Origin: Serinibacter salmoneus
GTDB lineage: Bacteria > Actinomycetota > Actinomycetes > Actinomycetales > Beutenbergiaceae
NCBI RefSeq assembly: GCF_002563925.1
Contig: NZ_PDJD01000001.1
Location: forward strand, 812,973 to 876,972
Direction: 5' to 3'
DNA: 64,000 nt
Part shown: piece after piece, positions 1 to 64,000 of the stretch
Position numbering within the stretch: the stretch's first letter is position 1
Layout of the letters: each line of letters begins with the position of its first letter
Made by a program: the position numbers and the translations under genes
Notes under the pieces: generated by a model
Told to the model about the DNA's origin: nothing
Databases searched by the model: none
Seen by the model: the letters and a program-made list of their open reading frames with translations, nothing else

Positions 1-2
1 CA

Positions 3-170
3 CGCGAACGCGCCCGGCGCCGCGCCGTGGCTCAGGGCTGGCACGCCTCGGCGTGCGCCATGCTCGCGACCCACGCCGAGGCGATCGCCCGCCTCGCGCC
101 GCCGCGCCGCGTCTCCTGGCGCACCCGGGTGACCGACGCCCGCCTGGCCCGGGAGGGCGTGGGTGAGTGA
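3..170 (+). CDS. 3' end of an unidentified protein, possibly a second SGNH-type hydrolase
   Basis: An open frame enters from the left edge and ends at a TGA at 168-170. The visible C-terminal 55 residues (ending RLAREGVGE) have actinobacterial composition but no diagnostic motif. The stop overlaps the GTG start of the SGNH hydrolase by 8 nt, so the two are probably translationally coupled. Tandem SGNH hydrolase genes are common in actinobacteria, which suggests but does not show that this is one as well. Confidence 0.55.
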   Translation, partial: RERARRRAVAQGWHASACAMLATHAEAIARLAPPRRVSWRTRVTDARLAREGVGE

Positions 171-1023
171 CCCGGTCACGGCCCGCGTGCCGGCGCCACC
201 GCTGCGCATCGCCCTGGTGGGGGACTCCCTGGCCGCGGGGGTGGTGGACGTCGGCACGGATGCGCGCCAGCCCACCTTCGCGGACTACCTCGCCCGCGGC
301 GTGCGGGCCTCGGGCAGCCCGGCGGTGCTCACCTCCACGGCCTGGCCGGGCGCGGACGCCTCGGACGGCCTGACGCGGCAGGTCCCGATGGCGTTGGACG
401 CCCGGCCCGCAGTCGCGTTCGTGTGGCTCGGCCTGAACGACCTGCTGCGGTTCGCCTTCGACGCGCAGGCGGTGGCCGACGCCGTGGCCGACTCGTGCGC
501 GGCACTCGCCGCGGCCGGGGCGCGAGTGGGGACCGCGAGCATGCCGCTGCCCACCGATGCGCTGCCGTTCCCCGGGTGGGGGCTGCGGCGCATCTGTGAG
601 CGGGTGACGCGACTGAACGAGGCGATCGCCGCGCGCAGCGCCGCGGCGGGGCACCTGCACCTGGACCTGCGCGTCACCTGTGGCGACCTCGGTCGGCGCG
701 AGCTCGTGGGGGTGGACGGGATCCACCTGTCCGCGCTGAGCCACCGGCGGGTCGCGGCCGGGTACGCGCGGATGCTGCACGCCGAGGGGATCGTGGACAC
801 TGCCGCGCGGGACGCCGTCGTCGCACTGGCGGGGGAGGGGGATCGACCGGGGGCGGGTGTCACGCGCCGGGACCAGGCCGCGTGGGTGATGACCCGGGGA
901 GCCTCCTACGCGGCGCGACGCCTCACGGGCCTCACGCGGCGCGCCGAGGCGCCCGGGATCGCGTCAGCAGCCGCCACCCCACCCCCAGCGCCAGCACCCC
1001 GAGGCCGACCAGCGACCCACTGA
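163..1023 (+). CDS. SGNH/GDSL-family hydrolase
   Basis: This 286-residue protein has the block order of SGNH esterases/lipases. Block I is GDSLAAG near residue 20 (nucleophile Ser22), the Gly-Asn block is GLND near residue 91, and the catalytic Asp-His pair is DGIHL near residue 184. The fold hydrolyses ester bonds, but the substrate cannot be read from sequence. No signal peptide or membrane span is visible, so it is probably cytoplasmic. The GTG start overlaps the upstream stop. The last 30 or so residues (Ala/Pro-rich) lie over the 3' end of the convergent permease gene and are probably a dispensable tail. Confidence 0.85.
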   Translation: MSDPVTARVPAPPLRIALVGDSLAAGVVDVGTDARQPTFADYLARGVRASGSPAVLTSTAWPGADASDGLTRQVPMALDARPAVAFVWLGLNDLLRFAFDAQAVADAVADSCAALAAAGARVGTASMPLPTDALPFPGWGLRRICERVTRLNEAIAARSAAAGHLHLDLRVTCGDLGRRELVGVDGIHLSALSHRRVAAGYARMLHAEGIVDTAARDAVVALAGEGDRPGAGVTRRDQAAWVMTRGASYAARRLTGLTRRAEAPGIASAAATPPPAPAPRGRPATH

Positions 1024-2197
1024 GCGGCAGGGTCACCACCAGCACCCCGCACAACAGCGCGCCGACCGCGTTCACGGCGCGGGGCACGAACCGGTCCTCG
1101 CGGGCCTGGGTGAACGCGGCGAGGTTCGCCACCGCGTAGTACAGCAACACCCCGAAGCTGGAGAAGGCGACCATGCCGCGCAGGTCCACCGTCAGCACAG
1201 CGGCGGCCACGACCACACCGACCAACAGTTCGGCCCGGGTGGGCACCCCGCGATCGGAGATGCGGGCGACGGCACGGGGCAGATCGCCGGTGCGGCCCAT
1301 CGCCACGGTGGTGCGGCTGATGCCCGCCATCAGGGCCAGCAGGGACCCCGCGCAGGCCACGGTCGCCACAATCCGCACCGCGACCTCGCCGCCGGTCCCC
1401 AGCACCGGAGCGATGAGGTCGGCGATCGGGGTGAGCGCGGTGGCGAGGTCCGCACCCAGCGCCCGGTCCAGGAGCACCGCCAGCGCCAGGTAGATCACCA
1501 GGACCACGCTCAGGCTGATCGCGATGGCGCGGGGAATGGTGCGGGCCGGGTCCACCACCTCCTCCCCTAGGGTGGCCACCCGCGCGTACCCCGCGAACGC
1601 GAAGAACACCAGACCCGCCGCCTGCAGCACCCCGTACCAGGTGCCGCCGGACGGGAGGGGTGCGGCTGCGCCGTCGGCCATCCGACCCGAGATCACTCCA
1701 GCCCACCCGAGGGCGATCACGGCCAGGAGGGCGAGGATCACGGCGCCGGCGATGATCATCGAGGCGCCCGCGGTGCGGGTCACGCCGCCCAGGGCGAGCA
1801 GGGTGAGGACCGCGACGGCAGCGAGTGCCACCCAACGCTCGTGGCCGGGTAGGGCGTAGGCGCCCAGCGTCCACGCGATCGCGGCGCAGGAGGCGGTCTT
1901 GCCGATGAGGAAGCCCCAACCGGCGAGGAAACCCGGCCACTCGCCCAGGCGTTTGCGGCCGTACACGTACGCGCCACCGGCCACCGGGTACTGCCTGGCA
2001 AGCTGGGCGGTGGCGGTCGCGTTGAGCACGGCGACCAGGGCCGCGAGCACGACGGCGAGGGGCAGCGCGGCTCCCGCCGCACCGGCCGCGGGGGTGAAGA
2101 CGGAGAAGACACCCGCGCCGAGCATGGCGCCGAGTCCGATGGCGACCGCGCCGGGGGTACCCAGGCGTCGGTGGAGGGTGTTCGTCACGCCCGCCAT
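932..2197 (-). CDS. APC-superfamily amino acid permease
   Basis: This is an integral membrane transporter of about 421 residues with roughly 12 hydrophobic spans. The N-terminal GLGAMLGAGVF segment is the unwound TM1 substrate-binding motif of APC amino acid/polyamine permeases, and the next loop carries YPVAGGAYVYGRK, also typical of the family. It probably imports an amino acid by proton symport; the substrate is unknown. The ATG at 2197 (MAGVTN) is preferred because the 29 upstream in-frame residues are Arg/Pro-rich and overlap an intergenic hairpin. The 3' end overlaps the convergent SGNH gene by 92 bp. Confidence 0.85.
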   Translation of the reverse strand: MAGVTNTLHRRLGTPGAVAIGLGAMLGAGVFSVFTPAAGAAGAALPLAVVLAALVAVLNATATAQLARQYPVAGGAYVYGRKRLGEWPGFLAGWGFLIGKTASCAAIAWTLGAYALPGHERWVALAAVAVLTLLALGGVTRTAGASMIIAGAVILALLAVIALGWAGVISGRMADGAAAPLPSGGTWYGVLQAAGLVFFAFAGYARVATLGEEVVDPARTIPRAIAISLSVVLVIYLALAVLLDRALGADLATALTPIADLIAPVLGTGGEVAVRIVATVACAGSLLALMAGISRTTVAMGRTGDLPRAVARISDRGVPTRAELLVGVVVAAAVLTVDLRGMVAFSSFGVLLYYAVANLAAFTQAREDRFVPRAVNAVGALLCGVLVVTLPLSGSLVGLGVLALGVGWRLLTRSRAPRRAA

Positions 2198-2240
2198 CGT
2201 GCCCCACGCGCCCCCCTCTCGCCGAGCCCGTGGGGTGTGC

Positions 2241-2300
2241 GCCGAGACCGTGCCGATATGCCACGGTCTCGGCGCGTATGCCACGGTTTCGCCGCGGTAG
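2241..2300. repeat. Intergenic hairpin with partial direct copy (GCCGAGACCGTG family)
   Basis: GCCGAGACCGTG at 2241-2252 is the exact inverse of CACGGTCTCGGC at 2262-2273, giving a 12-bp stem with a 9-nt loop. ATGCCACGGTCTCG is then nearly repeated as ATGCCACGGTTTCG at about 2278-2291. Related arms occur near 14090 and 55814-55888. It lies between the permease start and the glycosylase stop and could act as a terminator or operator. Confidence 0.7.
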
Positions 2301-2317
2301 TGGGGCGTGGGGCGCGG

Positions 2318-3274
2318 TCAGCGCAGCAGGCGGGACAGGCGGCGGTCGGCGAGGATGCGGCCGTCGGTCTGGCAGGTGGCGCAGTACTGCATCGAGGAGT
2401 CGGTGAAGGCGACCTCGCGCACCACGTCCCCGCACACCGGGCACTCCTCCCCGGTGCGCCCGTGCACCGCCATCGCGCGGCGCTTGGCGTCCTTCAGCGC
2501 GGGGGCCGGGAAGCCGCGGGAGGTCTCGATGGCGCCGCCGAGCACGTCGTGCACCGCCTCGGCGATGCGTTGCAGCTCCTCCTCGCGCATCGTCCCGGTC
2601 AGTGCGAACGGGGAGATCTTCGCGGCGTGCAGGATCTCGTCGCTGTAGGCGTTCCCGATCCCCGCGATGAGGTGCTGATCGCGCAGCGCCGCCTTGATCC
2701 GCTGATTGCGGACCTTGGCCGCCACCCGCAACTTCGGCACGAGTTCCTCGACGCTCAGGCCCACCGGGTCGAAGCCGAGCGAGGCGATCCGTGGGACGTC
2801 GGTGGGGTCACGCACCACGTAGACCGCGAGGCTCTTGCGGGTCCCGGCCTCGGTCAGGTCGAATCCGCCCTCCTCCAGCCACACCCGCAGCGCGAGCGCT
2901 CCGGCGGCGCGACCCATCGGCTTGCCGGTGCGGGCCTCGGCGGGCGGCATCGAGTCCTGCCAGCGCAGCCACCCGGCGCGCGCGAGGTGGAAGACGAGGT
3001 AGAGCGGCTCGGTGTCGGTGGTGTCGGTGGTGTCGGTGGTGTCGGTGGTGTCGGTGGTGTCGGTGGTGTCTGGGGCGGAGGCGTCGGTGCGCACGGCCAG
3101 CCACTTGCCGTAGCGCTGCGCCCCCACGAGCGTGCGCCCCACGAGCGCCTCCAGCGGCGGTTCGACGGTCTTCAGCGCACCCATGGAGGCGACGTGGGTA
3201 TCCACCACGCGCCGCCCGGCCGCGTTCTGCGTGAGGAACGCGCCCAGCGCCTCGACCTCGGGGAGCTCCGGCAT
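2318..3274 (-). CDS. Fpg/Nei-family DNA-formamidopyrimidine glycosylase
   Basis: This 318-residue base-excision repair enzyme removes oxidised bases and nicks DNA. It begins MPELPEVE, with the catalytic Pro2 and Glu3 exposed after Met removal. The H2TH region includes AGIGNAYSDEILHAA, and the C-terminal zinc finger is CX2C near residue 276 and CX2C near 299, followed by GRILADRRLSRLL with the finger arginine. Residues 67-86 or so are a Thr-Asp-Thr tandem tract encoded by a 9-bp minisatellite, absent from typical relatives. A CAGGCT box 6 nt before the ATG suggests a leaderless transcript. Fpg versus Nei cannot be decided with certainty. Confidence 0.9.
   Translation of the reverse strand: MPELPEVEALGAFLTQNAAGRRVVDTHVASMGALKTVEPPLEALVGRTLVGAQRYGKWLAVRTDASAPDTTDTTDTTDTTDTTDTTDTEPLYLVFHLARAGWLRWQDSMPPAEARTGKPMGRAAGALALRVWLEEGGFDLTEAGTRKSLAVYVVRDPTDVPRIASLGFDPVGLSVEELVPKLRVAAKVRNQRIKAALRDQHLIAGIGNAYSDEILHAAKISPFALTGTMREEELQRIAEAVHDVLGGAIETSRGFPAPALKDAKRRAMAVHGRTGEECPVCGDVVREVAFTDSSMQYCATCQTDGRILADRRLSRLLR
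3011..3073. repeat. 9-bp coding minisatellite in the glycosylase gene
   Basis: Six perfect tandem GGTGTCGGT units plus a partial seventh (3065-3073). On the coding strand each unit encodes Thr-Asp-Thr. Since 9 is a multiple of 3, unit gain or loss keeps the frame. Confidence 0.95.
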
Positions 3275-3343
3275 GGGTCGAGCCTGCCAGATCAGCGCCC
3301 CGGCGTCACTCCCTCGACGAGCGAACGTGCGCGCGTCGCGCGC

Positions 3344-4057
3344 TCATCCGTCCAGCGGCGCGCGGGTGGCGGGTGCCTGCCGCCGCCGGTCGCGCAGGTG
3401 TCGCGAGGCGGCGGGGTCGCGCATCTCCACACGCGCCCGGGCGAACCGGGTCCATCCCGTGGCGGCGCCGCGGGTCTCGGCGAGCAGGGGGATCGCCAAC
3501 GCCGTCAGCGCGACGGCGGCGACGACCGCGAGCCAGATCATCGGGGACTGCGCGCCGTCCGGGGAGGGGGCGACCGTCGCGCTCACCGCCCACCCGGCCA
3601 GGCCGAGTGCCTGCGCGAGGAGCTGCACGGCGGCCGCGAGCCGCAGCCGTGGACGCAGCACGCCGAAGGAGACGCCGTCGCGCGGGTGGAGGTTGACGAT
3701 CAGCCCGGAGGCCAGGATCACCGTGTGGACGCACAGCAGGAGCGCGGCGAGTCGTGGCTGCCCGAGCGGCTCGCCTGCGACCACGGCGAAGGCGATGACC
3801 GCGAGCCACCAGCCCACGGCCTGGCCGCGCGGCAGGAACAGCACGAGGGCCACACTGAGCGCGGCGGCCACCGTGAGCTGCCACAGGGTGGGGATCACGA
3901 GCGCCGCGCCCAGGCCCGCTGCCACGATCAGCGCCCACAGCCAGCCGACCCGCAGCAGTCGCTGTCCCGTGATCTCCACAGTCAGCGGGCCGCGCGGGTT
4001 CTTGGCGCCGCCCGTGCCGCCGGTGCCGCCCGTACTCCCGCCCGTGCCGCCGCTCAT
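3344..4057 (-). CDS. Conserved actinobacterial membrane protein of the DUF58/MoxR cluster
   Basis: This 237-residue protein has a low-complexity Gly/Thr N-terminus (SGGTGGSTGGTGGTGG), then about five to six hydrophobic segments and a basic Arg-rich C-terminal tail that should face the cytoplasm. No enzymatic motif is visible. Its ATG overlaps the stop of the upstream DUF58 gene as ATGA, so it is the last gene of a coupled five-gene cluster. Function unknown; probably an accessory membrane component for the DUF58/MoxR system. Confidence 0.75.
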   Translation of the reverse strand: MSGGTGGSTGGTGGTGGAKNPRGPLTVEITGQRLLRVGWLWALIVAAGLGAALVIPTLWQLTVAAALSVALVLFLPRGQAVGWWLAVIAFAVVAGEPLGQPRLAALLLCVHTVILASGLIVNLHPRDGVSFGVLRPRLRLAAAVQLLAQALGLAGWAVSATVAPSPDGAQSPMIWLAVVAAVALTALAIPLLAETRGAATGWTRFARARVEMRDPAASRHLRDRRRQAPATRAPLDG

Positions 4058-5421
4058 GCCGGCACCCGGGAGAGGGCTCGGAGTTGCTCGGCGGCACCGG
4101 TCGACGTCGAGGCACGACGCCAGGCAACCACGGGGATCCCGGAGCGTTCCAGCACGCTGACGCGGGTCTCGCGCTCGGCGAGCACGACTCGCGCAGCCAC
4201 CATCTCGGGCTTGGTCAGGCCGCGCATGGACAGCTCGGGAAGGACGTCGATCACCACCACGCGGTGGCCCAGGGCGGCCCAGTCCGCGGCCGCGGAGGCT
4301 GCGCCGTCGTCCAGCAGGGTGCTGACCAGCACCACGAGCGCGCCGGAGGTGATCTGCGGCGCCCGGAAGAGTCTCGCCGGCTCACCCTCGGGCTTGGCCA
4401 GGGCGAGGGCGAACCGCAGCCGCGCGAGGTGCCGCGGGCCCGCGCCGGGGGTGACGGCTCGCCGCCGTGTGGCCAGGTCCGCCAGCCCCACCCGGTCGCC
4501 CTGGCCGATGTAGGCGGAGGCGAGGGAGGCGACGGCGGTGCGCGCCACATCGATCGAGGTCACCTTGTGTGGCACTGTCTCAGTGCCCCCCGCCCAGGAG
4601 GAGATGTCGGGGGAGACGTCATCGCGCGAGTCCAGCACGAGCATCACCACGGCCTCGGCCATGGCGTGAGTGCGGCGCACGTACAACTGCGTGGGCAGCC
4701 GCGGGTCCGTGGTGCCGCGACGCGCGGTGACGCGCCAGTCGATGCTGCGCAGGCGGTCACCGGGGGCGTAGGTGGCGATATCGCGCAGGTCCTCGCCCTC
4801 CCCGCGGCGGCGGGAGGTGTGCTCCCCGGTCAGGCCGAGCAACTGGCCCGGCAGCGGGAGCTCGTCCAGCGGCAGCACCCGGGGCTGCACGATCAACGGG
4901 GGAGCCTTCAGAGTGGCCGGTCCGCGTTCCCGCAGCCCGGAGGCCACCTCGGCGTAGTCCACCCGGAACGTGGGGAGCACCCCGGTGTGGACCGAGCGGA
5001 AGGAGAGCCGCACCTCGCCCGGGGCGAGCAGCGCGGCCGCGGGCCGGTACCCGGCAACGGTCACCCGCACCCGGGTGGGCCCGGGCAGCCGGAGCAGGCC
5101 CACGTGGCGGCCCCCGGTGGAGCCGCCGAGCGTGATCGTCGGTGCCGGGCGACGATCGGCGTCGGCGTCGGCGGCGGCGGCGGTCGGGGCCTCAACGTCG
5201 GTGTGAGCGGCCGCGTCGCCTGTCCTCGCAGGGTCTGCGGTGGTGGTCGGCGCGAGCGGCACGGTGCGGCCGGGCAGGGCGCGGGCTGCGAGGACCACCG
5301 CGAGGGCGAGCGCCCCGAGGGTCGCGAGGTCCCACCGGGCGAGCACGACCCCCAGCACGGCAGCGGCCAGGCCGACGAGCGTCAGCGACGCCCCGCGGCC
5401 GGTGGTGTACCAGGCGCTCAT
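4054..5421 (-). CDS. DUF58 domain protein, MoxR-associated
   Basis: This 455-residue protein has two N-terminal membrane segments (residues 10-50), a low-complexity Ala/Asp/Thr linker, a beta-rich middle domain and a C-terminal DUF58 region. The DUF58 signature is GEDLRDIATYAPGDRLRSIDWRVTARRG, followed by a von Willebrand A-like segment beginning VVMLVLDSRDD, a MIDAS-like start. In this family the protein works with a MoxR AAA+ ATPase in assembly of membrane or cell-surface complexes. It lies 9 bp downstream of moxR and overlaps the next gene by 4 nt. Confidence 0.85.
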   Translation of the reverse strand: MSAWYTTGRGASLTLVGLAAAVLGVVLARWDLATLGALALAVVLAARALPGRTVPLAPTTTADPARTGDAAAHTDVEAPTAAAADADADRRPAPTITLGGSTGGRHVGLLRLPGPTRVRVTVAGYRPAAALLAPGEVRLSFRSVHTGVLPTFRVDYAEVASGLRERGPATLKAPPLIVQPRVLPLDELPLPGQLLGLTGEHTSRRRGEGEDLRDIATYAPGDRLRSIDWRVTARRGTTDPRLPTQLYVRRTHAMAEAVVMLVLDSRDDVSPDISSWAGGTETVPHKVTSIDVARTAVASLASAYIGQGDRVGLADLATRRRAVTPGAGPRHLARLRFALALAKPEGEPARLFRAPQITSGALVVLVSTLLDDGAASAAADWAALGHRVVVIDVLPELSMRGLTKPEMVAARVVLAERETRVSVLERSGIPVVAWRRASTSTGAAEQLRALSRVPA

Positions 5422-5430
5422 GGCGTGCGA

Positions 5431-6447
5431 TCAGCCCGCGGCTGTCGCGGTCGCGGCCGCGGTGGTGCTGGGCGTGGGGACGCGGGAGAGCAGCTCGCCG
5501 ATCACTGTGGTCGGCAGCACGCCCGCGGCCCACGCCTGCGGGGTGAGCACGAGGCGGTGCGCCAACGCCGGGATCGCGATCGACTTGACGTCCTCCGGCG
5601 TGGTGTAGTCCCGCCCGGACATCGCGGCACGTGCCCGCGCGAGCAGCACCAGGGCCTGGGAGCCGCGAGGGGAGGCGCCGACCTGCACCTCGCGTGCCTG
5701 CCGGGTGGCCGCGACCAGGTCCACGCAGTAGCGCAACACGTCCGCATCCACGTGCAGGTTCTCGACCCCGGCCTGCAGCCGCCGCAGGCCGTCGGCGTCG
5801 ATCACGCGGGACACGCTGGTCTCCTCGGCGTGCCGGGCGAGCCGGCGCTGCAGCATCTGGGTCTCCTGCTCCGCTGCGAGGTAGCCCACGTCCAGGCGGG
5901 TCATGAACCGGTCGAGCTGGGCCTCGGGCAGGGGGTAGGTGCCCTCGTGCTCCACCGGGTTGGACGTCGCCATCACGTGGAAGGGGCGCGCGAGCCGGTG
6001 CGTGGTCCCTTCCACCGTCACCTGGCGCTCGGCCATGGCCTCCAGCAGCGCCGACTGCGTCTTGGGCGGTGTCCGGTTGATCTCGTCGGCGAGCAGCAGG
6101 CCCGTGAAGACCGGTCCGGGGCGGAAGTCGAAGGACGTGGTGGCCGGGTCGTACACCTGGGAGCCCGTCACATCGGCGGGCAGCAGGTCGGGGGTGCACT
6201 GCAGCCGGGCGAAGTCCAGGCCCAGGGCCGCGGCGAGGCTGCGGGCCGCGAGCGTCTTGCCGGTCCCGGGCACGTCCTCCAGGAGCAGGTGGCCACCCGC
6301 GAGCACCGTCGCCAGGGCGGTGTCCAGTGCGGGCATGCCCACCACGGCGGTGCGCACCTCGGCGAGCACGGCGGCGCCGGCCTCGGCGATCTCCTCGACG
6401 GACGCGGGGGCGTCCGCAGCGGCGGGTGCAGGGGTGGGGTCGGTCAT
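5431..6447 (-). CDS. MoxR-family AAA+ ATPase
   Basis: This 338-residue AAA+ chaperone-type ATPase has Walker A GTGKT in LLEDVPGTGKTLAARSLA near residue 55, Walker B LLADEINRTPPKTQ near 120, sensor 1 ATSNPVEHEGTYPLPEAQLDRF, and the C-terminal lid with SPRGSQAL. MoxR proteins remodel substrates presented by VWA/DUF58 partners, and that partner is encoded directly downstream. The ATG at 6447 overlaps the previous gene's stop (ATGA), which fixes the start. Confidence 0.9.
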   Translation of the reverse strand: MTDPTPAPAAADAPASVEEIAEAGAAVLAEVRTAVVGMPALDTALATVLAGGHLLLEDVPGTGKTLAARSLAAALGLDFARLQCTPDLLPADVTGSQVYDPATTSFDFRPGPVFTGLLLADEINRTPPKTQSALLEAMAERQVTVEGTTHRLARPFHVMATSNPVEHEGTYPLPEAQLDRFMTRLDVGYLAAEQETQMLQRRLARHAEETSVSRVIDADGLRRLQAGVENLHVDADVLRYCVDLVAATRQAREVQVGASPRGSQALVLLARARAAMSGRDYTTPEDVKSIAIPALAHRLVLTPQAWAAGVLPTTVIGELLSRVPTPSTTAAATATAAG

Positions 6448-7046
6448 GTCGCTCCTTGACGTGCGGTGCCGTGTGGGTCGTGTGATGTGGTGGCGGACAG
6501 GGTGCCCCGTGAGTCGCGTGAGTCGCGTGAGTCGCGCGAGTCGAACGCGTCGAGGGCGTCGAGCGCGCGCTCCACCGGACCCATGCCGGGCCGGGCCGAG
6601 CCGAGCTCCCCTCGGATCTCCTGCAGCGCCCGCGCATCCTGCGGCGTGGCGCTCGCGGCACGCGTCTCCAGGGTGGCGAGCAGGCGCGATCGCAGCAGCT
6701 CGGCGGACCGGTGGGAGTCCCCGGCATTCCAGGACAGCCGGTAGATCTCCGAGCGGCGTCCGCCGCGCTCCACCGCCTGCGCGCGGGGCCACGGCGGGGC
6801 CGTGACCTCCGGGAGCATCGTGACCATCACGATGGCGGCGAGCATGGCGCACAGGATGAGCAGCGTCCCCGCGATCGTCAGGCCCGCCACCACATAGGTG
6901 ACGACGCCGACGGCCACGGTGAGCACACCCCCGGCGATCAGGGTGATCACGCGCGTGCGCTGGCGCCGCGCGGCAGCCGCCGCCACCTGCCGGGCGTGCT
7001 CCCGCTCCCGCCGGACGCGCTCGCGTTCGTCCTGGCTGGTCCTCAT
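6444..7046 (-). CDS. Two-span membrane protein between DUF4129 and MoxR genes
   Basis: This 200-residue protein starts with a charged Arg/Glu coiled segment, followed by two adjacent membrane spans (residues 32-80) and a soluble region ending in a DSR tandem tract. It sits between DUF4129 and MoxR genes with 4-nt overlaps on both sides, so it is part of that operon. I do not recognise a named domain. The C-terminal DSRDSRDSRDSR tract comes from four 9-bp repeats at 6511-6546. Confidence 0.75.
   Translation of the reverse strand: MRTSQDERERVRREREHARQVAAAAARRQRTRVITLIAGGVLTVAVGVVTYVVAGLTIAGTLLILCAMLAAIVMVTMLPEVTAPPWPRAQAVERGGRRSEIYRLSWNAGDSHRSAELLRSRLLATLETRAASATPQDARALQEIRGELGSARPGMGPVERALDALDAFDSRDSRDSRDSRGTLSATTSHDPHGTARQGAT
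6511..6546. repeat. 9-bp coding minisatellite (Asp-Ser-Arg)
   Basis: Four tandem units of GAGTCGCGT, with variants in units 3 and 4, encode a DSR tract on the minus strand. Like the tract at 3011 it is in frame and could vary in copy number without frameshift. Confidence 0.9.
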
Positions 7047-7825
7047 CGCTCACCACCGGCACGGTCGCGGGCGGGTGCACTGCGGGTCTGAGGCGCCTCG
7101 GGCCTCTCCGATGAGTCCCGCCACGTCGCGCCGATGCGGTCGAGCGCGGCCTGCGCAGCCGCCACGGACTCCGCGCCCACCGGGTGCTCACCGAAGCGCG
7201 CCGCGAGGTAGAGCCGACGCAGCGCGTCCACGGCATCGGGATCGGCCGCCGTCGCGCCGGTCAGGCGGGAGGCGAACTCGGTGGGCGTCTGGCTGGCGCC
7301 CCGCGCGAGGTGGGCCGCCGAGGCGCGCTGCTCCAGCGCGACCCAGGCCGCCTGCACGGCGTCGCGGGGTGCCGCACACGAGCGCAGCGCCTGGGCGGCA
7401 TCCGCCAGCGGCGCCGTCAGGTCCAAGGGTGCCGGCGCGGCCGAGGCCTCCCCGGTGACGTCCTCGTCGAACTCCTGCGTCCGGGAGTCACGGGCGAGCA
7501 CGGCCCGCAGGATCAGCACCAGCAACGTCACCACGAACAGCAGGGCGAGACCGCCGGCCACCCAGGCCACCCACGAGGGGATCTCCAGCACCGGAGCGGT
7601 CGGTTGGACCCCCTCGATGCCGAGCTCGTCCGTCTGCTCGTCGGTCGGGGTGGGCATCGGCGCCAGGGTGGCGATCTCGCCACTCCGCGGGTCGATGGTG
7701 CCGCCCCGCGGCACGATCTCCAGCGGCCCGCGCAGGGCCGCACCGAGCACCGCCAGGGTGAGGACCACGAGACCGACGGCGGCCAGCGCGAGGCGAGACT
7801 GCGCCGTCGACCACCCCGTTCTCAT
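7043..7825 (-). CDS. DUF4129 domain membrane protein
   Basis: This 260-residue protein has an N-terminal span (residues 10-32), a short extracytoplasmic loop, a second span near 85-110 (VAWVAGGLALLFVVTLLVLIL) and a C-terminal DUF4129 domain containing AWVALEQRASAAHLARGASQTPTEFASRL and LYLAARFGEHPV. DUF4129 proteins co-occur with MoxR/DUF58 genes; some relatives are fused to transglutaminases, but no transglutaminase part is present here. The ATG at 7825 (MRTGWS) is chosen because the longer frame overlaps folA. Confidence 0.8.
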   Translation of the reverse strand: MRTGWSTAQSRLALAAVGLVVLTLAVLGAALRGPLEIVPRGGTIDPRSGEIATLAPMPTPTDEQTDELGIEGVQPTAPVLEIPSWVAWVAGGLALLFVVTLLVLILRAVLARDSRTQEFDEDVTGEASAAPAPLDLTAPLADAAQALRSCAAPRDAVQAAWVALEQRASAAHLARGASQTPTEFASRLTGATAADPDAVDALRRLYLAARFGEHPVGAESVAAAQAALDRIGATWRDSSERPEAPQTRSAPARDRAGGER

Positions 7826-7838
7826 GCCGCCAGTCGTA

Positions 7839-8360
7839 TCACGGGCGGCCGGCACGCACCCAGCGCCGCACCCGCCAGCGGGTCCCGTTCTCCGAGGTGC
7901 GCCACCCGGCGATGTCGTTCGGGGTGTCCTCGCGCCAGGACCCCTCCTCGATCGAGGGAGCGGGCGTCAGGTCGCCCTCCGGCTCCTCCACGTCGATCTC
8001 GGAGACGAGGAGCTCATCGGCGTAGGCGAGCGCGGCGGCGTAGATCTGGCCGCCGCCCATCACCCACACCTCCTCCAGGTCCGCGGGCTCGGCGAGCAGT
8101 TCCAGCGCGGCCTCCAGGGAGGTAACGACCTCACCGCCCGTGGCCTCGAACTCCGCGTTGCGGGTGACGACCACGCTGCGGCTGTTCGGCATGGGGCGCA
8201 TCGAGGGCGGCATGGACTCCCAGGTGGTGCGCCCCATGATCACCGGGTGCCCGGCGACCGTCTCGCGGAAGTGCGCGAAGTCCTCCGGCACGTCCCACGG
8301 CAGGTCGCCGTCGGCAGCGATCGTTCCCGCGGGCGTCTGCGCCCAGACCATGCCCAGCAT
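7839..8360 (-). CDS. folA: Dihydrofolate reductase
   Basis: This 173-residue enzyme reduces dihydrofolate to tetrahydrofolate with NADPH. Landmarks are the N-terminal WAQTPAGTIAADGDLPWDVPEDF (Met20 loop and catalytic Asp), GHPVIMGRTTWESMP, and the GGGQIY nucleotide-binding motif. The ATG at 8360 is preceded by AGAGG about 8 nt upstream. It follows thyA by 26 bp; thyA makes the dihydrofolate that this enzyme recycles, a classical thymidylate-cycle pair. Confidence 0.95.
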   Translation of the reverse strand: MLGMVWAQTPAGTIAADGDLPWDVPEDFAHFRETVAGHPVIMGRTTWESMPPSMRPMPNSRSVVVTRNAEFEATGGEVVTSLEAALELLAEPADLEEVWVMGGGQIYAAALAYADELLVSEIDVEEPEGDLTPAPSIEEGSWREDTPNDIAGWRTSENGTRWRVRRWVRAGRP

Positions 8361-8386
8361 GTCGTCACCTCTCGTTGGGGGGACCT

Positions 8387-9193
8387 TCACACTGCCACGG
8401 GAGCGCTGATCGCGGGGTGATGGATATACCCGTGCACCGAGATGTCCTCAAAGGTGTAGTCGAACAGGGAGTCCGCGCGCCGTAGTTCCAGGCGGGGAAG
8501 CGGGTAGGGATCGCGCGCGAGTTGGGTGCGCACCTGCTCGAGATGATTGTCGTAGATGTGGCAGTCCCCGCCGGTCCAGATGAAGTCCCCGACCGCCAGG
8601 TCGGCCTGCTGCGCCACCATGTGGGTCAGCAGCGCATAGGAGGCGATATTGAACGGCACGCCCAGGAACATGTCGGCGCTGCGCTGGTAGAGCTGCAGCG
8701 AGAGGCGCCCGTCGGCCACGTAGAACTGGAAGAAGGCGTGGCAGGGCGCCAGCGCCATGGCATCCAGGTCGGCGACGTTCCAGGCCGAGACGAGCAGTCG
8801 GCGGGAGTCGGGGTTGCGGCGGATCTGCTCCATCACGCCCGCGAGCTGGTCGATGTGTCCGCCGTCCGGGGTGGGCCAGGAGCGCCACTGCACGCCGTAG
8901 ACGGGGCCGAGGTCGCCGTCCGCATCGGCCCACTCGTTCCAGATCCGCACCCCGTTCTCCTGCAGGTAGCGCACATTGCTGTCCCCCTGGAGGAACCAGA
9001 GCAGCTCGTGGACCACGGACTTCAGGTGCACCCGCTTGGTGGTGACCAGGGGGAAGCCCTCGGACAGGTCGAAGCGGAGTTGGGCGCCGAAGATGCTGCG
9101 GGTGCCGGTGCCCGTGCGGTCCCCCTTGGGGGTGCCCTGGGTGAGCACGCGCTCCAGGAGGTCCTCGTACGGCGGCCGGGGCTGCGACGTCAT
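8387..9193 (-). CDS. thyA: Thymidylate synthase
   Basis: This 268-residue protein is a classical folate-dependent thymidylate synthase that converts dUMP to dTMP. Visible motifs are [16 protein letters not shown], the active-site [13 protein letters not shown] with nucleophile Cys, [20 protein letters not shown], and C-terminal [10 protein letters not shown]. The ATG at 9193 ([13 protein letters not shown]) gives the usual length; the longer frame runs back into the 22-bp repeat array. TACCAT 5 nt before the ATG suggests a leaderless promoter. Confidence 0.97.
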
Positions 9194-9235
9194 GCCACAT
9201 GGTAGGCGCGCGACGCCCCCTCCCCGCCACCCGTC

Positions 9236-9360
9236 CGCGAGGTTCTCCCGTCCCGTTCGCGAGGTGTTTCTGCAGGCACCACGAGGTGGTTCTGCAGGCA
9301 CCACGAGGTGTTTCTGCAGGCATCACGAGGTGGCTCTGCAGGTACTGCGAGGGCGGTTCC
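9236..9360. repeat. 22-bp tandem repeat array A (thyA/osmC divergent intergene)
   Basis: Four exact-length 22-bp units occupy 9258-9279, 9280-9301, 9302-9323 and 9324-9345, with degenerate half-units on both sides. Each begins CGCGAGG or CACGAGG and contains the palindrome CTGCAG followed by GCAC, GCAT or GTAC. The array fills the gap between two divergent genes. Confidence 0.95.
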
Positions 9361-9414
9361 CTGGTGTTCGCGGGGCCCTTTCGCCCCGCAGCACCGCGGT
9401 GTCAGGATGGCGCC

Positions 9415-9846
9415 ATGGCCGACGACGCAGCCCCCGACCCGATCCTTCTCGCCCGGTACCTGGGTGACCACAGGTGGGAGGGCCGCAACGAGCGGGGGGC
9501 GAGCGTCGCCGTCGGGCCGGAGGGGGAGGACGGCGTGTTCTCCCCGGGTGAGTTGCTCGCCATCGCGGTGGCGGCGTGCACCGGGATGAGCGCGGAGCGG
9601 CGGATCACCTCCGAACTCGGCGATGAGGTCGCGCTGTCGGTGGGCGCCACACGGCACAAGAACGCGGAGGAGAACCGGTACGAGCGGATCGCCGTCGAAC
9701 TCGTTGTGGCGGCCTCCCAGATGGACCCGGAGCGCCGGGAGCGCATGCTGCGCACGGCGCGCACCGCCGTCGACAAACTCTGCACGGTCTCGCGGTCGGT
9801 CACCGCCGGCCTCGAGGTCGACCTCACCCTGGAGGGCGAGGCGTAG
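9415..9846 (+). CDS. OsmC/Ohr-family protein
   Basis: This 143-residue cytoplasmic protein resembles OsmC-type peroxiredoxins, which reduce organic hydroperoxides. It has the N-terminal ARYLGDHRWEGRN region, the helix VFSPGELLAIAVAACTGMSAERR with the first conserved Cys, and LRTARTAVDKLCTVSRSVTAG with the second Cys near the C-terminus. Two well-placed cysteines support thiol-based activity. The ATG at 9415 is preceded by CAGGAT 6 nt upstream, which looks like a leaderless promoter. It stands between repeat arrays A and B. Confidence 0.85.
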   Translation: MADDAAPDPILLARYLGDHRWEGRNERGASVAVGPEGEDGVFSPGELLAIAVAACTGMSAERRITSELGDEVALSVGATRHKNAEENRYERIAVELVVAASQMDPERRERMLRTARTAVDKLCTVSRSVTAGLEVDLTLEGEA

Positions 9847-9852
9847 GGGCGC

Positions 9853-9908
9853 GACTGCCTCGCGGTGCCTGCAGAACCACCTCGCGGTGCCTGCAGAACT
9901 GCCTCGCG
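9853..9908. repeat. 22-bp tandem repeat array B (inverted orientation)
   Basis: Two full 22-bp units (9865-9886 and 9887-9908) and a 12-nt partial lie between the convergent osmC-like and acetyltransferase genes. They are the reverse complement of the units at 9258-9345, reading GTGCCTGCAG then AACCACCTCGCG. Confidence 0.93.
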
Positions 9909-9918
9909 AAGGGGTGGG

Positions 9919-10443
9919 TCAGGAGCCGACGACGGGGGAGCGGCGCTCCAGCAGCACCGTGTCCCGCCAGACGCCCGCCATGGGGCCGTGCGTCATCTTC
10001 CCCACGCGCTCGCGGGTGCCGATCACCCGGAACCCCGCGGACTCGTGCAGTCGGATGCTCGCGGCGTTCTCCGGGAACACCGCGGACTGCAGGGTCCAGA
10101 AACCGGCATCCTCGCTCTCCCGGACGGTGTTGCGCAGCAGTTTCCCGCCGATCCCGCGCTCCCGTGCCTCGGGCGATACGTAGATCGAGACCTCCAGCAC
10201 CCCCACGTACACCAGGCGCGTGTTGGTGGGCGAGCAGGCCACCCAGCCGAGCACCCGCCCATCGCCGTCCAGCGCCACGGTGCGCAGGATCGGCAGCTTC
10301 TCCCGATCGAACTGCGCCCAGGTGGGTGGGGTGTCGGAGAAGGTCGCGTGGCCCGTCTCGATACCGGCGGCGTAGATCGCGTACACCTGCTCCCAATGGG
10401 TCGCATTGAGCGCTGCGAGCCGGACGTCGCCTCCTTGTGCCAT
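9919..10443 (-). CDS. GNAT-family N-acetyltransferase, phosphinothricin acetyltransferase-like
   Basis: This 174-residue cytoplasmic enzyme has the GNAT fold. It shows VLGWVACSP (beta4), VLEVSIYVSPEARERGIGGKLL (beta4-alpha3 with the acetyl-CoA pyrophosphate loop RERGIGGK), NAASIRLHESAGFRVIGTRERVGK and a C-terminal DTVLLERR. The pattern matches the Pat/Bar-like group, which acetylates small amines, but the true substrate is unknown. The ATG at 10443 is preceded by CAGGAT 6 nt upstream. Confidence 0.85.
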   Translation of the reverse strand: MAQGGDVRLAALNATHWEQVYAIYAAGIETGHATFSDTPPTWAQFDREKLPILRTVALDGDGRVLGWVACSPTNTRLVYVGVLEVSIYVSPEARERGIGGKLLRNTVRESEDAGFWTLQSAVFPENAASIRLHESAGFRVIGTRERVGKMTHGPMAGVWRDTVLLERRSPVVGS

Positions 10444-10531
10444 GCCCCGATCCTGGCAGTGCGGCATGTCCCGCCTGATAGTGGGGCGTTACGGTCTCGT
10501 GACGGATCATCGGGTCCCCGAGCGGCCGAGC

Positions 10532-10574
10532 AATCGGTGAGCGGACCGTGTCACGCATCACACCGAATCGGTGA
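10532..10574. promoter_or_regulatory. Candidate operator upstream of putA
   Basis: CACCGAATCGGTG at 10561-10573 is a 6+1+6 palindrome. The nonamer AATCGGTGA occurs at 10532-10540 and again at 10566-10574. The pair lies 55-96 bp before the putA start, where an activator or repressor of proline catabolism could bind; the regulator is not in the window. Confidence 0.45.
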
Positions 10575-10627
10575 TGAACTAGGGGCGCCCGGGAGTGCCG
10601 GGTACTGGCACGTGAAGGAGGTTGGAC

Positions 10628-13600
10628 GTGGCGAAGGAGAAGACCCGGGCGCAGGTACGCGAGAGCGATGCACCGGCTGCGATGGAGCACCTGGTGGAGC
10701 CGGCACTGGCGCTGGCTCAGCAGTGGTCGAATGCCGCGAGCGCCGGCGCGAGCAAGGCGGAGAACGCGGCCTCGGACACCCTCGCCCAACTCGTGGCGGA
10801 CCCGGCCGGGCTCGATCTGGCGGTGGCGTTCGTGGACCGGGTGGCCCGCCCCGAGGACCCGGCCGTCGCCGCGCGTGAACTCGCGCACCTGCCGGCCGAG
10901 GCGGCCGCGGCGTTCCTGACGCCGAGCGACCGGGCGCTGTTCGCCGTCGGGCAGAAGGTGGCGCCCCTGGCCCCGGAGGTGGTGGTGCCGGCCGCGCGGA
11001 TGCGGCTGCGTCAGCTCGTGGGTCACCTGGTGGTGGACGCCGAGGACGCCGCGCTGACCAAGCGCCTGGCCCGCGCCCGCAGCGAGGGTTACCGGCTGAA
11101 CATCAACCTGCTCGGTGAGGCCGTGCTCGGGGAGAAGGAGGCGGCCTCCCGGGTGCAGCGCACGATCGCGCTGCTGCGCCGCGGCGACGTGGACTACGTC
11201 TCGATCAAGGTCTCCTCCCTGGTCTCGCAGATCTCCCACTGGGACTCCCCGGGCACGGTGGCCCGGGTGCTGACCCGGCTGCGCCCGCTGTACCGCGAGG
11301 CGGTGCGCCGCGGCGCCTTCGTGAACCTGGACATGGAGGAGTACCACGACCTCGACCTCACCATCGAGGTGTTCGAGGCGCTGCTCGCGGAGGAGGAGTT
11401 CGCCGACCTGGACGCGGGGATCGTGCTGCAGGCCTACCTGCCGGACGCCCCGGCGGCCCTGGAGCGGATCATCGAGATCTCCCGCCGCCGGGTCGCCGCC
11501 GGCGGCAAGCGCGTGAAGGTGCGCCTGGTCAAGGGCGCCAACCTCGCGATGGAGCGGGTGGAGGCCGAGCAGCACGACTGGCCGCAGGCCCCGCACGTCT
11601 CCAAGGCCGCGAGCGACGCCACCTACGTGCGGATGATGGAGCGCGCCCTGCAGAGCGAGGTGGCGGCCGTGCTGCGCATCGGCGTGGCCGGTCACAACCT
11701 GCCGCACCTGGCCCTGGCGCACCTGCTGGCCACCGAGCGTGGCGTGAGCGACGCCCTGGACATCGAGATGCTGCAGGGCATGGCCCCGGCGCAGTCCCGC
11801 GCGGTGCGCGAGACGATCGGGCGCACCGTGCTGCTGTACACCCCGGTGGTGGCCAAGGCGGACTTCGACGTGGCCGTCTCCTACCTGGTGCGCCGGTTGG
11901 AGGAGAACGCCTCCCCGGAGAACTACCTGCATCAGAGCCTCACGCAGGAGGGCCAGCAGGAGGCGCGCGAGCGGTTCGTCGCCTCCGTGCGCGGCGCCGC
12001 CAGCGTCACCACCACGCCCCGGCGCCGGGGCGAGCCCGCCCCGGTCCCGCCGCTGGAGGAGCCCTTCCGCAACGCGGCCGACGCCGACCCGTCCGTGGCG
12101 ATCATCCGGGAGAAGGCCACCGCCGCCATGGCCTCGCGCCCCGACCTGACGCCCACCAGCGCCCAGGCGTCCTCGCTCGAGGAGGTCGACGACGTGGTCG
12201 CGCTCGCGCAGGCCGCCGCCGAGGTCTGGGGCCAGGTCAGCGCGCCGCAGCGGGCCGCCGTGCTCGCGGACGTCGCGGACCGGCTGGAGGCCAGACGCTG
12301 GGAGATCCTCTCGGTGATGGCGCACGAGGCGGGCAAGACCGCCGGGGAGGGCGACCCGGAGGTCACCGAGGCGATCGACTTCGCCCGCTACTACGCCCGC
12401 AGCGCCCTGGCGTTGGCGGATGTGGACGCCACCTTCACCCCGGTGCCGGTCACCCTGGTCACCCCGCCGTGGAACTTCCCGGTCGCGATCTGCGCGGGCG
12501 GGCTGCTGGCCGCGCTCGCGGCGGGCTCCGCGGTGATCCTCAAGCCCTCCCCGAGCGCCACCCGGTGCGGTGAGGTGGTCGCGGACGTGATCCGGGAGGC
12601 GCTGGCCGCCGCCGGCCACGACCCCGAGACGCTGCAGGTGCTGCGGGTCCCGGAGGATGAGGTGGGCAAGCACCTGATCACGCACGACGGCGTGGACCAG
12701 GTGATCCTGACCGGCGCCATGGAGACGGCTCGCCTGTTCGCCGACTGGCGCGCCGAGCGCCCGGGCGGGCCGGCCGTGTACGCGGAGACGTCGGGGAAGA
12801 ACGCGATCATCGTGACCCCGAGCGCGGACATCGACCTGGCCGTGGCGGATGTGGTGCGCAGCGCGTTCGGGCACGCGGGGCAGAAGTGCTCCGCGGCGTC
12901 CCTGGTGATCCTGGTGGGGTCGATGGCCACCTCCCGCCGCTTCCGCAACCAGTTGCTCGACGCCGTCTCCTCCCTGCGTGTGGGGGTGCCGCAGGACCTG
13001 GGCACGGGCATGGGCCCGGTGATCGAGGCCCCCAGCGGGAAACTGGAGCGCGCGTTGACCACGCTGGAACCGGGGGAGCGGTGGGCCATCGCGCCCCAGC
13101 AGCTGCCCGCGCCGGCGGGCAGCGAGCAGTGGCAGGGGCACCTGTGGCGGCCCGGCGTGCGCTCGGGTGTGCGCCCCGGCTCCTGGTTCCACCTGACGGA
13201 GTGCTTCGGCCCGGTGCTCGGCGTGATGACCGCCGCGACCCTGACCGAGGCGATCGACATCCAGAACCAGGTCGCCTTCGGTCTCACCGGGGGCCTGCAG
13301 TCCCTGGATGCGCAGGAGATCGCGCAGTGGCTGGAGGAGGTCGAGGTGGGCAACGCCTACATCAACCGCCACATCACCGGTGCGATCGTGCAGCGGCAGT
13401 CCTTCGGCGGCTGGAAGGCCTCGGTGATGGGTCCGGGCGCCAAGGCGGGCGGCCCCGGGTACGTGGCCCAGCTCGGCACGTGGAGCGAGGACGCCGAGCG
13501 CTGGTCGCAGCGGGCGGCGCTGACCGACGACGCGATCGACCTGGCCGAGGTGCGCGCCGCGGACGCAGCCTGGGCGGCCCAGGCACTGGCGGGCAGCGAC

Positions 13601-14056
13601 CCCACGGGCCTGGCCTCGCAGGAGAACACGTTGCGCTACCGCCCCTTCCCGGCGATCACGGTGCGCGCCGCGGCGGGGTCCTCGCGCTGGGACCTGCGCC
13701 GGGCGCTGGCGGCGGCCGAGACGGTCGGGGTGCAGCGGGTCGTGGTGAGCGTGGACCCGAGTCTGCCGGTCACCGCCGAACCGGCCGATTCACCGGCCTG
13801 CGTGGTGAGTTGGCGCACCGAGACCGAGGAGGACTTCGCCGCCCGGGTGGCGCAGGGCACCAGCACCGAGCGGATCCGGTGGATCGGCGCCCGGGGTGAG
13901 TCCGCGCCGTCGGGCACCTGGAGCGCCGCGGTGCAGGCCGAGGTGACCCTCATCGATGCGCCGGTGTTCACCGACCCCGAGTTGGAGCTGCGCACGGTGA
14001 CCCGGGAGCAGGCGATCTCCCGCACCAAGCACCGCTACGGGCACCTGCACGCCTGA
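10628..14056 (+). CDS. putA: Bifunctional proline dehydrogenase / L-glutamate gamma-semialdehyde dehydrogenase
   Basis: This 1142-residue enzyme oxidises proline to glutamate. The FAD-dependent proline dehydrogenase half spans about residues 80-430 (KVRLVKGANLAMERVEAEQHDWPQ, GVAGHNLPHLALAHLLA, LLYTPVVAKADFDVAVSYLVRRLEEN). The ALDH half spans about 480-960 (TPPWNFPVAICAGG, AETSGKNAIIV with the general base, GHAGQKCSAASLVIL with catalytic Cys). There is no N-terminal ribbon-helix-helix domain, so it should not self-regulate as E. coli PutA does. AAGGAGG at 10615-10621 places the start at GTG 10628 rather than the TTG at 10622. Confidence 0.93.
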   Translation: MAKEKTRAQVRESDAPAAMEHLVEPALALAQQWSNAASAGASKAENAASDTLAQLVADPAGLDLAVAFVDRVARPEDPAVAARELAHLPAEAAAAFLTPSDRALFAVGQKVAPLAPEVVVPAARMRLRQLVGHLVVDAEDAALTKRLARARSEGYRLNINLLGEAVLGEKEAASRVQRTIALLRRGDVDYVSIKVSSLVSQISHWDSPGTVARVLTRLRPLYREAVRRGAFVNLDMEEYHDLDLTIEVFEALLAEEEFADLDAGIVLQAYLPDAPAALERIIEISRRRVAAGGKRVKVRLVKGANLAMERVEAEQHDWPQAPHVSKAASDATYVRMMERALQSEVAAVLRIGVAGHNLPHLALAHLLATERGVSDALDIEMLQGMAPAQSRAVRETIGRTVLLYTPVVAKADFDVAVSYLVRRLEENASPENYLHQSLTQEGQQEARERFVASVRGAASVTTTPRRRGEPAPVPPLEEPFRNAADADPSVAIIREKATAAMASRPDLTPTSAQASSLEEVDDVVALAQAAAEVWGQVSAPQRAAVLADVADRLEARRWEILSVMAHEAGKTAGEGDPEVTEAIDFARYYARSALALADVDATFTPVPVTLVTPPWNFPVAICAGGLLAALAAGSAVILKPSPSATRCGEVVADVIREALAAAGHDPETLQVLRVPEDEVGKHLITHDGVDQVILTGAMETARLFADWRAERPGGPAVYAETSGKNAIIVTPSADIDLAVADVVRSAFGHAGQKCSAASLVILVGSMATSRRFRNQLLDAVSSLRVGVPQDLGTGMGPVIEAPSGKLERALTTLEPGERWAIAPQQLPAPAGSEQWQGHLWRPGVRSGVRPGSWFHLTECFGPVLGVMTAATLTEAIDIQNQVAFGLTGGLQSLDAQEIAQWLEEVEVGNAYINRHITGAIVQRQSFGGWKASVMGPGAKAGGPGYVAQLGTWSEDAERWSQRAALTDDAIDLAEVRAADAAWAAQALAGSDPTGLASQENTLRYRPFPAITVRAAAGSSRWDLRRALAAAETVGVQRVVVSVDPSLPVTAEPADSPACVVSWRTETEEDFAARVAQGTSTERIRWIGARGESAPSGTWSAAVQAEVTLIDAPVFTDPELELRTVTREQAISRTKHRYGHLHA

Positions 14057-14087
14057 GCGCGCTTGCCTGACATCCGCGAGTCCGTGC

Positions 14088-14130
14088 CGCCCGCGCCGAG
14101 ACCGTGGCCCGGGCGCACGTGCTCGCGTCG
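14088..14130. repeat. Intergenic GCCGAGACCGTG-family copy
   Basis: The putA-to-phosphodiesterase gap contains GCGCCGAGACCGTG, preceded by the related GCGAGTCCGTGCC. It is the same motif that forms the hairpin at 2241-2273 and the arms at 55814-55888. No perfect stem is formed here. Confidence 0.5.
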
Positions 14131-14175
14131 GCCGCCACGTCCTCGGGGTTGCGGGGTGCCCGCCTTCACGGGGGG

Positions 14176-14937
14176 TCAGGGGTGGTCCGTGCAGTACCCG
14201 TCGACGCCGGCCGCGAGCACCCGCTCGCGGTCGGCGTCGGCGTTGACGGTGTAGGTCCACACGGTCAGCGAGGCCGTGTGGGCTGCCGCTACCAGTTCGG
14301 GCGTCACGGTGTCGTGGCGCAGTACCAGCATCGAGACCCCCGCCTCGGTCAACTCCGGGAGATCCTCCTCCTGCGGTGCCGCCTCCGTGATCAACCCGAT
14401 CGGCACCGACCAGGGTGCGAGCAGGTCGAGCGCAGCCGTCAGCACGATCGGGTCGAAGGAGGTCACCGCCACCCGGGCCGACTCCAGCAGGGGGCGCCAG
14501 ACCGCGTTGCATCGCCAGGCCTCGGCCACCGCGGCGACGACGTCGCGCGCCTCGTGCACGATGGGCGTCTTGATCTCCAGGTCCACCGCGAGGCCCGCCG
14601 CCGCGACCTCGTCCAGGTGCGGGACCCGCTGCACCGGCCCGGTCCCGCCCGAGGCGTCCAGCGCCCGCAGGGTCTCCCAGGTGGCGCGCTCGGCGAGCGT
14701 GCCGGGTTCCCAGCCACGTGCCAGGGCGTCGGTGGTGCGGTCAGGGGTGTCGTCGTGCAGCAGGAACGGCACGCCGTCGGCGGAGAGCTGGACGTCGGTC
14801 TCGATCGCGTCCGCCCCGGCCCGGGCCGCGGCCCCGAAAGCGGCGGCCGTGTTCTCCGGATGTGCGGCGGGTGCGCCGCGATGGGCGATGACCAGGGGGC
14901 GTCCCGGGCCGGGGACGAGCGGGAAGGCGGTGGACAT
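14176..14937 (-). CDS. Glycerophosphodiester phosphodiesterase
   Basis: This 253-residue TIM-barrel enzyme cleaves glycerophosphodiesters to glycerol-3-phosphate and an alcohol. The N-terminal [19 protein letters not shown] carries the catalytic HRG and the PEN metal-binding motif, followed by [29 protein letters not shown] with metal-binding Glu/Asp and the second catalytic His. The C-terminal [30 protein letters not shown] is typical. There is no signal peptide, so it is probably cytoplasmic. TACCGT ends 6 nt before the ATG, indicating a leaderless message. Confidence 0.92.
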
Positions 14938-14988
14938 GAGGCCACGGTAGGCGCCGCGGGCGCTGGAGGCGCGACGGCGCAGGTCGGC

Positions 14989-15003
14989 TAGCCTTGCCGG
15001 GTG
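14989..15003 (+). promoter_or_regulatory. Leaderless promoter -10 of pdtaS
   Basis: TAGCCT at 14989-14994 is followed by six bases and then the GTG at 15001. The TANNNT-N6-start spacing recurs at many genes in this window and supports GTG 15001 over ATG 15010 as the start. Confidence 0.6.
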
Positions 15004-16491
15004 CCGACCATGAGTGACCTGATCTCCCGCCACGGCTCGCTGTCGGCTCGGGAGGCCGATTGGTTGCACCTCCTCGTGGGGGACTGGCAGGTGATCTCCG
15101 ACCTCGCGTTCGCCGACCTGGTGCTGTGGCTCCCGGACGGCAACGGGGGCTTCGTGGCGGTGGCGCACTGCCGCCCCTCCACCGGTGGCACGGTCTACTA
15201 CGACGACGTGGTGGGCCACCCCGCGCCCCAGGGGCAGGCCGCCGCGTTCGCCGAGGCGCTCGCCGGTGGCGAGATCCGCCGCACCCGGATCCCGCGATGG
15301 ACCGGCACGATCGCTATTCGCGAGGAGGCGATCCCGGTCACGCTGGAGGGTCGGGCGATCGCGGTGATGAGCCGGGAGACGAACCTGGGGGAGTCGCGCA
15401 CCCCGGGCCGGCTGGAGATCAACTACATCGAGGCGGCCGACGAGCTGTGCGCCATGATCGCCGCGGGCGACTTCCCCTCCACCAACACCGCCACCGGCAG
15501 GCTGCGCGGCGCGCCGCGTGTGGGTGACGGGCTCGCGCGGCTGAACGCCGAGGGGGAGGTCATCTACTGCAGCCCCAACGGCCTGTCCTGCTTCCATCGA
15601 CTCGGGGTGATCGGTGACCTCGTGGGGCGTTCCCTCGCGGAGGTCATCGCCGAGCAGGTGGAGGACGCCGAGAGCGTGGACGAGTCCCTGCCGCTGGTGG
15701 CTATGGGGCGCGCGGCGTGGCGCACGGATGTGGAGGCGCACGGCGTGTGCCTGTCGTTGCGGGCGATCCCGGTGACCGCGGGCAAGGAGCGGCTCGGCGC
15801 GGTGCTGCTGTGCCGCGATGTCTCCGAGCTGCGCCGCCGCGAGCAGGAGCTAATCACCAAGGACGCCACCATCCGGGAGATCCATCACCGGGTGAAGAAC
15901 AACCTGCAGACCGTGGCCGCGCTGCTGCGCCTGCAGTCCCGGCGGGTGCAGTCCACCGACGCACGCAACGCGCTGGATGAGGCGATGCGGCGGGTGGCGA
16001 CGATCGCCACCGTGCACGAGGCCCTGTCGCAGACCATCGACGAGGTGGTCGACTTCGATGCGGTATTCGGGCGCACCCTGCGGCTCGCGGTGGATGTGGC
16101 CGCGGCCGAGGCGCCCGTGAGGCTGGCGCGGGAGGGATCCTTCGGCAAGGTCGCGGCCACGGAGGCGACGGCGCTGGCGGTGGTGCTGACCGAACTGGTC
16201 TCCAACGCGGTGGAGCACGGGCTGGCGGGTACCGGCGGCACGGTCACGGTGCGCGCGGGCCGCGCCGGGCGCACGCTGACGGTCGAGGTGATCGACGACG
16301 GCCGCGGCATCGACCTGACCGCGAAGCCCTCCGGGACCGGACTGGGGATGCAGATCGTGCGCACGATGGTGGCCGGGGAGCTGCACGGCACGCTGGAGTG
16401 GGAGCGCCGGGAGGAGGGCGGCACGGCCGTCACCATCCAGGCCCGCCTCGGCTTCGCCCAGCCCAGCGACGGGGAGCCGGACAGTTTCTGA
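15001..16491 (+). CDS. pdtaS: PdtaS-type sensor histidine kinase
   Basis: This 496-residue soluble kinase has an N-terminal GAF-like H_kinase_N domain ([44 protein letters not shown]) and a PAS domain about residues 175-285. A HisKA_2 dimerisation helix carries phospho-acceptor His near 295 ([24 protein letters not shown]), followed by a HATPase_c domain ([28 protein letters not shown]). The domain order matches mycobacterial PdtaS, whose partner PdtaR is an ANTAR antiterminator. No pdtaR lies beside it, as is usual for this orphan kinase. Transmembrane segments are absent. Confidence 0.92.
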
Positions 16492-16523
16492 CGCGGTGCC
16501 CCGGATTCAGCTGAGGGCATGCG

Positions 16524-16552
16524 TTGACCGCTCTCGGTGTGCGGTCTAGGTT
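16524..16552 (+). promoter_or_regulatory. SigA-like promoter for the lipoprotein gene
   Basis: TTGACC at 16524-16529, a 17-bp spacer and TAGGTT at 16547-16552 match a -35/-10 pair. It lies about 75 bp before the GTG at 16628, which has its own AAGGGGGAATC ribosome-binding region. Confidence 0.6.
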
Positions 16553-16627
16553 CGGCCTCATAGGGGCGCTCGGAACTGCGATCACGCGCAATGAGGCGGG
16601 TGACGCAGCCATTCGCAAGGGGGAATC

Positions 16628-17137
16628 GTGGACGTATCGTCTGCGCCTGCTCGACGCGGTAGCAGGGCCAGGTGGGGCGCGGCGACGGCAGCCTCGCTCG
16701 CCCTCGTCCTGGCCGGGTGCACGCCACCCGGCACGCACTCGGTGGCACTCGAGCCGGGCGAGGTGCTGCGCGTGGAGCTCTACTTCTACGAGCCGGCCTC
16801 CGTGCCCGGCGAGGTGAATCGCACGACCATCACGGATCCCGCCATGGTCGAGGAGCTCGTGGAAGCCTTCACGGACGTCCCGGCCGGGACCCTGGCCTCG
16901 CGTGGCGAGGACCTCCAGGCCGCGCGGGTCACCGGGCTGCGCTACCACCTGGTCGACGGATCCACGCGGGAACTCACGCAGTACTTCCTCCAGCCGCGCG
17001 ACGTGGTGATCGCCTGGCCGGACGCACCGGCGCAGCACACCACCTGGGGCGTGCCGCTGGAGGACTACTTCGCCGACCTCGGGGACAGCGACGAGGTCGA
17101 CTCCTCGCTGCGTCCGGCCTCCTCACTCGAGGAGTGA
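16628..17137 (+). CDS. Predicted lipoprotein of unknown function
   Basis: This 169-residue protein has an Arg-rich n-region, a hydrophobic h-region and the lipobox LVLAGC, placing Cys31 as the lipidated residue on the outer face of the membrane. The mature part (VALEPGEVLRVELYFYEPASVPGEVNRTTITDP) shows no recognised domain. It is preceded by a clear promoter and GGGGG ribosome-binding site. Its stop codon overlaps a small inverted repeat, and a strong terminator follows. Confidence 0.8.
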   Translation: MDVSSAPARRGSRARWGAATAASLALVLAGCTPPGTHSVALEPGEVLRVELYFYEPASVPGEVNRTTITDPAMVEELVEAFTDVPAGTLASRGEDLQAARVTGLRYHLVDGSTRELTQYFLQPRDVVIAWPDAPAQHTTWGVPLEDYFADLGDSDEVDSSLRPASSLEE

Positions 17138-17155
17138 GGGCGGGGCAACGAACGC

Positions 17156-17194
17156 GAGACGGGCGGGTCGGATTCTCTCCGACCCGCCCGTCTC
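17156..17194. terminator. Bidirectional intrinsic terminator
   Basis: GAGACGGGCGGGTCGGA (17156-17172), loop TTCTC, and the exact reverse complement at 17178-17194 form a 17-bp perfect stem between the convergent lipoprotein and whiB1 genes. A U-tract is lacking, as is common in high-GC actinobacteria. Confidence 0.85.
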
Positions 17195-17225
17195 GGCGGT
17201 TCCTGGGTGTCGCTGGGCGCGGCGC

Positions 17226-17474
17226 TCAGCCGGCGCGGCGGGCCCGGGCGGTGCGGCGCTTGAGGGCGCGGCGCTCGTCCTCGGACAGGCCGCCCCACAC
17301 ACCGGAGTCCTGACCGGTCTCCAGCGCCCACTTCAGGCACTGGTCGCTCACGGTGCAGCGCTGGCACACGGCCTTGGCCTCGTCGATCTGGGCGAGGGCG
17401 GGGCCGGTGTTGCCGATCGGGAAGAACAGCTCGGGGTCCTCCGTGAGGCACGCTGCTTCGTGACGCCAGTCCAT
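17226..17474 (-). CDS. whiB1: WhiB1-type iron-sulfur transcription factor
   Basis: This 82-residue protein matches mycobacterial WhiB1 almost residue for residue in its motifs. MDWRHEAACL provides the first Cys, VCQRCTVSDQC gives the CX2CX5C set that completes the [4Fe-4S] ligands, and GQDSGVWGGLSEDERRALKRR is the beta-turn that contacts the sigma factor plus a basic DNA-binding tail. WhiB1 is an essential nitric-oxide-sensitive regulator in mycobacteria. ATG 17474 is chosen by homology; the upstream in-frame extension is Pro/Ser-rich with no family counterpart. Confidence 0.96.
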   Translation of the reverse strand: MDWRHEAACLTEDPELFFPIGNTGPALAQIDEAKAVCQRCTVSDQCLKWALETGQDSGVWGGLSEDERRALKRRTARARRAG

Positions 17475-17671
17475 CGTGAATCTCCTTGCGGGACAGGGGT
17501 GCCCCCAGGGCGTGCTGATGGACGCGTGAGCGGAGGGGAGCACCCATGTGGTATCGGGGCTGGAACAAGCGTCACACGGACTGCAAAGTTGCACAAGAGG
17601 TGACGGGGAGGTTTCCGGCAGGTCACGCTGAGTCGTGCGTCACATTGCGCGGGGAGACATAAGGTGGGATC

Positions 17672-18103
17672 GTGCCAGGCTCCCCGCAACACGGCGATCG
17701 CGCCGATCACCGCTCACAGTACCCGCTCCCGGGGGGTGCCCGGCGCCCCGTGACCGTCTGGGTGGTGGTCGCGTTGCTGGGCCTGGAGGCGCTCACCCTG
17801 GTGGTCCTCGGGGTCTCCGCACTCCTGGCCGCCGGCGGCGACGGGCAGGTGGGCGGCTCAGTGGTCGTGGCCGTCTTCCTCCTCGTGCTCGCCCTCATCC
17901 TGGGCGCCCTCGCCCTGTCGTTGTGGCGCCTGCGGCGATGGGCCCGGGGGGCGTGCGTGGCCTGGTCCATCCTGGTGGTCCTGGTGGGTGGCTCGCAGTT
18001 CGGCGTCAATCCGCTCGTGGCCACGCTGATCGTGCTCGCCGGGGCGGCCGGGGTTTTCGCGGCGAGCGCCCGACCGACCCGTGAGGCGCTCGGGATCGAC
18101 TGA
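17672..18103 (+). CDS. Small four-span membrane protein
   Basis: This 143-residue protein has a short polar N-terminus and four hydrophobic segments (about residues 27-50, 63-85, 93-107 and 112-130). No catalytic motif was recognised. It starts at GTG 17672, six bases after TAAGGT (17660-17665), so it is probably leaderless. Function unknown. Confidence 0.75.
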   Translation: MPGSPQHGDRADHRSQYPLPGGARRPVTVWVVVALLGLEALTLVVLGVSALLAAGGDGQVGGSVVVAVFLLVLALILGALALSLWRLRRWARGACVAWSILVVLVGGSQFGVNPLVATLIVLAGAAGVFAASARPTREALGID

Positions 18104-18135
18104 GCAGGCCGTGGGGCGCACCAACGCCGGTGGCC

Positions 18136-19347
18136 TCAGCCGGTGAGCCGGCCCAGCCGCTCGATTCCCTCGGCCAACACGTCCTCCCGCTTGACGAACG
18201 TGAACCGCAGCCACGAGCCGAGCGCATCGGCGGTGTCCGAGCCGGGCACGCAGAACGCCGAGATCGGCACCCCGGCCACCCCCGCCAGGCGGGGCAACGC
18301 GCGGGCCAGGGCGGCGCCGTCGGGCAGTTGCGGGGTCAGGAACGGTGAGGCGTCCGCGCACACGAAGTAGGTTCCCTCGGGCACCACGGCGCCGAACCCC
18401 ACCTCCCGCAGGCCCGCCACGAGCAGGTCCCGACGGCGCTGCAGCCCCTCGCGCAGCGCGCTGACGTCGGCCCGTCCCTCGGTCAGCGCCCGCGCGATCG
18501 CGATCTGGAACGGCGCCCCGGAGGTGTAGGTGAGGAACTGCTTGACGGTGCTCACCGCGGTGATCAGGTGCGCGGGTCCGGTGACCCAGCCCACCTTCCA
18601 CCCGGTGAGGGAGAAGGTCTTGCCCGAGGAGGAGATCGTCAGGGTCCGTTCGCCCATCCCGGGCAGCGCCGCCATCGGCAGGTGCGCCGCGCCGTCGTAG
18701 GTGAGGTGTTCGTAGACCTCATCGGTGATGACCACCGCATCCACCCGCCTGGCCTGCTCGGCGATGGCCTCCAGCTCAGGGCGCCGCAGGACGGTGCCGG
18801 TGGGGTTGTGGGGCGTGTTCACCAGGATCAGGCGGGTGCGGTCGGTCACGGCCCCGCGCAGCGCCTCGGTGTCGAGCCGGAAGCCCTCCGCGGTGGGGAT
18901 CAGCGGCACCGTGGTGTGCGTGGCGCCCGCCATCGCGATGCTCGCGGCGTAGGAGTCGTAGTACGGCTCGATCGTGAGGACCTCTTCACCCGGGCCGGCG
19001 AGCGCGAGGATGCTCGCGGCGATCGCCTCGGTGGCGCCCGTGGTGGCCAGCACCTGGGTGTCGGGGTCCACCGCGATGCCGTAGTGCTCGCGCTGGTGCG
19101 CGGCGATCGCCTCGCGCAGCGGCGGCAGGCCCGCGCCCGGGGCGTACTGGTTCACGCCGTCGCGGATCGCCTGCACGGCCGCCTCACGGATCCACTCCGG
19201 ACCGTCGACGTCGGGAAAGCCCTGGCCGAGGTTGACCGCGCCCTCGCGCTGGGCGAGGGCCGTCATCTCGGCGAAGATCGTGGGCCGGGGGGCGCCGCCG
19301 GGCTCGGCGAGGCCGGCGGCGCGGGCCACGTGTGTCCATCTGGTCAT
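18136..19347 (-). CDS. Class I/II PLP-dependent aminotransferase (DapC/KAT-like)
   Basis: This 403-residue fold-type I aminotransferase contains GAVNLGQGFPDVDGPEW, YAPGAGLPPLREAIA, TGATEAIAASILAL, NTPHNPTGTVL (Asn contacting PLP), ITDEVYEHLTYDG and SSSGKTFSLTGWKVGWV with the Schiff-base Lys near residue 240. The pattern is close to N-succinyldiaminopimelate aminotransferase DapC and kynurenine/glutamine transaminases of actinobacteria. Lysine biosynthesis or methionine salvage are both possible, and the neighbours do not decide. Confidence 0.88.
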   Translation of the reverse strand: MTRWTHVARAAGLAEPGGAPRPTIFAEMTALAQREGAVNLGQGFPDVDGPEWIREAAVQAIRDGVNQYAPGAGLPPLREAIAAHQREHYGIAVDPDTQVLATTGATEAIAASILALAGPGEEVLTIEPYYDSYAASIAMAGATHTTVPLIPTAEGFRLDTEALRGAVTDRTRLILVNTPHNPTGTVLRRPELEAIAEQARRVDAVVITDEVYEHLTYDGAAHLPMAALPGMGERTLTISSSGKTFSLTGWKVGWVTGPAHLITAVSTVKQFLTYTSGAPFQIAIARALTEGRADVSALREGLQRRRDLLVAGLREVGFGAVVPEGTYFVCADASPFLTPQLPDGAALARALPRLAGVAGVPISAFCVPGSDTADALGSWLRFTFVKREDVLAEGIERLGRLTG

Positions 19348-19394
19348 CGCGGGTCAGCGTAACCAGGTCGCGCCCGGCCCGGCGGGGCTGTCCG

Positions 19395-19832
19395 TCAGTC
19401 GAGGACGCCCACCGCGTAGGCGGTCTCGGTGCCCTCCGGCACGGCGAGGGCCACCTGCACCTGGCGGGTCTCGCCGGACTCGGCCATGGTGATCGTGACG
19501 GTGTGCCCGGTGCAGGGGAGCTCCTTGGCGGTGGACTCCTGTTCGTTCACGAACAGGGTCACGGCGCCGTACCCGGCGCCGTCGGGGGTGAGGCACGCGG
19601 CCTCGATCGACAGGCGCTCCCCGGCCTCCAGGAGGCCGGGCTCGCCGCCCGTGGTGGCGCCGCCGGTGATCTCCACCCGCACGAGGTCGGCCTCGCTCGC
19701 CTCGGGGATCACCACGGCGGTGGTCTCCTTCGCCTCGGGGGTGGCGACCTCGCTGGGCTCGCTGGTGCAGGCCGCGAGGGCGACCAGGGCGGGGACGGCG
19801 AGGGCGGCGGACAGCAGGCGAGAGGCCGACAC
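19395..19832 (-). CDS. Predicted lipoprotein of unknown function
   Basis: This 145-residue protein has a signal sequence ending in the lipobox LVALAAC, so Cys21 should be lipid-anchored. A Glu/Thr-rich linker follows, then a beta-rich domain with two further cysteines (EAACLTPDG, ELPCTGHTV) that could form a disulfide. No named domain is recognised. Confidence 0.75.
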   Translation of the reverse strand: MSASRLLSAALAVPALVALAACTSEPSEVATPEAKETTAVVIPEASEADLVRVEITGGATTGGEPGLLEAGERLSIEAACLTPDGAGYGAVTLFVNEQESTAKELPCTGHTVTITMAESGETRQVQVALAVPEGTETAYAVGVLD

Positions 19833-19979
19833 AGTGAACTCCTTCGGGCGCGGGGACGGGCAGAATCCTAGGTCACCCGCCCGGGTGATCTCTCGCCGCG
19901 AGGTCCCGCGATCTGGTGCCGTGATCTCCCGCCGTGATCTGGTGCCGTGGTCTCGCGGCGTGGTTCGGTGACCCTTCGC

Positions 19980-20699
19980 CTACGGAGCGCCCGGGGCGAC
20001 CAGGCCGGTCTCGTAGGCGAGGACCACGAGCTGCACCCGGTCGCGCACCTCGAGCTTGGCCAGCAGGCGGCCCACATGCGTCTTCACGGTGGCCTCCGCC
20101 ACGAACAACTCCGCGGCGATCTCGCCGTTCGAGCGGCCGCGTGCGATGAGTTGCAGCACCTCCAGCTCCCGTGCCGTCAGGGAGGCGACGGCGTCCGGCA
20201 CCCCCGTCGACCCGGTCGGCCCGCTCGGCTCGGTCAACTCGGTGGCCGGGGTCGTGGTCGCCACGTGCTCGATGAGGCGGCGCGTGGCGGAGGGGGCGAT
20301 CACGCCGTCGCCCGCGTGCACGGTGCGGATCGCGGCCAGCATGTCCTCCGGCGGGGTGTCCTTGAGCAGGAAGCCGCTCGCGCCGGCGCGGATCGCGGCC
20401 AGCACGTACTCGTCCAGGTCGAAGGTGGTGAGCATGACGATGCGCGGCGCGCCGGGACCGGCGGCATCGATGAGCGCGCGGGTGGCGGCGATCCCGTCCA
20501 TCTGGGGCATGCGCACGTCCATCAGCACCACGTCCACCTGATAGGAGGGGATGAGGCGGGCCGCCTGCGCGCCGTCACCCGCCTCCAGCACCACCTCCAT
20601 GTCCGGTTGCGAGCCGATCACCAGCGCGAAGCCGGCCCGGACGAGCTGCTGATCGTCCACGAGGGCCACACGGATCGGGGCGCCGGGGGTCTCGGTCAC
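19980..20699 (-). CDS. NarL/LuxR-family response regulator
   Basis: This 239-residue regulator has a receiver domain (VALVDDQQLVRAG, phospho-acceptor Asp in VDVVLMDVRMPQMDG near residue 56, conserved Thr in MLTTFDLDEY and Lys in GFLLKD). After a Thr/Pro linker comes a C-terminal LuxR helix-turn-helix (LTARELEVLQLIARGRSNGEIAAELFVAEATVKTHV). The GTG start overlaps the kinase stop as GTGA, so kinase and regulator are co-translated. Target genes are not evident; the large lipoprotein upstream is a possibility. Confidence 0.92.
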   Translation of the reverse strand: MTETPGAPIRVALVDDQQLVRAGFALVIGSQPDMEVVLEAGDGAQAARLIPSYQVDVVLMDVRMPQMDGIAATRALIDAAGPGAPRIVMLTTFDLDEYVLAAIRAGASGFLLKDTPPEDMLAAIRTVHAGDGVIAPSATRRLIEHVATTTPATELTEPSGPTGSTGVPDAVASLTARELEVLQLIARGRSNGEIAAELFVAEATVKTHVGRLLAKLEVRDRVQLVVLAYETGLVAPGAP

Positions 20700-22168
20700 G
20701 GGGTGCTCCTGGGGGTCGTTCCTGGTTCGGTCATCACGGGTGTGGCGGGTGTGGCTCGGTTTATCAGCGGTGCGCCGTGCAGCGGGAAACTCGCCTGGAC
20801 CCGGAAGCCCCCGCCGGGCCGGGCGCCGGTCCACACCTCGCCGCCGAAGAGCGCGACCCGCTCCCGCATGCCCACGAGGCCGTGTCCCGGTGAGCCGATG
20901 GGATCCGTGTCGGTGTCCGCATCGCCGCCGGTGGTGGTCGGCGCCCCCGTCGTGCCGGGTGTGCCCGGCGTCGGTGCGGCGACCCCGACCCCGTCGTCGT
21001 CCACCCGCACCACCAGGGCGCTCGGGTACCAGGCGAGGTCCAGTCGCGCCCGGGCGCCCGGGCCGGCGTGCTTGAGGACGTTGGTCAGCGACTCCTGGCA
21101 GACCCGGTAGGCGGCCAGGCCCAGCGCGTCGGGCAGGCGCCGCTCCTGGCCGGTGATGACGAGGTCGACTCGGCGCCCGGTCGCCCGCACCGACTCCACG
21201 AGGGCGGTGATCTCCTCGCCGGTCGGCTGCGGTGCCAGCGGCGGCTGCGCCGGTGCGGGTCCGTCCGCGCCCGGGGAGGCCTCGCTGGAGGTGCGCAGCA
21301 CCCCCAGGATGCGGCGCATGTCCGCCAGGGCCTCCCGGCCGGTCTCGGCGATCGTCCCCAGCGCGGCCTCGGCCGCCTGCGGGCTGGTGCGCGCCGCGTA
21401 GCGCCCGCCGTCGGCCTGCGCGATCACGATGGACAGGGAGTGCGCCACGACGTCGTGCATCTCCCGGGCGATCCGGGCACGTTCGGCGGCGGCTGCGATC
21501 TGCGCCTGCTGATCGCGTTCGCGTTCCAGTCGACGGGCCCGCTCGGCGAGCGACTCCCACCGCTGCCGGGTGCTGCGCCGCAGCAGCCCGAGCGCCCACG
21601 CGAACAGCGCCGGCGTCGCCGTGCCGACGGCCACGAACACGCCACTGACGGGGTCCCAGGACTCGCGGGCGAACAGCCCGATCTCGGGGGCGGCGAGGAT
21701 CAGGGACCCCAGCAGGGCCGCGGCGAGGCTGACGCGGCGCGCCCACAGCGGCGCGTGGACGGTGGTGGAGTAGACCGAGAGGTAGATGAGCAGATCCGCC
21801 GGGGTCAACGGCACACCGAGCACCACGTGCGCCAGGGCGATCGCGTTCACGGCCACCGCGCTCGCGATCGGCCACCGGTGGCGCACCGAGATCGCCGCCG
21901 GCAGCCCCACGCCGGCGAGCAGGAAGCCCAGGCTCTGCGCGACGGTCTGCGGCGAGGGCGGGAGGATCGTCGGGAGACCGAGCACCACGAACGCGGCCAC
22001 ACCCGTCCACAGGTCCAGCATGGTCGAGTGGCGCGAGACCCACGAGTCCCACTGCACCCCCGGCGTCGTGGCCGACTCCGCCTCGGGCACCGGCGGCGCC
22101 ATGGGGATTCCGGGGGGCACGGACCCCGGAGCGGGCGTGCCCGCGGGGTCTGCGGGTGGGGCGGTCAT
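20696..22168 (-). CDS. NarL-type sensor histidine kinase
   Basis: This 490-residue membrane kinase has a Pro-rich N-terminus, five to six spans (about residues 48-190), a HisKA_3 helix with phospho-acceptor His near 236 (ERARIAREMHDVVAHSLSIVIAQADGG) and a HATPase domain with the N box CQESLTNVLKHAG and GHGLVGMRERVALFGG. The DesK/LiaS-like layout often senses membrane or envelope stress. TACCCT 6 nt before the ATG suggests a leaderless transcript. Its 3' end overlaps the response regulator gene. Confidence 0.92.
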   Translation of the reverse strand: MTAPPADPAGTPAPGSVPPGIPMAPPVPEAESATTPGVQWDSWVSRHSTMLDLWTGVAAFVVLGLPTILPPSPQTVAQSLGFLLAGVGLPAAISVRHRWPIASAVAVNAIALAHVVLGVPLTPADLLIYLSVYSTTVHAPLWARRVSLAAALLGSLILAAPEIGLFARESWDPVSGVFVAVGTATPALFAWALGLLRRSTRQRWESLAERARRLERERDQQAQIAAAAERARIAREMHDVVAHSLSIVIAQADGGRYAARTSPQAAEAALGTIAETGREALADMRRILGVLRTSSEASPGADGPAPAQPPLAPQPTGEEITALVESVRATGRRVDLVITGQERRLPDALGLAAYRVCQESLTNVLKHAGPGARARLDLAWYPSALVVRVDDDGVGVAAPTPGTPGTTGAPTTTGGDADTDTDPIGSPGHGLVGMRERVALFGGEVWTGARPGGGFRVQASFPLHGAPLINRATPATPVMTEPGTTPRSTP

Positions 22169-22250
22169 GCTGCGAGGGTAGAGGCGCGGGCCCGCCGCGG
22201 CCTCCACCCCAGGTCGCGTCCGCACCGCCGGCCTCCGACCACGGACTGAC

Positions 22251-22345
22251 CGCGAGGCGGTTCTGCAGCCACCGCGAGGTGGTTCTGCAGGCACCGCGAG
22301 GTGGTTCTGCATGCACCCCGAGGTGGTTCTGCAGGCGCCACGAGA
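22251..22345. repeat. 22-bp tandem repeat array C
   Basis: Four 22-bp units at 22251-22272, 22273-22294, 22295-22316 and 22317-22338, then a truncated fifth, lie between the kinase start and the stop of the large lipoprotein gene. They share the family pattern CGCGAGGTGG then TTCTGCAGGCAC, with single-base variants including CTGCAT. Confidence 0.95.
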
Positions 22346-22356
22346 AGGTAGCGCCG

Positions 22357-25300
22357 CTACTCGCTCCAGTAGTGGTCGGTCAGGCAGCGATCCGCGAGGT
22401 GGTCCACCCGCCAGTCCGGCCAGCCGCGCTGGTTGCGCAGGCCGTGACACTCCATGGCGATCGGCGTCTCGCCCAGGTAGAACGCGCGCTTGTCGTACCC
22501 GAAGCCGCAATCCGGCGCCCAGGTCGTCTCGCACCCGCTCGTCGTCGCGGTGAACAGTTTGTCCGTCACCGCGCGCGGCACGCCCCAGCCCCAGGTCGAG
22601 GCACGGCCTGCGACCAACTCCTGCTCGTTCCACGCGAGGTAGACCTTCACGTTGCCCGGCGTGATCACCGCATCCGGATACGGATTGGTGTCGTTCGTGC
22701 ACGCGGGGGGAGCAAACCAGCCCGCGACGACGCAGCTCCATGTCACCGAGACGGCCGGGAGGATCGTGGCGTACACGTACTGGTCCGCCTCGCGCTGCAG
22801 CGTGCTGCGATAGACCGTCGCCTGCGTCCCGGGCATGGTCCAGTAGCCCGACCCGATCACCCGACTCGTCGCGAACATCAGGGCGTAGTCGCTGTTGGCG
22901 TGGGCCACACGGGCGTCGTGCACGGCGGCGCCGTCGTTCATCACCGTGGCGAGCTTCTTGGCGACCTCTGCGGCCGCCGCGGTGTAGGTGGTCCCGTCCA
23001 CGTCCCGCTCCAGGAACCCGAGCACGGCGCTGGAGGCCGAGCCCATGCCGTCGAGGGTGGCGGCCCGGTCCATGCCGCTCACCGTCTCCTCGAGCGCCTG
23101 GACCTCGGAGGCCGCCGCCTTCGCGACCTCCTCGGCCACCGCCCCCACCCCGAGGCTCGCGACCGAGGCGGACACGGAGACCACCCCGCTGATCAGGGAG
23201 ACCACGTTGTTGTGCGCCGCCGTCGTGCGGCGCTCCTGCGTCTCGAGGTTGTCGATGACGGCCTGGCCAAGTGCCGCATCGGTCGAGAAGGCCACGTGCA
23301 GCTCATCGCGCATGTGCAACTCGTAGGTCGCCACGGCGGAGGCCGCCGTGAGTTCGGAGGCGAGTGCGCTGTGGACCGACTCGAACGCGGCCTCGGACAC
23401 CCCGGGCGCCTGCGCCGGTGTCATGTTGTTCAGTCGTTCCTGGTAGGTCTTCAGGTTCGCGGTGTCGGCGTATCGGGTGCGCAGGTCGGCGGTGGCCGCG
23501 TAGGTGACGTGGCGGGAGATCGCGGCGAACGCGTCCTGCTCATCGCCGGTGAACGCAGGCGCCTGGGTGCCGGGCTGGATGAGCGCGCCACCGGCCATGC
23601 CGAGCACCCGCATCCCCGTTTCGTGCTGGGCGACCAGCAGGTCGGCACCCGAGACGGACTGCCAGGAGGTGGACAGGATCCACCCGGCGCGGGAGTACTG
23701 CGAGCCGACGCCGTCGATCCGCTGATCGGTGAGGATCTCCGTGCCGATGTCGTCGCCGGTCACGTCCAGATCCGTGCCCCACACCTCGTCGTGGTCGCGG
23801 GCGTGCACCAGCAGCGTGGAGGTGCCGTCGCCGTCCAGGTCGGCGATGTGGATCGTGTCCTGGACGTCGTCGATCCAGATCGGCCAGTGGTGACTCTGCC
23901 CATCGCTCGCGGAGGCGGGCAACTGGATGACCGTCACGTCCCGGCTGTCCGTGCCGGGGCCGTAGGAGGTCCGCGGGTCGGTGACGACCACGATCACCTC
24001 GGGTACGCCGTCCCCGGTCAGGTCCTGGGCGATCAGGTCGGTGACGTGCTCGCGCCCGATGGTGCCTGCGGGGATCGATCCGATCGGGGTCAGCAGGGAC
24101 TCCTGCCAGGCGCCGTCGTGCAGGGCGAAGCTGGTGAGCCGGTCGTAGGCGGAGGCGAGGAGCACCTGCGTGGGTCCACCGTCCGGCGAGGCGGCCACGA
24201 GCGGTCCGTGAATGCCGGAGGTGCGGGGGCTGGGCAGGTTCTCCACGTGGGCGGTGTGCCCGGCGTCCCAGGAGATCCGGTAGGAGGCGTCATCGGTCAC
24301 GATGACGTACTCCTGGGTGCCGTCGCCGTCCAGGTCCGCCACGAGCATCTGCCCGCCGTGCTGGGTGGCGGCGGTGTCCACGGCGTGCAGGGACATCGTC
24401 TCGGTGTCGGGGTCCCAGTCCATGAGCTTCACGGTGCCGGGGGCACCGGGCGTGCGGGCGGCGATCTCCTGTCGGCCGTCGCCGTCGAAATCACCCACCC
24501 GGAAGGAGCCGACTCCGTCCCACTCCTGGTAGGTGTTCCATCCCGCGGCCGTGGCGCCGTCCGGCAGGGTGGCCTCGGTGCCGCGGATGCCGAAGAACGT
24601 GTGCATCGTCCACGGGGTGAAGCGGCCGCACTCCTCGCCGAGGACTGCGCACTGGTCGGTGAGCGGCTCGTAGCCCCAGATCTGCGCCCAGCTCTCACTC
24701 ACGCCGACCATCTCGGGCCAGTCGTCGCCGTCGAGATCGACGACGGTGACCTGGCCGGCGAGACCGGGGTACATCTCGGTGAGGTCGGTGATCGGATAAC
24801 CGGTCTCTGCGGTCCAGGCCGGGAGGGAGGCGACGCCGCACTCGGGGTGGCGGGGGTCACAGTCGAAGCCGTCCGCCTGGAGCGCCGGCAGGTAGCCGGA
24901 CTCGCGCTGCTCGGCGGTGAGCAGGACGTCGTCCATTGGGTTCTCGATGCCGGTCAGCGGCACGGTCTCGGGGTCGGAGTAGTACGGGCCGAAGTCCACC
25001 ACGGGGCCGGTGGGGCTCGGCTGCGGCGCCGGGCCGGTGGGGTCCGGCTGCGGCGCGGGGGTGGTGGGGGCCGGGCCGCCCGTGCCGGCCTCGCCTGGGG
25101 TGGGCCCCGGGACGCCCGCGGCCGAGGACGACCCGTCCGCCCCGGTGGTGGGCGCGGCAGTCCCGGAGGCTGGGGTGGTCCCGGAGGCTGGGGTGGGGTG
25201 CGGAGTCATGACGCCGAGGTGCTCCAGGAGGGCGACGGCGATCGCCTCGGCGGCCGGGGATCCGTCGCCCGCGTAGGGCTCCCCGGTGGTGACCACGAGG

Positions 25301-26157
25301 GTCAGGTCGGCAGCGTCGTCGTACCCGAAGAAGACGCCCGAGTCCGCGGCGGTGCCGGGGTGGCCGATCAGGTTCCCGTAGCGCGCGAGGGCCAGCCCGT
25401 ATCCGGTGCCGTGGAAGGTGTCGGAGGCGGGGGAGTCCTGCAGGCTGGCGATGCGGGTGGTCTGGGTGCCCGAGGGCAGGAGATCGCCGACGGCGAGGGC
25501 CCGGGCCAGGACGCCGAGGTCTGCCACGGAACTGCTCACCTGCGCGCCGGCCCAGTGGGTGTCGGCGAGGGCGAGGGGGGTGGCGATGCCCTCGGCTACC
25601 TGGTCGGTGAGGTCCGGCTCGGAGGTCCGCGCGATCTCGGTGAGCAGGTCGGCGCCGGCGGCGTCCAGCGCGAACGGGCGGCCCGCGGCGGCGCCGAGGC
25701 CCGACCGCATCCGCAGGGCCTCGCGTAGGCTCGCGGTCACGCCGGAGCCCGGGAGGTGATCGGTGACGGGCGACTCCAGCGGGAAGGAGCCGGGATCGGC
25801 GAGCAGGAGGGTGCCGGTGAGCGCGGCCGTGGCGGTGCCGAGGCCGACCTGGGTGATGGGGGCGGGGGCGGCATCCGCGCGCTCTCGGCTGGTGGTGCGC
25901 GCGTCCTCGCCGATCGTGAGCTGGACGTGGGCGGCGTCGATCCCGTGGTCAGTCATCGCCGCGGTGACGAGGTCGGCGAGGCCGTCCTGCGTGAGAGAGG
26001 CGGGGGCGACGGCGGGGGCTGCGTCTGCTGGGGATGAGTCGGCTGGGGCCGGGTCGGGGGGACCCGAGGGCGCGGCGGCCTGCGGCGCGGTGGTGCAGCC
26101 GGCGATGGCCAGGACGGCGGCGCTCAGGGCGCCGAGGAGCGGTCCACGTCGTCGCAT
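22357..26157 (-). CDS. Giant lipoprotein: degenerate beta-lactamase-like domain, FG-GAP repeats, helical C-terminal domain
   Basis: This 1266-residue exported lipoprotein has lipobox LAIAGC (Cys near residue 21). Residues 50-310 resemble a serine beta-lactamase/PBP4* fold (SPVTDHLPG, LREALRMRSGL, GYGLALARYG, GHPGTAADSGVFFGYDD), but the SxxK position reads GTATAALTG, so catalysis is doubtful. A Pro/Thr linker spans about 319-382. Residues 470-790 carry five FG-GAP/VCBS calcium loops (DLDGDDWPE, DFDGDGRQE, DLDGDGTQE, DLTGDGVPE, DLDGDGTST). The remaining part is helical with an Ala/Gly/Val segment near 985-1010 and paired cysteines at the end. The ATG at 26157 precedes a normal signal peptide. 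No single known protein with this architecture is recognised. Confidence 0.8.
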   Translation of the reverse strand: MRRRGPLLGALSAAVLAIAGCTTAPQAAAPSGPPDPAPADSSPADAAPAVAPASLTQDGLADLVTAAMTDHGIDAAHVQLTIGEDARTTSRERADAAPAPITQVGLGTATAALTGTLLLADPGSFPLESPVTDHLPGSGVTASLREALRMRSGLGAAAGRPFALDAAGADLLTEIARTSEPDLTDQVAEGIATPLALADTHWAGAQVSSSVADLGVLARALAVGDLLPSGTQTTRIASLQDSPASDTFHGTGYGLALARYGNLIGHPGTAADSGVFFGYDDAADLTLVVTTGEPYAGDGSPAAEAIAVALLEHLGVMTPHPTPASGTTPASGTAAPTTGADGSSSAAGVPGPTPGEAGTGGPAPTTPAPQPDPTGPAPQPSPTGPVVDFGPYYSDPETVPLTGIENPMDDVLLTAEQRESGYLPALQADGFDCDPRHPECGVASLPAWTAETGYPITDLTEMYPGLAGQVTVVDLDGDDWPEMVGVSESWAQIWGYEPLTDQCAVLGEECGRFTPWTMHTFFGIRGTEATLPDGATAAGWNTYQEWDGVGSFRVGDFDGDGRQEIAARTPGAPGTVKLMDWDPDTETMSLHAVDTAATQHGGQMLVADLDGDGTQEYVIVTDDASYRISWDAGHTAHVENLPSPRTSGIHGPLVAASPDGGPTQVLLASAYDRLTSFALHDGAWQESLLTPIGSIPAGTIGREHVTDLIAQDLTGDGVPEVIVVVTDPRTSYGPGTDSRDVTVIQLPASASDGQSHHWPIWIDDVQDTIHIADLDGDGTSTLLVHARDHDEVWGTDLDVTGDDIGTEILTDQRIDGVGSQYSRAGWILSTSWQSVSGADLLVAQHETGMRVLGMAGGALIQPGTQAPAFTGDEQDAFAAISRHVTYAATADLRTRYADTANLKTYQERLNNMTPAQAPGVSEAAFESVHSALASELTAASAVATYELHMRDELHVAFSTDAALGQAVIDNLETQERRTTAAHNNVVSLISGVVSVSASVASLGVGAVAEEVAKAAASEVQALEETVSGMDRAATLDGMGSASSAVLGFLERDVDGTTYTAAAAEVAKKLATVMNDGAAVHDARVAHANSDYALMFATSRVIGSGYWTMPGTQATVYRSTLQREADQYVYATILPAVSVTWSCVVAGWFAPPACTNDTNPYPDAVITPGNVKVYLAWNEQELVAGRASTWGWGVPRAVTDKLFTATTSGCETTWAPDCGFGYDKRAFYLGETPIAMECHGLRNQRGWPDWRVDHLADRCLTDHYWSE

Positions 26158-26210
26158 GCCGATCGACGCTACGTGGCGCTCCGGTGACGTGCCACCGGAA
26201 CTCGCTTTGA

Positions 26211-26951
26211 TCAGCGGGGGCGCACCAACCCGGGGTTGTTGTGGCGCACCGAGCCGACGGCGCTGCCCACCTCGTGCCAACTCAGCTGCGGGCCGGGTGA
26301 GCGCAGGATCTCCAGGGAGGCTTCGGCGTCGCGCTCCCCGGGTGTCAGCCAGGCGTCCACCGCCTCACGGGAGAGGACCACGGGTTCGCGATCGTGGATG
26401 GCCTCCAGGCCATCGCGCGCCTGCGTGGTGATGATCGTGGTGGACAGCACCCACCGGTCGGGGTCGTCCTCGCCCTTGCTGGGGTCGCGCCACCAGGCGT
26501 ACAGGCCCGCGAAGGCGAGGGAGGGGCGGGGCGCGCCGTCCGGGCTCGTGGCGTGAATGAAGAACGGAGTCTTTGTCGGTTTGCCGCCACCCTCGGCCTG
26601 CTCGGTGCGCCACTCGAAGTAGCCGTCGGCGGGAACGAGGCACCGGCGCACGGCGAGGGACTTGCGGAATGCGGGCTTCTCGGCGACGGTCTCGATCCGC
26701 GCATTGAACAGGGGAGCGCCGCGCTTGGGGTCCTTGGTGAAGGCCGGGAGCAGGCCCCACCGCGCGAGGTGCATCTCGCGCGTGGCCGCGCGTTCGGCGG
26801 TAGCGGGGCGGTCCAGGATGATCCGGGCGGGGTCGGTCGGTGCGAGGTTCCACGACGGCTCGCGCGCCGCGGCGCGTTCGTCCACGTCCTCGACGTCGAA
26901 CTCCTCCGCCAGTTCCTGCGCCTCCCGAAAGGCCGCGTAGCGTCCGCACAT
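26211..26951 (-). CDS. SOS response-associated peptidase (SRAP/HMCES-YedK family)
   Basis: This 246-residue protein begins MCGRY, so after Met removal Cys2 can form the thiazolidine crosslink with abasic sites in single-stranded DNA. Further landmarks are SWNLAPTDPARII, ARWGLLPAFTKDPKRG, FNARIETVAEKPAFRKSL, RRCLVPADGYFEW (catalytic Glu) and IHDREPVVL (active-site His). It shields abasic sites during replication. ATG 26951 is fixed by the family's invariant MCGR, and TACGCT ends 6 nt before it. Confidence 0.93.
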   Translation of the reverse strand: MCGRYAAFREAQELAEEFDVEDVDERAAAREPSWNLAPTDPARIILDRPATAERAATREMHLARWGLLPAFTKDPKRGAPLFNARIETVAEKPAFRKSLAVRRCLVPADGYFEWRTEQAEGGGKPTKTPFFIHATSPDGAPRPSLAFAGLYAWWRDPSKGEDDPDRWVLSTTIITTQARDGLEAIHDREPVVLSREAVDAWLTPGERDAEASLEILRSPGPQLSWHEVGSAVGSVRHNNPGLVRPR

Positions 26952-27018
26952 GCGTTCAGCGTAGGACGGCCCCCGCCAGCCGCGCACGAGGGCGCGTTGT
27001 CCGCGACCTGACCCTCGG

Positions 27019-27417
27019 TTACAGGGCGCCAGCGGCGGTCAGTTCGGTGTACTCCGCGTCGCTGAACACCCGGGAGCGGATGAGGAAGCGGACGCCCTCG
27101 GGTGCCTCGAGGGAGAACCCGGCGCCGCGGCCCGGGACCACGTCGATGGTCAGGTGGGTGTGCTTCCAGTACTCGAACTGGCTCCGGCTCATCCACACCG
27201 GCACGCTCGCGCTCCCGCCCTCGACGGGGATGGTCAGGTCGCCGAGGTGGACGTCGGCGTCGCCGGTGAGGAACTCACCCGCCGGATAGCACATGGGTGA
27301 GGACCCGTCGCAGCAGCCGCCGGACTGGTGGAACATGAGCTCGCCGTGCTGCTCACGGAGTTTGGCCAGGAGTGTCGCGGCGTCATCGGTGACGGCCACG
27401 CGCTCGGGAAGAGACAT
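27019..27417 (-). CDS. DUF779 protein, aldehyde-dehydrogenase partner
   Basis: This 132-residue DUF779 protein has the family's FHQSGGCCDGSSPMCYP motif (a cysteine cluster likely to bind metal or be redox active), EFLTGDADVHLG, and SQFEYWKHTHLTIDVVPGRGAGFSLE. The family occurs next to acetaldehyde-type aldehyde dehydrogenase genes, exactly as here (220 bp downstream of the ALDH stop). The biochemical role is not established. AGGAGCACG lies just before the ATG. Confidence 0.88.
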   Translation of the reverse strand: MSLPERVAVTDDAATLLAKLREQHGELMFHQSGGCCDGSSPMCYPAGEFLTGDADVHLGDLTIPVEGGSASVPVWMSRSQFEYWKHTHLTIDVVPGRGAGFSLEAPEGVRFLIRSRVFSDAEYTELTAAGAL

Positions 27418-27508
27418 GATCGTGCTCCTTCCTACTCGGACCCCCAGACTACGCCGCGGTGGGGGCGACAGTGCCGCGCGGCGGCGGACTGCCTCACGGT
27501 GGGTGGGA

Positions 27509-27624
27509 TGCCCGGCGACAGAGAGAGGGGGTCGAGTCGCCGGGCACCCGCACCGGGAGGGTCGGCGCGCAGGGGGATGCGCGCCGACCGGGTCGCTCCG
27601 GGGCCGCCGTCGCGACGGCCCCGG
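27509..27624. terminator. Three tandem hairpins downstream of the aldehyde dehydrogenase
   Basis: Three perfect stems follow one another: TGCCCGGCGAC (27509-27519) with 27536-27546; GGTCGGCGCGCA (27560-27571) with 27578-27589; and CCGGGGCCG (27598-27606) with 27616-27624. They lie between the ALDH stop and the DUF779 start, where one would expect a terminator or attenuator that makes DUF779 expression partly independent. Confidence 0.75.
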
Positions 27625-27636
27625 GGTGAGGGTGGC

Positions 27637-29160
<1,524 letters not shown>

Positions 29161-29281
29161 CTCTGCTCCTTTCCTCACGACGGCGATGTCGTGACCTCGG
29201 GCAGCCTCGTTGCTGCGCCGTTGGGGGCCACGGTAGGGACGACGGCGTTGCAATCCCGTTGCATCGGCTCGCCCTGGCACG

Positions 29282-29325
29282 GGCTTGTGCTGGGGCACGG
29301 TCGTCGGCAGCGGCCGGCACAAGCC
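29282..29325. promoter_or_regulatory. Inverted repeat upstream of the aldehyde dehydrogenase
   Basis: GGCTTGTGC (29282-29290) and its reverse complement GCACAAGCC (29317-29325) are separated by 26 bp in the 190-bp gap between the regulator stop and the ALDH start. A paired TTGCA direct repeat also lies near 29250-29265. These are candidate binding sites for the adjacent GAF regulator. Confidence 0.4.
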
Positions 29326-29350
29326 GGCACGAGCCTTAGGGGCACAGGCG

Positions 29351-30655
29351 TTAGGCCTGGCTCAGGTCGAGCCGTGCCACCTCGGCCCGGGCGCGCTGTG
29401 CGAGGGCGCTGCCGGGCGCGGCGATCTGCCCGAGGTGGTGCCAGGCCCACCAGTCCTCCCGGCCCGAGTCGCTCGCCGTCCAGCGGGCCACGGCGTGCGG
29501 ATCGGTGCTGGCCAGGACGGCTGCGCGCAGATCCCCTTCCAGGGCCTCGCGGATCGTCTCCACTCCGGGCGCGCGGGAGGCCGGCAGCACCGGGCCCGGA
29601 TAGGTGGCCAGGGCCCCGGCGAGATCACCGGCGCGCAGCGACTGCCGCACCGCGGCCACGTCCGTGCGCACGGCGCCCCGCAGGCGGTACGGCGACCCCT
29701 CCCGCAGCAGATCGGGCGCCACGCGCCGCAACCGGGAGACCTCGGCGCGGACCGTGACCACGGACAGGTCGTGCTCCGCCAGCGCCACGGCCACCTCCTC
29801 CGCCGTCATTCCCTCCGGGTGTTCCGCCAGCAGGAGCACGATCTCGGCGTGCCGGGGGGAGAGGGTGCGTTCGCCGTCGGGCAGCCGCAGGGCGCGACGG
29901 TGGGCGAGCACCTGCAGGCGGGCGGTGGGGGCACCGGGCTCGGCGGCGGACCCGGACCCTGTGCCGAGCTCGCTGCGGGCGTCGGCGTCGGTACCGGTGC
30001 CGGTGCGGGACGGCGTGGCCAGGCTGGCGGCGAGCATGCGCGCCTCGATCGTGGCCACGGTGGCACGCAGAAGGGACGCGGCCAGGGGCGAGGCGACCGG
30101 GTCCGCGCCGGTGATGTCCAGCACGCCGAGCACCTGGCCGGTGGGGCCGTGCACGGGGGCGGCGGCGCAGTTCCACCCGTGGATCGGGGTGGCCCAGTGC
30201 TCCGCGCCGAGCACCCGGACGGCGGAGTCGGTGGCCAGGGCGGTGCCGGGGGCGTTGGTGCCGGTGCAGTCCTCGCGCCAGGTCGCTCCCTCGGTGAAGC
30301 CGACGGTCTCCAGGTCGCGGCGGGCTGCACCGTTGCCCTCCACCCACAGCAGTCGGCCGGCGGTGTCTGTGAGCGCGGCGACCCAGCCCGCATCCGGTTC
30401 CAGCAGCAGGGTGCGCGCGATGGGGATCGCCCAGGCGAGCGGGTGGTCGCGGCGTAGGGCGGCGACGTCCTGCTCGGAGAGATCCACGGGGGGTGTGGGG
30501 GCGTCGGGGTCCACACCCACGCGGGCGCTGCGCTCCCACGAGGCGGCGACGGCGCTGCGCACCCGGGGGGCCACCTCGCCGCGGGTGAGGAACCGCTCGT
30601 GCGCGCGACGCATCCAGACCATCTGCCTGGCTGTCAGTTGCGTCGACGTCAGCAC
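29351..30655 (-). CDS. GAF-domain transcriptional regulator
   Basis: This protein of about 434 residues has an N-terminal GAF region like the AcoR group ([63 protein letters not shown]) and a C-terminal winged-helix segment ([30 protein letters not shown]). It lacks the sigma-54 AAA+ module of AcoR. Actinobacterial proteins of this shape sit beside aldehyde or alcohol dehydrogenase genes and probably activate them on binding a small ligand. GTG 30655, with AAGGTGGGG upstream, is preferred over the GTG at 30715. Confidence 0.82.
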
Positions 30656-30733
30656 GTCCCCACCTTCGACCTCGTCGTCCCGGCGCGTTGGTCCAGGATA
30701 CGTGATCTGCGTCACACATGGGGCGCCTGGTGC

Positions 30734-30982
30734 GCCGAGCGTGCTGTTGCTCCACCCTCAGTCCGCCGAGTGTGCTGTTAGGCCGAGTTCTCGCGCGCGG
30801 GCTCGGCGTAATCACCCGCTCGGCGAGCCAGGCGTGCGCGGGCTCGGCGCAACCACCCGCTCGGCGCGTGGTGCCGGTGCTCCCGTTCGCCGAGCGTGCG
30901 GTTGCGCTGCCCTCAGTTCGTCGAGTGTGCTGTTAGGCCGAGTTCTCGCGTGCGGGCTCGGGGTAATCACTCGCTCGGCGAG
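30734..30982. repeat. 94-bp direct repeat with an interposed partial copy
   Basis: The segments 30734-30827 and 30889-30982 are equal in length (94 bp) and nearly identical, both containing GAGTGTGCTGTTAGGCCGAG and the TAATCAC-CGCTCGGCGAG end. A partial third copy (about 30831-30865) lies between them. The 352-bp region between the GAF regulator start and the MFS stop holds little else; no gene is seen. Confidence 0.9.
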
Positions 30983-31007
30983 TCGCGCTGCTGCGGCCGC
31001 GCGCCGC

Positions 31008-32630
31008 TCAGCCCGGCGCAACCGTCCCGGCGGACTCCTTCACGTGCTTCGGGGAGTGACGCACCAGCAGGATCGAGGAGATCAGCCCGATGAACAGGAA
31101 CGCCGTCGCGATCCACAGCGCGAGGCTGGTGGCGGTGGCGAACGCATCCGAGAGCGCGGTGACGGCCTCGGTGGTGTGGCTGCCGAGCTGGGAGCTCGTG
31201 CCCTGCTCGCGCAACTGCTCGATCACACCGCCCGCGGACTCCGAGGTCGCGGTGGCGAGCTGGTCCGCCTCGCTGGAGGAGATCGAGGTGCCCGCCAGGG
31301 AGGAGGGCACCGCGGAGGCCAGGGCGACGGCGAGGGCCGAGCCCACGATCGCCGTCCCGAGGGCGGACCCCAGTTGGCGCACGGTGGACTGCGCGGCGCT
31401 GCCCTGACCGGCCTCGGCGGCGGGGACCTCCAGCAGCGTGGTGCCGGTCAACTGCGCGGAGGCCAGCCCCAGGCCGAAGCCGTAGATCGCCAGCATCCCG
31501 GCCAGCAGCCAGGGTGAGGAGGTCGCGGTGATGACCAACGCCGTCGCGGCGGTCCCGATGACCTCCAGCGCGAGACCGACCACCACGGTGCCGGGGGCGC
31601 CGATGGCGGCGGCGAGGTGACGCGCCATCGCACCGGACCAGAAGGCGCCGAACGCCATCGCGGCGATGACCAGGCCGGCCTTCAGGGTGTCCAGGCCGAG
31701 CACGTTCACCAGGAACAGGGGCATCACGAACACGATGCCGAACTCGCCGATCGCGACCGTGGTGGCCGTGGTGTTGCCCCACCGGAAGGTGGGGATGCGG
31801 AAGAGGGTGAGGTCGAGCAGGGCGGAGCGCTGCGCGCGGGCGCGGTGGCGCTCCCACAGGATGAAGCCGGCCACCAGCAGCGCGCCGAGGGCCAGCAGCA
31901 CCGGGGTCGCGGAGATCGGGGCGTCGGCGGGGACCTGTACCCCCAGCACGTTGTGGGCGCCGTGCGGGGTCCACCAGCCGTAGGTCTGCCCCTCCACGAG
32001 CGCGAACACGATCGCGCCGAAGCCCAGCGCCGAGAGCAGCAGGCCGGGGATGTCCAGGCCGGGAGCCAGGGCGGTCTGCTTGGAGTTCGGCACCCAGAGG
32101 ATCGCGCCGAGGATCACGAACACCGAGATCGGGAGGTTGACCAGGAAGATCCACGGCCAGGTGAAGGCGGTGGTCAGCCAGCCGCCCAGCAGCGGGCCGA
32201 TGGCGGCGGAGCCGGAGGCGACCACGCCCCACACGGCGAAGGCGGGCACGCGGGACTTGCCGGTGAAGGTGGCGGTGACCGTGGACAGCGCGCTCGGGAG
32301 GGCGGCCGCGCCGCCGACACCCTGGATGAGGCGCGCACCGATGAGGCTCACGGGCCCGGTGGCCATGGAGGCCAACAGCGAGCCGACGGCGAACAGCGCG
32401 ATTCCCCCGACGAACACCTCCCGGCGGCCCAGCCGGTCACCCAGCCGCCCGAAGGTCAGCAGCAGCGCGGCGAAGATCACCGAGTAGGAGGCATTGACCC
32501 ACTGCGCATCGGAGAGGTCGAGCTTGAGGTCCTCGATGATGTCGGGGAGGGCGACGGCCACGATGGTGCCGTCCAGGATGATCATGCCGAGGCCGGTGGC
32601 CAGGACTGCGAGTGCTTTGCCGTTCTTCAC
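31008..32630 (-). CDS. MFS drug-efflux transporter, DHA2 (EmrB/QacA) family
   Basis: This 540-residue transporter has 14 predicted spans. Motif A appears in GRLGDRLGRREVFVGG, motif D1-like LDGTIVAVALPDI in TM1 and motif C-like AAIGPLLGGWLTTAFTWPWIFLVNLPI in TM5, all typical of proton-coupled multidrug efflux pumps. The long hydrophilic stretch near residues 440-490 precedes the last span. The GTG start lies 7 nt after TAGCGT, suggesting a leaderless message. Substrate unknown. Confidence 0.9.
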   Translation of the reverse strand: MKNGKALAVLATGLGMIILDGTIVAVALPDIIEDLKLDLSDAQWVNASYSVIFAALLLTFGRLGDRLGRREVFVGGIALFAVGSLLASMATGPVSLIGARLIQGVGGAAALPSALSTVTATFTGKSRVPAFAVWGVVASGSAAIGPLLGGWLTTAFTWPWIFLVNLPISVFVILGAILWVPNSKQTALAPGLDIPGLLLSALGFGAIVFALVEGQTYGWWTPHGAHNVLGVQVPADAPISATPVLLALGALLVAGFILWERHRARAQRSALLDLTLFRIPTFRWGNTTATTVAIGEFGIVFVMPLFLVNVLGLDTLKAGLVIAAMAFGAFWSGAMARHLAAAIGAPGTVVVGLALEVIGTAATALVITATSSPWLLAGMLAIYGFGLGLASAQLTGTTLLEVPAAEAGQGSAAQSTVRQLGSALGTAIVGSALAVALASAVPSSLAGTSISSSEADQLATATSESAGGVIEQLREQGTSSQLGSHTTEAVTALSDAFATATSLALWIATAFLFIGLISSILLVRHSPKHVKESAGTVAPG

Positions 32631-32657
32631 GCCCGTGACGCTACGTCAGGGACGGCG

Positions 32658-32690
32658 ACGGCGCCCGTCGAGAGGCTCGACGGGCGCCGT
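32658..32690. terminator. Intrinsic terminator after the sugar porter gene
   Basis: ACGGCGCCCGTCGA (32658-32671), loop GAGGC, and its exact reverse complement (32677-32690) form a 14-bp stem between the sugar porter stop and the DHA2 gene start. Confidence 0.85.
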
Positions 32691-32735
32691 GCGGGGCAGG
32701 CGGGAGACGGCGCCCGATCTCGCGGGGGTCCGCGC

Positions 32736-34187
32736 TCAGGAACGGCTGCGGTGATGCCGCTCCACCTTGAGGTCGTCCATGTCCTCCAGCTCCCGGCCCT
32801 TGGTCTCCGGCACCTTGGCGAGCACGAAGAAGTAGGACAGCAGCGCCATCGCCGCGTACAGACCGTAGGCGAGGGTGAGTCCCACCCCGGCCAGGGCGGG
32901 GAAGGTGGTGGAGACGACGAAGTTCGCCAGCCACTGGGCGGCGGCGGCCACGGCCAGCGCCCCGGCGCGGATCCGGTTGGGGAAGATCTCCCCGAGCAGC
33001 ACCCACACCAGCGGACCCCAGGTGGCGCCGAAGGCGATCACGAACACGTTCGCGGCGACCAGGGCGATGCCGGACCAGGGAGCGGCGAGCTGCGCCGTCG
33101 TGCCGCCGTCATCGGTGGGCACCACGGTGGCGAAGGAGAAGGCCAGGGCCATCACCCCGAGGGAGACCGCCATCCCGATGGAGCCCCACAGCAGCATGAT
33201 GCGGCGCCCGACCCGGTCCACGAGCAGGATCGCCACGATCGTCACCACGATGTTGGTGATGGAGGTGATGACGGAGATCAGCAGGGAGTTGGACTCGTCG
33301 AAACCGACCGACTGCCACAGGGTGGTGGAGTAGTAGAAGATCACGTTGATGCCGACGAACTGCTGGAAGACCGAGAGCAGGATGCCGACCCAGACGATGG
33401 GCTTGAGGCCGAAGGAGGGGCCGCGCAGGTCCCGCAGGGATTCCTGGTCCTCGCGGTGCAGGCTCTTCTTGATCTCCTCGATCTTGAGGTTGACCTCCAC
33501 GATGCCGGTGAAGTCGTGCAGCACCGCGGAGGCCTTGTCGTACTCCCCGCGGGCCACGAGGTAGCGGGGGGACTCGGGCAGCCGCAGCGCGAAGGCGCCG
33601 TAGATGATCGCGGGGATCGCCTCGGCGATGAACATCCAGCGCCAGGCCTCCTGGCCGAACCAGAGGACCTGGTCGGCGCCGCCGGCGGCGCCCGCGAGCA
33701 GGGCGTCGGAGAGCAGGGCCGCGAAGATGCCGAGCACGATCGCGAGTTGCTGCAGGGACCCGAGCCGGCCGCGCACGTGCGCGGGGGAGACCTCGGCGAT
33801 GTAGGCGGGGGCGATCACGGAGGCGGCACCCACGCCCAGGCCCCCGATGACGCGCCACAGGATGAGGTCCCACACCCCGAAGGCGAGGCCGGAGCCGATC
33901 GAGGAGACCAGGAACATCAGGGCGGCGATCACCATGACGGGGATGCGGCCGCGGCGGTTGGCGATCGGGCCGGCGAACCAGGCGCCGACGGCGCAGCCCA
34001 GCAGCGCGGAGGAGACCGCGAATCCCTGCAGCGCGGAGCCGAGGGCGAACTCCTCCCCGATCGAGTCGACGGCGCCGTTGATGACGGAGGTGTCGAAGCC
34101 GAACAGGAACCCGCCGAGGGCGGCTCCGATGCTGATGCCGATGATCCGGCCGTTGATCCTGCTGGGTGGTGCTGCGGATGTGCTCAT
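32736..34187 (-). CDS. Sugar porter-family MFS transporter
   Basis: This 483-residue, 12-span proton/sugar symporter has the sugar-porter signatures GGFLFGFDTSVINGA in TM1, GPIANRRGRIPVM (motif A), RVIGGLGVGAASVIAPAYIAEVSPAHVRGRLGSLQQLAI, RLPESPRYLVARG (PESPR motif), QQFVGINVIFYYS in TM7 and KVPETKGRELEDM (PETKG motif). It resembles XylE/GalP/IolT-type importers of pentoses, hexoses or inositol. No metabolic genes accompany it, so the substrate is undetermined. Confidence 0.92.
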   Translation of the reverse strand: MSTSAAPPSRINGRIIGISIGAALGGFLFGFDTSVINGAVDSIGEEFALGSALQGFAVSSALLGCAVGAWFAGPIANRRGRIPVMVIAALMFLVSSIGSGLAFGVWDLILWRVIGGLGVGAASVIAPAYIAEVSPAHVRGRLGSLQQLAIVLGIFAALLSDALLAGAAGGADQVLWFGQEAWRWMFIAEAIPAIIYGAFALRLPESPRYLVARGEYDKASAVLHDFTGIVEVNLKIEEIKKSLHREDQESLRDLRGPSFGLKPIVWVGILLSVFQQFVGINVIFYYSTTLWQSVGFDESNSLLISVITSITNIVVTIVAILLVDRVGRRIMLLWGSIGMAVSLGVMALAFSFATVVPTDDGGTTAQLAAPWSGIALVAANVFVIAFGATWGPLVWVLLGEIFPNRIRAGALAVAAAAQWLANFVVSTTFPALAGVGLTLAYGLYAAMALLSYFFVLAKVPETKGRELEDMDDLKVERHHRSRS

Positions 34188-34350
34188 CGCGAGGTCCTGC
34201 CGTCCGGGGGTGGCGCGCGACAGCGCCGCCCACCGCAGCGGACGGCGCCGTCACGCTCGTGCCTCCATCTCACCCCACCCCGGCCGGTTCGGGCAAGCGT
34301 TGACCTGGGGTTTTGTCTGCTTCGTGTCGGGGTGCGCTACCCGACGTCAC

Positions 34351-35148
34351 TCACCCGACGACGTCGCGCCGGCGCAGCGCCACCGCGGCCGCCGCGGTGA
34401 GCACAGCGACCCCCACCCACAGCGCGATCAGGCCGCCCGCGGCCACCCCCTCGGCGAGCGGCGGCGTGCGGTAGGCCCAGGAGTAGGGCGAGAGGGTGTG
34501 CAGCCAGTCCAGGTCCGGGCTCTGGTTGGCCACCGCGTTGACGGCGTAACTCAGCACCGCGATCCCGGCCCCCGCCCCCAGGGCCCAGGTGCGCCGCCCG
34601 CTGAGGGCGCCCACCAGCAGGGCGAGGGCGCCGGACAGGGCGGTGACTCCGAGCAGGGCGAGGCTCGCGCCGAGAATGTGGATCGGCTCGATCCCCAGTT
34701 GAGCGGGGGAGTTCAGACCGAGGACCACGAGGCCGGCGATGACGGCGAGCAGCACGAGGCGCAGCAGCACCCCGCCGGCCGCCTGGTAGAGGTAGCTCTG
34801 CCGCCCGACGCCGTGGGCCAGGTCGAGCTCGAGGCGCCCGTTCTCCTCGGCGCCCGCGATCGCGTCGCTGCACCAGGCCACCGCCGCGGCGGTGAGGATG
34901 AAGAACCCGATGAGGCCGTAGAAGGTGGCCTGCGTGTAGCCGGCCCCGGTGCCGATCTGGTCGTACCCCAGGGCGTTGACCATCCCCTCCGGGAGGGTCT
35001 CGATGATCTCCTGCATCTGCCCGTTGGCGCCGATGGAGGGGTAGAGGGGCAGGTAGAGCATGAGCACGCCGACGACGGCGATGCCCCAGCCGAGCGCACC
35101 GCGGCCACCTTCGCGCAGCGCGCGCCGCAGGACGGGGGTGGCGCTCAT
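34351..35148 (-). CDS. ABC-2 type transporter permease
   Basis: This 265-residue membrane protein has six hydrophobic segments and an extracytoplasmic loop after TM1 (YPSIGANGQMQEIIETLPEGMVNALG). It includes the ABC-2 permease feature EENGRLELDLAHGVGRQSYL in the cytoplasmic loop that contacts the ATPase. It overlaps the ATPase gene by 4 nt (ATGA) and forms an exporter with it, probably for a drug or lipid-like compound. Confidence 0.85.
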   Translation of the reverse strand: MSATPVLRRALREGGRGALGWGIAVVGVLMLYLPLYPSIGANGQMQEIIETLPEGMVNALGYDQIGTGAGYTQATFYGLIGFFILTAAAVAWCSDAIAGAEENGRLELDLAHGVGRQSYLYQAAGGVLLRLVLLAVIAGLVVLGLNSPAQLGIEPIHILGASLALLGVTALSGALALLVGALSGRRTWALGAGAGIAVLSYAVNAVANQSPDLDWLHTLSPYSWAYRTPPLAEGVAAGGLIALWVGVAVLTAAAAVALRRRDVVG

Positions 35149-36173
35149 CGGTCGGCCTCCTTGCTCGCGGTGTTGGTAGTGGTGGCGGTGCTGGTGGCGC
35201 CCGGTCCGTACAGCGCCAGCACGGATTCCTCCAGGTCGGGTTCCTCGATCGCCAGGTCACGCACGCTGGTGGTGGCCAGGGCCTTCACCAGCGGGTCGAT
35301 CTCGCCCTGCACGGTCAGGGTCACCGAGGTGAGCTGCTGGGAGGTGAGCTGCTGGGAGGTGGGCTGCTGGGAGGTGGGCGTCGCTGCTTCGGGGGCTGCG
35401 CCGTCGGGCGCCACCTCCACCTCGCTCAGGTGCGGCACGCCGCCCAGGAGCGCCGTGACCTGCTCGGCGGGGGCGGCCAGGGTGGCGCGCACCCGGCGCA
35501 CGGCACCCAGGCGTAGGGAGGAGACGTCGCCCTCGGCCACCACGGTGCCGGCGGCGAGGACGGCCACGTCGTCGGCGGCCTGCTGGATCTCCGAGAGCAC
35601 GTGGGAGGAGAGCAGCACGGTGGCGCCGGCCTCGCGGGCCTCGCGCACCAGGGCGAGGAACTCCCGCTGCACGAGGGGGTCCAGGCCGCTGGTGGGCTCG
35701 TCCAGGATCAGCAGTTCGGGGGCGTGCATGAACGCCTGCACGATCCCGACCTTCTGCTTGTTGCCCTTGGACAGGGTGCCCACCTGGCGGGTCAGGTCCA
35801 GGCCGAGGCGCTCGGCGAGCTCCTCGGGGCGGCCGCGCGCCACGGGGCCGGAGACCTCGGCGTAGAAGTCCAGGGTCTGCCTGCCGGTCATCTTGCCCAC
35901 CAGGCGCAGTTCGCCGGGGATGTAGCCGATGCGGCGGCGCAGGTCGGCGCCCGCGGCGGTGGGGTTGGCGCCGAGCACCTCGATGCTGCCGGCGGTGGGC
36001 CGGATGATGTCCAGCAGCATGCGCAGGGTGGTGGTCTTCCCGGCGCCGTTGGGGCCGATGAGGCCGAAGATGCTGCCGGTGGCCACGCGCAGGTCGAGGC
36101 CGCGGACGGCCTCGTGCTTGCCGTAGTGCTTGCGCAGGCCGTGGGTGGCGACGGCGGTGCTCGCGGTGGTCAT
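35145..36173 (-). CDS. ABC transporter ATP-binding protein (export type)
   Basis: This 342-residue ATPase has Walker A GPNGAGKTTTL near residue 38, Q-loop IGYIPGELRL, signature LSKGNKQKVGIVQAF, Walker B ELLILDEPTSGLDP and the H-loop SSHVLSEIQQ. The C-terminal accessory region carries a TSQQL/TSQQP tandem tract from a 15-bp repeat. Its gene is coupled to the upstream tetR by an ATGA overlap and to the downstream permease, giving a self-regulated export operon. Confidence 0.92.
   Translation of the reverse strand: MTTASTAVATHGLRKHYGKHEAVRGLDLRVATGSIFGLIGPNGAGKTTTLRMLLDIIRPTAGSIEVLGANPTAAGADLRRRIGYIPGELRLVGKMTGRQTLDFYAEVSGPVARGRPEELAERLGLDLTRQVGTLSKGNKQKVGIVQAFMHAPELLILDEPTSGLDPLVQREFLALVREAREAGATVLLSSHVLSEIQQAADDVAVLAAGTVVAEGDVSSLRLGAVRRVRATLAAPAEQVTALLGGVPHLSEVEVAPDGAAPEAATPTSQQPTSQQLTSQQLTSVTLTVQGEIDPLVKALATTSVRDLAIEEPDLEESVLALYGPGATSTATTTNTASKEADR
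35326..35380. repeat. 15-bp coding minisatellite in the ABC ATPase gene
   Basis: Three tandem units of GAGGTGAGCTGCTGG (third with one change) plus a partial fourth encode Thr-Ser-Gln-Gln-Leu/Pro repeats in the ATPase's C-terminal region. The unit is a multiple of 3, so copy-number change is frame-neutral. Confidence 0.9.
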
Positions 36174-36868
36174 GCGGGGTCCCCCTTCTGGGATGGCTCG
36201 CCGGGCGGCTGCTCGCGCAGGGCCTCGCGGGCGGCGCGCAGCATCCGGTCGTCGGCGTAGAGGCCGTGGGTGAACAGGCTGAGGATCGGCAGGGTGGAGC
36301 GGGCGGCGACGGCGGGGGAGAAGCCCGTCTCGCCGGGGGCCCCGAGGGTGCGGCCGAGCTGGCGGCGCAGCAGGACCGCGGACAGGCCGTACAGCAGCAT
36401 GTACGCGGCGGTGGTCTCCAGATCCTCCTGCTCGCGCACCGTGCCCTCCGCGATCTGCCGCTCGAGCATCGCGTGCGTGCCCGCGTAGAGGCGGTCGAAG
36501 AGCTCATCGGCCGAGCCGTCGGTCTCCATGAGCATGTGCGAGAGGTAGTCCAACTGGTCCTGCATCTGCGGGGCCGCGTCCAGCGCGGCGCGCATGAGGG
36601 CGGGGCTGGGCTCCGCGGCCATCTGCTCCTTCGGGCCGAGCAGGGAGGTGACCACGTACTCGTCGCACGCCCGGCGCAGGCCGTCCTTGCCGCCGAAGTG
36701 GTGCACGATCAGCGCCGGGCTGACCGCGGCGTCCCCGGCGATGGCGCGCAGGCTCGCGCGGTGGAAGCCGTCCGCGGCGAACCGGGCGATGGCGGCGTCG
36801 CGGATGCGGGCCCGGGTGGTCTGGTCGTCCGGGGGTGGGGTGCCCGAGTCGCCGGCGGCTGAACGCAT
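36170..36868 (-). CDS. TetR-family transcriptional repressor
   Basis: This 232-residue regulator has an N-terminal TetR helix-turn-helix (RIRDAAIARFAADGFHRASLRAIAGDAAVSPALIVHHFGGKDGLRRACDEYV, about residues 20-72) and a C-terminal ligand-binding helical domain. It is the first gene of the operon encoding the ABC exporter and probably represses it until an exported compound binds. An inverted-repeat operator overlaps its start codon, implying autoregulation. ATG 36868 is chosen because the longer frame would read through that operator. Confidence 0.9.
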   Translation of the reverse strand: MRSAAGDSGTPPPDDQTTRARIRDAAIARFAADGFHRASLRAIAGDAAVSPALIVHHFGGKDGLRRACDEYVVTSLLGPKEQMAAEPSPALMRAALDAAPQMQDQLDYLSHMLMETDGSADELFDRLYAGTHAMLERQIAEGTVREQEDLETTAAYMLLYGLSAVLLRRQLGRTLGAPGETGFSPAVAARSTLPILSLFTHGLYADDRMLRAAREALREQPPGEPSQKGDPA

Positions 36869-36894
36869 GTTCAAAAGACTAAACGTGCGTTCAG
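36859..36894. promoter_or_regulatory. TetR operator (autoregulatory)
   Basis: CTGAACGCATGTTC (36859-36872) and AAACGTGCGTTCAG (36881-36894) are near-perfect inverted copies, each arm containing the palindromic core AACGCAYGTT. The site covers the tetR start codon and the region just upstream. Confidence 0.7.
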
Positions 36895-36922
36895 TCGGGC
36901 GCAAGGGTGTGGCGATGAGTAG

Positions 36923-36943
36923 ATACCCCAGGGGGTATAGAAT
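36923..36943 (+). promoter_or_regulatory. CsoR/CstR-type operator overlapping a -10 box
   Basis: ATACCCC-AG-GGGGTAT (36923-36938) is a 7-bp inverted repeat with a 2-nt spacer, the shape of operators bound by CsoR/CstR/FrmR proteins. TAGAAT at 36938-36943 overlaps its right end and could be a -10 box, so a bound repressor would block the SLAC1-family gene at 36978. Confidence 0.55.
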
Positions 36944-36977
36944 CGTCGGCGAGACCCATCGTTGATCTGGAGGATCC

Positions 36978-38027
36978 ATGAGCGCCACCACGGCTTCGGC
37001 CGTTCTACCCACCGCCGAGCCTGGTGCTGAGCCTGGTGCTGAGAGCGCCGCTGAGGGTGCCGCAGCGCCGGCCGTCGAGCCGCGGCTGAAGCACGTCCCG
37101 CTGGGCGGCTTCGCGATGGTCATGGGCCTGGGGGGAAGCGCCGTGGCGTGGCACCTCGCCGCGCAGGTGTGGTCGATCACGCCGTGGGTCTCCCGCGGCC
37201 TGGCCGTGCTGGGCCTCGTGGCGTTCCTGGTGGTGGGGGCGGGCTACCTGGCCAAGGCGGTGCGGTACCCGGCCGTGGTGCGCGCCGAGTGGGCGCACCC
37301 GGTGAAGTCCGCGTTCACGGCCACCGTCGCGGTGTCCCTGCTGGTGCTCTCCATCGCGGTGGCGGGCTGGCTCCCCGGACTCTCGCAGGTGCTGTTCTGG
37401 ATCGGCGGGGCGGGGCAGGCCGTCATCACCGTGATGGTGCTGCGCAACTGGATCCAGAACGCCACCGTGCAGCCCGGGCACATCCACCCGGCGTGGTTCA
37501 TCCCCGTGGTGGGGAACCACGTCGCCCCGATCGCCGGGGTGGACTACGCCCCGGAGGTGATCGTCTGGTACTTCTTCGGCGTCGGCCTGGTGTACTGGCT
37601 GGGCCTGCTCCCGGTGGTCCTGACGCGACTGTTCACCGTGGGCACACTCCCGGCCCGGCTCGCCCCGACCCTCGCGATCCTCGTGGCGCCCCCGGCCGTG
37701 GCTGCCCTCGCGTGGAACCGGCTCGAGGGCACCTGGACGGACCCGCTCTCCCTCATCCTGCTCGGCGTGATGACCATGCAACTGCTGCTGCTGGCGGTCC
37801 AGGCGGACACCCTGCGCCGCATGCCGTTCGCGATCTCCGTGTGGGCGTACACCTTCCCGCTCGCCGCGGCCGCCAGCGCCTACCTCGCCTCCACGGTGCA
37901 CGGGGGTGTGGACTACCGCTGGGTCGGTGCGGCCCTGCTCGCGGTGACCACCGCGGTGGTGATCGGGGTCGGGGTGCGCACCGGCATCGGGGTGCGACGC
38001 GGGGAGATCTGCGTCAAGGAGGGCTGA
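36978..38027 (+). CDS. SLAC1/TDT-family anion transporter (TehA/Ssu1-like)
   Basis: This 349-residue protein has an Ala/Glu-rich N-terminal tail and ten predicted spans. Family features include PLGGFAMVMGLGGSAVAWHLA at TM1, PAWFIPVVGNHVAPIAGV in the middle, and the repeated hairpin organisation of the tellurite-resistance/dicarboxylate transporter (TDT) family. Members include TehA, malate permease and the sulfite exporter Ssu1. The upstream CsoR/CstR-type operator hints at sulfur-species or metal-stress control, favouring sulfite efflux, but this is inference. TGGAGGATCC precedes the ATG. Confidence 0.82.
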   Translation: MSATTASAVLPTAEPGAEPGAESAAEGAAAPAVEPRLKHVPLGGFAMVMGLGGSAVAWHLAAQVWSITPWVSRGLAVLGLVAFLVVGAGYLAKAVRYPAVVRAEWAHPVKSAFTATVAVSLLVLSIAVAGWLPGLSQVLFWIGGAGQAVITVMVLRNWIQNATVQPGHIHPAWFIPVVGNHVAPIAGVDYAPEVIVWYFFGVGLVYWLGLLPVVLTRLFTVGTLPARLAPTLAILVAPPAVAALAWNRLEGTWTDPLSLILLGVMTMQLLLLAVQADTLRRMPFAISVWAYTFPLAAAASAYLASTVHGGVDYRWVGAALLAVTTAVVIGVGVRTGIGVRRGEICVKEG

Positions 38028-38084
38028 GGGCCGTCAGGCGATACGTCGCAGCACCCGGCGGTGCCTGACCACTACCGTGCCCGG

Positions 38085-39245
38085 GTGAACACCCTGGTTC
38101 GTCCCGTCTCCGCCGGCGTGGTCTCCGGCCTCGTGGGCTTCACCAGCGCCTTCGTGGTGGTGCTCGCCGGGCTCACCGCCGTGGGTGCCTCCAGCCGGGA
38201 GGCGGAGAGCGGGCTGCTCGCCGTCAGCGTGACCATGGGCCTGGCGAGCATCGCGCTGTCCCTGTGGAGCCGGTTGCCGATCACCGTGGCGTGGTCCACG
38301 CCCGGCGCCGCGCTGCTCGCCGCGACCGGTGCGATCCCGGGCGGCTGGCCCGCCGCCGTGGGCGCCTTCCTGTTGACCGGGGTACTGATCCTGGCCACCG
38401 GCCTGCTCCCGCAGCTCGGGGCGCTGATCGCGCGGATCCCCACGGCGATCGCGCAGGCGATGCTCGCGGGGATCCTGCTGCAGCTGTGCCTGGGGCCGGT
38501 CACGGGCCTCGCGGAGAACCCGTGGCAGGTGGCGCCCGTGGTGATCGTGTGGCTGCTCGCGCTGCGGTTCGCCTCCCGGTGGGCGGCGCCCCTGGCGTTC
38601 GTGACGGCCGCCGTGGCCATCACCTTGCACGTGTCCGGGACCGGCGAGTTGCCCGACGCCGCAGCCCTCCTCCCGCACGTCAGCCTCACCACCCCGACCC
38701 TCACCCTGGGCTCGGTGGTCGGGATCGCGCTGCCGCTCTACCTGGTCACGATGGCCTCGCAGAACGTGCCCGGTGCGGCGGTGATGCGGGGCCTGGGCTA
38801 TGAGGTGCCGTGGCGCGGCTCGATGCTCGTGACCGGCGCCGGCACCCTGCTCGGGGCCCCGGCGGGTGGGCACGCGATCAACCTCGCGGCGATCTCCGCG
38901 GCGCTCGCCGCCGGCCCTGAGGCGGGGGAGGACCGTTCCCGGCGGTGGGTCGCGTCGGTGACCGCCGGGGTGGTGTGGGTGGTGCTCGGCCTGTGCTCGG
39001 CAGCGTTCGGGGCGTTGGTGCTGCTCGCCCCGGCCGGTGTGATCCCCGCGGTGGCGGGCCTGGCGCTCATGGGGACCCTCGCGATGTCCCTGCGCTCGGC
39101 CCTCGCGGAGGCAAAGGAGCAGATCCCCGCCGTCGTCACCTTCGTGACCGCGGCCTCCGGCGTGGCGATCGCCGGGGTGAGCGCCGCGTTCTGGGCGCTG
39201 CTCGCAGGCCTCGCGGTGCGGGCGCTCCTGGGCTGGCGGAGGTAG
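38085..39245 (+). CDS. benE: BenE-family benzoate/H+ symporter
   Basis: This 386-residue, about 12-span transporter has BenE features: SAGVVSGLVGFTSAFVVVL at the N-terminus, ITVAWSTPGAALLAATG, ASQNVPGAAVMRGLGYEVPW and GAPAGGHAINLAAISAALAAGPEAGED. BenE proteins import benzoate or related aromatic acids, though no aromatic catabolic gene is present here, so the substrate is tentative. GTG 38085 lies exactly 6 nt after TACCGT (38073-38078), a leaderless arrangement; GTG 38061 is the alternative. The 3' end is tandemly duplicated beyond the stop. Confidence 0.85.
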   Translation: MNTLVRPVSAGVVSGLVGFTSAFVVVLAGLTAVGASSREAESGLLAVSVTMGLASIALSLWSRLPITVAWSTPGAALLAATGAIPGGWPAAVGAFLLTGVLILATGLLPQLGALIARIPTAIAQAMLAGILLQLCLGPVTGLAENPWQVAPVVIVWLLALRFASRWAAPLAFVTAAVAITLHVSGTGELPDAAALLPHVSLTTPTLTLGSVVGIALPLYLVTMASQNVPGAAVMRGLGYEVPWRGSMLVTGAGTLLGAPAGGHAINLAAISAALAAGPEAGEDRSRRWVASVTAGVVWVVLGLCSAAFGALVLLAPAGVIPAVAGLALMGTLAMSLRSALAEAKEQIPAVVTFVTAASGVAIAGVSAAFWALLAGLAVRALLGWRR

Positions 39246-39330
39246 GCGGCGCTGCTCGCGGGCCTCGCGGTGCGGGCGCTGCTGGGCTGGCGGCGGTGGG
39301 TGGCGCTGCTGGGCTGGCGGCGGTCGGGGC
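39195..39330. repeat. 54-bp tandem duplication of the benE 3' end
   Basis: The segment from 39195 (encoding LLAGLAVRALLGWRR) is repeated from 39249 after the benE stop, and a third truncated copy starts at 39303. The period is 54 bp (18 codons), so the copies would stay in frame if the TAG were lost. Confidence 0.9.
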
Positions 39331-39374
39331 GCGGGGCCGTGAGCCCTCGGCTCGGAGGGCCTGCCTCAACGGAT

Positions 39375-39550
39375 GCACTGCCGCGCGCACCCTCCCCGCT
39401 TCGCGGAGGGCGGGTCGCCTTCGCGCAGGGCGGATGCGAGGCGCCGCGCGCCGAGGGCTGGTGCGTCCGCGCAGGTCAGCGCCGTGTGTGCCAGGAGCGA
39501 TCGGCGCTGAACCGCCGTGCGCGAAGCCGGTCCGCCGTGCGCGAGCGTGG
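39375..39550. repeat. GC-rich intergene with 20-bp repeat family units
   Basis: The 340-bp gap between benE and the tad operon end holds no gene. Besides the benE duplication it carries two 20-bp-period copies of CCGCCGTGCGCGAAGC (39512 and 39532, the second degenerate at its end) and inverted relatives such as GCTTCGCGGAGGGCGG (39399-39414) and CTTCGCGCAGGGCGG near 39420. The same unit recurs at 53829-53978. Confidence 0.75.
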
Positions 39551-39585
39551 ATTCTGAGGCGGCGAGGCGGGGCACTAGCGGCTGG

Positions 39586-40056
39586 CTAGGAGGCGTTGGC
39601 GCGCCCGGTGACGGTGATGGCGATGCCGTCGCTCCATGGCGCCAGCACCCATGGGAGGAACTCGGGGCGGGACAGGCTGCTCAGGGTGACTTCGGCGGCG
39701 CCGTCGGCGGTGACCGAGGCCTGCAGCCCGGTGACGGCCGCGCCGTCGGGCGCCTCCTGCAGGAACTCCAGGGCCGCGGCGTCGACGGACCCGTCCGTCA
39801 CCCCGAGGTCGCCGGAGAGATAGGCGCCCTGGTCGATCGCGGCGGCGGCGTGCGCCGCGGTGGCGTCCGCCAGCGAGAGCAGGGCCTTGCGGTCCAGGTA
39901 CACGGCGCTCGCGGTGGCGACCACCGCCACGAGCATGGCCGCGACCGCCAGGGCTCCGATGGAGAGCACCAGCACACGCCCGGACTCCTCCCGGGTCTGT
40001 GCGCGCAGCCGAGCGAGGTGCTTCCGGGCCCGATCGGGCAGGCGGCCACCCGTCAT
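39586..40056 (-). CDS. TadG-like pseudopilin-operon protein
   Basis: This 156-residue protein is the last gene of the pilus operon. After a basic N-terminus it has one membrane span (LVLSIGALAVAAMLVAVVATASAVYLDRKAL) followed by an Ala-rich helix (SLADATAAHAAAAIDQGAY), the layout of TadG/Rv3654c-like proteins of actinobacterial Flp/Tad clusters. The remaining extracytoplasmic part is beta-rich. The ATG at 40056 overlaps the upstream stop (ATGA), fixing the start. Confidence 0.8.
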   Translation of the reverse strand: MTGGRLPDRARKHLARLRAQTREESGRVLVLSIGALAVAAMLVAVVATASAVYLDRKALLSLADATAAHAAAAIDQGAYLSGDLGVTDGSVDAAALEFLQEAPDGAAVTGLQASVTADGAAEVTLSSLSRPEFLPWVLAPWSDGIAITVTGRANAS

Positions 40057-40538
40057 GGGAGTTCCCGGAAGGTGTCGATCGTGGAGCGCGATTCGGCGTG
40101 CACCGGCAGCGCCGTCACGCCGTCGGGCAGGAAGGGCAGGGGGACGGACGTGGTGACCATGACCAGGACCTGCTCGCCCGGTGCGCAGGAGGCCTCGCAC
40201 TGGACCTGCAGGGCGGAGGCTCCGTCCACCTCGAAGCCGTGATCGGCAAAGGCGAGTTCGACGTTGTGGGCCGCGAGATCTCCGACGCGCTCCGGCCCGC
40301 CGCCGGTGGCGAGGATCCGGCCGGTGTCGCGGGCCGCGCCCTCGGCGGCGAAGGCGGCCGCCTGCAGCTGCACGAGGGTGAGCACCAGGTACACCAGGGG
40401 CACAAGGAGCAGCACGGTCACCCCGAGGAACTCCACCAGGGCGCTTCCCCGCTCCCCGTCGGAGGCGGGCGGGCCGACGGCGTCGCTCACCTCGACTGCG
40501 TCCGCCCCCTCGACGGCGCTCCTCACCGTGGTCCTCAT
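40053..40538 (-). CDS. TadE-family pseudopilin-like protein
   Basis: This 161-residue protein contains GERGSALVEFLGVTVLLLVPLVYLVLTLVQLQAAAFAAEGAARDTGR, the TadE signature with Glu five residues into the hydrophobic segment after a Gly, suited to prepilin-peptidase processing. Two cysteines (QCEASC) may form a disulfide outside the membrane. It lies between the other TadE gene (10 bp gap) and the TadG-like gene (ATGA overlap). Confidence 0.85.
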   Translation of the reverse strand: MRTTVRSAVEGADAVEVSDAVGPPASDGERGSALVEFLGVTVLLLVPLVYLVLTLVQLQAAAFAAEGAARDTGRILATGGGPERVGDLAAHNVELAFADHGFEVDGASALQVQCEASCAPGEQVLVMVTTSVPLPFLPDGVTALPVHAESRSTIDTFRELP

Positions 40539-40548
40539 CCCACCACCG

Positions 40549-40956
40549 TCACTGCTCGACAGCCGCTCGACCGGTGACCGAGAGCCCGCCGCTCGGGCCG
40601 AGCAGGCCCAGCACGGGCATGGGTGCCTGCACCTCCACCACGATCACGCCCCACCCCGCGGCGTCCTCGGCCCGAGCGGTCACGCTCTCCTCATAGCCCG
40701 CGCCGAGACTCATCGCGATCACCTCGCGGGTACGCTGCGTGCCCTCCTCCAGGGAGGAGCCCTCCAGAGCGGCATACCGCGCCCCCTCGGCGGCTGCATC
40801 GATCAGCATGGTGCGGACCCACAGCGCGAGCGTCAGTTGCACCAGGGCAAGGATCACCAGGAGCACCAGGGCGCCCACCATCACGAACTCCGCGATCGCC
40901 GAGCCCCGCTCCCCGCCGTGCGAGGGTCCATCGTGCCCGCGGGTGGCTCTGGTCAG
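40549..40956 (-). CDS. TadE-family pseudopilin-like protein (start uncertain)
   Basis: The TadE signature GERGSAIAEFVMVGALVLLVILALVQLTLALWVRTMLIDAAAEGARYAALEG is clear. No ATG, GTG or TTG lies in frame near the expected N-terminus. The choices are a CTG at 40956, which would overlap the flp stop as CTGA, or a GTG at 41067 that overlaps most of flp. I list the CTG because it gives a normal short leader and matches the operon's overlapping-start habit. If correct it is an unusual start codon. Confidence 0.7.
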   Translation of the reverse strand: MTRATRGHDGPSHGGERGSAIAEFVMVGALVLLVILALVQLTLALWVRTMLIDAAAEGARYAALEGSSLEEGTQRTREVIAMSLGAGYEESVTARAEDAAGWGVIVVEVQAPMPVLGLLGPSGGLSVTGRAAVEQ

Positions 40957-41237
40957 GGTCCGCTGACCCGGTCCACGGCCTGCTGGAACAGTTGCCGTAG
41001 CCAGTCGTCGGCCAGGAGCCAGATCACCGCGACGAGGCCTGCGGTCATGAGCGTGACCATCACCCACCCTGGCACGTCCCCACGCTCGGGTTGCGCCCGC
41101 ACGGCGCGCAGGTTCGAGGCGGCGCGAATCGCGACCCGCATCAGGTTCTCGAGGAGGTGTCTCCGCAACACCGCGACCCGCTGACGGACGCGGTGGGGGA
41201 GTGCCGGACGCGAGGAGGTGTCGGGTCGCTGCGACAT
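40953..41237 (-). CDS. Flp-type pilin-like small membrane protein
   Basis: This 94-residue protein has a long basic N-terminal leader and then ERGDVPGWVMVTLMTAGLVAVIWLLADDWLRQLFQQAVDRVSGP, a single span preceded by Gly-Asp as in Flp/DUF4244-type pilins of Tad systems. Position supports this: it is the first small gene after tadC in the original operon and precedes two TadE genes. AAAGGA lies about 9 nt before the ATG at 41237. Confidence 0.75.
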   Translation of the reverse strand: MSQRPDTSSRPALPHRVRQRVAVLRRHLLENLMRVAIRAASNLRAVRAQPERGDVPGWVMVTLMTAGLVAVIWLLADDWLRQLFQQAVDRVSGP

Positions 41238-41267
41238 GAACTGGTCCTTTCATGGTGTGAGCATGAG

Positions 41268-41354
41268 TCAGGCGATGTTGAGAATGGACATGCCCGGAAA
41301 GAGGGCAAAGAGCACGGTAAGAGGTAAAACGAAGAAGACGACGGGGACGAGCAT
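41268..41354 (-). pseudogene. tadC: Detached 3' end of tadC
   Basis: On the minus strand these 87 bases encode MLVPVVFFVLPLTVLF and then ALFPGMSILNIA before a TGA. This is the hydrophobic C-terminal segment found at the end of TadC-type platform proteins. It begins with the same MLVP at which the tadC copy at 50115-50972 breaks off, so it is the missing end separated by the integrated element. It lies 30 bp before flp, as an operon neighbour should. Codon use (GTT TTA CCT CTT) is strikingly AT-rich for this genome. Confidence 0.93.
41344..41354. other. Left attachment core of the integrated element
   Basis: GGGACGAGCAT is shared exactly with 50131-50141. It lies within the codons for the MLV of tadC and marks the left junction of the element. 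Confidence 0.88.
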
Positions 41355-41384
41355 TCGTAGTACAGACTCGCGGGCATCCCGGCC

Positions 41385-41414
41385 GGTATAGGTCGGCCCC
41401 AGGGAGCGCTGCAA
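41385..41414 (-). promoter_or_regulatory. Outward-facing promoter at the element's left end
   Basis: On the minus strand TTGCAG (41409-41414), an 18-bp spacer and TATACC (41385-41390) form a promoter pointing out of the element toward the tadC tail and flp. In the excised circle the same promoter would face the integrase gene about 85 bp away. Confidence 0.5.
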
Positions 41415-41463
41415 CCGCTCAACCTGGGGCCTCGGTCCGGGCGCCTACCGAGAGGTGCGAACC

Positions 41464-41643
41464 GTGAGCACAGACACTACCCAACCCACCGTCAGCGATG
41501 ACGTGTGGGGACCGCAGGATGACCAACCGATCCCCTACGCGCTGACCGATGAGGGCAAGATCTCGGTTTGGCTCGATGCCCTTGACGTTCTTCCCCGCCC
41601 CGTCCTGCGCTGGTGGGCCTCGCGTGAGGGTGCGGACCTGTGA
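41464..41643 (+). CDS. Small acidic protein, element left end
   Basis: This 59-residue protein begins at GTG 41464 (or GTG 41455) after a GAGAGG box. It is acidic at the N-terminus (TVSDDVWGPQDDQP) and ends LPRPVLRWWASREGADL. No domain is recognised. It overlaps the next gene by 4 nt (GTGA), so the two form a small plus-strand operon divergent from the host pilus genes. By position it is probably an early or regulatory element gene. Confidence 0.6.
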   Translation: MSTDTTQPTVSDDVWGPQDDQPIPYALTDEGKISVWLDALDVLPRPVLRWWASREGADL

Positions 41644-41936
41644 GCGGGGCGCTGGTGCCCCGTGGTGGGGTCGAGGCGATCCGGGACCACGCGACCACGA
41701 CGGCGCGGCATATCGCGGCGTTGATCCTGGCGGCGTGCGAGACGCGCGGGACCACCGTCGAGGCGGTCACGGCGCAGGCGGGGCAGCCTCCCCGCATGGC
41801 GCGGTTCTGTCGCGAGGCTCCGGGGCGCGTGACGCTCTCGTGGGTCGGGGCAGTCAGCGAGGCGCTGGGGGTCGATCCGTACGTGATCCTCGGGGCAGCC
41901 TTCGAGCTGGCAGGGGAGGCGCCTACGCGCGTGTAG
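41640..41936 (+). CDS. Putative helix-turn-helix regulator of the element
   Basis: This 98-residue protein has a central helical region, TTVEAVTAQAGQPPRMARFCREAPGRVTLSWVGAVSEALGVDPYVILGAAFELA. It is spaced like an XRE/Cro-type helix-turn-helix followed by the conserved alpha-4 and alpha-5 (LSWVGAVSEALGVDPY). It is transcribed opposite to the element's main operon, as phage immunity repressors are. The assignment is from pattern and position only. Confidence 0.6.
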   Translation: MSGALVPRGGVEAIRDHATTTARHIAALILAACETRGTTVEAVTAQAGQPPRMARFCREAPGRVTLSWVGAVSEALGVDPYVILGAAFELAGEAPTRV

Positions 41937-41957
41937 TCGAGGCAGTCACCGTCCCTC

Positions 41958-41981
41958 AGGTGGTCAGTTCCGACCACCTGG
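41958..41981. other. Hairpin after the element regulator gene
   Basis: CAGGTGGTC (41958-41966), loop AGTTCC and GACCACCTG (41973-41981) form a 9-bp perfect stem 22 bp after the regulator's stop. It may be an operator or terminator and is the first of many stems in this non-coding block. Confidence 0.65.
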
Positions 41982-42079
41982 CGGGCGGTGGTGGCCTCGG
42001 CTCACCACGGCGCTCCTGCCCCTCAGCCGTAAACCGAGGGTGTCCCGGACAACCACAGTCCTGTGAACGGGCACAGGCA

Positions 42080-42112
42080 CCCCCGCCGTACGCGTGCACC
42101 GTACGGCGGGGG
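42080..42112 (+). terminator. Strong hairpin, probable terminator of the plus-strand operon
   Basis: CCCCCGCCGTACG (42080-42092), loop CGTGCAC, and CGTACGGCGGGGG (42100-42112) form a 13-bp perfect stem. A weaker 7-bp stem follows at 42126-42151. There is no U-tract. Confidence 0.65.
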
Positions 42113-42290
42113 TCACACCAATCTAGCCGCGCTCACGATTCGAGGCGCGGCCCTCAGGTGTGCCGTGACGCGATAACGGGGCATGGTTCGTGGGAGTCCG
42201 GGGAGGGGATCAAGACAAGCGCCACCCGTAGGGTGTCCGCGCCGTTGCGTCACGATGGGGTGCCACGGGAGAACCGGGCGTGGATGCGTC

Positions 42291-42480
42291 GGGCCCAGCG
42301 GGGCCCAACGCACCCCCGTGTGCGGGTGGGGCATCGCCGGATAGGTCTAGCCCAGCGGGGCTAGACCTAACTTCGGGCCCAGCGGGGCCCAAAGTGTCAC
42401 GGGCTCGGGCTCGGGCCCCGTCGGGCCCAGCGGGGCCCAACGGGGCTCGGGAGAACCCTGGGCCCAGCAGGGCCCGGGGT
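42291..42480. repeat. Cluster of five AGCG/AGCA-loop hairpins
   Basis: Five stems share a CCC-AGCG-GGG (last one AGCA) tip: 42291-42306, 42342-42369 (12-bp stem beginning TAGGTCTAGCCC), 42375-42390, 42416-42445 (with outer CCCCGT/ACGGGG) and 42455-42480. The tip is constant while the outer stem bases differ and remain complementary. They precede the repeat-plus-palindrome array. Confidence 0.9.
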
Positions 42481-42482
42481 CA

Positions 42483-42837
42483 TCCGGCCCGGGCGTGGTG
42501 GGGGGTGACGGGGGCAGCGAGTTCTTGTCTAGAACTCGCTGGCTCCGGCCAGGGCGTGGTGGGGATCATGTCCGTCTAGCCCAGCGGGGCTAGACGGGGG
42601 AGTCATCCGGCCCGGGCGTGGTGGGGGCGGTGGTGCGCAGAACTACGCACCTGCCCCGGAGCCGCTCCGGCCCGGGCGTGGTGGGGGCAGACTCAGGTGA
42701 TGCAAATGCATCACCTCGGAGTCCCCTAGGTGATGGAATCCGGCCCGGGCGTGGTGAGGATCATGTGTGGACGAACTCGTTTCAACGCTTCGTCCACCTC
42801 CGGCCCGGGCGTGGTGGATTGTCCGATATCGGACAAT
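42483..42837. repeat. Array of a constant 20-21 nt repeat alternating with different palindromes
   Basis: CCGGCCCGGGCGTGGTGGGG (with few changes, preceded by T) starts at 42484, 42545, 42607, 42667, 42740 and 42800, a period of 60-62 bp with one of 73. After each copy stands a different inverted repeat: 42515-42541 (11-bp stem, arm CAGCGAGTTCT), 42572-42597 (CCGTCTAGCCC, loop AGCG), 42632-42651 (GGTGCG), 42695-42716 (AGGTGATGCA, loop AA), 42767-42797 (GTGGACGAA plus an inner CGTT/AACG stem) and 42818-42837 (ATTGTCCGATATCGGACAAT, fully palindromic). No coding frame is credible here. Function unknown. Confidence 0.95.
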
Positions 42838-43091
42838 CGTCCGTTACGCCCGCGGTCGGATATGCCTCTCAGGCTCGCGAGGATGGGCGCTGACGGGTAG
42901 GGGCGTTCGGATCACGACGGGGGCGGCGCGCGGAAAACGGCTCCGGCAGTGATCCTCGTGGCTGCAGACCCCCCACCCCATCGCGCGCGCGAGGGCCAGA
43001 ATTGAGGCTGGGGGGGACGGATAACTCCCGGAGCAATTGTCCGTGCGGCGTTCCTCCCCGTGGCTGTAACGCCCCTACCCCTGGCATGTGA
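42838..43091. other. Non-coding stretch with imperfect direct repeats
   Basis: Between the array and the capsid terminator no gene is seen. CGTGGCTG followed by a C/T-rich run occurs at 42957 and again at 43059 with similar downstream bases (CAGACCCCCC, TAACGCCCCT), an imperfect direct repeat about 102 bp apart. Confidence 0.5.
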
Positions 43092-43125
43092 AACGGGCCG
43101 GTCACCGTGTGGTGACCGGCCCGTT
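43092..43125. terminator. Bidirectional terminator downstream of the capsid gene
   Basis: AACGGGCCGGTCACC (43092-43106), loop GTGT, and the exact reverse complement (43111-43125) give a 15-bp stem. On the minus strand it is followed by TTTC, and on the plus strand by CTGG, so it best serves the minus-strand capsid transcript. Confidence 0.85.
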
Positions 43126-43258
43126 CTGGCGCTGGTTGGGTCTCGGCTGCCGGCGGAGATGCGGTACCGGCGTGCTATCCAGCCATCGTTCCGTTCTCGT
43201 CGCTAGGAGTTCCCGGCATCATCGGGGCGACGCGGTGACGTTGACGCCAGACCCTCGC

Positions 43259-44389
43259 CTAGGCTGCGGTGAGGGCGAGCTTCACGATGCCGCGAGGCAG
43301 GGTCACGTCGAGGTTGAAGCGACCTTCCACGCGGGCCATGAGTTGGTTGCGCTCGAACATGTCGGAGGAGGTTCCCCACTCCACGTGAACGCCGCTCTGG
43401 TCGGTGGAGAGAACCACGCTCTGCTCACCGATCACGTAGCCTTCGCCGTCCGTGACGCCGGGTGCCACGACAACCGGGACTCCCCACAGTCGCTGGGCGG
43501 TGGCATCGATCGGGCCGCCCACGTCGAAGTTGCCGGACGCGTTGCGGGTGGTCTGGATGCTCAGCCAGTCGGCGGGACTCAGACCAACGAATGCCGGACT
43601 CACCCCGTCTGCCAGCAACTTGGAGATACCGGCCTGCACCGTGATGAGCGGATCGGTCGCGTACGCCTGCGTCTGGATACCGGAGGTGTTGGCGATCCCG
43701 GTGAAGTTCTCGCCCGTGCCGTCCCCGGCGAGAACCTGGTTCTCCAGTTCGTCGGCCAGTGCGGCGGCGAGCTGCTGCTCCACCCACGTGCCGACGTTGG
43801 AGCGGTCGGCAAGCAGGTACTTGTCGATGGGGTCGGACAGGACCGCGACCACGCGGAGTCGGGACTCCTCGCGCTCCAGGGCCAGTGCCCGGCGGGGCTT
43901 GAGGTTGCCGGGTGCGACCACGCCAGCACCGCCCGGCTCACTGACCGAGGCGCTACGCACGAACGCGTAGATCGACTCCTCGCGCTGCGCCAGCGGGATA
44001 GCCTCGGCCAGGCGGGTGGGGCGACGGGTGGCCTCGCGGGTCAACTCCTCATAGGTGACCGGCAGCGGGGCGATCGACTCGCCCGAAGCAACCAGCGACT
44101 TTCGCCCCATGTCCTCAGAGGTGCGGTGCATCGAGGCGGCGATCTGCGAGCCGAAGCCCTTGAAGTCGAGCCTCTTGGTCGCGTCGCGCCCATCGGGTGC
44201 ACCCATGCTCTTGATCTGCGCGATCAGGGCGTCACCCTCAGCGGCGCGCTCCATCTTCTCGTTCAGTGCCTTAACCTCGGCGATCTTCGCCTCAGCCTCA
44301 GGGACGGCGGACTCGTCGCCCGCCTTGACCTTCTCAATGAGCGCTTCGGCGGCCTTGAACGCGGCCTCGCGCTGCTCCTTCAGGTTCAT
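43259..44389 (-). CDS. HK97-fold phage major capsid protein
   Basis: This 376-residue protein has an N-terminal coiled-coil delta domain (residues 1-70, rich in Glu/Lys/Ala: LKEQREAAFKAAEALIEKVKAGDE), then capsid domains with PVTYEELTREATRRPTRLAEAIPL, NVGTWVEQQLAAALADELENQVLAGDGTGENFTGIANTSG, GLSPADWLSIQTTRNASG and LWGVPVVVAPG. The late segment EWGTSSDMFERNQLMARVEGRFNLDVTLPRGIVKL is typical of the family's C-terminus. GTAGGAG lies just before the ATG. No portal, protease or terminase gene accompanies it. A satellite could use it to redirect a helper phage's packaging. Confidence 0.9.
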   Translation of the reverse strand: MNLKEQREAAFKAAEALIEKVKAGDESAVPEAEAKIAEVKALNEKMERAAEGDALIAQIKSMGAPDGRDATKRLDFKGFGSQIAASMHRTSEDMGRKSLVASGESIAPLPVTYEELTREATRRPTRLAEAIPLAQREESIYAFVRSASVSEPGGAGVVAPGNLKPRRALALEREESRLRVVAVLSDPIDKYLLADRSNVGTWVEQQLAAALADELENQVLAGDGTGENFTGIANTSGIQTQAYATDPLITVQAGISKLLADGVSPAFVGLSPADWLSIQTTRNASGNFDVGGPIDATAQRLWGVPVVVAPGVTDGEGYVIGEQSVVLSTDQSGVHVEWGTSSDMFERNQLMARVEGRFNLDVTLPRGIVKLALTAA

Positions 44390-44452
44390 AACTGCTCCTA
44401 CGAATGTGCGCCAATATGGGCGCGTTGAATGTGGGTTCCGCTCCTGGCACGT

Positions 44453-44713
44453 GCGGACGGGTTGAACCGGGCCTCGGCGTCGTTGGCGAGGCTGGCGTGA
44501 CCGCTGGCCGTGCTGTCGTGCGGCGAGCCTGATAGGCGGACGGGTTGAAACCGGCGGCTCCTCGGACTTGGCCTTCAGCAGCTCCTCGGGTTCTCACCCT
44601 TGGCCGCTTTCCGGCTCCTCGTCCTTGGCCGTGGCTATGACCGCTGGCCGTGCTCTAAACGCTTTCGCGTCTGGTGTCGATCCTACTCCTGTGAGCGGCA
44701 GAATCGACACCAG
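44453..44713. repeat. Repeat-rich non-coding gap upstream of the capsid gene
   Basis: This 332-bp gap has no convincing gene. GCGGACGGGTTGAA occurs at 44453 and 44536, TGACCGCTGGCCGTGCT at 44498 and 44638, and GGCTCCTCG twice (44556 and 44613). An 11-bp inverted repeat CTGGTGTCGAT (44671-44681) with 44703-44713 lies 9 bp beyond the stop of the next minus-strand gene and is a probable terminator. Confidence 0.8.
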
Positions 44714-44721
44714 CGACACGC

Positions 44722-44967
44722 CTAATCGTCGAGATTTCTCGCGGCGATTTTCCACGCCTCATCGGCCAGCGTGAACCATTCATCGAACGTGGTCGCGGTG
44801 GGGTCGGCGGAGTGGGCCATTTCGGCCAGCGTGGCCAGGCGCACCGCGAGGTGTTCGAGTTCGGCGTGGTCCATCGCGCGAAGCATGGCCACCAGCGCGT
44901 CACCGCTACCGGCTGCCTTTGCTCGCAGGACGGCAACGGCGTCGCTCATCAACGGGTCGGGGTTCAT
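44722..44967 (-). CDS. Small helical element protein
   Basis: This 81-residue acidic protein is predicted mostly helical (AVAVLRAKAAGSGDALVAMLRAMDHAELEHLAVRLATLAEMAHSAD, then FDEWFTLADEAWKIAARNLDD). AAGGAGA lies 6 nt before the ATG at 44967, which overlaps the previous stop as ATGA. It is the last gene of the minus-strand chain before the probable terminator. No domain is recognised. Confidence 0.75.
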   Translation of the reverse strand: MNPDPLMSDAVAVLRAKAAGSGDALVAMLRAMDHAELEHLAVRLATLAEMAHSADPTATTFDEWFTLADEAWKIAARNLDD

Positions 44968-45119
44968 CGGGTCTCCTTGAGTGGTGTGTTGTGTGCGAGG
45001 GCGCGCGCTCGGCAGTCCGGGCACGTGACCAGCAGCCAGCGCTCAGAGGTCGAGGGCTTCACCACGGGCGGCGAAGCGGGGCAGTGTGGGCGGTGAATCA
45101 GCCCGTACGGGTCGGTCAT
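44964..45119 (-). CDS. 51-residue zinc-cluster protein
   Basis: This tiny gene was found by following the overlap chain: its ATG (45119) overlaps the WhiB-like stop as ATGA and its TGA overlaps the next ATG. The product begins MTDPYGLIHRPHCPAS and contains HCP near residue 12 and TCPDC near 33, so a CX2C plus His/Cys metal site is likely. Arg-rich flanks could contact nucleic acid. Function unknown. Confidence 0.7.
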   Translation of the reverse strand: MTDPYGLIHRPHCPASPPVVKPSTSERWLLVTCPDCRARALAHNTPLKETR

Positions 45120-45376
45120 CGGGACTTCCTTTCGCGTTCGGTCAGGCCGCCATACACGCCGGCCTCATCGGGCCAGGCGAGGCCGTACGCGCGGCAGGCG
45201 ACCTTCAGTGGGCAGGGCGAGCACGCGGCAGCCGCGACTCGTTGAGTGGGAATCTCCTCAGCCGTCCACGCTTCAGGGGCAGGGGAGATGACGCAGGGAA
45301 TCTCGCGCGCGCGGCGGGCGAGGCGGTCCAGCAGCTGCAACCGCTCGGCCTCGCGGCGATCCTCGGCCGGACTCAT
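45116..45376 (-). CDS. WhiB-like protein encoded by the element
   Basis: This 86-residue protein has a WhiB-type pattern: first Cys in IPCVIS, then AAACSPCPLKVACRAYG (CX2CX5C) and the turn DEAGVYGGLTERERKSR, where GVYGG replaces the usual GVWGG. Phages and satellites of actinobacteria often carry WhiB-like proteins that antagonise or replace host WhiB control. ATG 45376 (MSPAED) follows GGGAGG and overlaps the upstream stop. The host whiB1 lies at 17226-17474. Confidence 0.88.
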   Translation of the reverse strand: MSPAEDRREAERLQLLDRLARRAREIPCVISPAPEAWTAEEIPTQRVAAAACSPCPLKVACRAYGLAWPDEAGVYGGLTERERKSR

Positions 45377-45645
45377 CGCGCCTCCCATTGCCGAAGCACC
45401 CACTGCACAAGTTCGCGCTGACCGCCGGTCACCCACTGCGGTTCATCGGCGTGTAGGCCGTCCATCCGGCAGCCATCGCTCTGGTCTGACTCCGATACCC
45501 GGCACTCAGGGAAAGCGATCAGGTGAGCGGCACGCGTCCAGCGGCAGGACTCGCACACGAACGTCAGCGACCCCCGGTGCACGAACCACGGCCCGCCCAT
45601 CCGCGCACACACGGCACACATGGGCGTCCACGCATCGGCGGTCAT
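45373..45645 (-). CDS. Multi-cysteine zinc-finger protein of the element
   Basis: This 90-residue protein has MCAVCARMGG, FVCESCRWT and FPECRVSES, giving CX2C pairs at about residues 10-13 and 31-34, consistent with zinc binding. Trp-rich C-terminus (WVTGGQRELVQWVLRQWEAR). ATG 45645 overlaps the upstream stop. There is no His-Asn-His motif, so nuclease activity is not supported. Confidence 0.75.
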   Translation of the reverse strand: MTADAWTPMCAVCARMGGPWFVHRGSLTFVCESCRWTRAAHLIAFPECRVSESDQSDGCRMDGLHADEPQWVTGGQRELVQWVLRQWEAR

Positions 45646-45791
45646 CGGTCGGCCCGCCGGTAGGTCGCGAGGGTCGGGCATGTCTCGTCGTGGGCGACGG
45701 TCATGTGCACGATCCCCGGCCCGTCGTCTCTCACGATCAGGTCAGCGTCACAGTCGGCGCAGGCTCCGGCGTGTTCGAGGTACACGTTCAC
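45642..45791 (-). CDS. 49-residue cysteine-rich element protein
   Basis: Starting at GTG 45791, which overlaps the primase stop as GTGA, this short protein reads VNVYLEHAGACADCDADLIV and ends with HDETCPTLATYRRADR. A CX2C pair plus a later His/Cys suggests a small metal site. A longer upstream in-frame start would overlap the primase gene without reason. Function unknown. Confidence 0.65.
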   Translation of the reverse strand: MNVYLEHAGACADCDADLIVRDDGPGIVHMTVAHDETCPTLATYRRADR

Positions 45792-47806
45792 GGTCGCGAT
45801 CCCCCGGTGTGGTTGGGGCGGCACCGTGAGGTGTAGCCGGGTCCGTCGAGTGGTTCGGCGCACTCGGGGCAGGCCGGCGAACGTGAGGGAATCGGGGTGA
45901 CTGTCCCACCGTCCCCCACCGTCCCCCGACTGTCCCCCGGGGACGCTTTGACTGTCCGTCCCCCGTCCCCGTCTCTAGGACGGGGGACAGTCAGACACTC
46001 GATTGGGGGCACTTTCTCGGTTGAGTGTCCCCCGCCGGTGTAGGTGTCCGATTGCGGGTCGTCGGCCTGCCTGTAGGCGCGAGTGAGGGTGTGCATCTTG
46101 GCGTTACGCGCGCCGTCCTCCACGCTCACGAATCCCTCGGCCACCAGCACGTCAAGCGCGGCCCGTGCGGCACCCTTGCGCCCCGTCACGGCTCCTTCAA
46201 TGCTCCGGTAGCTCAGCGGTGCCTCGGCGTCCTCCAGGGCCTTGGATACGCGCTCCATCAGCGTGGTGGGTCGGAACGGTTCGGCGGGGTCGCGTTCGAT
46301 CGCCGCGACTAGGGCAACCTCCACCCCATCGGGTCCGGGTGACACTCTCAGGTCCGCGACGTGTTGACCGGCCCGGTAGTTCCCGGATCGGTCCTTGGCT
46401 GCGACCAGGCGGGCATATCCGGCGGTGGTCCGGTCGAACGGCTTGACCACTCGCAGCATGTACTGCGCCCCGGAGATCGCCGCGCGCTTACGTTGCGACC
46501 CGATAGGCCACAGTCCCTCACTGTCGGCCTTGGTGACGTGATCGAGGATCACCACGGCGGGGCCTTGGTCCGCGACCCACCGGGGCAGGATGCGGAACCA
46601 TCGCGCTACCTCCTCATCGGCGTTCGGGTTCGCGCCCTCCAGCGCGAGGCCTTCGCCTGTGGAGTCGATGACGACCAGCGAGGGGCGCAGCGAGTCCAGC
46701 AGCATCCCCATGTGTTCGCGGTCGGCCTCGGTCAGCCGCTGATCGGGGTGCACGTAGGCGAACCGCGCCCGGATCGCCTCGGGGTCGGTCCCCAGGTCCA
46801 GCAGCCGCGAGAGGATGCCGGCGGCGTCGTCTTCGAGGTCAACGAACGCGACCCCGTTACCGGCCTCCAGCTCCTGCGCCACGGCGGCGAGGGCGGCCCA
46901 TGTCTTCCCGCCTCCCGATTCCCCCGCGAGGCCGTTAACGCGCCCGGCGTAGAACAGGGCGCTCCCACCATCGAGGCTCCCCACAGTGGGCCGGGGTCGC
47001 TCCAGGGTGCCCGCCTGTAGCGCGTCGAGGATGCCGTCTAGGTCCACTGGTGCCCAGGTGCTCCCCGGGGCCTCCTGTGGGGCCTCCTGCGCCTCCTGTG
47101 GGGCCTGCCGGGCCGCGAGGGTGCCCAGGGTGCCCCCGGCGGCGTAGTGGTCGGATAGGTCCTTCCCGTGCGCCGCCTCCACGAACGCGAGGCTCGCCAC
47201 GATCCCGGCCAACTTCTCCGCGACGATCCCGGCCCACTTCTCCCCGGCGGCGTCACGGTCCACCACGGCCACGACATGCCCACCCCGTAGCGGCTCCACG
47301 TCCGCGAGATGAAAGTTCGTCGCGCCCTGTGGTGCGGTGGTCCCGGTGCCTCCCATGACGAACGCGGTATCAGCGTCCTGTTCACCCTCGGTCAGGTGCA
47401 CCACGCGCCCCTCAGCGACCGCCTGCGCCACTTCTGGCAGCCGATACAGGGGCGAGGCACCGCGAGTCTGCCCCGCCTGCCGAAACCGCTTCTCCGGCGT
47501 CCTGGTGACGGTGCGAATCGTGGTGAGTCCGCCCGCGTCCCGGTACTCGTACGTCTTGCCGCGCGGGTCGTCGAACAGCTCGCGCATGGTCCACCCCAGC
47601 GCGCCCGCAATGTCCTCGGTCGTGCACCCGGCGTGACAGTAGACAAGGGCGCGCCCATCGCCTGCCGTGAGACTCAGCGAGGGCCTACCGTCGTCGTGGG
47701 CGGGGCACTGTGCCATCGCACGATCCCCGCGTGTCTCCACGCGCTTCCCGGCCTCCCGTAGCGCGTCGAGTAGGCGATCGTAGGCGGTCGTGGTCGGGAC
47801 CATCAC
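45788..47806 (-). CDS. Primase-like zinc/Toprim protein fused to a RepA-type AAA ATPase
   Basis: This 672-residue replication protein starts with a DnaG-type zinc finger (CPAHDDGRPS and YCHAGC, residues 34-61) and a Toprim-like region (VVHLTEGEQDADTAF, VVAVVDRDAAG, about 130-230). A QEA-rich linker follows, then a RecA/RepA-type ATPase with Walker A GESGGGKTW near 297 and Walker B LVVIDSTGEG near 378. A winged-helix segment lies near 540-600, and a zinc pair CPEC near 645 closes the protein. It probably primes and unwinds the element's DNA after excision. Overlaps couple it to genes on both sides. Confidence 0.88.
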   Translation of the reverse strand: MMVPTTTAYDRLLDALREAGKRVETRGDRAMAQCPAHDDGRPSLSLTAGDGRALVYCHAGCTTEDIAGALGWTMRELFDDPRGKTYEYRDAGGLTTIRTVTRTPEKRFRQAGQTRGASPLYRLPEVAQAVAEGRVVHLTEGEQDADTAFVMGGTGTTAPQGATNFHLADVEPLRGGHVVAVVDRDAAGEKWAGIVAEKLAGIVASLAFVEAAHGKDLSDHYAAGGTLGTLAARQAPQEAQEAPQEAPGSTWAPVDLDGILDALQAGTLERPRPTVGSLDGGSALFYAGRVNGLAGESGGGKTWAALAAVAQELEAGNGVAFVDLEDDAAGILSRLLDLGTDPEAIRARFAYVHPDQRLTEADREHMGMLLDSLRPSLVVIDSTGEGLALEGANPNADEEVARWFRILPRWVADQGPAVVILDHVTKADSEGLWPIGSQRKRAAISGAQYMLRVVKPFDRTTAGYARLVAAKDRSGNYRAGQHVADLRVSPGPDGVEVALVAAIERDPAEPFRPTTLMERVSKALEDAEAPLSYRSIEGAVTGRKGAARAALDVLVAEGFVSVEDGARNAKMHTLTRAYRQADDPQSDTYTGGGHSTEKVPPIECLTVPRPRDGDGGRTVKASPGDSRGTVGDGGTVTPIPSRSPACPECAEPLDGPGYTSRCRPNHTGGSRP

Positions 47807-48102
47807 ACCTCACCCCCGACCGCTTCGAGGCGCACCAGCAGCAGCCGGGCGTCATCCTCGCCACGGGCGAGGGCGCGGTTCAGGGCACGCTCAGCGCCGG
47901 GCAAACCGAACAGCACGCGGCGGCGCTTCGTCCCCGTCAGCAGGACCGCATACGGCGCTTCGAGGTCGCGCGCGCCGTCCTGGCGAGCGGTCCCGTCGAG
48001 GGCGATACTTGAAGGGCAGGTGTTGATGGGATAGCCGGTCGCCGTCTCCCGTTGGTCGCGGGGGCGGCGATCCCCATTTGAACGGTCAGGCACCGCGGCC
48101 AC
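47803..48102 (-). CDS. Small basic element protein
   Basis: A protein of up to 99 residues; GTG 48093, overlapping the previous stop, is an alternative start. The C-terminal half (APYAVLLTGTKRRRVLFGLPGAERALNRALARGEDDARLLLVRLEAVGGEV) looks folded, and the N-terminus is polar. Its stop overlaps the primase ATG. No domain is recognised. Confidence 0.65.
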   Translation of the reverse strand: MAAVPDRSNGDRRPRDQRETATGYPINTCPSSIALDGTARQDGARDLEAPYAVLLTGTKRRRVLFGLPGAERALNRALARGEDDARLLLVRLEAVGGEV

Positions 48103-48289
48103 CCCCAGCGAGCGCGGCGGTGATTCGTGCTCGCTGCTCGGCAGTCAGGGGCGGCGCGGCTGCCACCACGCGCGAGACGTGCTCTGCGAGGGCTTGCGCG
48201 TAGTATTCCCGGCGCAGTTCGGTGTGGTCCTTGTCGGGGTGGTGTCTGACTTCAGCGGCCAGGCGTCCCCGGATTGCTCGTGCTGACAC
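48086..48289 (-). CDS. Small helical element protein
   Basis: This 67-residue protein (SARAIRGRLAAEVRHHPD, ELRREYYAQALAEHVSRVV, LTAEQRARITAALAGG) is predicted helical and positively charged, and begins at GTG 48289. It heads the short-gene group that continues into the primase. Function unknown; related small proteins of similar composition are common in actinophage early regions. Confidence 0.6.
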   Translation of the reverse strand: MSARAIRGRLAAEVRHHPDKDHTELRREYYAQALAEHVSRVVAAAPPLTAEQRARITAALAGGGRGA

Positions 48290-48291
48290 GA

Positions 48292-48403
48292 AAGTGCCTC
48301 CCAGCGGGTACGACGAATCGCACCTCCGCTGAGAGGCGCACTGCCTGGCTGTAAGCGGCTGCCGACCGGCACATTCTGCGTGCTACTGCGAGTGACAGTA
48401 GCA
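48292..48403. promoter_or_regulatory. Hairpins between integrase block and replication block
   Basis: The 117-bp gap carries an imperfect inverted repeat (arms about 48292-48306 and 48327-48343) and a clean 8-bp stem, TGCTACTG (48381-48388) with CAGTAGCA (48396-48403). The clean stem ends 4 bp beyond the zinc-ribbon stop on the minus strand. It probably terminates the integrase transcript and/or regulates the replication operon. Confidence 0.55.
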
Positions 48404-48406
48404 GCA

Positions 48407-48688
48407 CTACGGGCCGAGAGTGCCCCGCGACACGCCGTCCTCTTCCATTTTGTCGAGAATCTGACGCACGGCAGACCAGCGGCGCTGATAGTCGGCCCCG
48501 CACTCTGGGCAGCGGCGGACAATCTTCCCGGACTCCGGGGTGGGGTCTGGCTGGTCGCGAAACTCAATCGACCTCGGCACCAGGTAGCGTCCCTGCTGCT
48601 TGATGACCTTCCCTAGTTGGACACCACAGCGGCACACGATGTTGACTTGCGTGAATAGTTGCTCGACCCCTTTTCGTCGCCGGCTCAT
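48407..48688 (-). CDS. Zinc-ribbon protein downstream of the integrase
   Basis: This 93-residue protein has VCRCGVQLGKVIKQQGRYLVPRSIEF and RRCPECGADYQRRWSAVRQILDKMEEDG. The two CXCG/CPEC knuckles about 37 residues apart form a likely zinc ribbon. Its ATG overlaps the integrase stop (ATGA), so it is co-translated with the recombinase. A recombination directionality factor or DNA-binding accessory role is possible but unproven. Confidence 0.72.
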   Translation of the reverse strand: MSRRRKGVEQLFTQVNIVCRCGVQLGKVIKQQGRYLVPRSIEFRDQPDPTPESGKIVRRCPECGADYQRRWSAVRQILDKMEEDGVSRGTLGP

Positions 48689-50088
48689 TCTCCCGATCCT
48701 TTCCAGTCGATGCGGATACGCTCCGGGTCAAACGGCATTCCGGGGGTCGCGGGAAGGATCGTCACGGTGCATAGGGCATCCACGATCGCGCGCCGGCGCT
48801 CAATGCTTGCCCGCCCCCACGCCTCGCGGATGCCCGGCCCGCCGATTCCCTCCATACCCGCGGGCGGTCCTGCGTGTCGTGCGAGGCGCTCGGCTTCTTC
48901 GATCTGGGGTCGCAGCCGCGCCGTGATCCGGGCGAGCTGGTCAGCCGTGATCGCGCCCTCGGCGTACTGGTCCGCCGCGAGGTCGAGGCGCGCCTTCAAG
49001 TCGCCCGCCCGCTTCGTCTGCGCCTGCATCTCGTCGGGGTCGCCCGCGAGCAGTCGAGGGCCGTCAGGCTGTTCGAGGCGGGCCAGCACTACGGCGATGA
49101 CCACGGCGTCAACGTCCACCTGCACACGGCGGATGCGGTAGCACTCTCCGCAGGTGTAGGCCTGCTTCCCGTAGCTCCATGTGCCGTCCGCGAGTCTCTG
49201 CCGAACGGGCGAGGCGGGGCGGATTATCCCGCCACAGCGACCACACAAAGCGATCCCTGAGAGTAGGTACTTGAGTGGCGTTCCTCGCGCCGATTTGCGG
49301 GCGGGATCACGGAGGATCGAGATTAGGCGATCCTGGGTGCCGTCATCCCACAGTGGCTCCCACGATCCACGGGCGACGATTTCACCCTTGTATGTTCGCC
49401 GCCCACTGTTCCTCTGGCGCAATAGCAGTTGTCGCAGGTTCGTTCCCGTCCACCGCTTTCCGTCGGGAGTCGGGATTCCGCGGGCGTTCAGTTCTTTCCA
49501 GATCGAGCGCAAAGAATCGCCGGCGAGGATTCGAGACGCTGCATCTCGCAGGATCGCCGCAGCCTCGGGGTCGATCACGTCCTTGCCGTCTACCCGTCGC
49601 CACCCGTAACCGACCCGCCCGTGCTGCATCCCCTTGTGCGCCCGGTCCCGTGCTGCGTCCCGTACGCGCTCGGCGGTCGTCTCTGCTTCGAGGGCGTTCC
49701 AGTTCGCCTGGTTCCGCGCCTGTGCCCGACCCATCGCGGTAGTGAAGTCGGGGTCTCCCGATCGGATCGTGCGCACCGTCACGCCGGTGTTCTCCGCGAG
49801 GTCGATTAGGTCCTCGAACTCTCGGACTCGGCGCGTGAGCCTTGAAGTCGAGTAGCTCAGGATCGTGTCGAACTCGCCAGCGCGGGCGCGGTCGATCATC
49901 TCGGCATAGAGGGGGCGCTTCTTCCGCGAGTGCGTCGAGGCTCCCACGTCGTTCTCGCGGTAGACATGCACCACGGCGATGCCGTGCCGGTCTGCCAGAT
50001 CGCGGCACAGTCGCTCCTGGCGATCCACGCCGAACTCTCGGCCTTCGCGGTCATCGGAGATTCGCGCGTAGATCACTCCTCGGGCCAT
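48685..50088 (-). CDS. Large serine recombinase (integrase)
   Basis: This 467-residue site-specific recombinase has the N-terminal resolvase domain with nucleophile Ser11 in GVIYARISDDREG, the DRARAGEFDTILSYSTSRLTRRVREFEDLIDL arginine region and the long E helix. A recombinase domain (GYGWRRVDGKDVIDPEAAAIL) follows, then a zinc ribbon (CGRCGG near 284, CGEC near 311) and a C-terminal coiled coil. It lies 43 bp inside the right att core, as is usual. TACACT ends 6 nt before the ATG, so a leaderless promoter in the att region is possible. Confidence 0.95.
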   Translation of the reverse strand: MARGVIYARISDDREGREFGVDRQERLCRDLADRHGIAVVHVYRENDVGASTHSRKKRPLYAEMIDRARAGEFDTILSYSTSRLTRRVREFEDLIDLAENTGVTVRTIRSGDPDFTTAMGRAQARNQANWNALEAETTAERVRDAARDRAHKGMQHGRVGYGWRRVDGKDVIDPEAAAILRDAASRILAGDSLRSIWKELNARGIPTPDGKRWTGTNLRQLLLRQRNSGRRTYKGEIVARGSWEPLWDDGTQDRLISILRDPARKSARGTPLKYLLSGIALCGRCGGIIRPASPVRQRLADGTWSYGKQAYTCGECYRIRRVQVDVDAVVIAVVLARLEQPDGPRLLAGDPDEMQAQTKRAGDLKARLDLAADQYAEGAITADQLARITARLRPQIEEAERLARHAGPPAGMEGIGGPGIREAWGRASIERRRAIVDALCTVTILPATPGMPFDPERIRIDWKGSGE

Positions 50089-50114
50089 ACCACCAGTGTA
50101 GTCCGGCAGTACAT

Positions 50115-50972
50115 CTATCCAGCGCTTGACGGGACGAGCATCCCGATCTCCTTGCGGCCGCCCGCCTCCATCAGCTCCCGCTTGGCGGAGTCGCGGGCAT
50201 CCCCGGCCTGGGCGCGCAGCACCTCCGCCAGGGGGCTGCCGCGCTCGATGGCGGTGGCCACGCCGTCGGCGAACCGGGCGATCGCGGGCAGGTTGCTGCG
50301 CCGTGCCAGCCCGTCCAACGCCGCCGACATCGTCGCCCCCGCGCGCACATCGGCCAGGGTGAGACGGAGCTCGCCCGCGAGGTCGCCGTGGGTCGAGCGC
50401 GCCACCCGGGCCAGCGCCGACGAGGGGGCCTCCCCGGATCCGATCGCCAGGGCGAGCAACTCGGCCACCGTGGGGAACTCCGCGGCGATCCGCACCTCCC
50501 GCTGCTTCACGGCGCGAGAGAGGGCGCGGTCACGCGCGAGCGCCCCTGCTACTGCGCAGACCACGGCGACCGCCGCCAGCGCGAGGGGCGAGCCACCGCG
50601 CGTCGCCCCGATGACCAGCGCCGCGATGAGCCCGATCGCGAGACCACCCGCAGCCCAGAGCAGCTGCTCCACGCGGAACGCCTCGGGCGCCTGTGGCGAG
50701 CCCAGGGTGCGCAGTCGGTGGCGGACCGAGGCTGTGGAGGATCCGAGGTGGTCCAGCACCCGAGCGGAGTCCTGCGCGAGTGGGCGCAGGAGTCGCGCCG
50801 AGAAGGAGGCGTCGCCGTCGGCCAGCTGGGTAGGGCGCGACGGCGTATCGGCCGCGCGCACGTACGGTTCCACCCGCGCCATCAGGGAGGGCCTGCCGGC
50901 GAGTACGGCCGAGGCGATGAGCAGGATCCCGCATGCGAGACCGAGGCCCGCGAGCGCCCCGACGGGGATCAC
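50115..50972 (-). pseudogene. tadC: tadC truncated by the integrated element
   Basis: This TadC-type inner-membrane platform protein is interrupted near its C-terminus. The 285-residue product has N-terminal spans, the T2SF domain (AEFPTVAELLALAIGSGEAPSSALARVARSTHGDLAGELRLTLADVRAGATM, VLRAQAGDARDSAKRELMEAGGRKEIGMLVP) and then switches to element-derived SSAG and a stop. The normal continuation is preserved at 41268-41354. The loss removes the last membrane helix, so pilus assembly is probably impaired while the element is integrated. Confidence 0.92.
50131..50141. other. Right attachment core of the integrated element
   Basis: GGGACGAGCAT matches the left core exactly. To its right the sequence is chromosomal tadC, and to its left the 43-bp lead to the integrase gene. 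Confidence 0.88.
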
Positions 50973-51832
50973 GCGCCACCTCGCAGGACCCGGGGCTCAT
51001 CGGGCAACCGTCCGATGCGCAGCATCGTCACATAGGCCACAGCCGAGACCGCGGCGCCGATTGCCAGCACCAGCACGCCGGCGGGGGTGTCGAATGCAGC
51101 CGCCGTCTCGCCACGTCCGCTCATCAGCGCGAGCACCACCCAGGGCGCAGCGACCGCCAGGCGCGCGCCGTTGACCGTCCACGACTGTCGCGCCTCGAGC
51201 TCGGAGCGGGTGCGTTGGTCAGTGCGGAGGAACTCCGAGAGGGTCCGCAGCATCGCGGCGAGGTCGGTGCCGCCCACCTCCGAGGCGATCCGCAGGGCGG
51301 CGGCGAGCCGATCTGCCACCGGATCGGCCAGCCGGAGCTGCCAGGCGGTCAGGGCCTGGGTGAAGCGGCCCGTTGCCCGGTACTCCGCCGCGAAGTGGGC
51401 CATGTCGGGGCGCAGTTCCACGGGCCCGCGCTCGGCCATCGCGACCATCGCCTCCGGCAGCGTCAGGCCCGCACGGACGGCGGAGGTGAGATCGTCCACG
51501 ACATCGGGCCACAGCGTGCGCAGTTCCACCCGGCGGCGCTGCGACCGGTGGTGCACGTACGCCATCGGAGCACCCAAGGCGATGAGGGCGAACGCCAGGG
51601 CCACCGAGATCGCCATGCCCAACCCCAGCGCCACCACGAACACCACCACCGACACGCCCACGCACACGGCGGCGAAAGGGCCCAGTCCCACGGTGTGCAA
51701 CCCGGCGCGTGCGGCGAGGTCATCCCACGAGGTGCGCAGTCGGCCCGCTCGCGGGCTCTGGGTCGGCGGCCAGGTCGAGGACCATGCCGCCAGGAGCCCG
51801 AGCCCCAGCATCAAGCCCGCTACGGCGCCCAT
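50969..51832 (-). CDS. tadB: TadB-type pilus assembly platform protein
   Basis: This 287-residue polytopic protein has the T2SF/GspF domain: LRTLWPDVVDDLTSAVRAGLTLPEAMVAMAERGP, DLAAMLRTLSEFLRTDQRTRSELEARQSWTVNGARLAVAAPWVVLALMS. N- and C-terminal spans flank it. It pairs with TadC to form the membrane platform that the TadA ATPase drives. Its ATG and TGA overlap the neighbouring tadA and tadC genes by 4 nt. Confidence 0.9.
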   Translation of the reverse strand: MGAVAGLMLGLGLLAAWSSTWPPTQSPRAGRLRTSWDDLAARAGLHTVGLGPFAAVCVGVSVVVFVVALGLGMAISVALAFALIALGAPMAYVHHRSQRRRVELRTLWPDVVDDLTSAVRAGLTLPEAMVAMAERGPVELRPDMAHFAAEYRATGRFTQALTAWQLRLADPVADRLAAALRIASEVGGTDLAAMLRTLSEFLRTDQRTRSELEARQSWTVNGARLAVAAPWVVLALMSGRGETAAAFDTPAGVLVLAIGAAVSAVAYVTMLRIGRLPDEPRVLRGGA

Positions 51833-53085
51833 CAGGCGGCCCAGCCGTCGGCTGCGAGCAACTCGGCGAGGTCCCAGCCGGCGGACTCGAAGCGCTCAGC
51901 GCCGGGAGGGAAGGCGTCCCCGCGGCGCAGGGTTCCGGCGGGGGCGCCCGGCGCTCGCACGTACACCTCGCCCGTCTCCACCACACCGCCCTCGGCTCGC
52001 CCGGTGACCGCGAGGATCTCCCGCACGCTGCGCCGTCCCGTGCTGTCCAGTTCCACGTGCACCACGAGGTCCAGCGCGGCGGCCACGGTCGGCACCACGA
52101 ACTGGCTGGAGACGTTCTCCCCGGCGAGCAGCGGCAACACGCAGAGTTTCTGGACCGCATCGCGCGCACCGTTGGCGTGGATGGTGCCCATCCCGGGCAG
52201 CCCGGCGTTCAGTGCGATCAGGAGGTCCAGGCTCTCGGCCTCGCGCACCTCACCCACCACGATCCGGTCCGGCCGCATCCGCAGGGCCTCCTTCACCAGG
52301 CGGCGCAGCGTGATCTCTCCCTTCCCCTCGAGGTTGGGCTGGCGGCACTGCATGCCGACGTGGTCGCGGCAGGCGGGCTGCAACTCGAACACCTCCTCGC
52401 AGGTGACCAGGCGTTGGGAGGAGGGGATGGACCCGGTGAGCGCGCCGAGCATGGTCGTCTTGCCCGCCTGGGTGGCGCCGGAGACCAGGACATTGAGGCC
52501 GATGTCGACGGCGGCGTCCAGGAATGTGGCCGCGGGCTTGGGCAGGGAGCCGGCGGCGACGAGGTCGTCGAGATGGCGGGCACGGGCGACGTACTTGCGG
52601 ATGTTGACGCACAGGTGGCGGCGGGTGATGTCCGGGATCACCACGTGCACGCGTTCCCCGGAGGCCAGCGTGGCGTCCACGAACGGCGCGGAGTGATCCA
52701 GGCGGCGGCCGGAGGGGCGCAGCATGCGTTCGACGAGGTGGGTGATCTCGGCTGAGGTCAGCACGATGGTGGTCAGTTCGCTGACGCCGCGGCGCGCGGC
52801 GAACACCCGGTTGGGTCCGTTGATCCAGATCTCCTCGACCTCGGGGTCCTCCAGGAGCGGCTGGAGTGGCCCGAGGCCGGCCACGGCGGCTGCGACGGAC
52901 TTCTGCAGGCCGTCGGGGTCGGGGATCGGCGGGACGAGGCCGCGCAGGGAGCGTTCCTCGTCGAGTTGGATGACCTCGCGCACCAGGTCCTGGAAGGCAC
53001 GGGTCTCGGTGGCTGGGTCGATGCCGCGTTCGCGGACCAGCTCCCGGACTGCCGCCTCCACGCGGCGCGCGGTGTCGTCTAGCAC
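51832..53085 (-). CDS. tadA: TadA/CpaF-type pilus assembly ATPase
   Basis: This 417-residue type II/IV secretion ATPase powers Flp pilus assembly. It has an N-terminal domain, EIWINGPNRVFAARRGVSELT, Walker A in VSGATQAGKTTMLGALTG near residue 208, the Asp box TCEEVFELQP, Walker B RIVVGEVREAESLDLLIALNAGLPGMGTIHANGA with the His box. It heads the operon; upstream is a 190-bp divergent promoter region shared with the phosphatase-like gene. Confidence 0.93.
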   Translation of the reverse strand: MLDDTARRVEAAVRELVRERGIDPATETRAFQDLVREVIQLDEERSLRGLVPPIPDPDGLQKSVAAAVAGLGPLQPLLEDPEVEEIWINGPNRVFAARRGVSELTTIVLTSAEITHLVERMLRPSGRRLDHSAPFVDATLASGERVHVVIPDITRRHLCVNIRKYVARARHLDDLVAAGSLPKPAATFLDAAVDIGLNVLVSGATQAGKTTMLGALTGSIPSSQRLVTCEEVFELQPACRDHVGMQCRQPNLEGKGEITLRRLVKEALRMRPDRIVVGEVREAESLDLLIALNAGLPGMGTIHANGARDAVQKLCVLPLLAGENVSSQFVVPTVAAALDLVVHVELDSTGRRSVREILAVTGRAEGGVVETGEVYVRAPGAPAGTLRRGDAFPPGAERFESAGWDLAELLAADGWAA

Positions 53086-53169
53086 GTGGGCCCCCTGACC
53101 TATGACGATGCCGTCTGTGGGTCAACCTAGGCGAACTCGAAGGAGCATGGCGGAATGGGATTCCCCGGC

Positions 53170-53178
53170 TGTGGATAA
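53170..53178 (-). promoter_or_regulatory. Single consensus DnaA box
   Basis: TGTGGATAA on the plus strand is the exact complement of TTATCCACA. It stands alone in the tadA/phosphatase divergent region, so it may titrate DnaA or be coincidental. Confidence 0.4.
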
Positions 53179-53276
53179 ACCCCATTTGCGCAGGTCGTGG
53201 CCCGGTTTCGGCGCGAATCCATGGCCAATGATGGAGCGAAAGGGCGGGTGCCGGCAGTGGGCGCTACGGTCGAGGC

Positions 53277-53753
53277 ATGAGCACCACGCCTGCCGATTTC
53301 ACACCTGTCGATCCCGCGCCCGGCGGCGATCGTCCTGCTGTCATGTTCGTCTGCGTGAAGAACGGCGGGAAGTCCCAGATGGCTGCCGCGTTGATGCGCT
53401 TGCGCGCTGGGGACGCGGTCGAGGTCCACTCGGCCGGCACCAGACCCGGCGCCGGGCTCAATGCCGCCTCTGGCGCCTCGGTGGCCGAGGTCGGCGCGAC
53501 GTTCGAGGGGGAGTACACCAAGCCGATCGACCCCGACCTGTTCGCCCGGATGGACCGGGTGGTGCTCATCGGCGGTGAGGCGATTCTCGACGGCGATGCA
53601 CTCCCGCTCGAGTCCGTCACGGTGGAGCGGTGGGAGACGGACGAGCCGTCGCTGCGCGGCATCGAAGGCGATGAGCGCATGGCGTTGATCCGTGACGACA
53701 TCGATGCCCGCGTGCAGGGGCTTCTCGCCGAGTTGGCCGACGCTCAGCGTTGA
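53277..53753 (+). CDS. Low-molecular-weight phosphatase / arsenate reductase-like protein
   Basis: This 158-residue protein has the LMW phosphatase fold. The P-loop reads [17 protein letters not shown] and the aromatic/Asp region is [10 protein letters not shown]. The canonical CX5R loop has Lys in place of the catalytic Arg (C-VKNGG-K-S), a variant that may weaken phosphatase activity or reflect an arsenate-reductase-like subgroup. It is cytoplasmic. TACGGT at 53265-53270, 6 nt before the ATG, indicates a leaderless transcript. Confidence 0.82.
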
Positions 53754-53828
53754 GCGAGCGCGGGGTGCTGGTCGGATCCCCGCCCCGGTAGGTGCGGTAC
53801 CAGGCAGTGCGGTGCCGCATCCCGGGCC

Positions 53829-53978
53829 GCTTCGCGCACGGCGGATCGGCTTCGCGGACGGCGGACCAGCGTCGACGGCGGCCGGGCCCTGACCCTGTGA
53901 CCTGCACCGATGCGGGGCGGTGGTCAGAGCGGCGTCACGCATCCGCCGTGCGCGAAGCCGATCCGCCGTGCGCGAAGC
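53829..53978. repeat. Inverted pairs of 20-bp repeat units
   Basis: Two 20-bp units (53829-53848 GCTTCGCGCACGGCGGATCG, 53849-53868 a variant) face two inverted copies (53939-53958 and 53959-53978) across a 70-nt spacer. The 40-bp arms could form a very long cruciform downstream of the phosphatase-like gene. The same family occurs at 39512. Confidence 0.9.
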
Positions 53979-53990
53979 GCCGTCCACCGC

Positions 53991-54310
53991 GCGAGGGCCT
54001 CGGGCGGCGGCTCGCTGTGCGAGGGCCTCGGGCGGCGGGCTCGACGCACGCGCCGGGTGGAGGCCGAGACGCCCGTGCGGCGGCGCTGCTCGCCGGCGTC
54101 AACGCGCACTGAGCGGCGCGACTGCGGGCCGGGGGCGCCGTCCTTGAGGTGCCGCTGACGATCTCTTGGGTGCCCCTGACCCTCCCTTGGTCATCTCTGT
54201 GACCTGTGACTATGGTCGTTCGAATCGATTCGACGCGATCCTCCTCGCAGGTGCATGATGTGAGTGGCGCAGTAGGCCTCAGGCCCGCGAGCGCCCTCCC
54301 ACTCCTTCCA
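53991..54310. other. Gene-free region with a short direct repeat
   Basis: GCGAGGGCCTCGGGCGGCGG occurs at about 53991 and again at 54020, a 29-bp spacing. The rest of the interval up to the MFS gene contains no convincing gene. At its right end is the candidate operator described separately. Confidence 0.6.
54220..54233. promoter_or_regulatory. 14-bp palindrome upstream of the Bcr/CflA transporter
   Basis: TCGAATCGATTCGA is a perfect palindrome about 77 bp before the predicted start of the MFS gene, a plausible operator for an unlinked regulator. Confidence 0.45.
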
Positions 54311-55776
54311 TGCGAAACCGAGTCTCGACGATGTCCCACGCACCGGCCCGCTCCCACGCCAGTCGATCCCTTCGCCGCACCCCGGCCCCCACCGCATGCG
54401 CCTCGAGCGCCGAGCCGCGCTCCGCCGTCGTGCCCGAGGGTGCAGCCCAGGACGCGCCCGCCGTGGCGGTGACGCCCGAGACGCAGGCCGGCCCCGCCGG
54501 ACCGACCGGCCCTGCCGGACCCGGCGGCACCAACCGCGCCGGCGTCGGCATGCCCGCTCCCGCGGCGCGCGCCCCCCGCCCGCGCCCGGCCCTGGTCGGG
54601 CTGCTGGGCGCCATGGCTGCCGTGTTCGCGATCACCGTGGACATGTACCTGCCCTCGCTGCCCCGGGTGGCGGCCGAGATGCAGGTGGGGGAGGCGACGG
54701 CGCAGCTCACCATCTCGGTGATGATGGTCGGCGCCGCGATCGGTCAGCTGGTCATCGGGCCGTGGTCGGACCGGGTGGGTCGCCGCCTCCCGGTGATCGT
54801 GGGTGGTGCGCTGCACAGCCTCGCGTGCGCCCTGGTGCTCTTCGGCTCCGGCATCGAGGTCTTCCTCGGCCTGCGATTGCTGCAGGGCATCGGCGCCGCC
54901 GCGCTGGGCGTGTGCGCCCAGGCGTTCATCCGCGACCGCTACTCGGGGCCCGTCGCCGCCGCGACCCTGTCCCGCCTCATGCTCGTGATCGGTGTGGCGC
55001 CGCTGTTCGCCCCGACCGTGGGCGGCTTCATCGCCGCACACTGGGGCTGGCGCACCGTGTTCGGGGTGCTCGCGGTGGCCGGCCTGATGGTGCTGCTCGC
55101 CGCCTGGCGCTTCCTGCCGGAGTCCCACCCGGCCGAGAAGCGCACCGGGGGAGGCGTCGTCGTCGCCCTGCGCAACTACCGCACCCTGGTGCGTGACCGT
55201 CACTTCATGGCTCTGGCAGTCCTGCCCGGGCTCGTCAGTGCCGCCCTGATCTCCTACGTCTCCGGCTCCCCGTTCGTGCTGCAGAACCAGTACGGACTGA
55301 GCGCCAACCAGTTCGCGCTGTTCTTCGCCGTCGGCGGGGTGCTGCTGGTCGGGATGGCGCAGATCAACGCCCACCTGGTGCACCGCTACGCCCCGATCCG
55401 GATCATCCGCCTCGCGTTGCCGGTGCAGTTCGCCTCGATCCTGGTGCTGCTGGCCGCGGCGCTGTTCGGCGGCGACAACGCGCTGCTGTTCCTCATCCCG
55501 CTGGCGCTGGCCATCAGCTTCCAGAACTTCGTGCCGCCGAACGCCACCGCGCTGGCCCTCGGGCGCCACGGGGCGCGTGCCGGCGCCGCGGCCGCCGTGT
55601 GCGGTTCCCTGAACGCGCTCCTGCCGGCGGCGATCAGCCCCCTGGTGGGGGTCTTCGGCGGCACGGGCGTGGCGATGGCCGCGGTGATGGGCGCCTCGGT
55701 GTTCACTGCGATCCTCGTGCTCATCTTCGCCACCCCCGCCTACCGCCGGGGCGGCTGGGAGACCGGGCGCGACTGA
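54310..55776 (+). CDS. MFS drug-efflux transporter, Bcr/CflA (DHA1) family
   Basis: This protein of up to 488 residues has 12 spans after a long cytoplasmic N-terminal extension (residues 1-95) containing a collagen-like GPAGPTGPAGPGG tract. DHA1 motifs are FAITVDMYLPSLPRVA in TM1, GPWSDRVGRRLPVIVGG (motif A) and RLLQGIGAAALGVCAQAFIRDRY (motif B region). Bcr/CflA members export drugs or metabolites by proton antiport. Alternative starts at 54331 and 54550 would shorten or remove the extension. Confidence 0.85.
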   Translation: MRNRVSTMSHAPARSHASRSLRRTPAPTACASSAEPRSAVVPEGAAQDAPAVAVTPETQAGPAGPTGPAGPGGTNRAGVGMPAPAARAPRPRPALVGLLGAMAAVFAITVDMYLPSLPRVAAEMQVGEATAQLTISVMMVGAAIGQLVIGPWSDRVGRRLPVIVGGALHSLACALVLFGSGIEVFLGLRLLQGIGAAALGVCAQAFIRDRYSGPVAAATLSRLMLVIGVAPLFAPTVGGFIAAHWGWRTVFGVLAVAGLMVLLAAWRFLPESHPAEKRTGGGVVVALRNYRTLVRDRHFMALAVLPGLVSAALISYVSGSPFVLQNQYGLSANQFALFFAVGGVLLVGMAQINAHLVHRYAPIRIIRLALPVQFASILVLLAAALFGGDNALLFLIPLALAISFQNFVPPNATALALGRHGARAGAAAAVCGSLNALLPAAISPLVGVFGGTGVAMAAVMGASVFTAILVLIFATPAYRRGGWETGRD

Positions 55777-55813
55777 GGGCTACGCCGCGGGCGCCGCGGG
55801 CGCCTCGGGCCCT

Positions 55814-55888
55814 CGCCGAGTCCGTGCTGTGTGCGCCGCGTCCGTGCTCTCGGAGCACGGGCTGGGCGCCGGAGGCACGGTCTCGGCG
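55814..55888. repeat. Nested inverted repeats of the GCCGAGACCGTG family
   Basis: Outer arms CGCCGAGTCCGTGC (55814-55827) and GCACGGTCTCGGCG (55875-55888) pair with one mismatch. An inner stem CCGTGCT/AGCACGG lies at 55842-55860. The block stands between the MFS stop and the NrtR operator and could be a terminator. Confidence 0.8.
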
Positions 55889-55955
55889 GGAGGCCGCGGG
55901 GCGCTCCGGCGTGTTCTTGTGCGACTGACCATAAGGGTGCTACTGTCGCCGCCAC

Positions 55956-55980
55956 GGTTAAGGTCGCACTGACCTGAACC
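55956..55980. promoter_or_regulatory. NrtR operator
   Basis: GGTTAAGGTC (55956-55965), five bases, and GACCTGAACC (55971-55980) form a 10-bp inverted repeat with one mismatch, 49 bp before nrtR. Its position before an nrtR-nad operon fits autoregulation by NrtR, with ADP-ribose as the anti-repressor in characterised systems. Confidence 0.72.
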
Positions 55981-56028
55981 GGTGGCCCGCCCGGGCGGGC
56001 GCCTGGCACCGCACGAGAGGAGGCGCGC

Positions 56029-56811
56029 ATGAGCATCGAGCTCGCCGTCTCCAGTGTGATCCTCGCGCTGCGGCCGCGCCCCGAGGGCGCCCAGACCTCC
56101 CGCACCACCGACGCCCCCGCCAAGACCCTGTGGACCCCGCTGGTGCGACGCATCCGCGAGCCCTATCAGGGCTCCTGGGCGCTGCCCGGCGGCCCGCTCG
56201 GCCTGGAGTGCGGCCTCGCGCAGGCGGCCCGCGAGACCCTGCGCCGCACCACCGGCCTGGACCCGCGCTACTTGGAGCAGTTGTACTGCTTCGGCGGGCT
56301 GGACCGGGCACGCGGCACCTCCGACCCGCTCCCGAGCGCAGAACTGGTGCACGGGCAGGTGCGCCCGCCGCGGGTGGTCTCCATCGTCTACTGGGCACTG
56401 GTGCGCCCCGAGGAGGACGCTGCGGCCACCCCGATCGACGCCGCCGGCGGCATCGATCCGGTCAACGTCTCCTGGTTCCCCGTGGACGACCTCCCGGACC
56501 TCGCCTTCGACCACCGCGAGATCCTCACCTACGCCCTGGACCGGCTGCGCGCCAAGATCACCTACAGCCCGATCGCGCACGCCTTCCTGCCCGATGCGTT
56601 CACCCTCGCCGACCTGCGTGAGGTGTACGAGTCCGTGCTCGACCGCGACATCGACCCGGCGAACTTCCGCCGCCAGATGCTCGCCCGTGGGCACCTCGAG
56701 GCGACGGGGGAGAAGCTCACCGGCGCCTCCCACCGCCCGCCCAGCCTGTACCGGTACCGAGCCCAGCTCGTGGCCACCAGTCCGACCCCACCCCCGAGGA
56801 GCGCCTCATGA
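56029..56811 (+). CDS. nrtR: NrtR, Nudix-related repressor of NAD biosynthesis
   Basis: This 260-residue protein has an N-terminal Nudix-like domain without an intact catalytic Nudix box (WTPLVRRIREPYQGSWALPGGPLGLECGLAQAARETLRRTTGLDPRYLEQLYCFG) and a C-terminal winged helix (YSPIAHAFLPDAFTLADLREVYESVLDRDIDPANFRRQMLARGHLEATGE). This is the NrtR architecture. Its target is the downstream nadABC operon, with the start of nadA overlapping its stop. GAGAGGAGG precedes the ATG. Confidence 0.93.
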   Translation: MSIELAVSSVILALRPRPEGAQTSRTTDAPAKTLWTPLVRRIREPYQGSWALPGGPLGLECGLAQAARETLRRTTGLDPRYLEQLYCFGGLDRARGTSDPLPSAELVHGQVRPPRVVSIVYWALVRPEEDAAATPIDAAGGIDPVNVSWFPVDDLPDLAFDHREILTYALDRLRAKITYSPIAHAFLPDAFTLADLREVYESVLDRDIDPANFRRQMLARGHLEATGEKLTGASHRPPSLYRYRAQLVATSPTPPPRSAS

Positions 56812-58163
56812 CCTCCGTGGCCCTTCGCCTCGCCGTCGCCCCGCCCACCGAGTCCTGCGACTCCGGCCTGGCGGCCCCCACCTGGGACTTCGACGCCCTG
56901 ACCACCTACGGTCCGGGTGCCTCGGTCGACGACGCCGTGCCTGCCGAGACCACCAACGCCACCACCCGCCCCGGTCAGCTGCCGCAGGCCTACCGGGACG
57001 CAGACGAGGCGGACCTGTACCGCCGCATCGAGGTGGCGAAGGAGACGCTGGGGGACCGCGTCGTCGTGCTCGGGCACTACTACCAGCGCGATGAGATCGT
57101 GGCCCACGCCGACTTCGTGGGCGACTCCTTCCAGCTCGCCAACGCCGCCCTGACCCGCCCGGATGCCGAGGCGATCGTGTTCTGCGGCGTGCACTTCATG
57201 GCCGAGACCGCCGACATCCTGGCCCGCGAGGACCAGCAGGTCATCCTGCCCAACCTCGCCGCCGGCTGCTCTATGGCGGACATGGCCGATGAGGACAGCG
57301 TGGAGGAGGCCTGGCTCGACCTCGCCGAGGCGTACGGGTTCGACCCCGAGGGCAGCGACGACCCCGCCGACTACCCCGGCGGCAAGCTGCCGGTGGTCCC
57401 GGTCACCTACATGAACTCCTCCGCCGCGCTGAAGGCGTTCTGCGGCCGCCACGGCGGGATCGTGTGCACCTCCTCCAACGCCCGCACCGTGCTGGAGTGG
57501 GCGTTCGAGCGCGGCGAGCGGGTGCTGTTCTTCCCCGATCAGCACCTGGGCCGCAACACCGCCAAGGCCATGGGGGTGCCGCTGGAGCAGATGCCGATGT
57601 GGAACCCCCGCAAGCCACTGGGCGGGAACGACGAGGCCACTCTGCAGGCCGCCACGGTCATCCTGTGGCACGGGTTCTGCTCCGTGCACCGCCGGTTCAC
57701 CACCGCCCAGATCGACAAGGCCCGCGCGGAGTACCCGGGCGTGCAGGTGGTGGTGCACCCCGAGTGCCCCATGCCCGTGGTCGATGCCGCGGACGCCGCC
57801 GGCTCCACCGAGCTCATCCGCCAGTTCGTGGCCGACGCCGAGCCCGGCTCGGTCATCGCGATCGGCACCGAGGTCAACATGGTCAACCGCCTCGCGGCGC
57901 AGCACCCGGACAAGACGATCTTCTGCCTGGACCCGGTGATCTGCCCCTGCTCCACCATGTACCGCATCCACCCCGGCTACCTCGCCTGGGTGCTGGAGGG
58001 TCTGGTGGCCGGCGAGACCCACAACCGGATCGAGGTGGACGACGACGTGGCTCGCCACGCGCGCACCGCGCTGGAGCGGATGCTCGCGGCCGCCCCGAAG
58101 CCGCTGACCGGGTCGGCGCAGGGTGCACCCGCCGCCACCGCCGCGACCGGGAGCGCGCGATGA
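56808..58163 (+). CDS. nadA: Quinolinate synthase
   Basis: This 451-residue iron-sulfur enzyme condenses iminoaspartate with dihydroxyacetone phosphate. It shows VVLGHYYQRDEIVAHADFVGDSFQLA, AEAIVFCGVHFMAETADIL, LPNLAAGCSMADM (first cluster Cys), VCTSSNA (second) and KTIFCLDPVICPCSTMYRIHP (third). The ATG overlaps the nrtR stop, and its own stop overlaps nadB (ATGA). Confidence 0.96.
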   Translation: MTSVALRLAVAPPTESCDSGLAAPTWDFDALTTYGPGASVDDAVPAETTNATTRPGQLPQAYRDADEADLYRRIEVAKETLGDRVVVLGHYYQRDEIVAHADFVGDSFQLANAALTRPDAEAIVFCGVHFMAETADILAREDQQVILPNLAAGCSMADMADEDSVEEAWLDLAEAYGFDPEGSDDPADYPGGKLPVVPVTYMNSSAALKAFCGRHGGIVCTSSNARTVLEWAFERGERVLFFPDQHLGRNTAKAMGVPLEQMPMWNPRKPLGGNDEATLQAATVILWHGFCSVHRRFTTAQIDKARAEYPGVQVVVHPECPMPVVDAADAAGSTELIRQFVADAEPGSVIAIGTEVNMVNRLAAQHPDKTIFCLDPVICPCSTMYRIHPGYLAWVLEGLVAGETHNRIEVDDDVARHARTALERMLAAAPKPLTGSAQGAPAATAATGSAR

Positions 58164-59806
58164 ACCTCGTGGTGGTCGGCTCGGGCCTGGCCGGTCTGCT
58201 CACCGCCATCGAGGCCAGCACGAGCCACCACGTCACCCTGGTGACCAAGGACGCCCTCGCCGTCTCCAACACCGCGCACGCCCAGGGCGGCATCGCGGTG
58301 GTCGGGGGGCGCCCGGACACGGTGGTCTCCCACGTGACCGACACCCGCCGCGCCGGTGCGGGCCTGTCCGACCCGGCCGCCGCGATGACCCTGGCGGCCG
58401 AGGGCCCGGCGGCCATCGACCGGCTCCTGGAGCTCGGGGTGCGCTTCGACCGCGAGGACGGCGTGCTGTGCCGGGCACTCGAGGGCGCCCACTCCCACCC
58501 GCGGGTGCTGCGCGCCGGCGGCGATGCCACCGGCGCGGAGATGATCCGCGCCCTGGCGATCGACGTGCTGACCCGCGCCGTGGAGATCCGCGAGCACACC
58601 ACCGCCGTGGACCTCGTCCTGGACGAGCAGGGTGCCTGCGTGGCGCTCGACGTGCTCCCCGCCGGCGGCGACATCGAGCGGTTGCCGGCCGACGCCGTCG
58701 TGCTCGCCACCGGGGGAGCGGGACAGTTGTTCCCGACCACCACCAACCCGCAGGTGGCCACGGCCGACGGCGTGGGCATGGCGCTGCGCGCCGGCGCCGA
58801 GGTGGCCGACGCCGAGATGATCCAGTTCCACCCCACCGTGCTGCTGCACGAGCGACCGTTCCTGCTCTCCGAGGCGCTGCGCGGTGAGGGTGCGGTGCTG
58901 CTGGATTCTGACGGCGAGCGCTTCATGCCCGCGGTGCACCCGGACGCCGAGCTCGCCCCGCGCGATGTGGTCGCCCGCGCGATCGCCGCGCAGGCGGATG
59001 CGCAGGGTTCCCCGGTGATGCTGGATGCCACGGCGCTGGCCGCCGACCTCGCCGAGCGCTTCCCCACGATCGTGGCCGCGTGCCGCGAGCGGGGCCTCGA
59101 CCTCGCGGGGTCACCGGTGCCGGTCTCCCCGGCCGCGCACTACTGGATGGGCGGCGTCCGCACGGACCTCGCCGGGCGCACCAGCGTGCCCGGCCTGTGG
59201 GCAGCCGGCGAGGTCGCCTGCACCGGCGTGCACGGCGCCAACCGGCTCGCGTCCAACTCACTGCTGGAGGCCGCAGTGTTCGCACGCCGCCTCGTGGCCG
59301 CGCTCGCCGAGCCGGTGGGCGGCGAGGAGGCCGTGTGGGGTGCGGTCGGCCCCCTCTCGCCGATGGGCGAGCGCACCGGTTGGGCCGCGACCGAGGCCGT
59401 GGACCTGGACGATGCGCGCGACGCCCTGCCCTGGACCCGGGCGGACCTGCAGGAGGTCATGTGGAGCGTGGCGGGGCTGACCCGTGACGCCGACGGCCTG
59501 CGCGCCGGGGCCCGGGCCCTGGCCGCGATGGCCACCCCGGAGCTCGTCTCCGACGCGATGGACCCGCTGGATCGCCGCGACGTGGAGGACGCCAATCTCC
59601 TCATCGCCGCCCGCGCCGTGGTGGCCGCAGCGCTCGCCCGTGAGGGCTCCCTCGGGGCGCACGTGCGCAGCGACGCTGGCCGGGACGCCGGCACGCCGGC
59701 ACCCGGCAGTGCCGCGGTGCACCACGTGCTGCGCGCCGAGCGGACGTGCGCGCCGATCGCCCGCAGCGGCGGGGCATGGGCCGCCGGCGAGCTGGTGGAG
59801 GCCTGA
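58160..59806 (+). CDS. nadB: L-aspartate oxidase
   Basis: This 548-residue flavoenzyme supplies iminoaspartate to NadA. The N-terminal dinucleotide motif is VVGSGLAGLLTAIEA, followed by NTAHAQGGIAVV, LATGGAGQLFPTTTNP, EMIQFHPTVLL, SPAAHYWMGGVRTDLAGRTSVPGLWAAGEVACTGVHGANRLASNSLLEA with FAD-binding and catalytic residues. It overlaps nadA and nadC, ensuring tight stoichiometry of the iminoaspartate channel. Confidence 0.95.
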   Translation: MNLVVVGSGLAGLLTAIEASTSHHVTLVTKDALAVSNTAHAQGGIAVVGGRPDTVVSHVTDTRRAGAGLSDPAAAMTLAAEGPAAIDRLLELGVRFDREDGVLCRALEGAHSHPRVLRAGGDATGAEMIRALAIDVLTRAVEIREHTTAVDLVLDEQGACVALDVLPAGGDIERLPADAVVLATGGAGQLFPTTTNPQVATADGVGMALRAGAEVADAEMIQFHPTVLLHERPFLLSEALRGEGAVLLDSDGERFMPAVHPDAELAPRDVVARAIAAQADAQGSPVMLDATALAADLAERFPTIVAACRERGLDLAGSPVPVSPAAHYWMGGVRTDLAGRTSVPGLWAAGEVACTGVHGANRLASNSLLEAAVFARRLVAALAEPVGGEEAVWGAVGPLSPMGERTGWAATEAVDLDDARDALPWTRADLQEVMWSVAGLTRDADGLRAGARALAAMATPELVSDAMDPLDRRDVEDANLLIAARAVVAAALAREGSLGAHVRSDAGRDAGTPAPGSAAVHHVLRAERTCAPIARSGGAWAAGELVEA

Positions 59807-60681
59807 TGCTCACCGACGCCGAACTGCGCCGCATCGTCGCCACCGCGCTGGCCGAGGACGCACCCTGGGGTGACCTCACCGGTGAGGCGTTCGTGCCGGA
59901 GAGCGCGACGCTGCGCATCGCCGTCGCGGCGCGCGAGGCCGGCGTCATGGCTGGTGGCGCCGTCATCGCCGAGGTGATGCGCCAGGTGGACCCGGCCGTC
60001 TCGGTGACCGACGTGTTGGCCGACGGCGAGGCCTTCGAGCCCGCCGCCGTGCTGGCGCACGTGGCCGGCCCGGCCCGCGCCGTGCTGCGCGGGGAGCGGG
60101 TGGCGCTGAACCTGCTGCAGCGCGCCTGCGCGGTGGCCACCCGCACCGCCGCATATGTGGCGGCCGTGGGGGATGCGCGCTCCGCGCGCGGCGAGCGGGT
60201 GCGGGTGGTCGACACCCGCAAGACCACGCCGGGGCTGCGCGCGATCGAGAAGCACGCCGTGGTCTGCGGCGGTGGGCGCAACCACCGCTACAGCCTCTCG
60301 GATGCCGTGATGGTCAAGGACAACCACCTCGCGGCGCTCGCGGGGCCGGGGGCGCAGAGCGTCACCGCGGCACTGCAGGAGGCGGCCGCACGGCTGCCGC
60401 ACACCACGCACATCGAGGTGGAGGTGGACCGGCTGGACCAGATCGAGCCGGTGCTCGCCTCCGGTGTGGTCGGCACGATCATGCTGGACAACTTCTCCCT
60501 CGCGGACCTGCGCGCGGGCGTGGCCGCGGTGGCCGGGCGGGCCCTCGTGGAGGCCAGCGGCGGCGTCACCCTGACCACGATCGGCGCCATCGCCGCGACC
60601 GGCGTGGACCTGATCTCCGTGGGTGCCCTGACCCACGGCGCGGGCTCCCTCGACCTGGGATTCGACGAGGCGGTTCTGTAG
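59806..60681 (+). CDS. nadC: Nicotinate-nucleotide pyrophosphorylase (carboxylating)
   Basis: This 291-residue enzyme turns quinolinate and PRPP into nicotinate mononucleotide. It shows EDAPWGDLTGEAF, GERVALNLLQRACAVATRTAAYV, VRVVDTRKTTPGLRAIEKHAVVCGGGRNHRYSLSDAVMVKDNH and IEVEVDRLDQ. The ATG overlaps the nadB stop by one base. The last codons and the TAG stop are made by a degenerate first unit of the 22-bp repeat array, so its C-terminal EAVL derives from repeat DNA. Confidence 0.95.
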   Translation: MLTDAELRRIVATALAEDAPWGDLTGEAFVPESATLRIAVAAREAGVMAGGAVIAEVMRQVDPAVSVTDVLADGEAFEPAAVLAHVAGPARAVLRGERVALNLLQRACAVATRTAAYVAAVGDARSARGERVRVVDTRKTTPGLRAIEKHAVVCGGGRNHRYSLSDAVMVKDNHLAALAGPGAQSVTAALQEAAARLPHTTHIEVEVDRLDQIEPVLASGVVGTIMLDNFSLADLRAGVAAVAGRALVEASGGVTLTTIGAIAATGVDLISVGALTHGAGSLDLGFDEAVL

Positions 60682-60792
60682 CCACCGCGAGGTGGTTCTG
60701 CAGGCACCGCGAGGTGGTTCTGCAGGTACCGCGAGGTGGTTCTGCAGGTACCGCGAGGTGGTTCTGCAGGTACCGCGAGGTGGTTCTGCAGG
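60664..60792. repeat. 22-bp tandem repeat array D (inside the nad operon)
   Basis: Six 22-bp units at 60664, 60686, 60708, 60730, 60752 and 60774. The first is degenerate and lies in the nadC 3' end; units 3 to 5 are identical and end CTGCAGGTAC; the sixth is cut after CTGCAGG by the nadS ribosome-binding site. This is the longest and least decayed array in the window. Confidence 0.97.
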
Positions 60793-60806
60793 ATGTGGAG
60801 GAGACG

Positions 60807-61940
60807 ATGAGGCTCTACCTGGACGAGGCCGCGACCGCGCCGCCGCGCCGTGAGGTGCTCGAGGCCATGTGGCCCTTCCTCACCGCGCGCTTCGGCAACC
60901 CCGCCAGCGTGCACGAGATCGGCCGGGACGCCGACGCCGCACTCGAGGACGCCCGCGGCACCGTGGCGCGCGCGCTGGGAGGCCGCCCCGGGGAGATCGT
61001 GTTCACCTCCGGCGGCACCGAGGGCGCCAACACGGCCATCAAGGGCATCGCCCTGGCGAGCCCGCGCGGCCGGCACGTGCTCGTCAGCGCCGTCGAGCAC
61101 GCCGCGGTGCTGGAGAGCGCCGACTGGCTCGGCCGGATCGGCTACGAGGTGGAGCGCCTCCCCGTCGATGCCACCGGCACGGTCATCCCCGAGGCGCTCG
61201 CCGCCCGGCTGCGCCCCGAGACCACCCTGGTCAGCGTGCAGCTGGCGAACAACGAGGTGGGCACGATCCAGCCGGTCGCCGAGCTCGCGGCGCTCACGCG
61301 CGAGGTCGGCGCCGCATTCCACACCGATGCGGTGCAGGCCGCCGGCTGGCTGCCGATCGACGTCGCCACCCTCGGGGTGGACGCCCTGACGCTCTCGGGT
61401 CACAAGCTCGGCGGTCCCCGCGGCACGGGCGCGCTGTGGCTGCGCCGCGGCATGCGGATCGAGCCGTTGATCCACGGTGGCGGCCAGGAACGAGGCAGGC
61501 GCTCCGGCACGGTCGACGTCGCCGGGGCCGTGGGTCTGGCGACCGCCCTGGCCGCCGGTCACCCGGGCGCCCAGGCCCTCGCCGAGCGGCGCGATGCGTT
61601 CATTGCCAGGGTGCTCGACGGCGTCGCCCCCCTGATCCCGGACGTCGCCCTGACCGGGCACGCCACCCGGCGTCTGCCGGGTCACGCGTCCTTCGTCCTG
61701 CCCGGCGTGAACGGGGAGGCGGTCCTGCTCGCTCTGGAGGAGCGCGGCGTCGTCGTCTCCTCCGGATCGGCCTGCCACGCCGGCTCCACCGAACCCTCCG
61801 GGGTGCTCACCGCGATGGGCCTGGCGCCCGAGGTGGCACAGACGGCGATCAGGTTCAGCTTCGGGGAGGCCCGCACAGCCGAGGAACTCGACGGCGCCGC
61901 TCGCCTGCTGGTGGAGGCGGTCGCCGCCGTCACGGGCTAG
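60807..61940 (+). CDS. nadS: Cysteine desulfurase of the NAD operon (NadS/IscS-like)
   Basis: This 377-residue PLP enzyme has YLDEAATAPPRREVLEAM, FTSGGTEGANTAIKG, SAVEHAAVLES, LVSVQLANNEVGTIQPV, LSGHKLGGPRGTGALW with the PLP Lys near residue 198 and VVSSGSACHAGSTEPSGVL with the catalytic Cys near 321. In nad operons this desulfurase supplies sulfur for the NadA iron-sulfur cluster. GGAGGAG at 60797-60803 directs the ATG at 60807, just after repeat array D. Confidence 0.92.
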   Translation: MRLYLDEAATAPPRREVLEAMWPFLTARFGNPASVHEIGRDADAALEDARGTVARALGGRPGEIVFTSGGTEGANTAIKGIALASPRGRHVLVSAVEHAAVLESADWLGRIGYEVERLPVDATGTVIPEALAARLRPETTLVSVQLANNEVGTIQPVAELAALTREVGAAFHTDAVQAAGWLPIDVATLGVDALTLSGHKLGGPRGTGALWLRRGMRIEPLIHGGGQERGRRSGTVDVAGAVGLATALAAGHPGAQALAERRDAFIARVLDGVAPLIPDVALTGHATRRLPGHASFVLPGVNGEAVLLALEERGVVVSSGSACHAGSTEPSGVLTAMGLAPEVAQTAIRFSFGEARTAEELDGAARLLVEAVAAVTG

Positions 61941-62011
61941 CCAGGTCGCGGGCCGCTGCTCACTCACGCCCCAGCGGCTCCGCGACGCCGCCTCTGTGCC
62001 CCTCAGTGCCC

Positions 62012-62638
62012 TCAGTGACCCCGCTTGATCCACTCCGCCAGGTGCGGCGCCTCGTCCCCGATCGTGGTGGTGTCGCCGTGCCCGGGGTAGACCACGGTCT
62101 CGGCCGGCAGCGTGAGCAGCTTCTCGGAGATCGACTCGATGATCGTCTCGAAGGAGGAGGAGCTCCCGGTGGCACCCGGACCGCCCTGGAAGAGCGTGTC
62201 GCCGCTGAAGAGCGCCTTCAGGTGGGGCGAGTAGAGGCAGGTGCTGCCGGGGGTGTGCCCCGGGGTGGCGATCGCGCGGAGCGTCACGTCGTCGATCGTC
62301 AGCTCGGTGCCGTCGGTCAGGTCGAGGTTCGGTGCCTCGTCGGCGTGCAGCATGTCCCACAGCATCCGGTCACCCGGCGGGAACCAGAGCGGGGCCCCGG
62401 TGATCTCGCGCAGCTCCAGCGCCGCGTTGATGTGGTCGTTGTGACCGTGGGTGAGCATGATCGCGGCGACCGTGCGTTCCCCGATGGCGCGCAGGATGGC
62501 GGCGGCGTCGTGCGGGGCATCGATCACGAGCACCTCACGCTTGTTCCCAATCAGCCAGACGTTGTTCGCCACGTCCCAGGTCTCGCCGTCGAGGCTGAAG
62601 TGCCCCTGCGTGGTGGCGCGGCGGATCTTCGCGCTCAT
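62012..62638 (-). CDS. MBL-fold metallo-hydrolase (MscR-associated type)
   Basis: This 208-residue metallo-beta-lactamase-fold hydrolase has the metal motif LTHGHNDHINAA near residues 62-71, ATPGHTPGSTCLY, ALFSGDTLFQGGPGATGSSSSF and VYPGHGDTTTIG. In actinobacteria this subgroup (for example Rv2260) is encoded next to the mycothiol-dependent formaldehyde dehydrogenase mscR and is thought to act on its product or on related thioesters. Here the adjacent gene is only an mscR remnant, still coupled by ATGA. Confidence 0.88.
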   Translation of the reverse strand: MSAKIRRATTQGHFSLDGETWDVANNVWLIGNKREVLVIDAPHDAAAILRAIGERTVAAIMLTHGHNDHINAALELREITGAPLWFPPGDRMLWDMLHADEAPNLDLTDGTELTIDDVTLRAIATPGHTPGSTCLYSPHLKALFSGDTLFQGGPGATGSSSSFETIIESISEKLLTLPAETVVYPGHGDTTTIGDEAPHLAEWIKRGH

Positions 62639-62799
62639 CGCACGACCGCCGATCGAGGCGCGGGACCGTGGAACTCGCTGAGGGCCCTCGTCCCGCCGTC
62701 GATCGCGATCCCCGCGGTGCCGGCGGCGTCCACGATGTCGACGAGGCTGACGGGTTCGGCCGTGGCCAGGGCGCCCCGGCCTCTCACGGTCTGCGGCAT
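62635..62799 (-). pseudogene. mscR: Internally deleted remnant of S-(hydroxymethyl)mycothiol dehydrogenase
   Basis: This 54-residue frame starts MPQTVRGRGALATAEPVSLV and continues DIVDA, matching the N-terminus of MscR/AdhE2-type dehydrogenases (QTVRG then a strand ending in PVELVDIV). It ends EFHGPAPRSAVVR, reminiscent of that family's LRSVV ending. The approximately 300 residues carrying the zinc sites and NAD fold are missing. The ATGA overlap with the MBL gene, normal for intact mscR neighbours, is retained. An unrelated small protein is the alternative. Confidence 0.6.
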
Positions 62800-62905
62800 G
62801 ACGCCATCGTGGCACGTATACCGGCGCGAGGCACGACCCAGGTGCTGTGCCGTGATGCACACGGCACGGGCGAGGCCTGCTCACACGGTGGCAACACGGC
62901 GCGGG

Positions 62906-62921
62906 TAGCCTCGCGCTCGTG
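62906..62921 (+). promoter_or_regulatory. Leaderless promoter -10 of the terminal aminotransferase
   Basis: TAGCCT at 62906-62911 is followed by seven bases and the GTG at 62919. The hexamer is identical to that upstream of pdtaS. Confidence 0.6.
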
Positions 62922-64000
62922 CCCTCGCTCGCCCATCACATCCCGCACGTGCCGCCCTCGGGAATCCGACGGGTCTTCGAGATCGCGCTGCGCACGCCGG
63001 ACGCCGCCTACCTCGCCGTCGGGGAGCCCGATCAGCAGCCGCAGCCGCACGTGACCGAGGCGGCGCGCGCCGCGTGGGCAGCCGGGGACGTGCGCTACAC
63101 CCCGAACAACGGGATCCCCGAGCTGCGGGAGGCTGTCGCGGCGCTCGCCACACGCAAGCGGGGGCACGACGTCGCCGCCGAGCAGGTCACCGTGACCAAC
63201 GGTGGCACCCAGGCGCTGCACATGGCGATGACCATGATCCTCGCCCCGGGCGATGAGATCCTCATCCCCGACCCCGGCTACACCACCTTCACGATGGCGC
63301 CGCGAATGATGAACGCCGTTCCCGTGGGGTACTCGCTGCGACCGGAGCACGAGTTCGTGCCCGACGCGCGCGAGATCGCCGGCCTCGTCACCACCCGCAC
63401 CCGCGCGATCCTGGTGAACTCGCCCTCCAATCCGCTCGGCTCCGTGCTGCCCAGGGGTGTGCTGCAGGAGATCGTGGACCTCGCCGTCGAGCACGACCTG
63501 TGGATCATCAGCGACGAGGTGTACGAGGAGTTGACCTACGGCGTCGAGCACGTGCCGCTGGCCTCGCTCCCGGGGGCGGCGGAGCGCACGCTCTCGGTGC
63601 ACTCGGTCTCCAAGACCTACGCCCTGACGGGTGCGCGCGTGGGGTACCTCATCACCCCGCCGGGGCACGGGGTGCGGCTCGCCCACCTGCAGGAGGCGGT
63701 GGTCTCCTGCCTGACCACGCCCTCCCAGCGGGCGGCGCTGGCCGCGATCACCGGGCCGCAGGACGCGGTGGCGGCGGCGCGCGAGCACTACGCCGCGAAC
63801 CTCGGGTACATCACCGGCTGCCTGGAGCAGATCGGCGTGCCCTACCTGCGCCCGCGGGGTGCGTTCTACCTGTGGATCGACGTGCGCGAGCGTTGCGGCG
63901 GCGACGTGGCGACGTGGGCCGAGAAGCTCCTGCTGGACACCGGTGTGGCGGTGGCGCCCGGTAGTGCGTTCGGGCGCTCGGGGGAGGGCTGGATCCGGAT
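62919..64000 (+). CDS. Class I/II PLP-dependent aminotransferase (truncated by window end)
   Basis: The visible 360 residues show the aspartate-aminotransferase fold: AAYLAVGEPDQQPQPHV, YTPNNGIPELREAVAA, VTNGGTQALHMAMTMIL, VNSPSNPLGSVL, ISDEVYEELTYG and SVHSVSKTYALTGARVGYLI with the PLP Lys near residue 231. The ending AVAPGSAFGRSGEGWIRI runs into the edge, with only the last 20-30 residues missing. It differs from the aminotransferase at 18136-19347. The substrate is probably an alpha-amino acid such as aspartate or alanine. Confidence 0.9.
   Translation, partial: MPSLAHHIPHVPPSGIRRVFEIALRTPDAAYLAVGEPDQQPQPHVTEAARAAWAAGDVRYTPNNGIPELREAVAALATRKRGHDVAAEQVTVTNGGTQALHMAMTMILAPGDEILIPDPGYTTFTMAPRMMNAVPVGYSLRPEHEFVPDAREIAGLVTTRTRAILVNSPSNPLGSVLPRGVLQEIVDLAVEHDLWIISDEVYEELTYGVEHVPLASLPGAAERTLSVHSVSKTYALTGARVGYLITPPGHGVRLAHLQEAVVSCLTTPSQRAALAAITGPQDAVAAAREHYAANLGYITGCLEQIGVPYLRPRGAFYLWIDVRERCGGDVATWAEKLLLDTGVAVAPGSAFGRSGEGWIR

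Follow-up and report, generated by a model that had tools for sequence, protein, structure and literature searches.

A cluster of diverse palindromes in a satellite-like island of Serinibacter salmoneus as a possible bank of binding sites for phage proteins

Introduction

What purpose might be served by non-coding DNA in which a constant repeat alternates with palindromes? The question was raised by an array at positions 42483-42838 of the window (the whole 64-kb stretch of DNA analysed here), where six copies of a 20-nt repeat alternate with different palindromes. The window, with a G+C content of 72%, lies in the complete 3.27-Mb chromosome of Serinibacter salmoneus, the one genome representing its genus in our comparisons. 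An initial annotation had suggested a bank of decoy operators, a multi-hairpin RNA or a replication site.

Results

The array was found in the non-coding end of a satellite-like island inserted in tadC. An 11-nt core stands at both island ends (41344-41354 and 50131-50141), TadC is cut at one end with its missing tail resuming past the other, and tadC is unbroken in a comparison locus (L048). The island and its genes are:

41344-50141: satellite-like island, about 8.8 kb, inserted in tadC and bounded by the repeat GGGACGAGCAT
41455-41643, plus strand: 62-aa ORF, no family found
41640-41936, plus strand: 98-aa ORF, weak PHROG match (phrog_4583, E 0.023), no significant match in Pfam
43259-44389, minus strand: HK97-type major capsid protein (PF05065, TIGR01554, phrog_10)
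45788-47806, minus strand: primase-helicase (PF13481, phrog_6088, phrog_239)
48685-50088, minus strand: large serine integrase (PF00239, PF07508, phrog_95)

Integrase, primase-helicase and capsid genes are all on the minus strand, with the two small plus-strand ORFs at the far end of the island; the 98-aa ORF possibly encodes a small repressor, and the roughly 1.3 kb between it and the capsid gene hold no convincing gene. The island ORFs compared with Pfam or PHROGs (those from about 60 aa upwards) included no portal, terminase or tail gene, the capsid being the sole virion gene among them. The virion gene set is thus incomplete, the primase-helicase provides a replication module of the island's own, and the integrase, att repeats and occupied chromosomal site correspond to those of PICI-like satellites of the capsid-forming class. 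Judged from its genes alone, the island is satellite-like in anatomy.

Direct counting confirmed the annotated layout of six repeats at 60-62 bp with one interval of 73 bp (start-to-start distances of 61, 62, 60, 73 and 60 bp). Three of the six copies read exactly CCGGCCCGGGCGTGGTGGGG, copies 2 and 5 are one base off and copy 6 two. An inverted repeat had been described in every interval, and six were indeed found, the one at 42631-42652 being imperfect. The insert stems had also been called unlike all others; they are mutually different, but not all unique, since interval 2 holds a hairpin of the kind found in a neighbouring group, sub-array A. The feature is larger than first described, with five hairpins at 42285-42480 and a palindrome at 41957-41980 bringing the total to twelve palindromes:

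41957-41980: isolated palindrome CAGGTGGTCAGTTCCGACCACCTG, of the gp30 site form (see below)
42285-42312, 42342-42369, 42370-42395, 42415-42446 and 42455-42480: sub-array A, five hairpins alike at the apex, their outer stems differing but paired
42484-42503, 42545-42564, 42607-42626, 42667-42686, 42740-42759 and 42800-42819, plus strand: constant 20-nt repeat, six copies
42515-42541: palindrome B1
42572-42597: palindrome B2, of the sub-array A type, with 22 nt identical to 42345-42366
42631-42652: palindrome B3, TGGTGCGCAGAACTACGCACCT, imperfect, of the gp30 site form
42695-42716: palindrome B4, AGGTGATGCAAATGCATCACCT, matching exactly sites that lie within phage gp30 genes
42767-42797: palindrome B5, insert significant by folding
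42817-42838: palindrome B6, GATTGTCCGATATCGGACAATC, fully symmetric

The apex of sub-array A is CCCAGC(G/A)GGG, reading CCCAGCGGGG and, in one hairpin, CCCAGCAGGG. The array is the sole one of its kind in its own genome, where the 17-mer CCGGCCCGGGCGTGGTG occurs exactly at five places, all in the array, and with one mismatch at nine (six in the array and three scattered singles).

Hairpins are far more numerous, and folding on both strands is far stronger, than expected by chance. Seven hairpins (score of at least 9, loop of at most 6) were counted in 42270-42850, against a mean of 0.06 and a maximum of 1 in 300 order-1 resamplings. RNA folding gave z values of -11.4 (plus strand) and -13.0 (minus strand), with none of 100 shuffles as good on either. 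Five of the six inserts fold better than 95% of their shuffles, the third (B3) having a p of 0.235, while only 3 of 46 spacers from three control CRISPR arrays passed the same test.

The initial annotation had proposed a comparison with related elements. None of the 16 capsid-related loci carries such an array, which is therefore no constant component of the element family, and the idea of a conserved element part was rejected; arrays of the same style were found instead in at least three unrelated elements. Hairpin clusters were scanned, independently of the repeat, in the 16 capsid loci, 20 loci fetched by integrase (18) or primase (2) and another 20 fetched by primase. At least five hairpins in 450 bp were found in L149 and L150 only, the latter without a repeat array. 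L149 is thus the only one of the 40 integrase or primase relatives with a same-style array, and a locus of genome G059 (L121) has relatives of both integrase and primase, yet no array. The L149 element, from another genome, encodes a serine integrase, a relative of the phage protein gp30 discussed below, a primase-like ATPase and a terminase; at the integrase-distal end, other palindromes are interspersed with a repeat recurring every 60-61 bp. The stretch L149:14140-15420 holds many palindromes and two kinds of repeat, and its minus strand reads an HTH-like fragment, ALGVSQSAIRNDIAALRD, before one palindrome.

A scan of viral contigs for the spacing pattern returned 69 stretches. From these came L221 (Thioclava dalianensis) and L211, two elements of alphaproteobacteria whose repeats are type I-E-like, recur at 61 bp and are separated by palindromic spacers (L221:2786-3250 and L211:1-200). 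Both are head-gene elements ending in such arrays, and the array of L221 adjoins a tRNA-Asn gene. Among 115 loci fetched with their portal protein, a 61-bp array was present only in the Thioclava element (two records); a sister element from a Roseivivax MAG (L362) has a different repeat at about 100 bp and four palindromes whose stems differ yet pair. Its four units (L362:3990-4360) read like pieces of a phage HTH protein, GEVA-[palindrome]-TAADLGLRR, with different paired stems, and one such unit occurs near a tRNA-Asn gene at L317:8035-8061. When 371 records (3.38 Mb, many of them overlapping) were passed through a detector for repeats combined with hairpins, it returned the window with overlapping records, L211, and L221 with its duplicates; L149 fell below its threshold, and a similarly spaced pattern had served to fetch L211 and L221. 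Elsewhere, no DNA match to the array was obtained in phages or plasmids at E 1e-5, exact array patterns were absent from viral contigs, no capsid hit was confirmed in genome contigs or viral contigs, primase alignment in viral contigs gave four loci in which no array was found, and Rfam gave no match at gathering scores. Such arrays are thus rare, belong to unrelated elements and are alike in layout rather than in sequence.

The HTH-coding fragments around palindromes in L362, and the fragment ALGVSQSAIRNDIAALRD in front of a palindrome in L149, would suit an origin of the palindromes as debris, i.e., functionless pieces of phage HTH genes heaped at the island end. We regard this as the least probable of the readings weighed here: symmetry is kept beyond that of shuffles in five of the six inserts, the outer stems of sub-array A differ in a paired way that decay would break, and the window array shows no recognisable HTH reading frame.

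A period of about 61 bp as in type I-E arrays and the palindromic spacers between clear I-E-like repeats in the phage-borne L221 and L211 would both be consistent with a structured RNA, such as a multi-hairpin decoy or, in a CRISPR version, a mimic of an I-E array whose hairpin spacers give useless crRNAs. RNA anti-CRISPRs exist, according to PMC10651486. We nevertheless consider an RNA improbable, if slightly less so than debris. Both strands fold about equally, simple scans found no promoter or terminator, and the centres of two palindromes measure 0 and 2 nt, which fits a DNA site of a dimeric protein better than an RNA. The CRISPR-like layout initially described was not borne out for the window repeat, which is no closer to I-E repeats than random 28-mers (6-32% of random window 28-mers score as well against seven I-E repeats). 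The accompanying statement that no cas gene is present held for Cas7e, for which the profile PF09344 had no match in the own genome. On these two results, the CRISPR and RNA anti-CRISPR reading was rejected. In the Thioclava genome, the L221 repeat was found in the element array (seven places) and once elsewhere, and no matching host array was seen. Integron attC arrays consist of conserved core sites with gene cassettes between the hairpins; the 60-73 bp intervals of the island array differ from these in holding no cassette-sized ORF. RNA anti-CRISPRs and phage mini-CRISPR arrays, as described in PMC10651486 and PMC11656645, have in common with the island array repeats at about 61 bp in a mobile element without cas genes, from which the latter differs by a repeat that is not CRISPR-like by test and by palindromic inserts.

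The initial annotation had also suggested searching the inserts against phage genomes, and one of the six was matched. In PFR1 and PFR2, two phages of Propionibacterium, B4 is matched at 23 of 23 nt, at a relaxed limit and with an E value (0.1) that is weak alone, and the PFR1 palindrome sits inside gene gp30, directly behind the HTH codons. B4 also matches 24 exact nt in L428, a viral contig retrieved solely through protein similarity, and 16 nt in L388. The other five intervals gave no credible match in phages or plasmids, nor in 213 genomes of the order (about three candidates per genome scored), the order-wide DNA search returning mostly matches on the GC-rich repeat.

PFR1 gp30 belongs to phrog_29861, of which the L149 element has a member. 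Relatives were gathered by protein from 9 phage records, 49 of 396 genomes of the order and 48 viral contigs:

L379:2262-2981; L380; L381; L149:7583-8341; L385-L459: gp30-family genes, a phage HTH family in which most, but not all, non-redundant members have a palindrome behind the HTH

Among 83 loci scored, one rule placed the HTH in 57, of which 38 had a stem of at least 8 within about 75 nt behind it. A stricter rule, dropping 30 loci without a located HTH, retained 53 loci (32 non-redundant), and a palindrome followed the HTH in 25 of these 32 genes; of 187 control windows taken within and near them, 9 held one. The palindromes of the family differ, yet have a common 22-nt frame, mostly AGGTG...CACCT. 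For gp30 itself, no PDB sequence match and only weak HTH matches were obtained; a fold search of PDB gave no match at E 0.001, with weak HTH matches to TrpR, Spo0J and KorB. Its AlphaFold model displays a confident HTH, a poorly ordered linker starting at the palindrome and C-terminal helices, which suggests that the site is placed where the protein could tolerate change.

Half-site similarity tracked recognition-helix similarity among 25 gp30-family genes (r 0.32, permutation p 0.0005), a correlation not explained by similarity of the upstream sequence. It persisted after removal of two near-duplicates (r 0.21, p 0.007, N 23) and in the 235 gene pairs less than 60% identical upstream (r 0.226, p 0.006). 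As an example, the helices TDQSTVVRD and VDQATVVRD both pair with GTGATGCA, while the 40 residues before the HTH are just 35% identical. This co-variation supports the palindrome as the candidate site bound by the product of the surrounding gene.

The site form was defined as [AT]GGTG-N12-CACC[AT] with at least 8 of 11 symmetric pairs. In the 64-kb window it occurred at three places, 41958 (palindrome 41957-41980), 42631 (B3) and 42695 (B4), all in the island and within 0.8 kb, whereas the other 63 tetramers of equal G+C (three G/C) gave 4 window sites in total. A looser score added one window site, at 6679, outside the island. The form was found twice in 1.08 Mb of other genome loci, one of these being L149's own gp30 gene, and never in 1.27 Mb of viral loci selected without regard to gp30, against 13 times in 0.27 Mb of gp30 loci; the L149 array had no gp30-type site outside its own gp30 gene. 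Three of the twelve window palindromes thus fit the form, two by form alone and B4 also by exact match, and the centre of B3, AGAAC, recurs in two gp30 genes, those of L149 and L455. Unlike the sites that the family keeps behind its own HTH, the window sites lie outside any gp30 gene, and a protein search found no gp30 relative in the own genome, for which reason the sites are probably there for proteins brought by other phages. Together, these comparisons show several putative sites of one rare phage-site type, apparently of different specificity, clustered in a satellite-like island lacking the cognate gene.

The specific matches of B4 to phage genes would be left unexplained if the array were the island's own DNA site, with its structure rather than its sequence recognised by the island's primase-helicase, integrase or packaging proteins. 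The six constant repeats do resemble iterons, hairpin extrusion is very favourable, and the region is non-coding and inside the island; the 16 capsid-related loci and L121, however, all lack the array. We place this reading slightly above a structured RNA but still consider it improbable. Operators of the island itself were also considered and rejected, 10-mers of eleven array palindromes giving scattered short matches elsewhere in the window.

Discussion

Our preferred reading, held tentatively and with a confidence just short of even, is that the palindromic sites at the island's non-coding end form a bank to which HTH proteins from different phages would bind and so be captured or titrated. 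The island would carry sites with the specificities of such proteins, the palindromes at 41957-41980, 42631-42652 and 42695-42716 having the form that the PFR1 gp30 family keeps in its own gene and the other nine belonging to other HTH families. On entry or induction of a phage, the island would be excised and copied by means of its own integrase and primase-helicase, and its sites would bind the early HTH protein of the incoming phage away from the phage's own site. The phage would thereby be delayed, or coupled to the island. Binding, the role of gp30 as an early regulator or initiator, titration, and the assignment of the remaining nine palindromes to other HTH families are all inferred. 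The operator bank of the initial annotation thus gained sequence support for three of twelve palindromes (one by an exact match of 23-24 nt, two by form), with the lack of an array in 16 of 16 capsid relatives counting against it.

Capture or titration is preferred by analogy, bacteriophage lambda being the closest tested precedent. In PMC3349717, the iterons of lambda ori are described as lying in gene O, and iterons on a plasmid as inhibiting lambda replication; this inhibition also needs oop transcription, and titration of O and handcuffing are named by the authors as possible reasons. As with gp30, a DNA-binding protein has its sites inside its own gene, and additional copies of these sites can hamper the phage. 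Lambda differs in having one specificity, several iterons and an AT-rich part, whereas the island has single palindromes of several specificities.

The main rival to titration is a replication origin for multiple helpers, in which gp30 would be an initiator with its origin in its own gene and the island sites would let several helpers replicate the excised island; this retains the replication site of the initial annotation. The gp30 gene of L149, with its internal palindrome, stands just before a primase-like gene, lambda ori lies inside gene O (PMC3349717), and the island brings its own primase-helicase. From gene position and the AlphaFold model, the gp30 palindrome would encode the start of the disordered linker between the DNA-binding and C-terminal parts, as expected of a lambda O-like initiator. 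We judge such an origin unlikely, if less so than the island's own DNA site: one palindrome per gene was found in the cases looked at rather than several iterons, there is no AT-rich stretch at the array (G+C 0.67-0.74), the L149 satellite has its own gp30 yet still an array of other palindromes, and the role of gp30 as replication starter is an assumption.

Titration loci such as datA of Escherichia coli, for DnaA, are clustered sites that lower the amount of free protein. datA serves a protein of the same genome, while no resident cognate protein was found for the island. Phage satellites P4 and PICIs carry a copy of a helper cis-site such as cos, according to PMC6092414, and thereby bear a phage site on which phage proteins act, as the island would; cos is the packaging site of one helper, whereas the island has candidate sites for early HTH proteins of apparently several phages. 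Neither palindromes in HTH genes of this kind, nor phage CRISPR arrays with palindromic spacers, nor satellites with banks of operators were found mentioned in the accessible parts of the open-licence literature, and the consulted portion of a paper on related Propionibacterium phages (PMC5831693) does not mention the palindrome in the HTH gene.

A broader extension of the capture reading, which we consider doubtful though more probable than a multi-helper origin, is that satellites assemble libraries of foreign phage sites, taken or evolved from phage HTH genes, in order to detect, starve or be copied by unrelated phages, the gp30 protein and its site changing together. If the bank reading is right, a satellite would use regulator binding sites, instead of CRISPR spacers, to record or counter many phages. 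The gp30 family, with a putative binding site inside the gene that co-varies with the recognition helix, would make helix-to-site rules testable on dozens of natural pairs, and such a recognition code would let the phages met by a satellite be read off its array.

Additional observations

Palindromes were also seen inside the end of the prohead protease gene (L304:3597, L277 and L311), the one of L304 sharing 21 nt with a spacer of the L221 array; as a general trait of L221 sisters this was rejected, with 3 of 34 motif matches in 115 loci. The palindrome TCCGCCAAGTTGGCGGA recurs in the unrelated loci L049:11816-11852, L147:16724 and L313:8103 and, over 17 nt, in the L221 array. Two very long, near-identical hairpins with stems of 29 and 30 bp lie about 1 kb apart at L047:3938-3999 and 4985-5048, in a genome belonging to the same taxonomic order.
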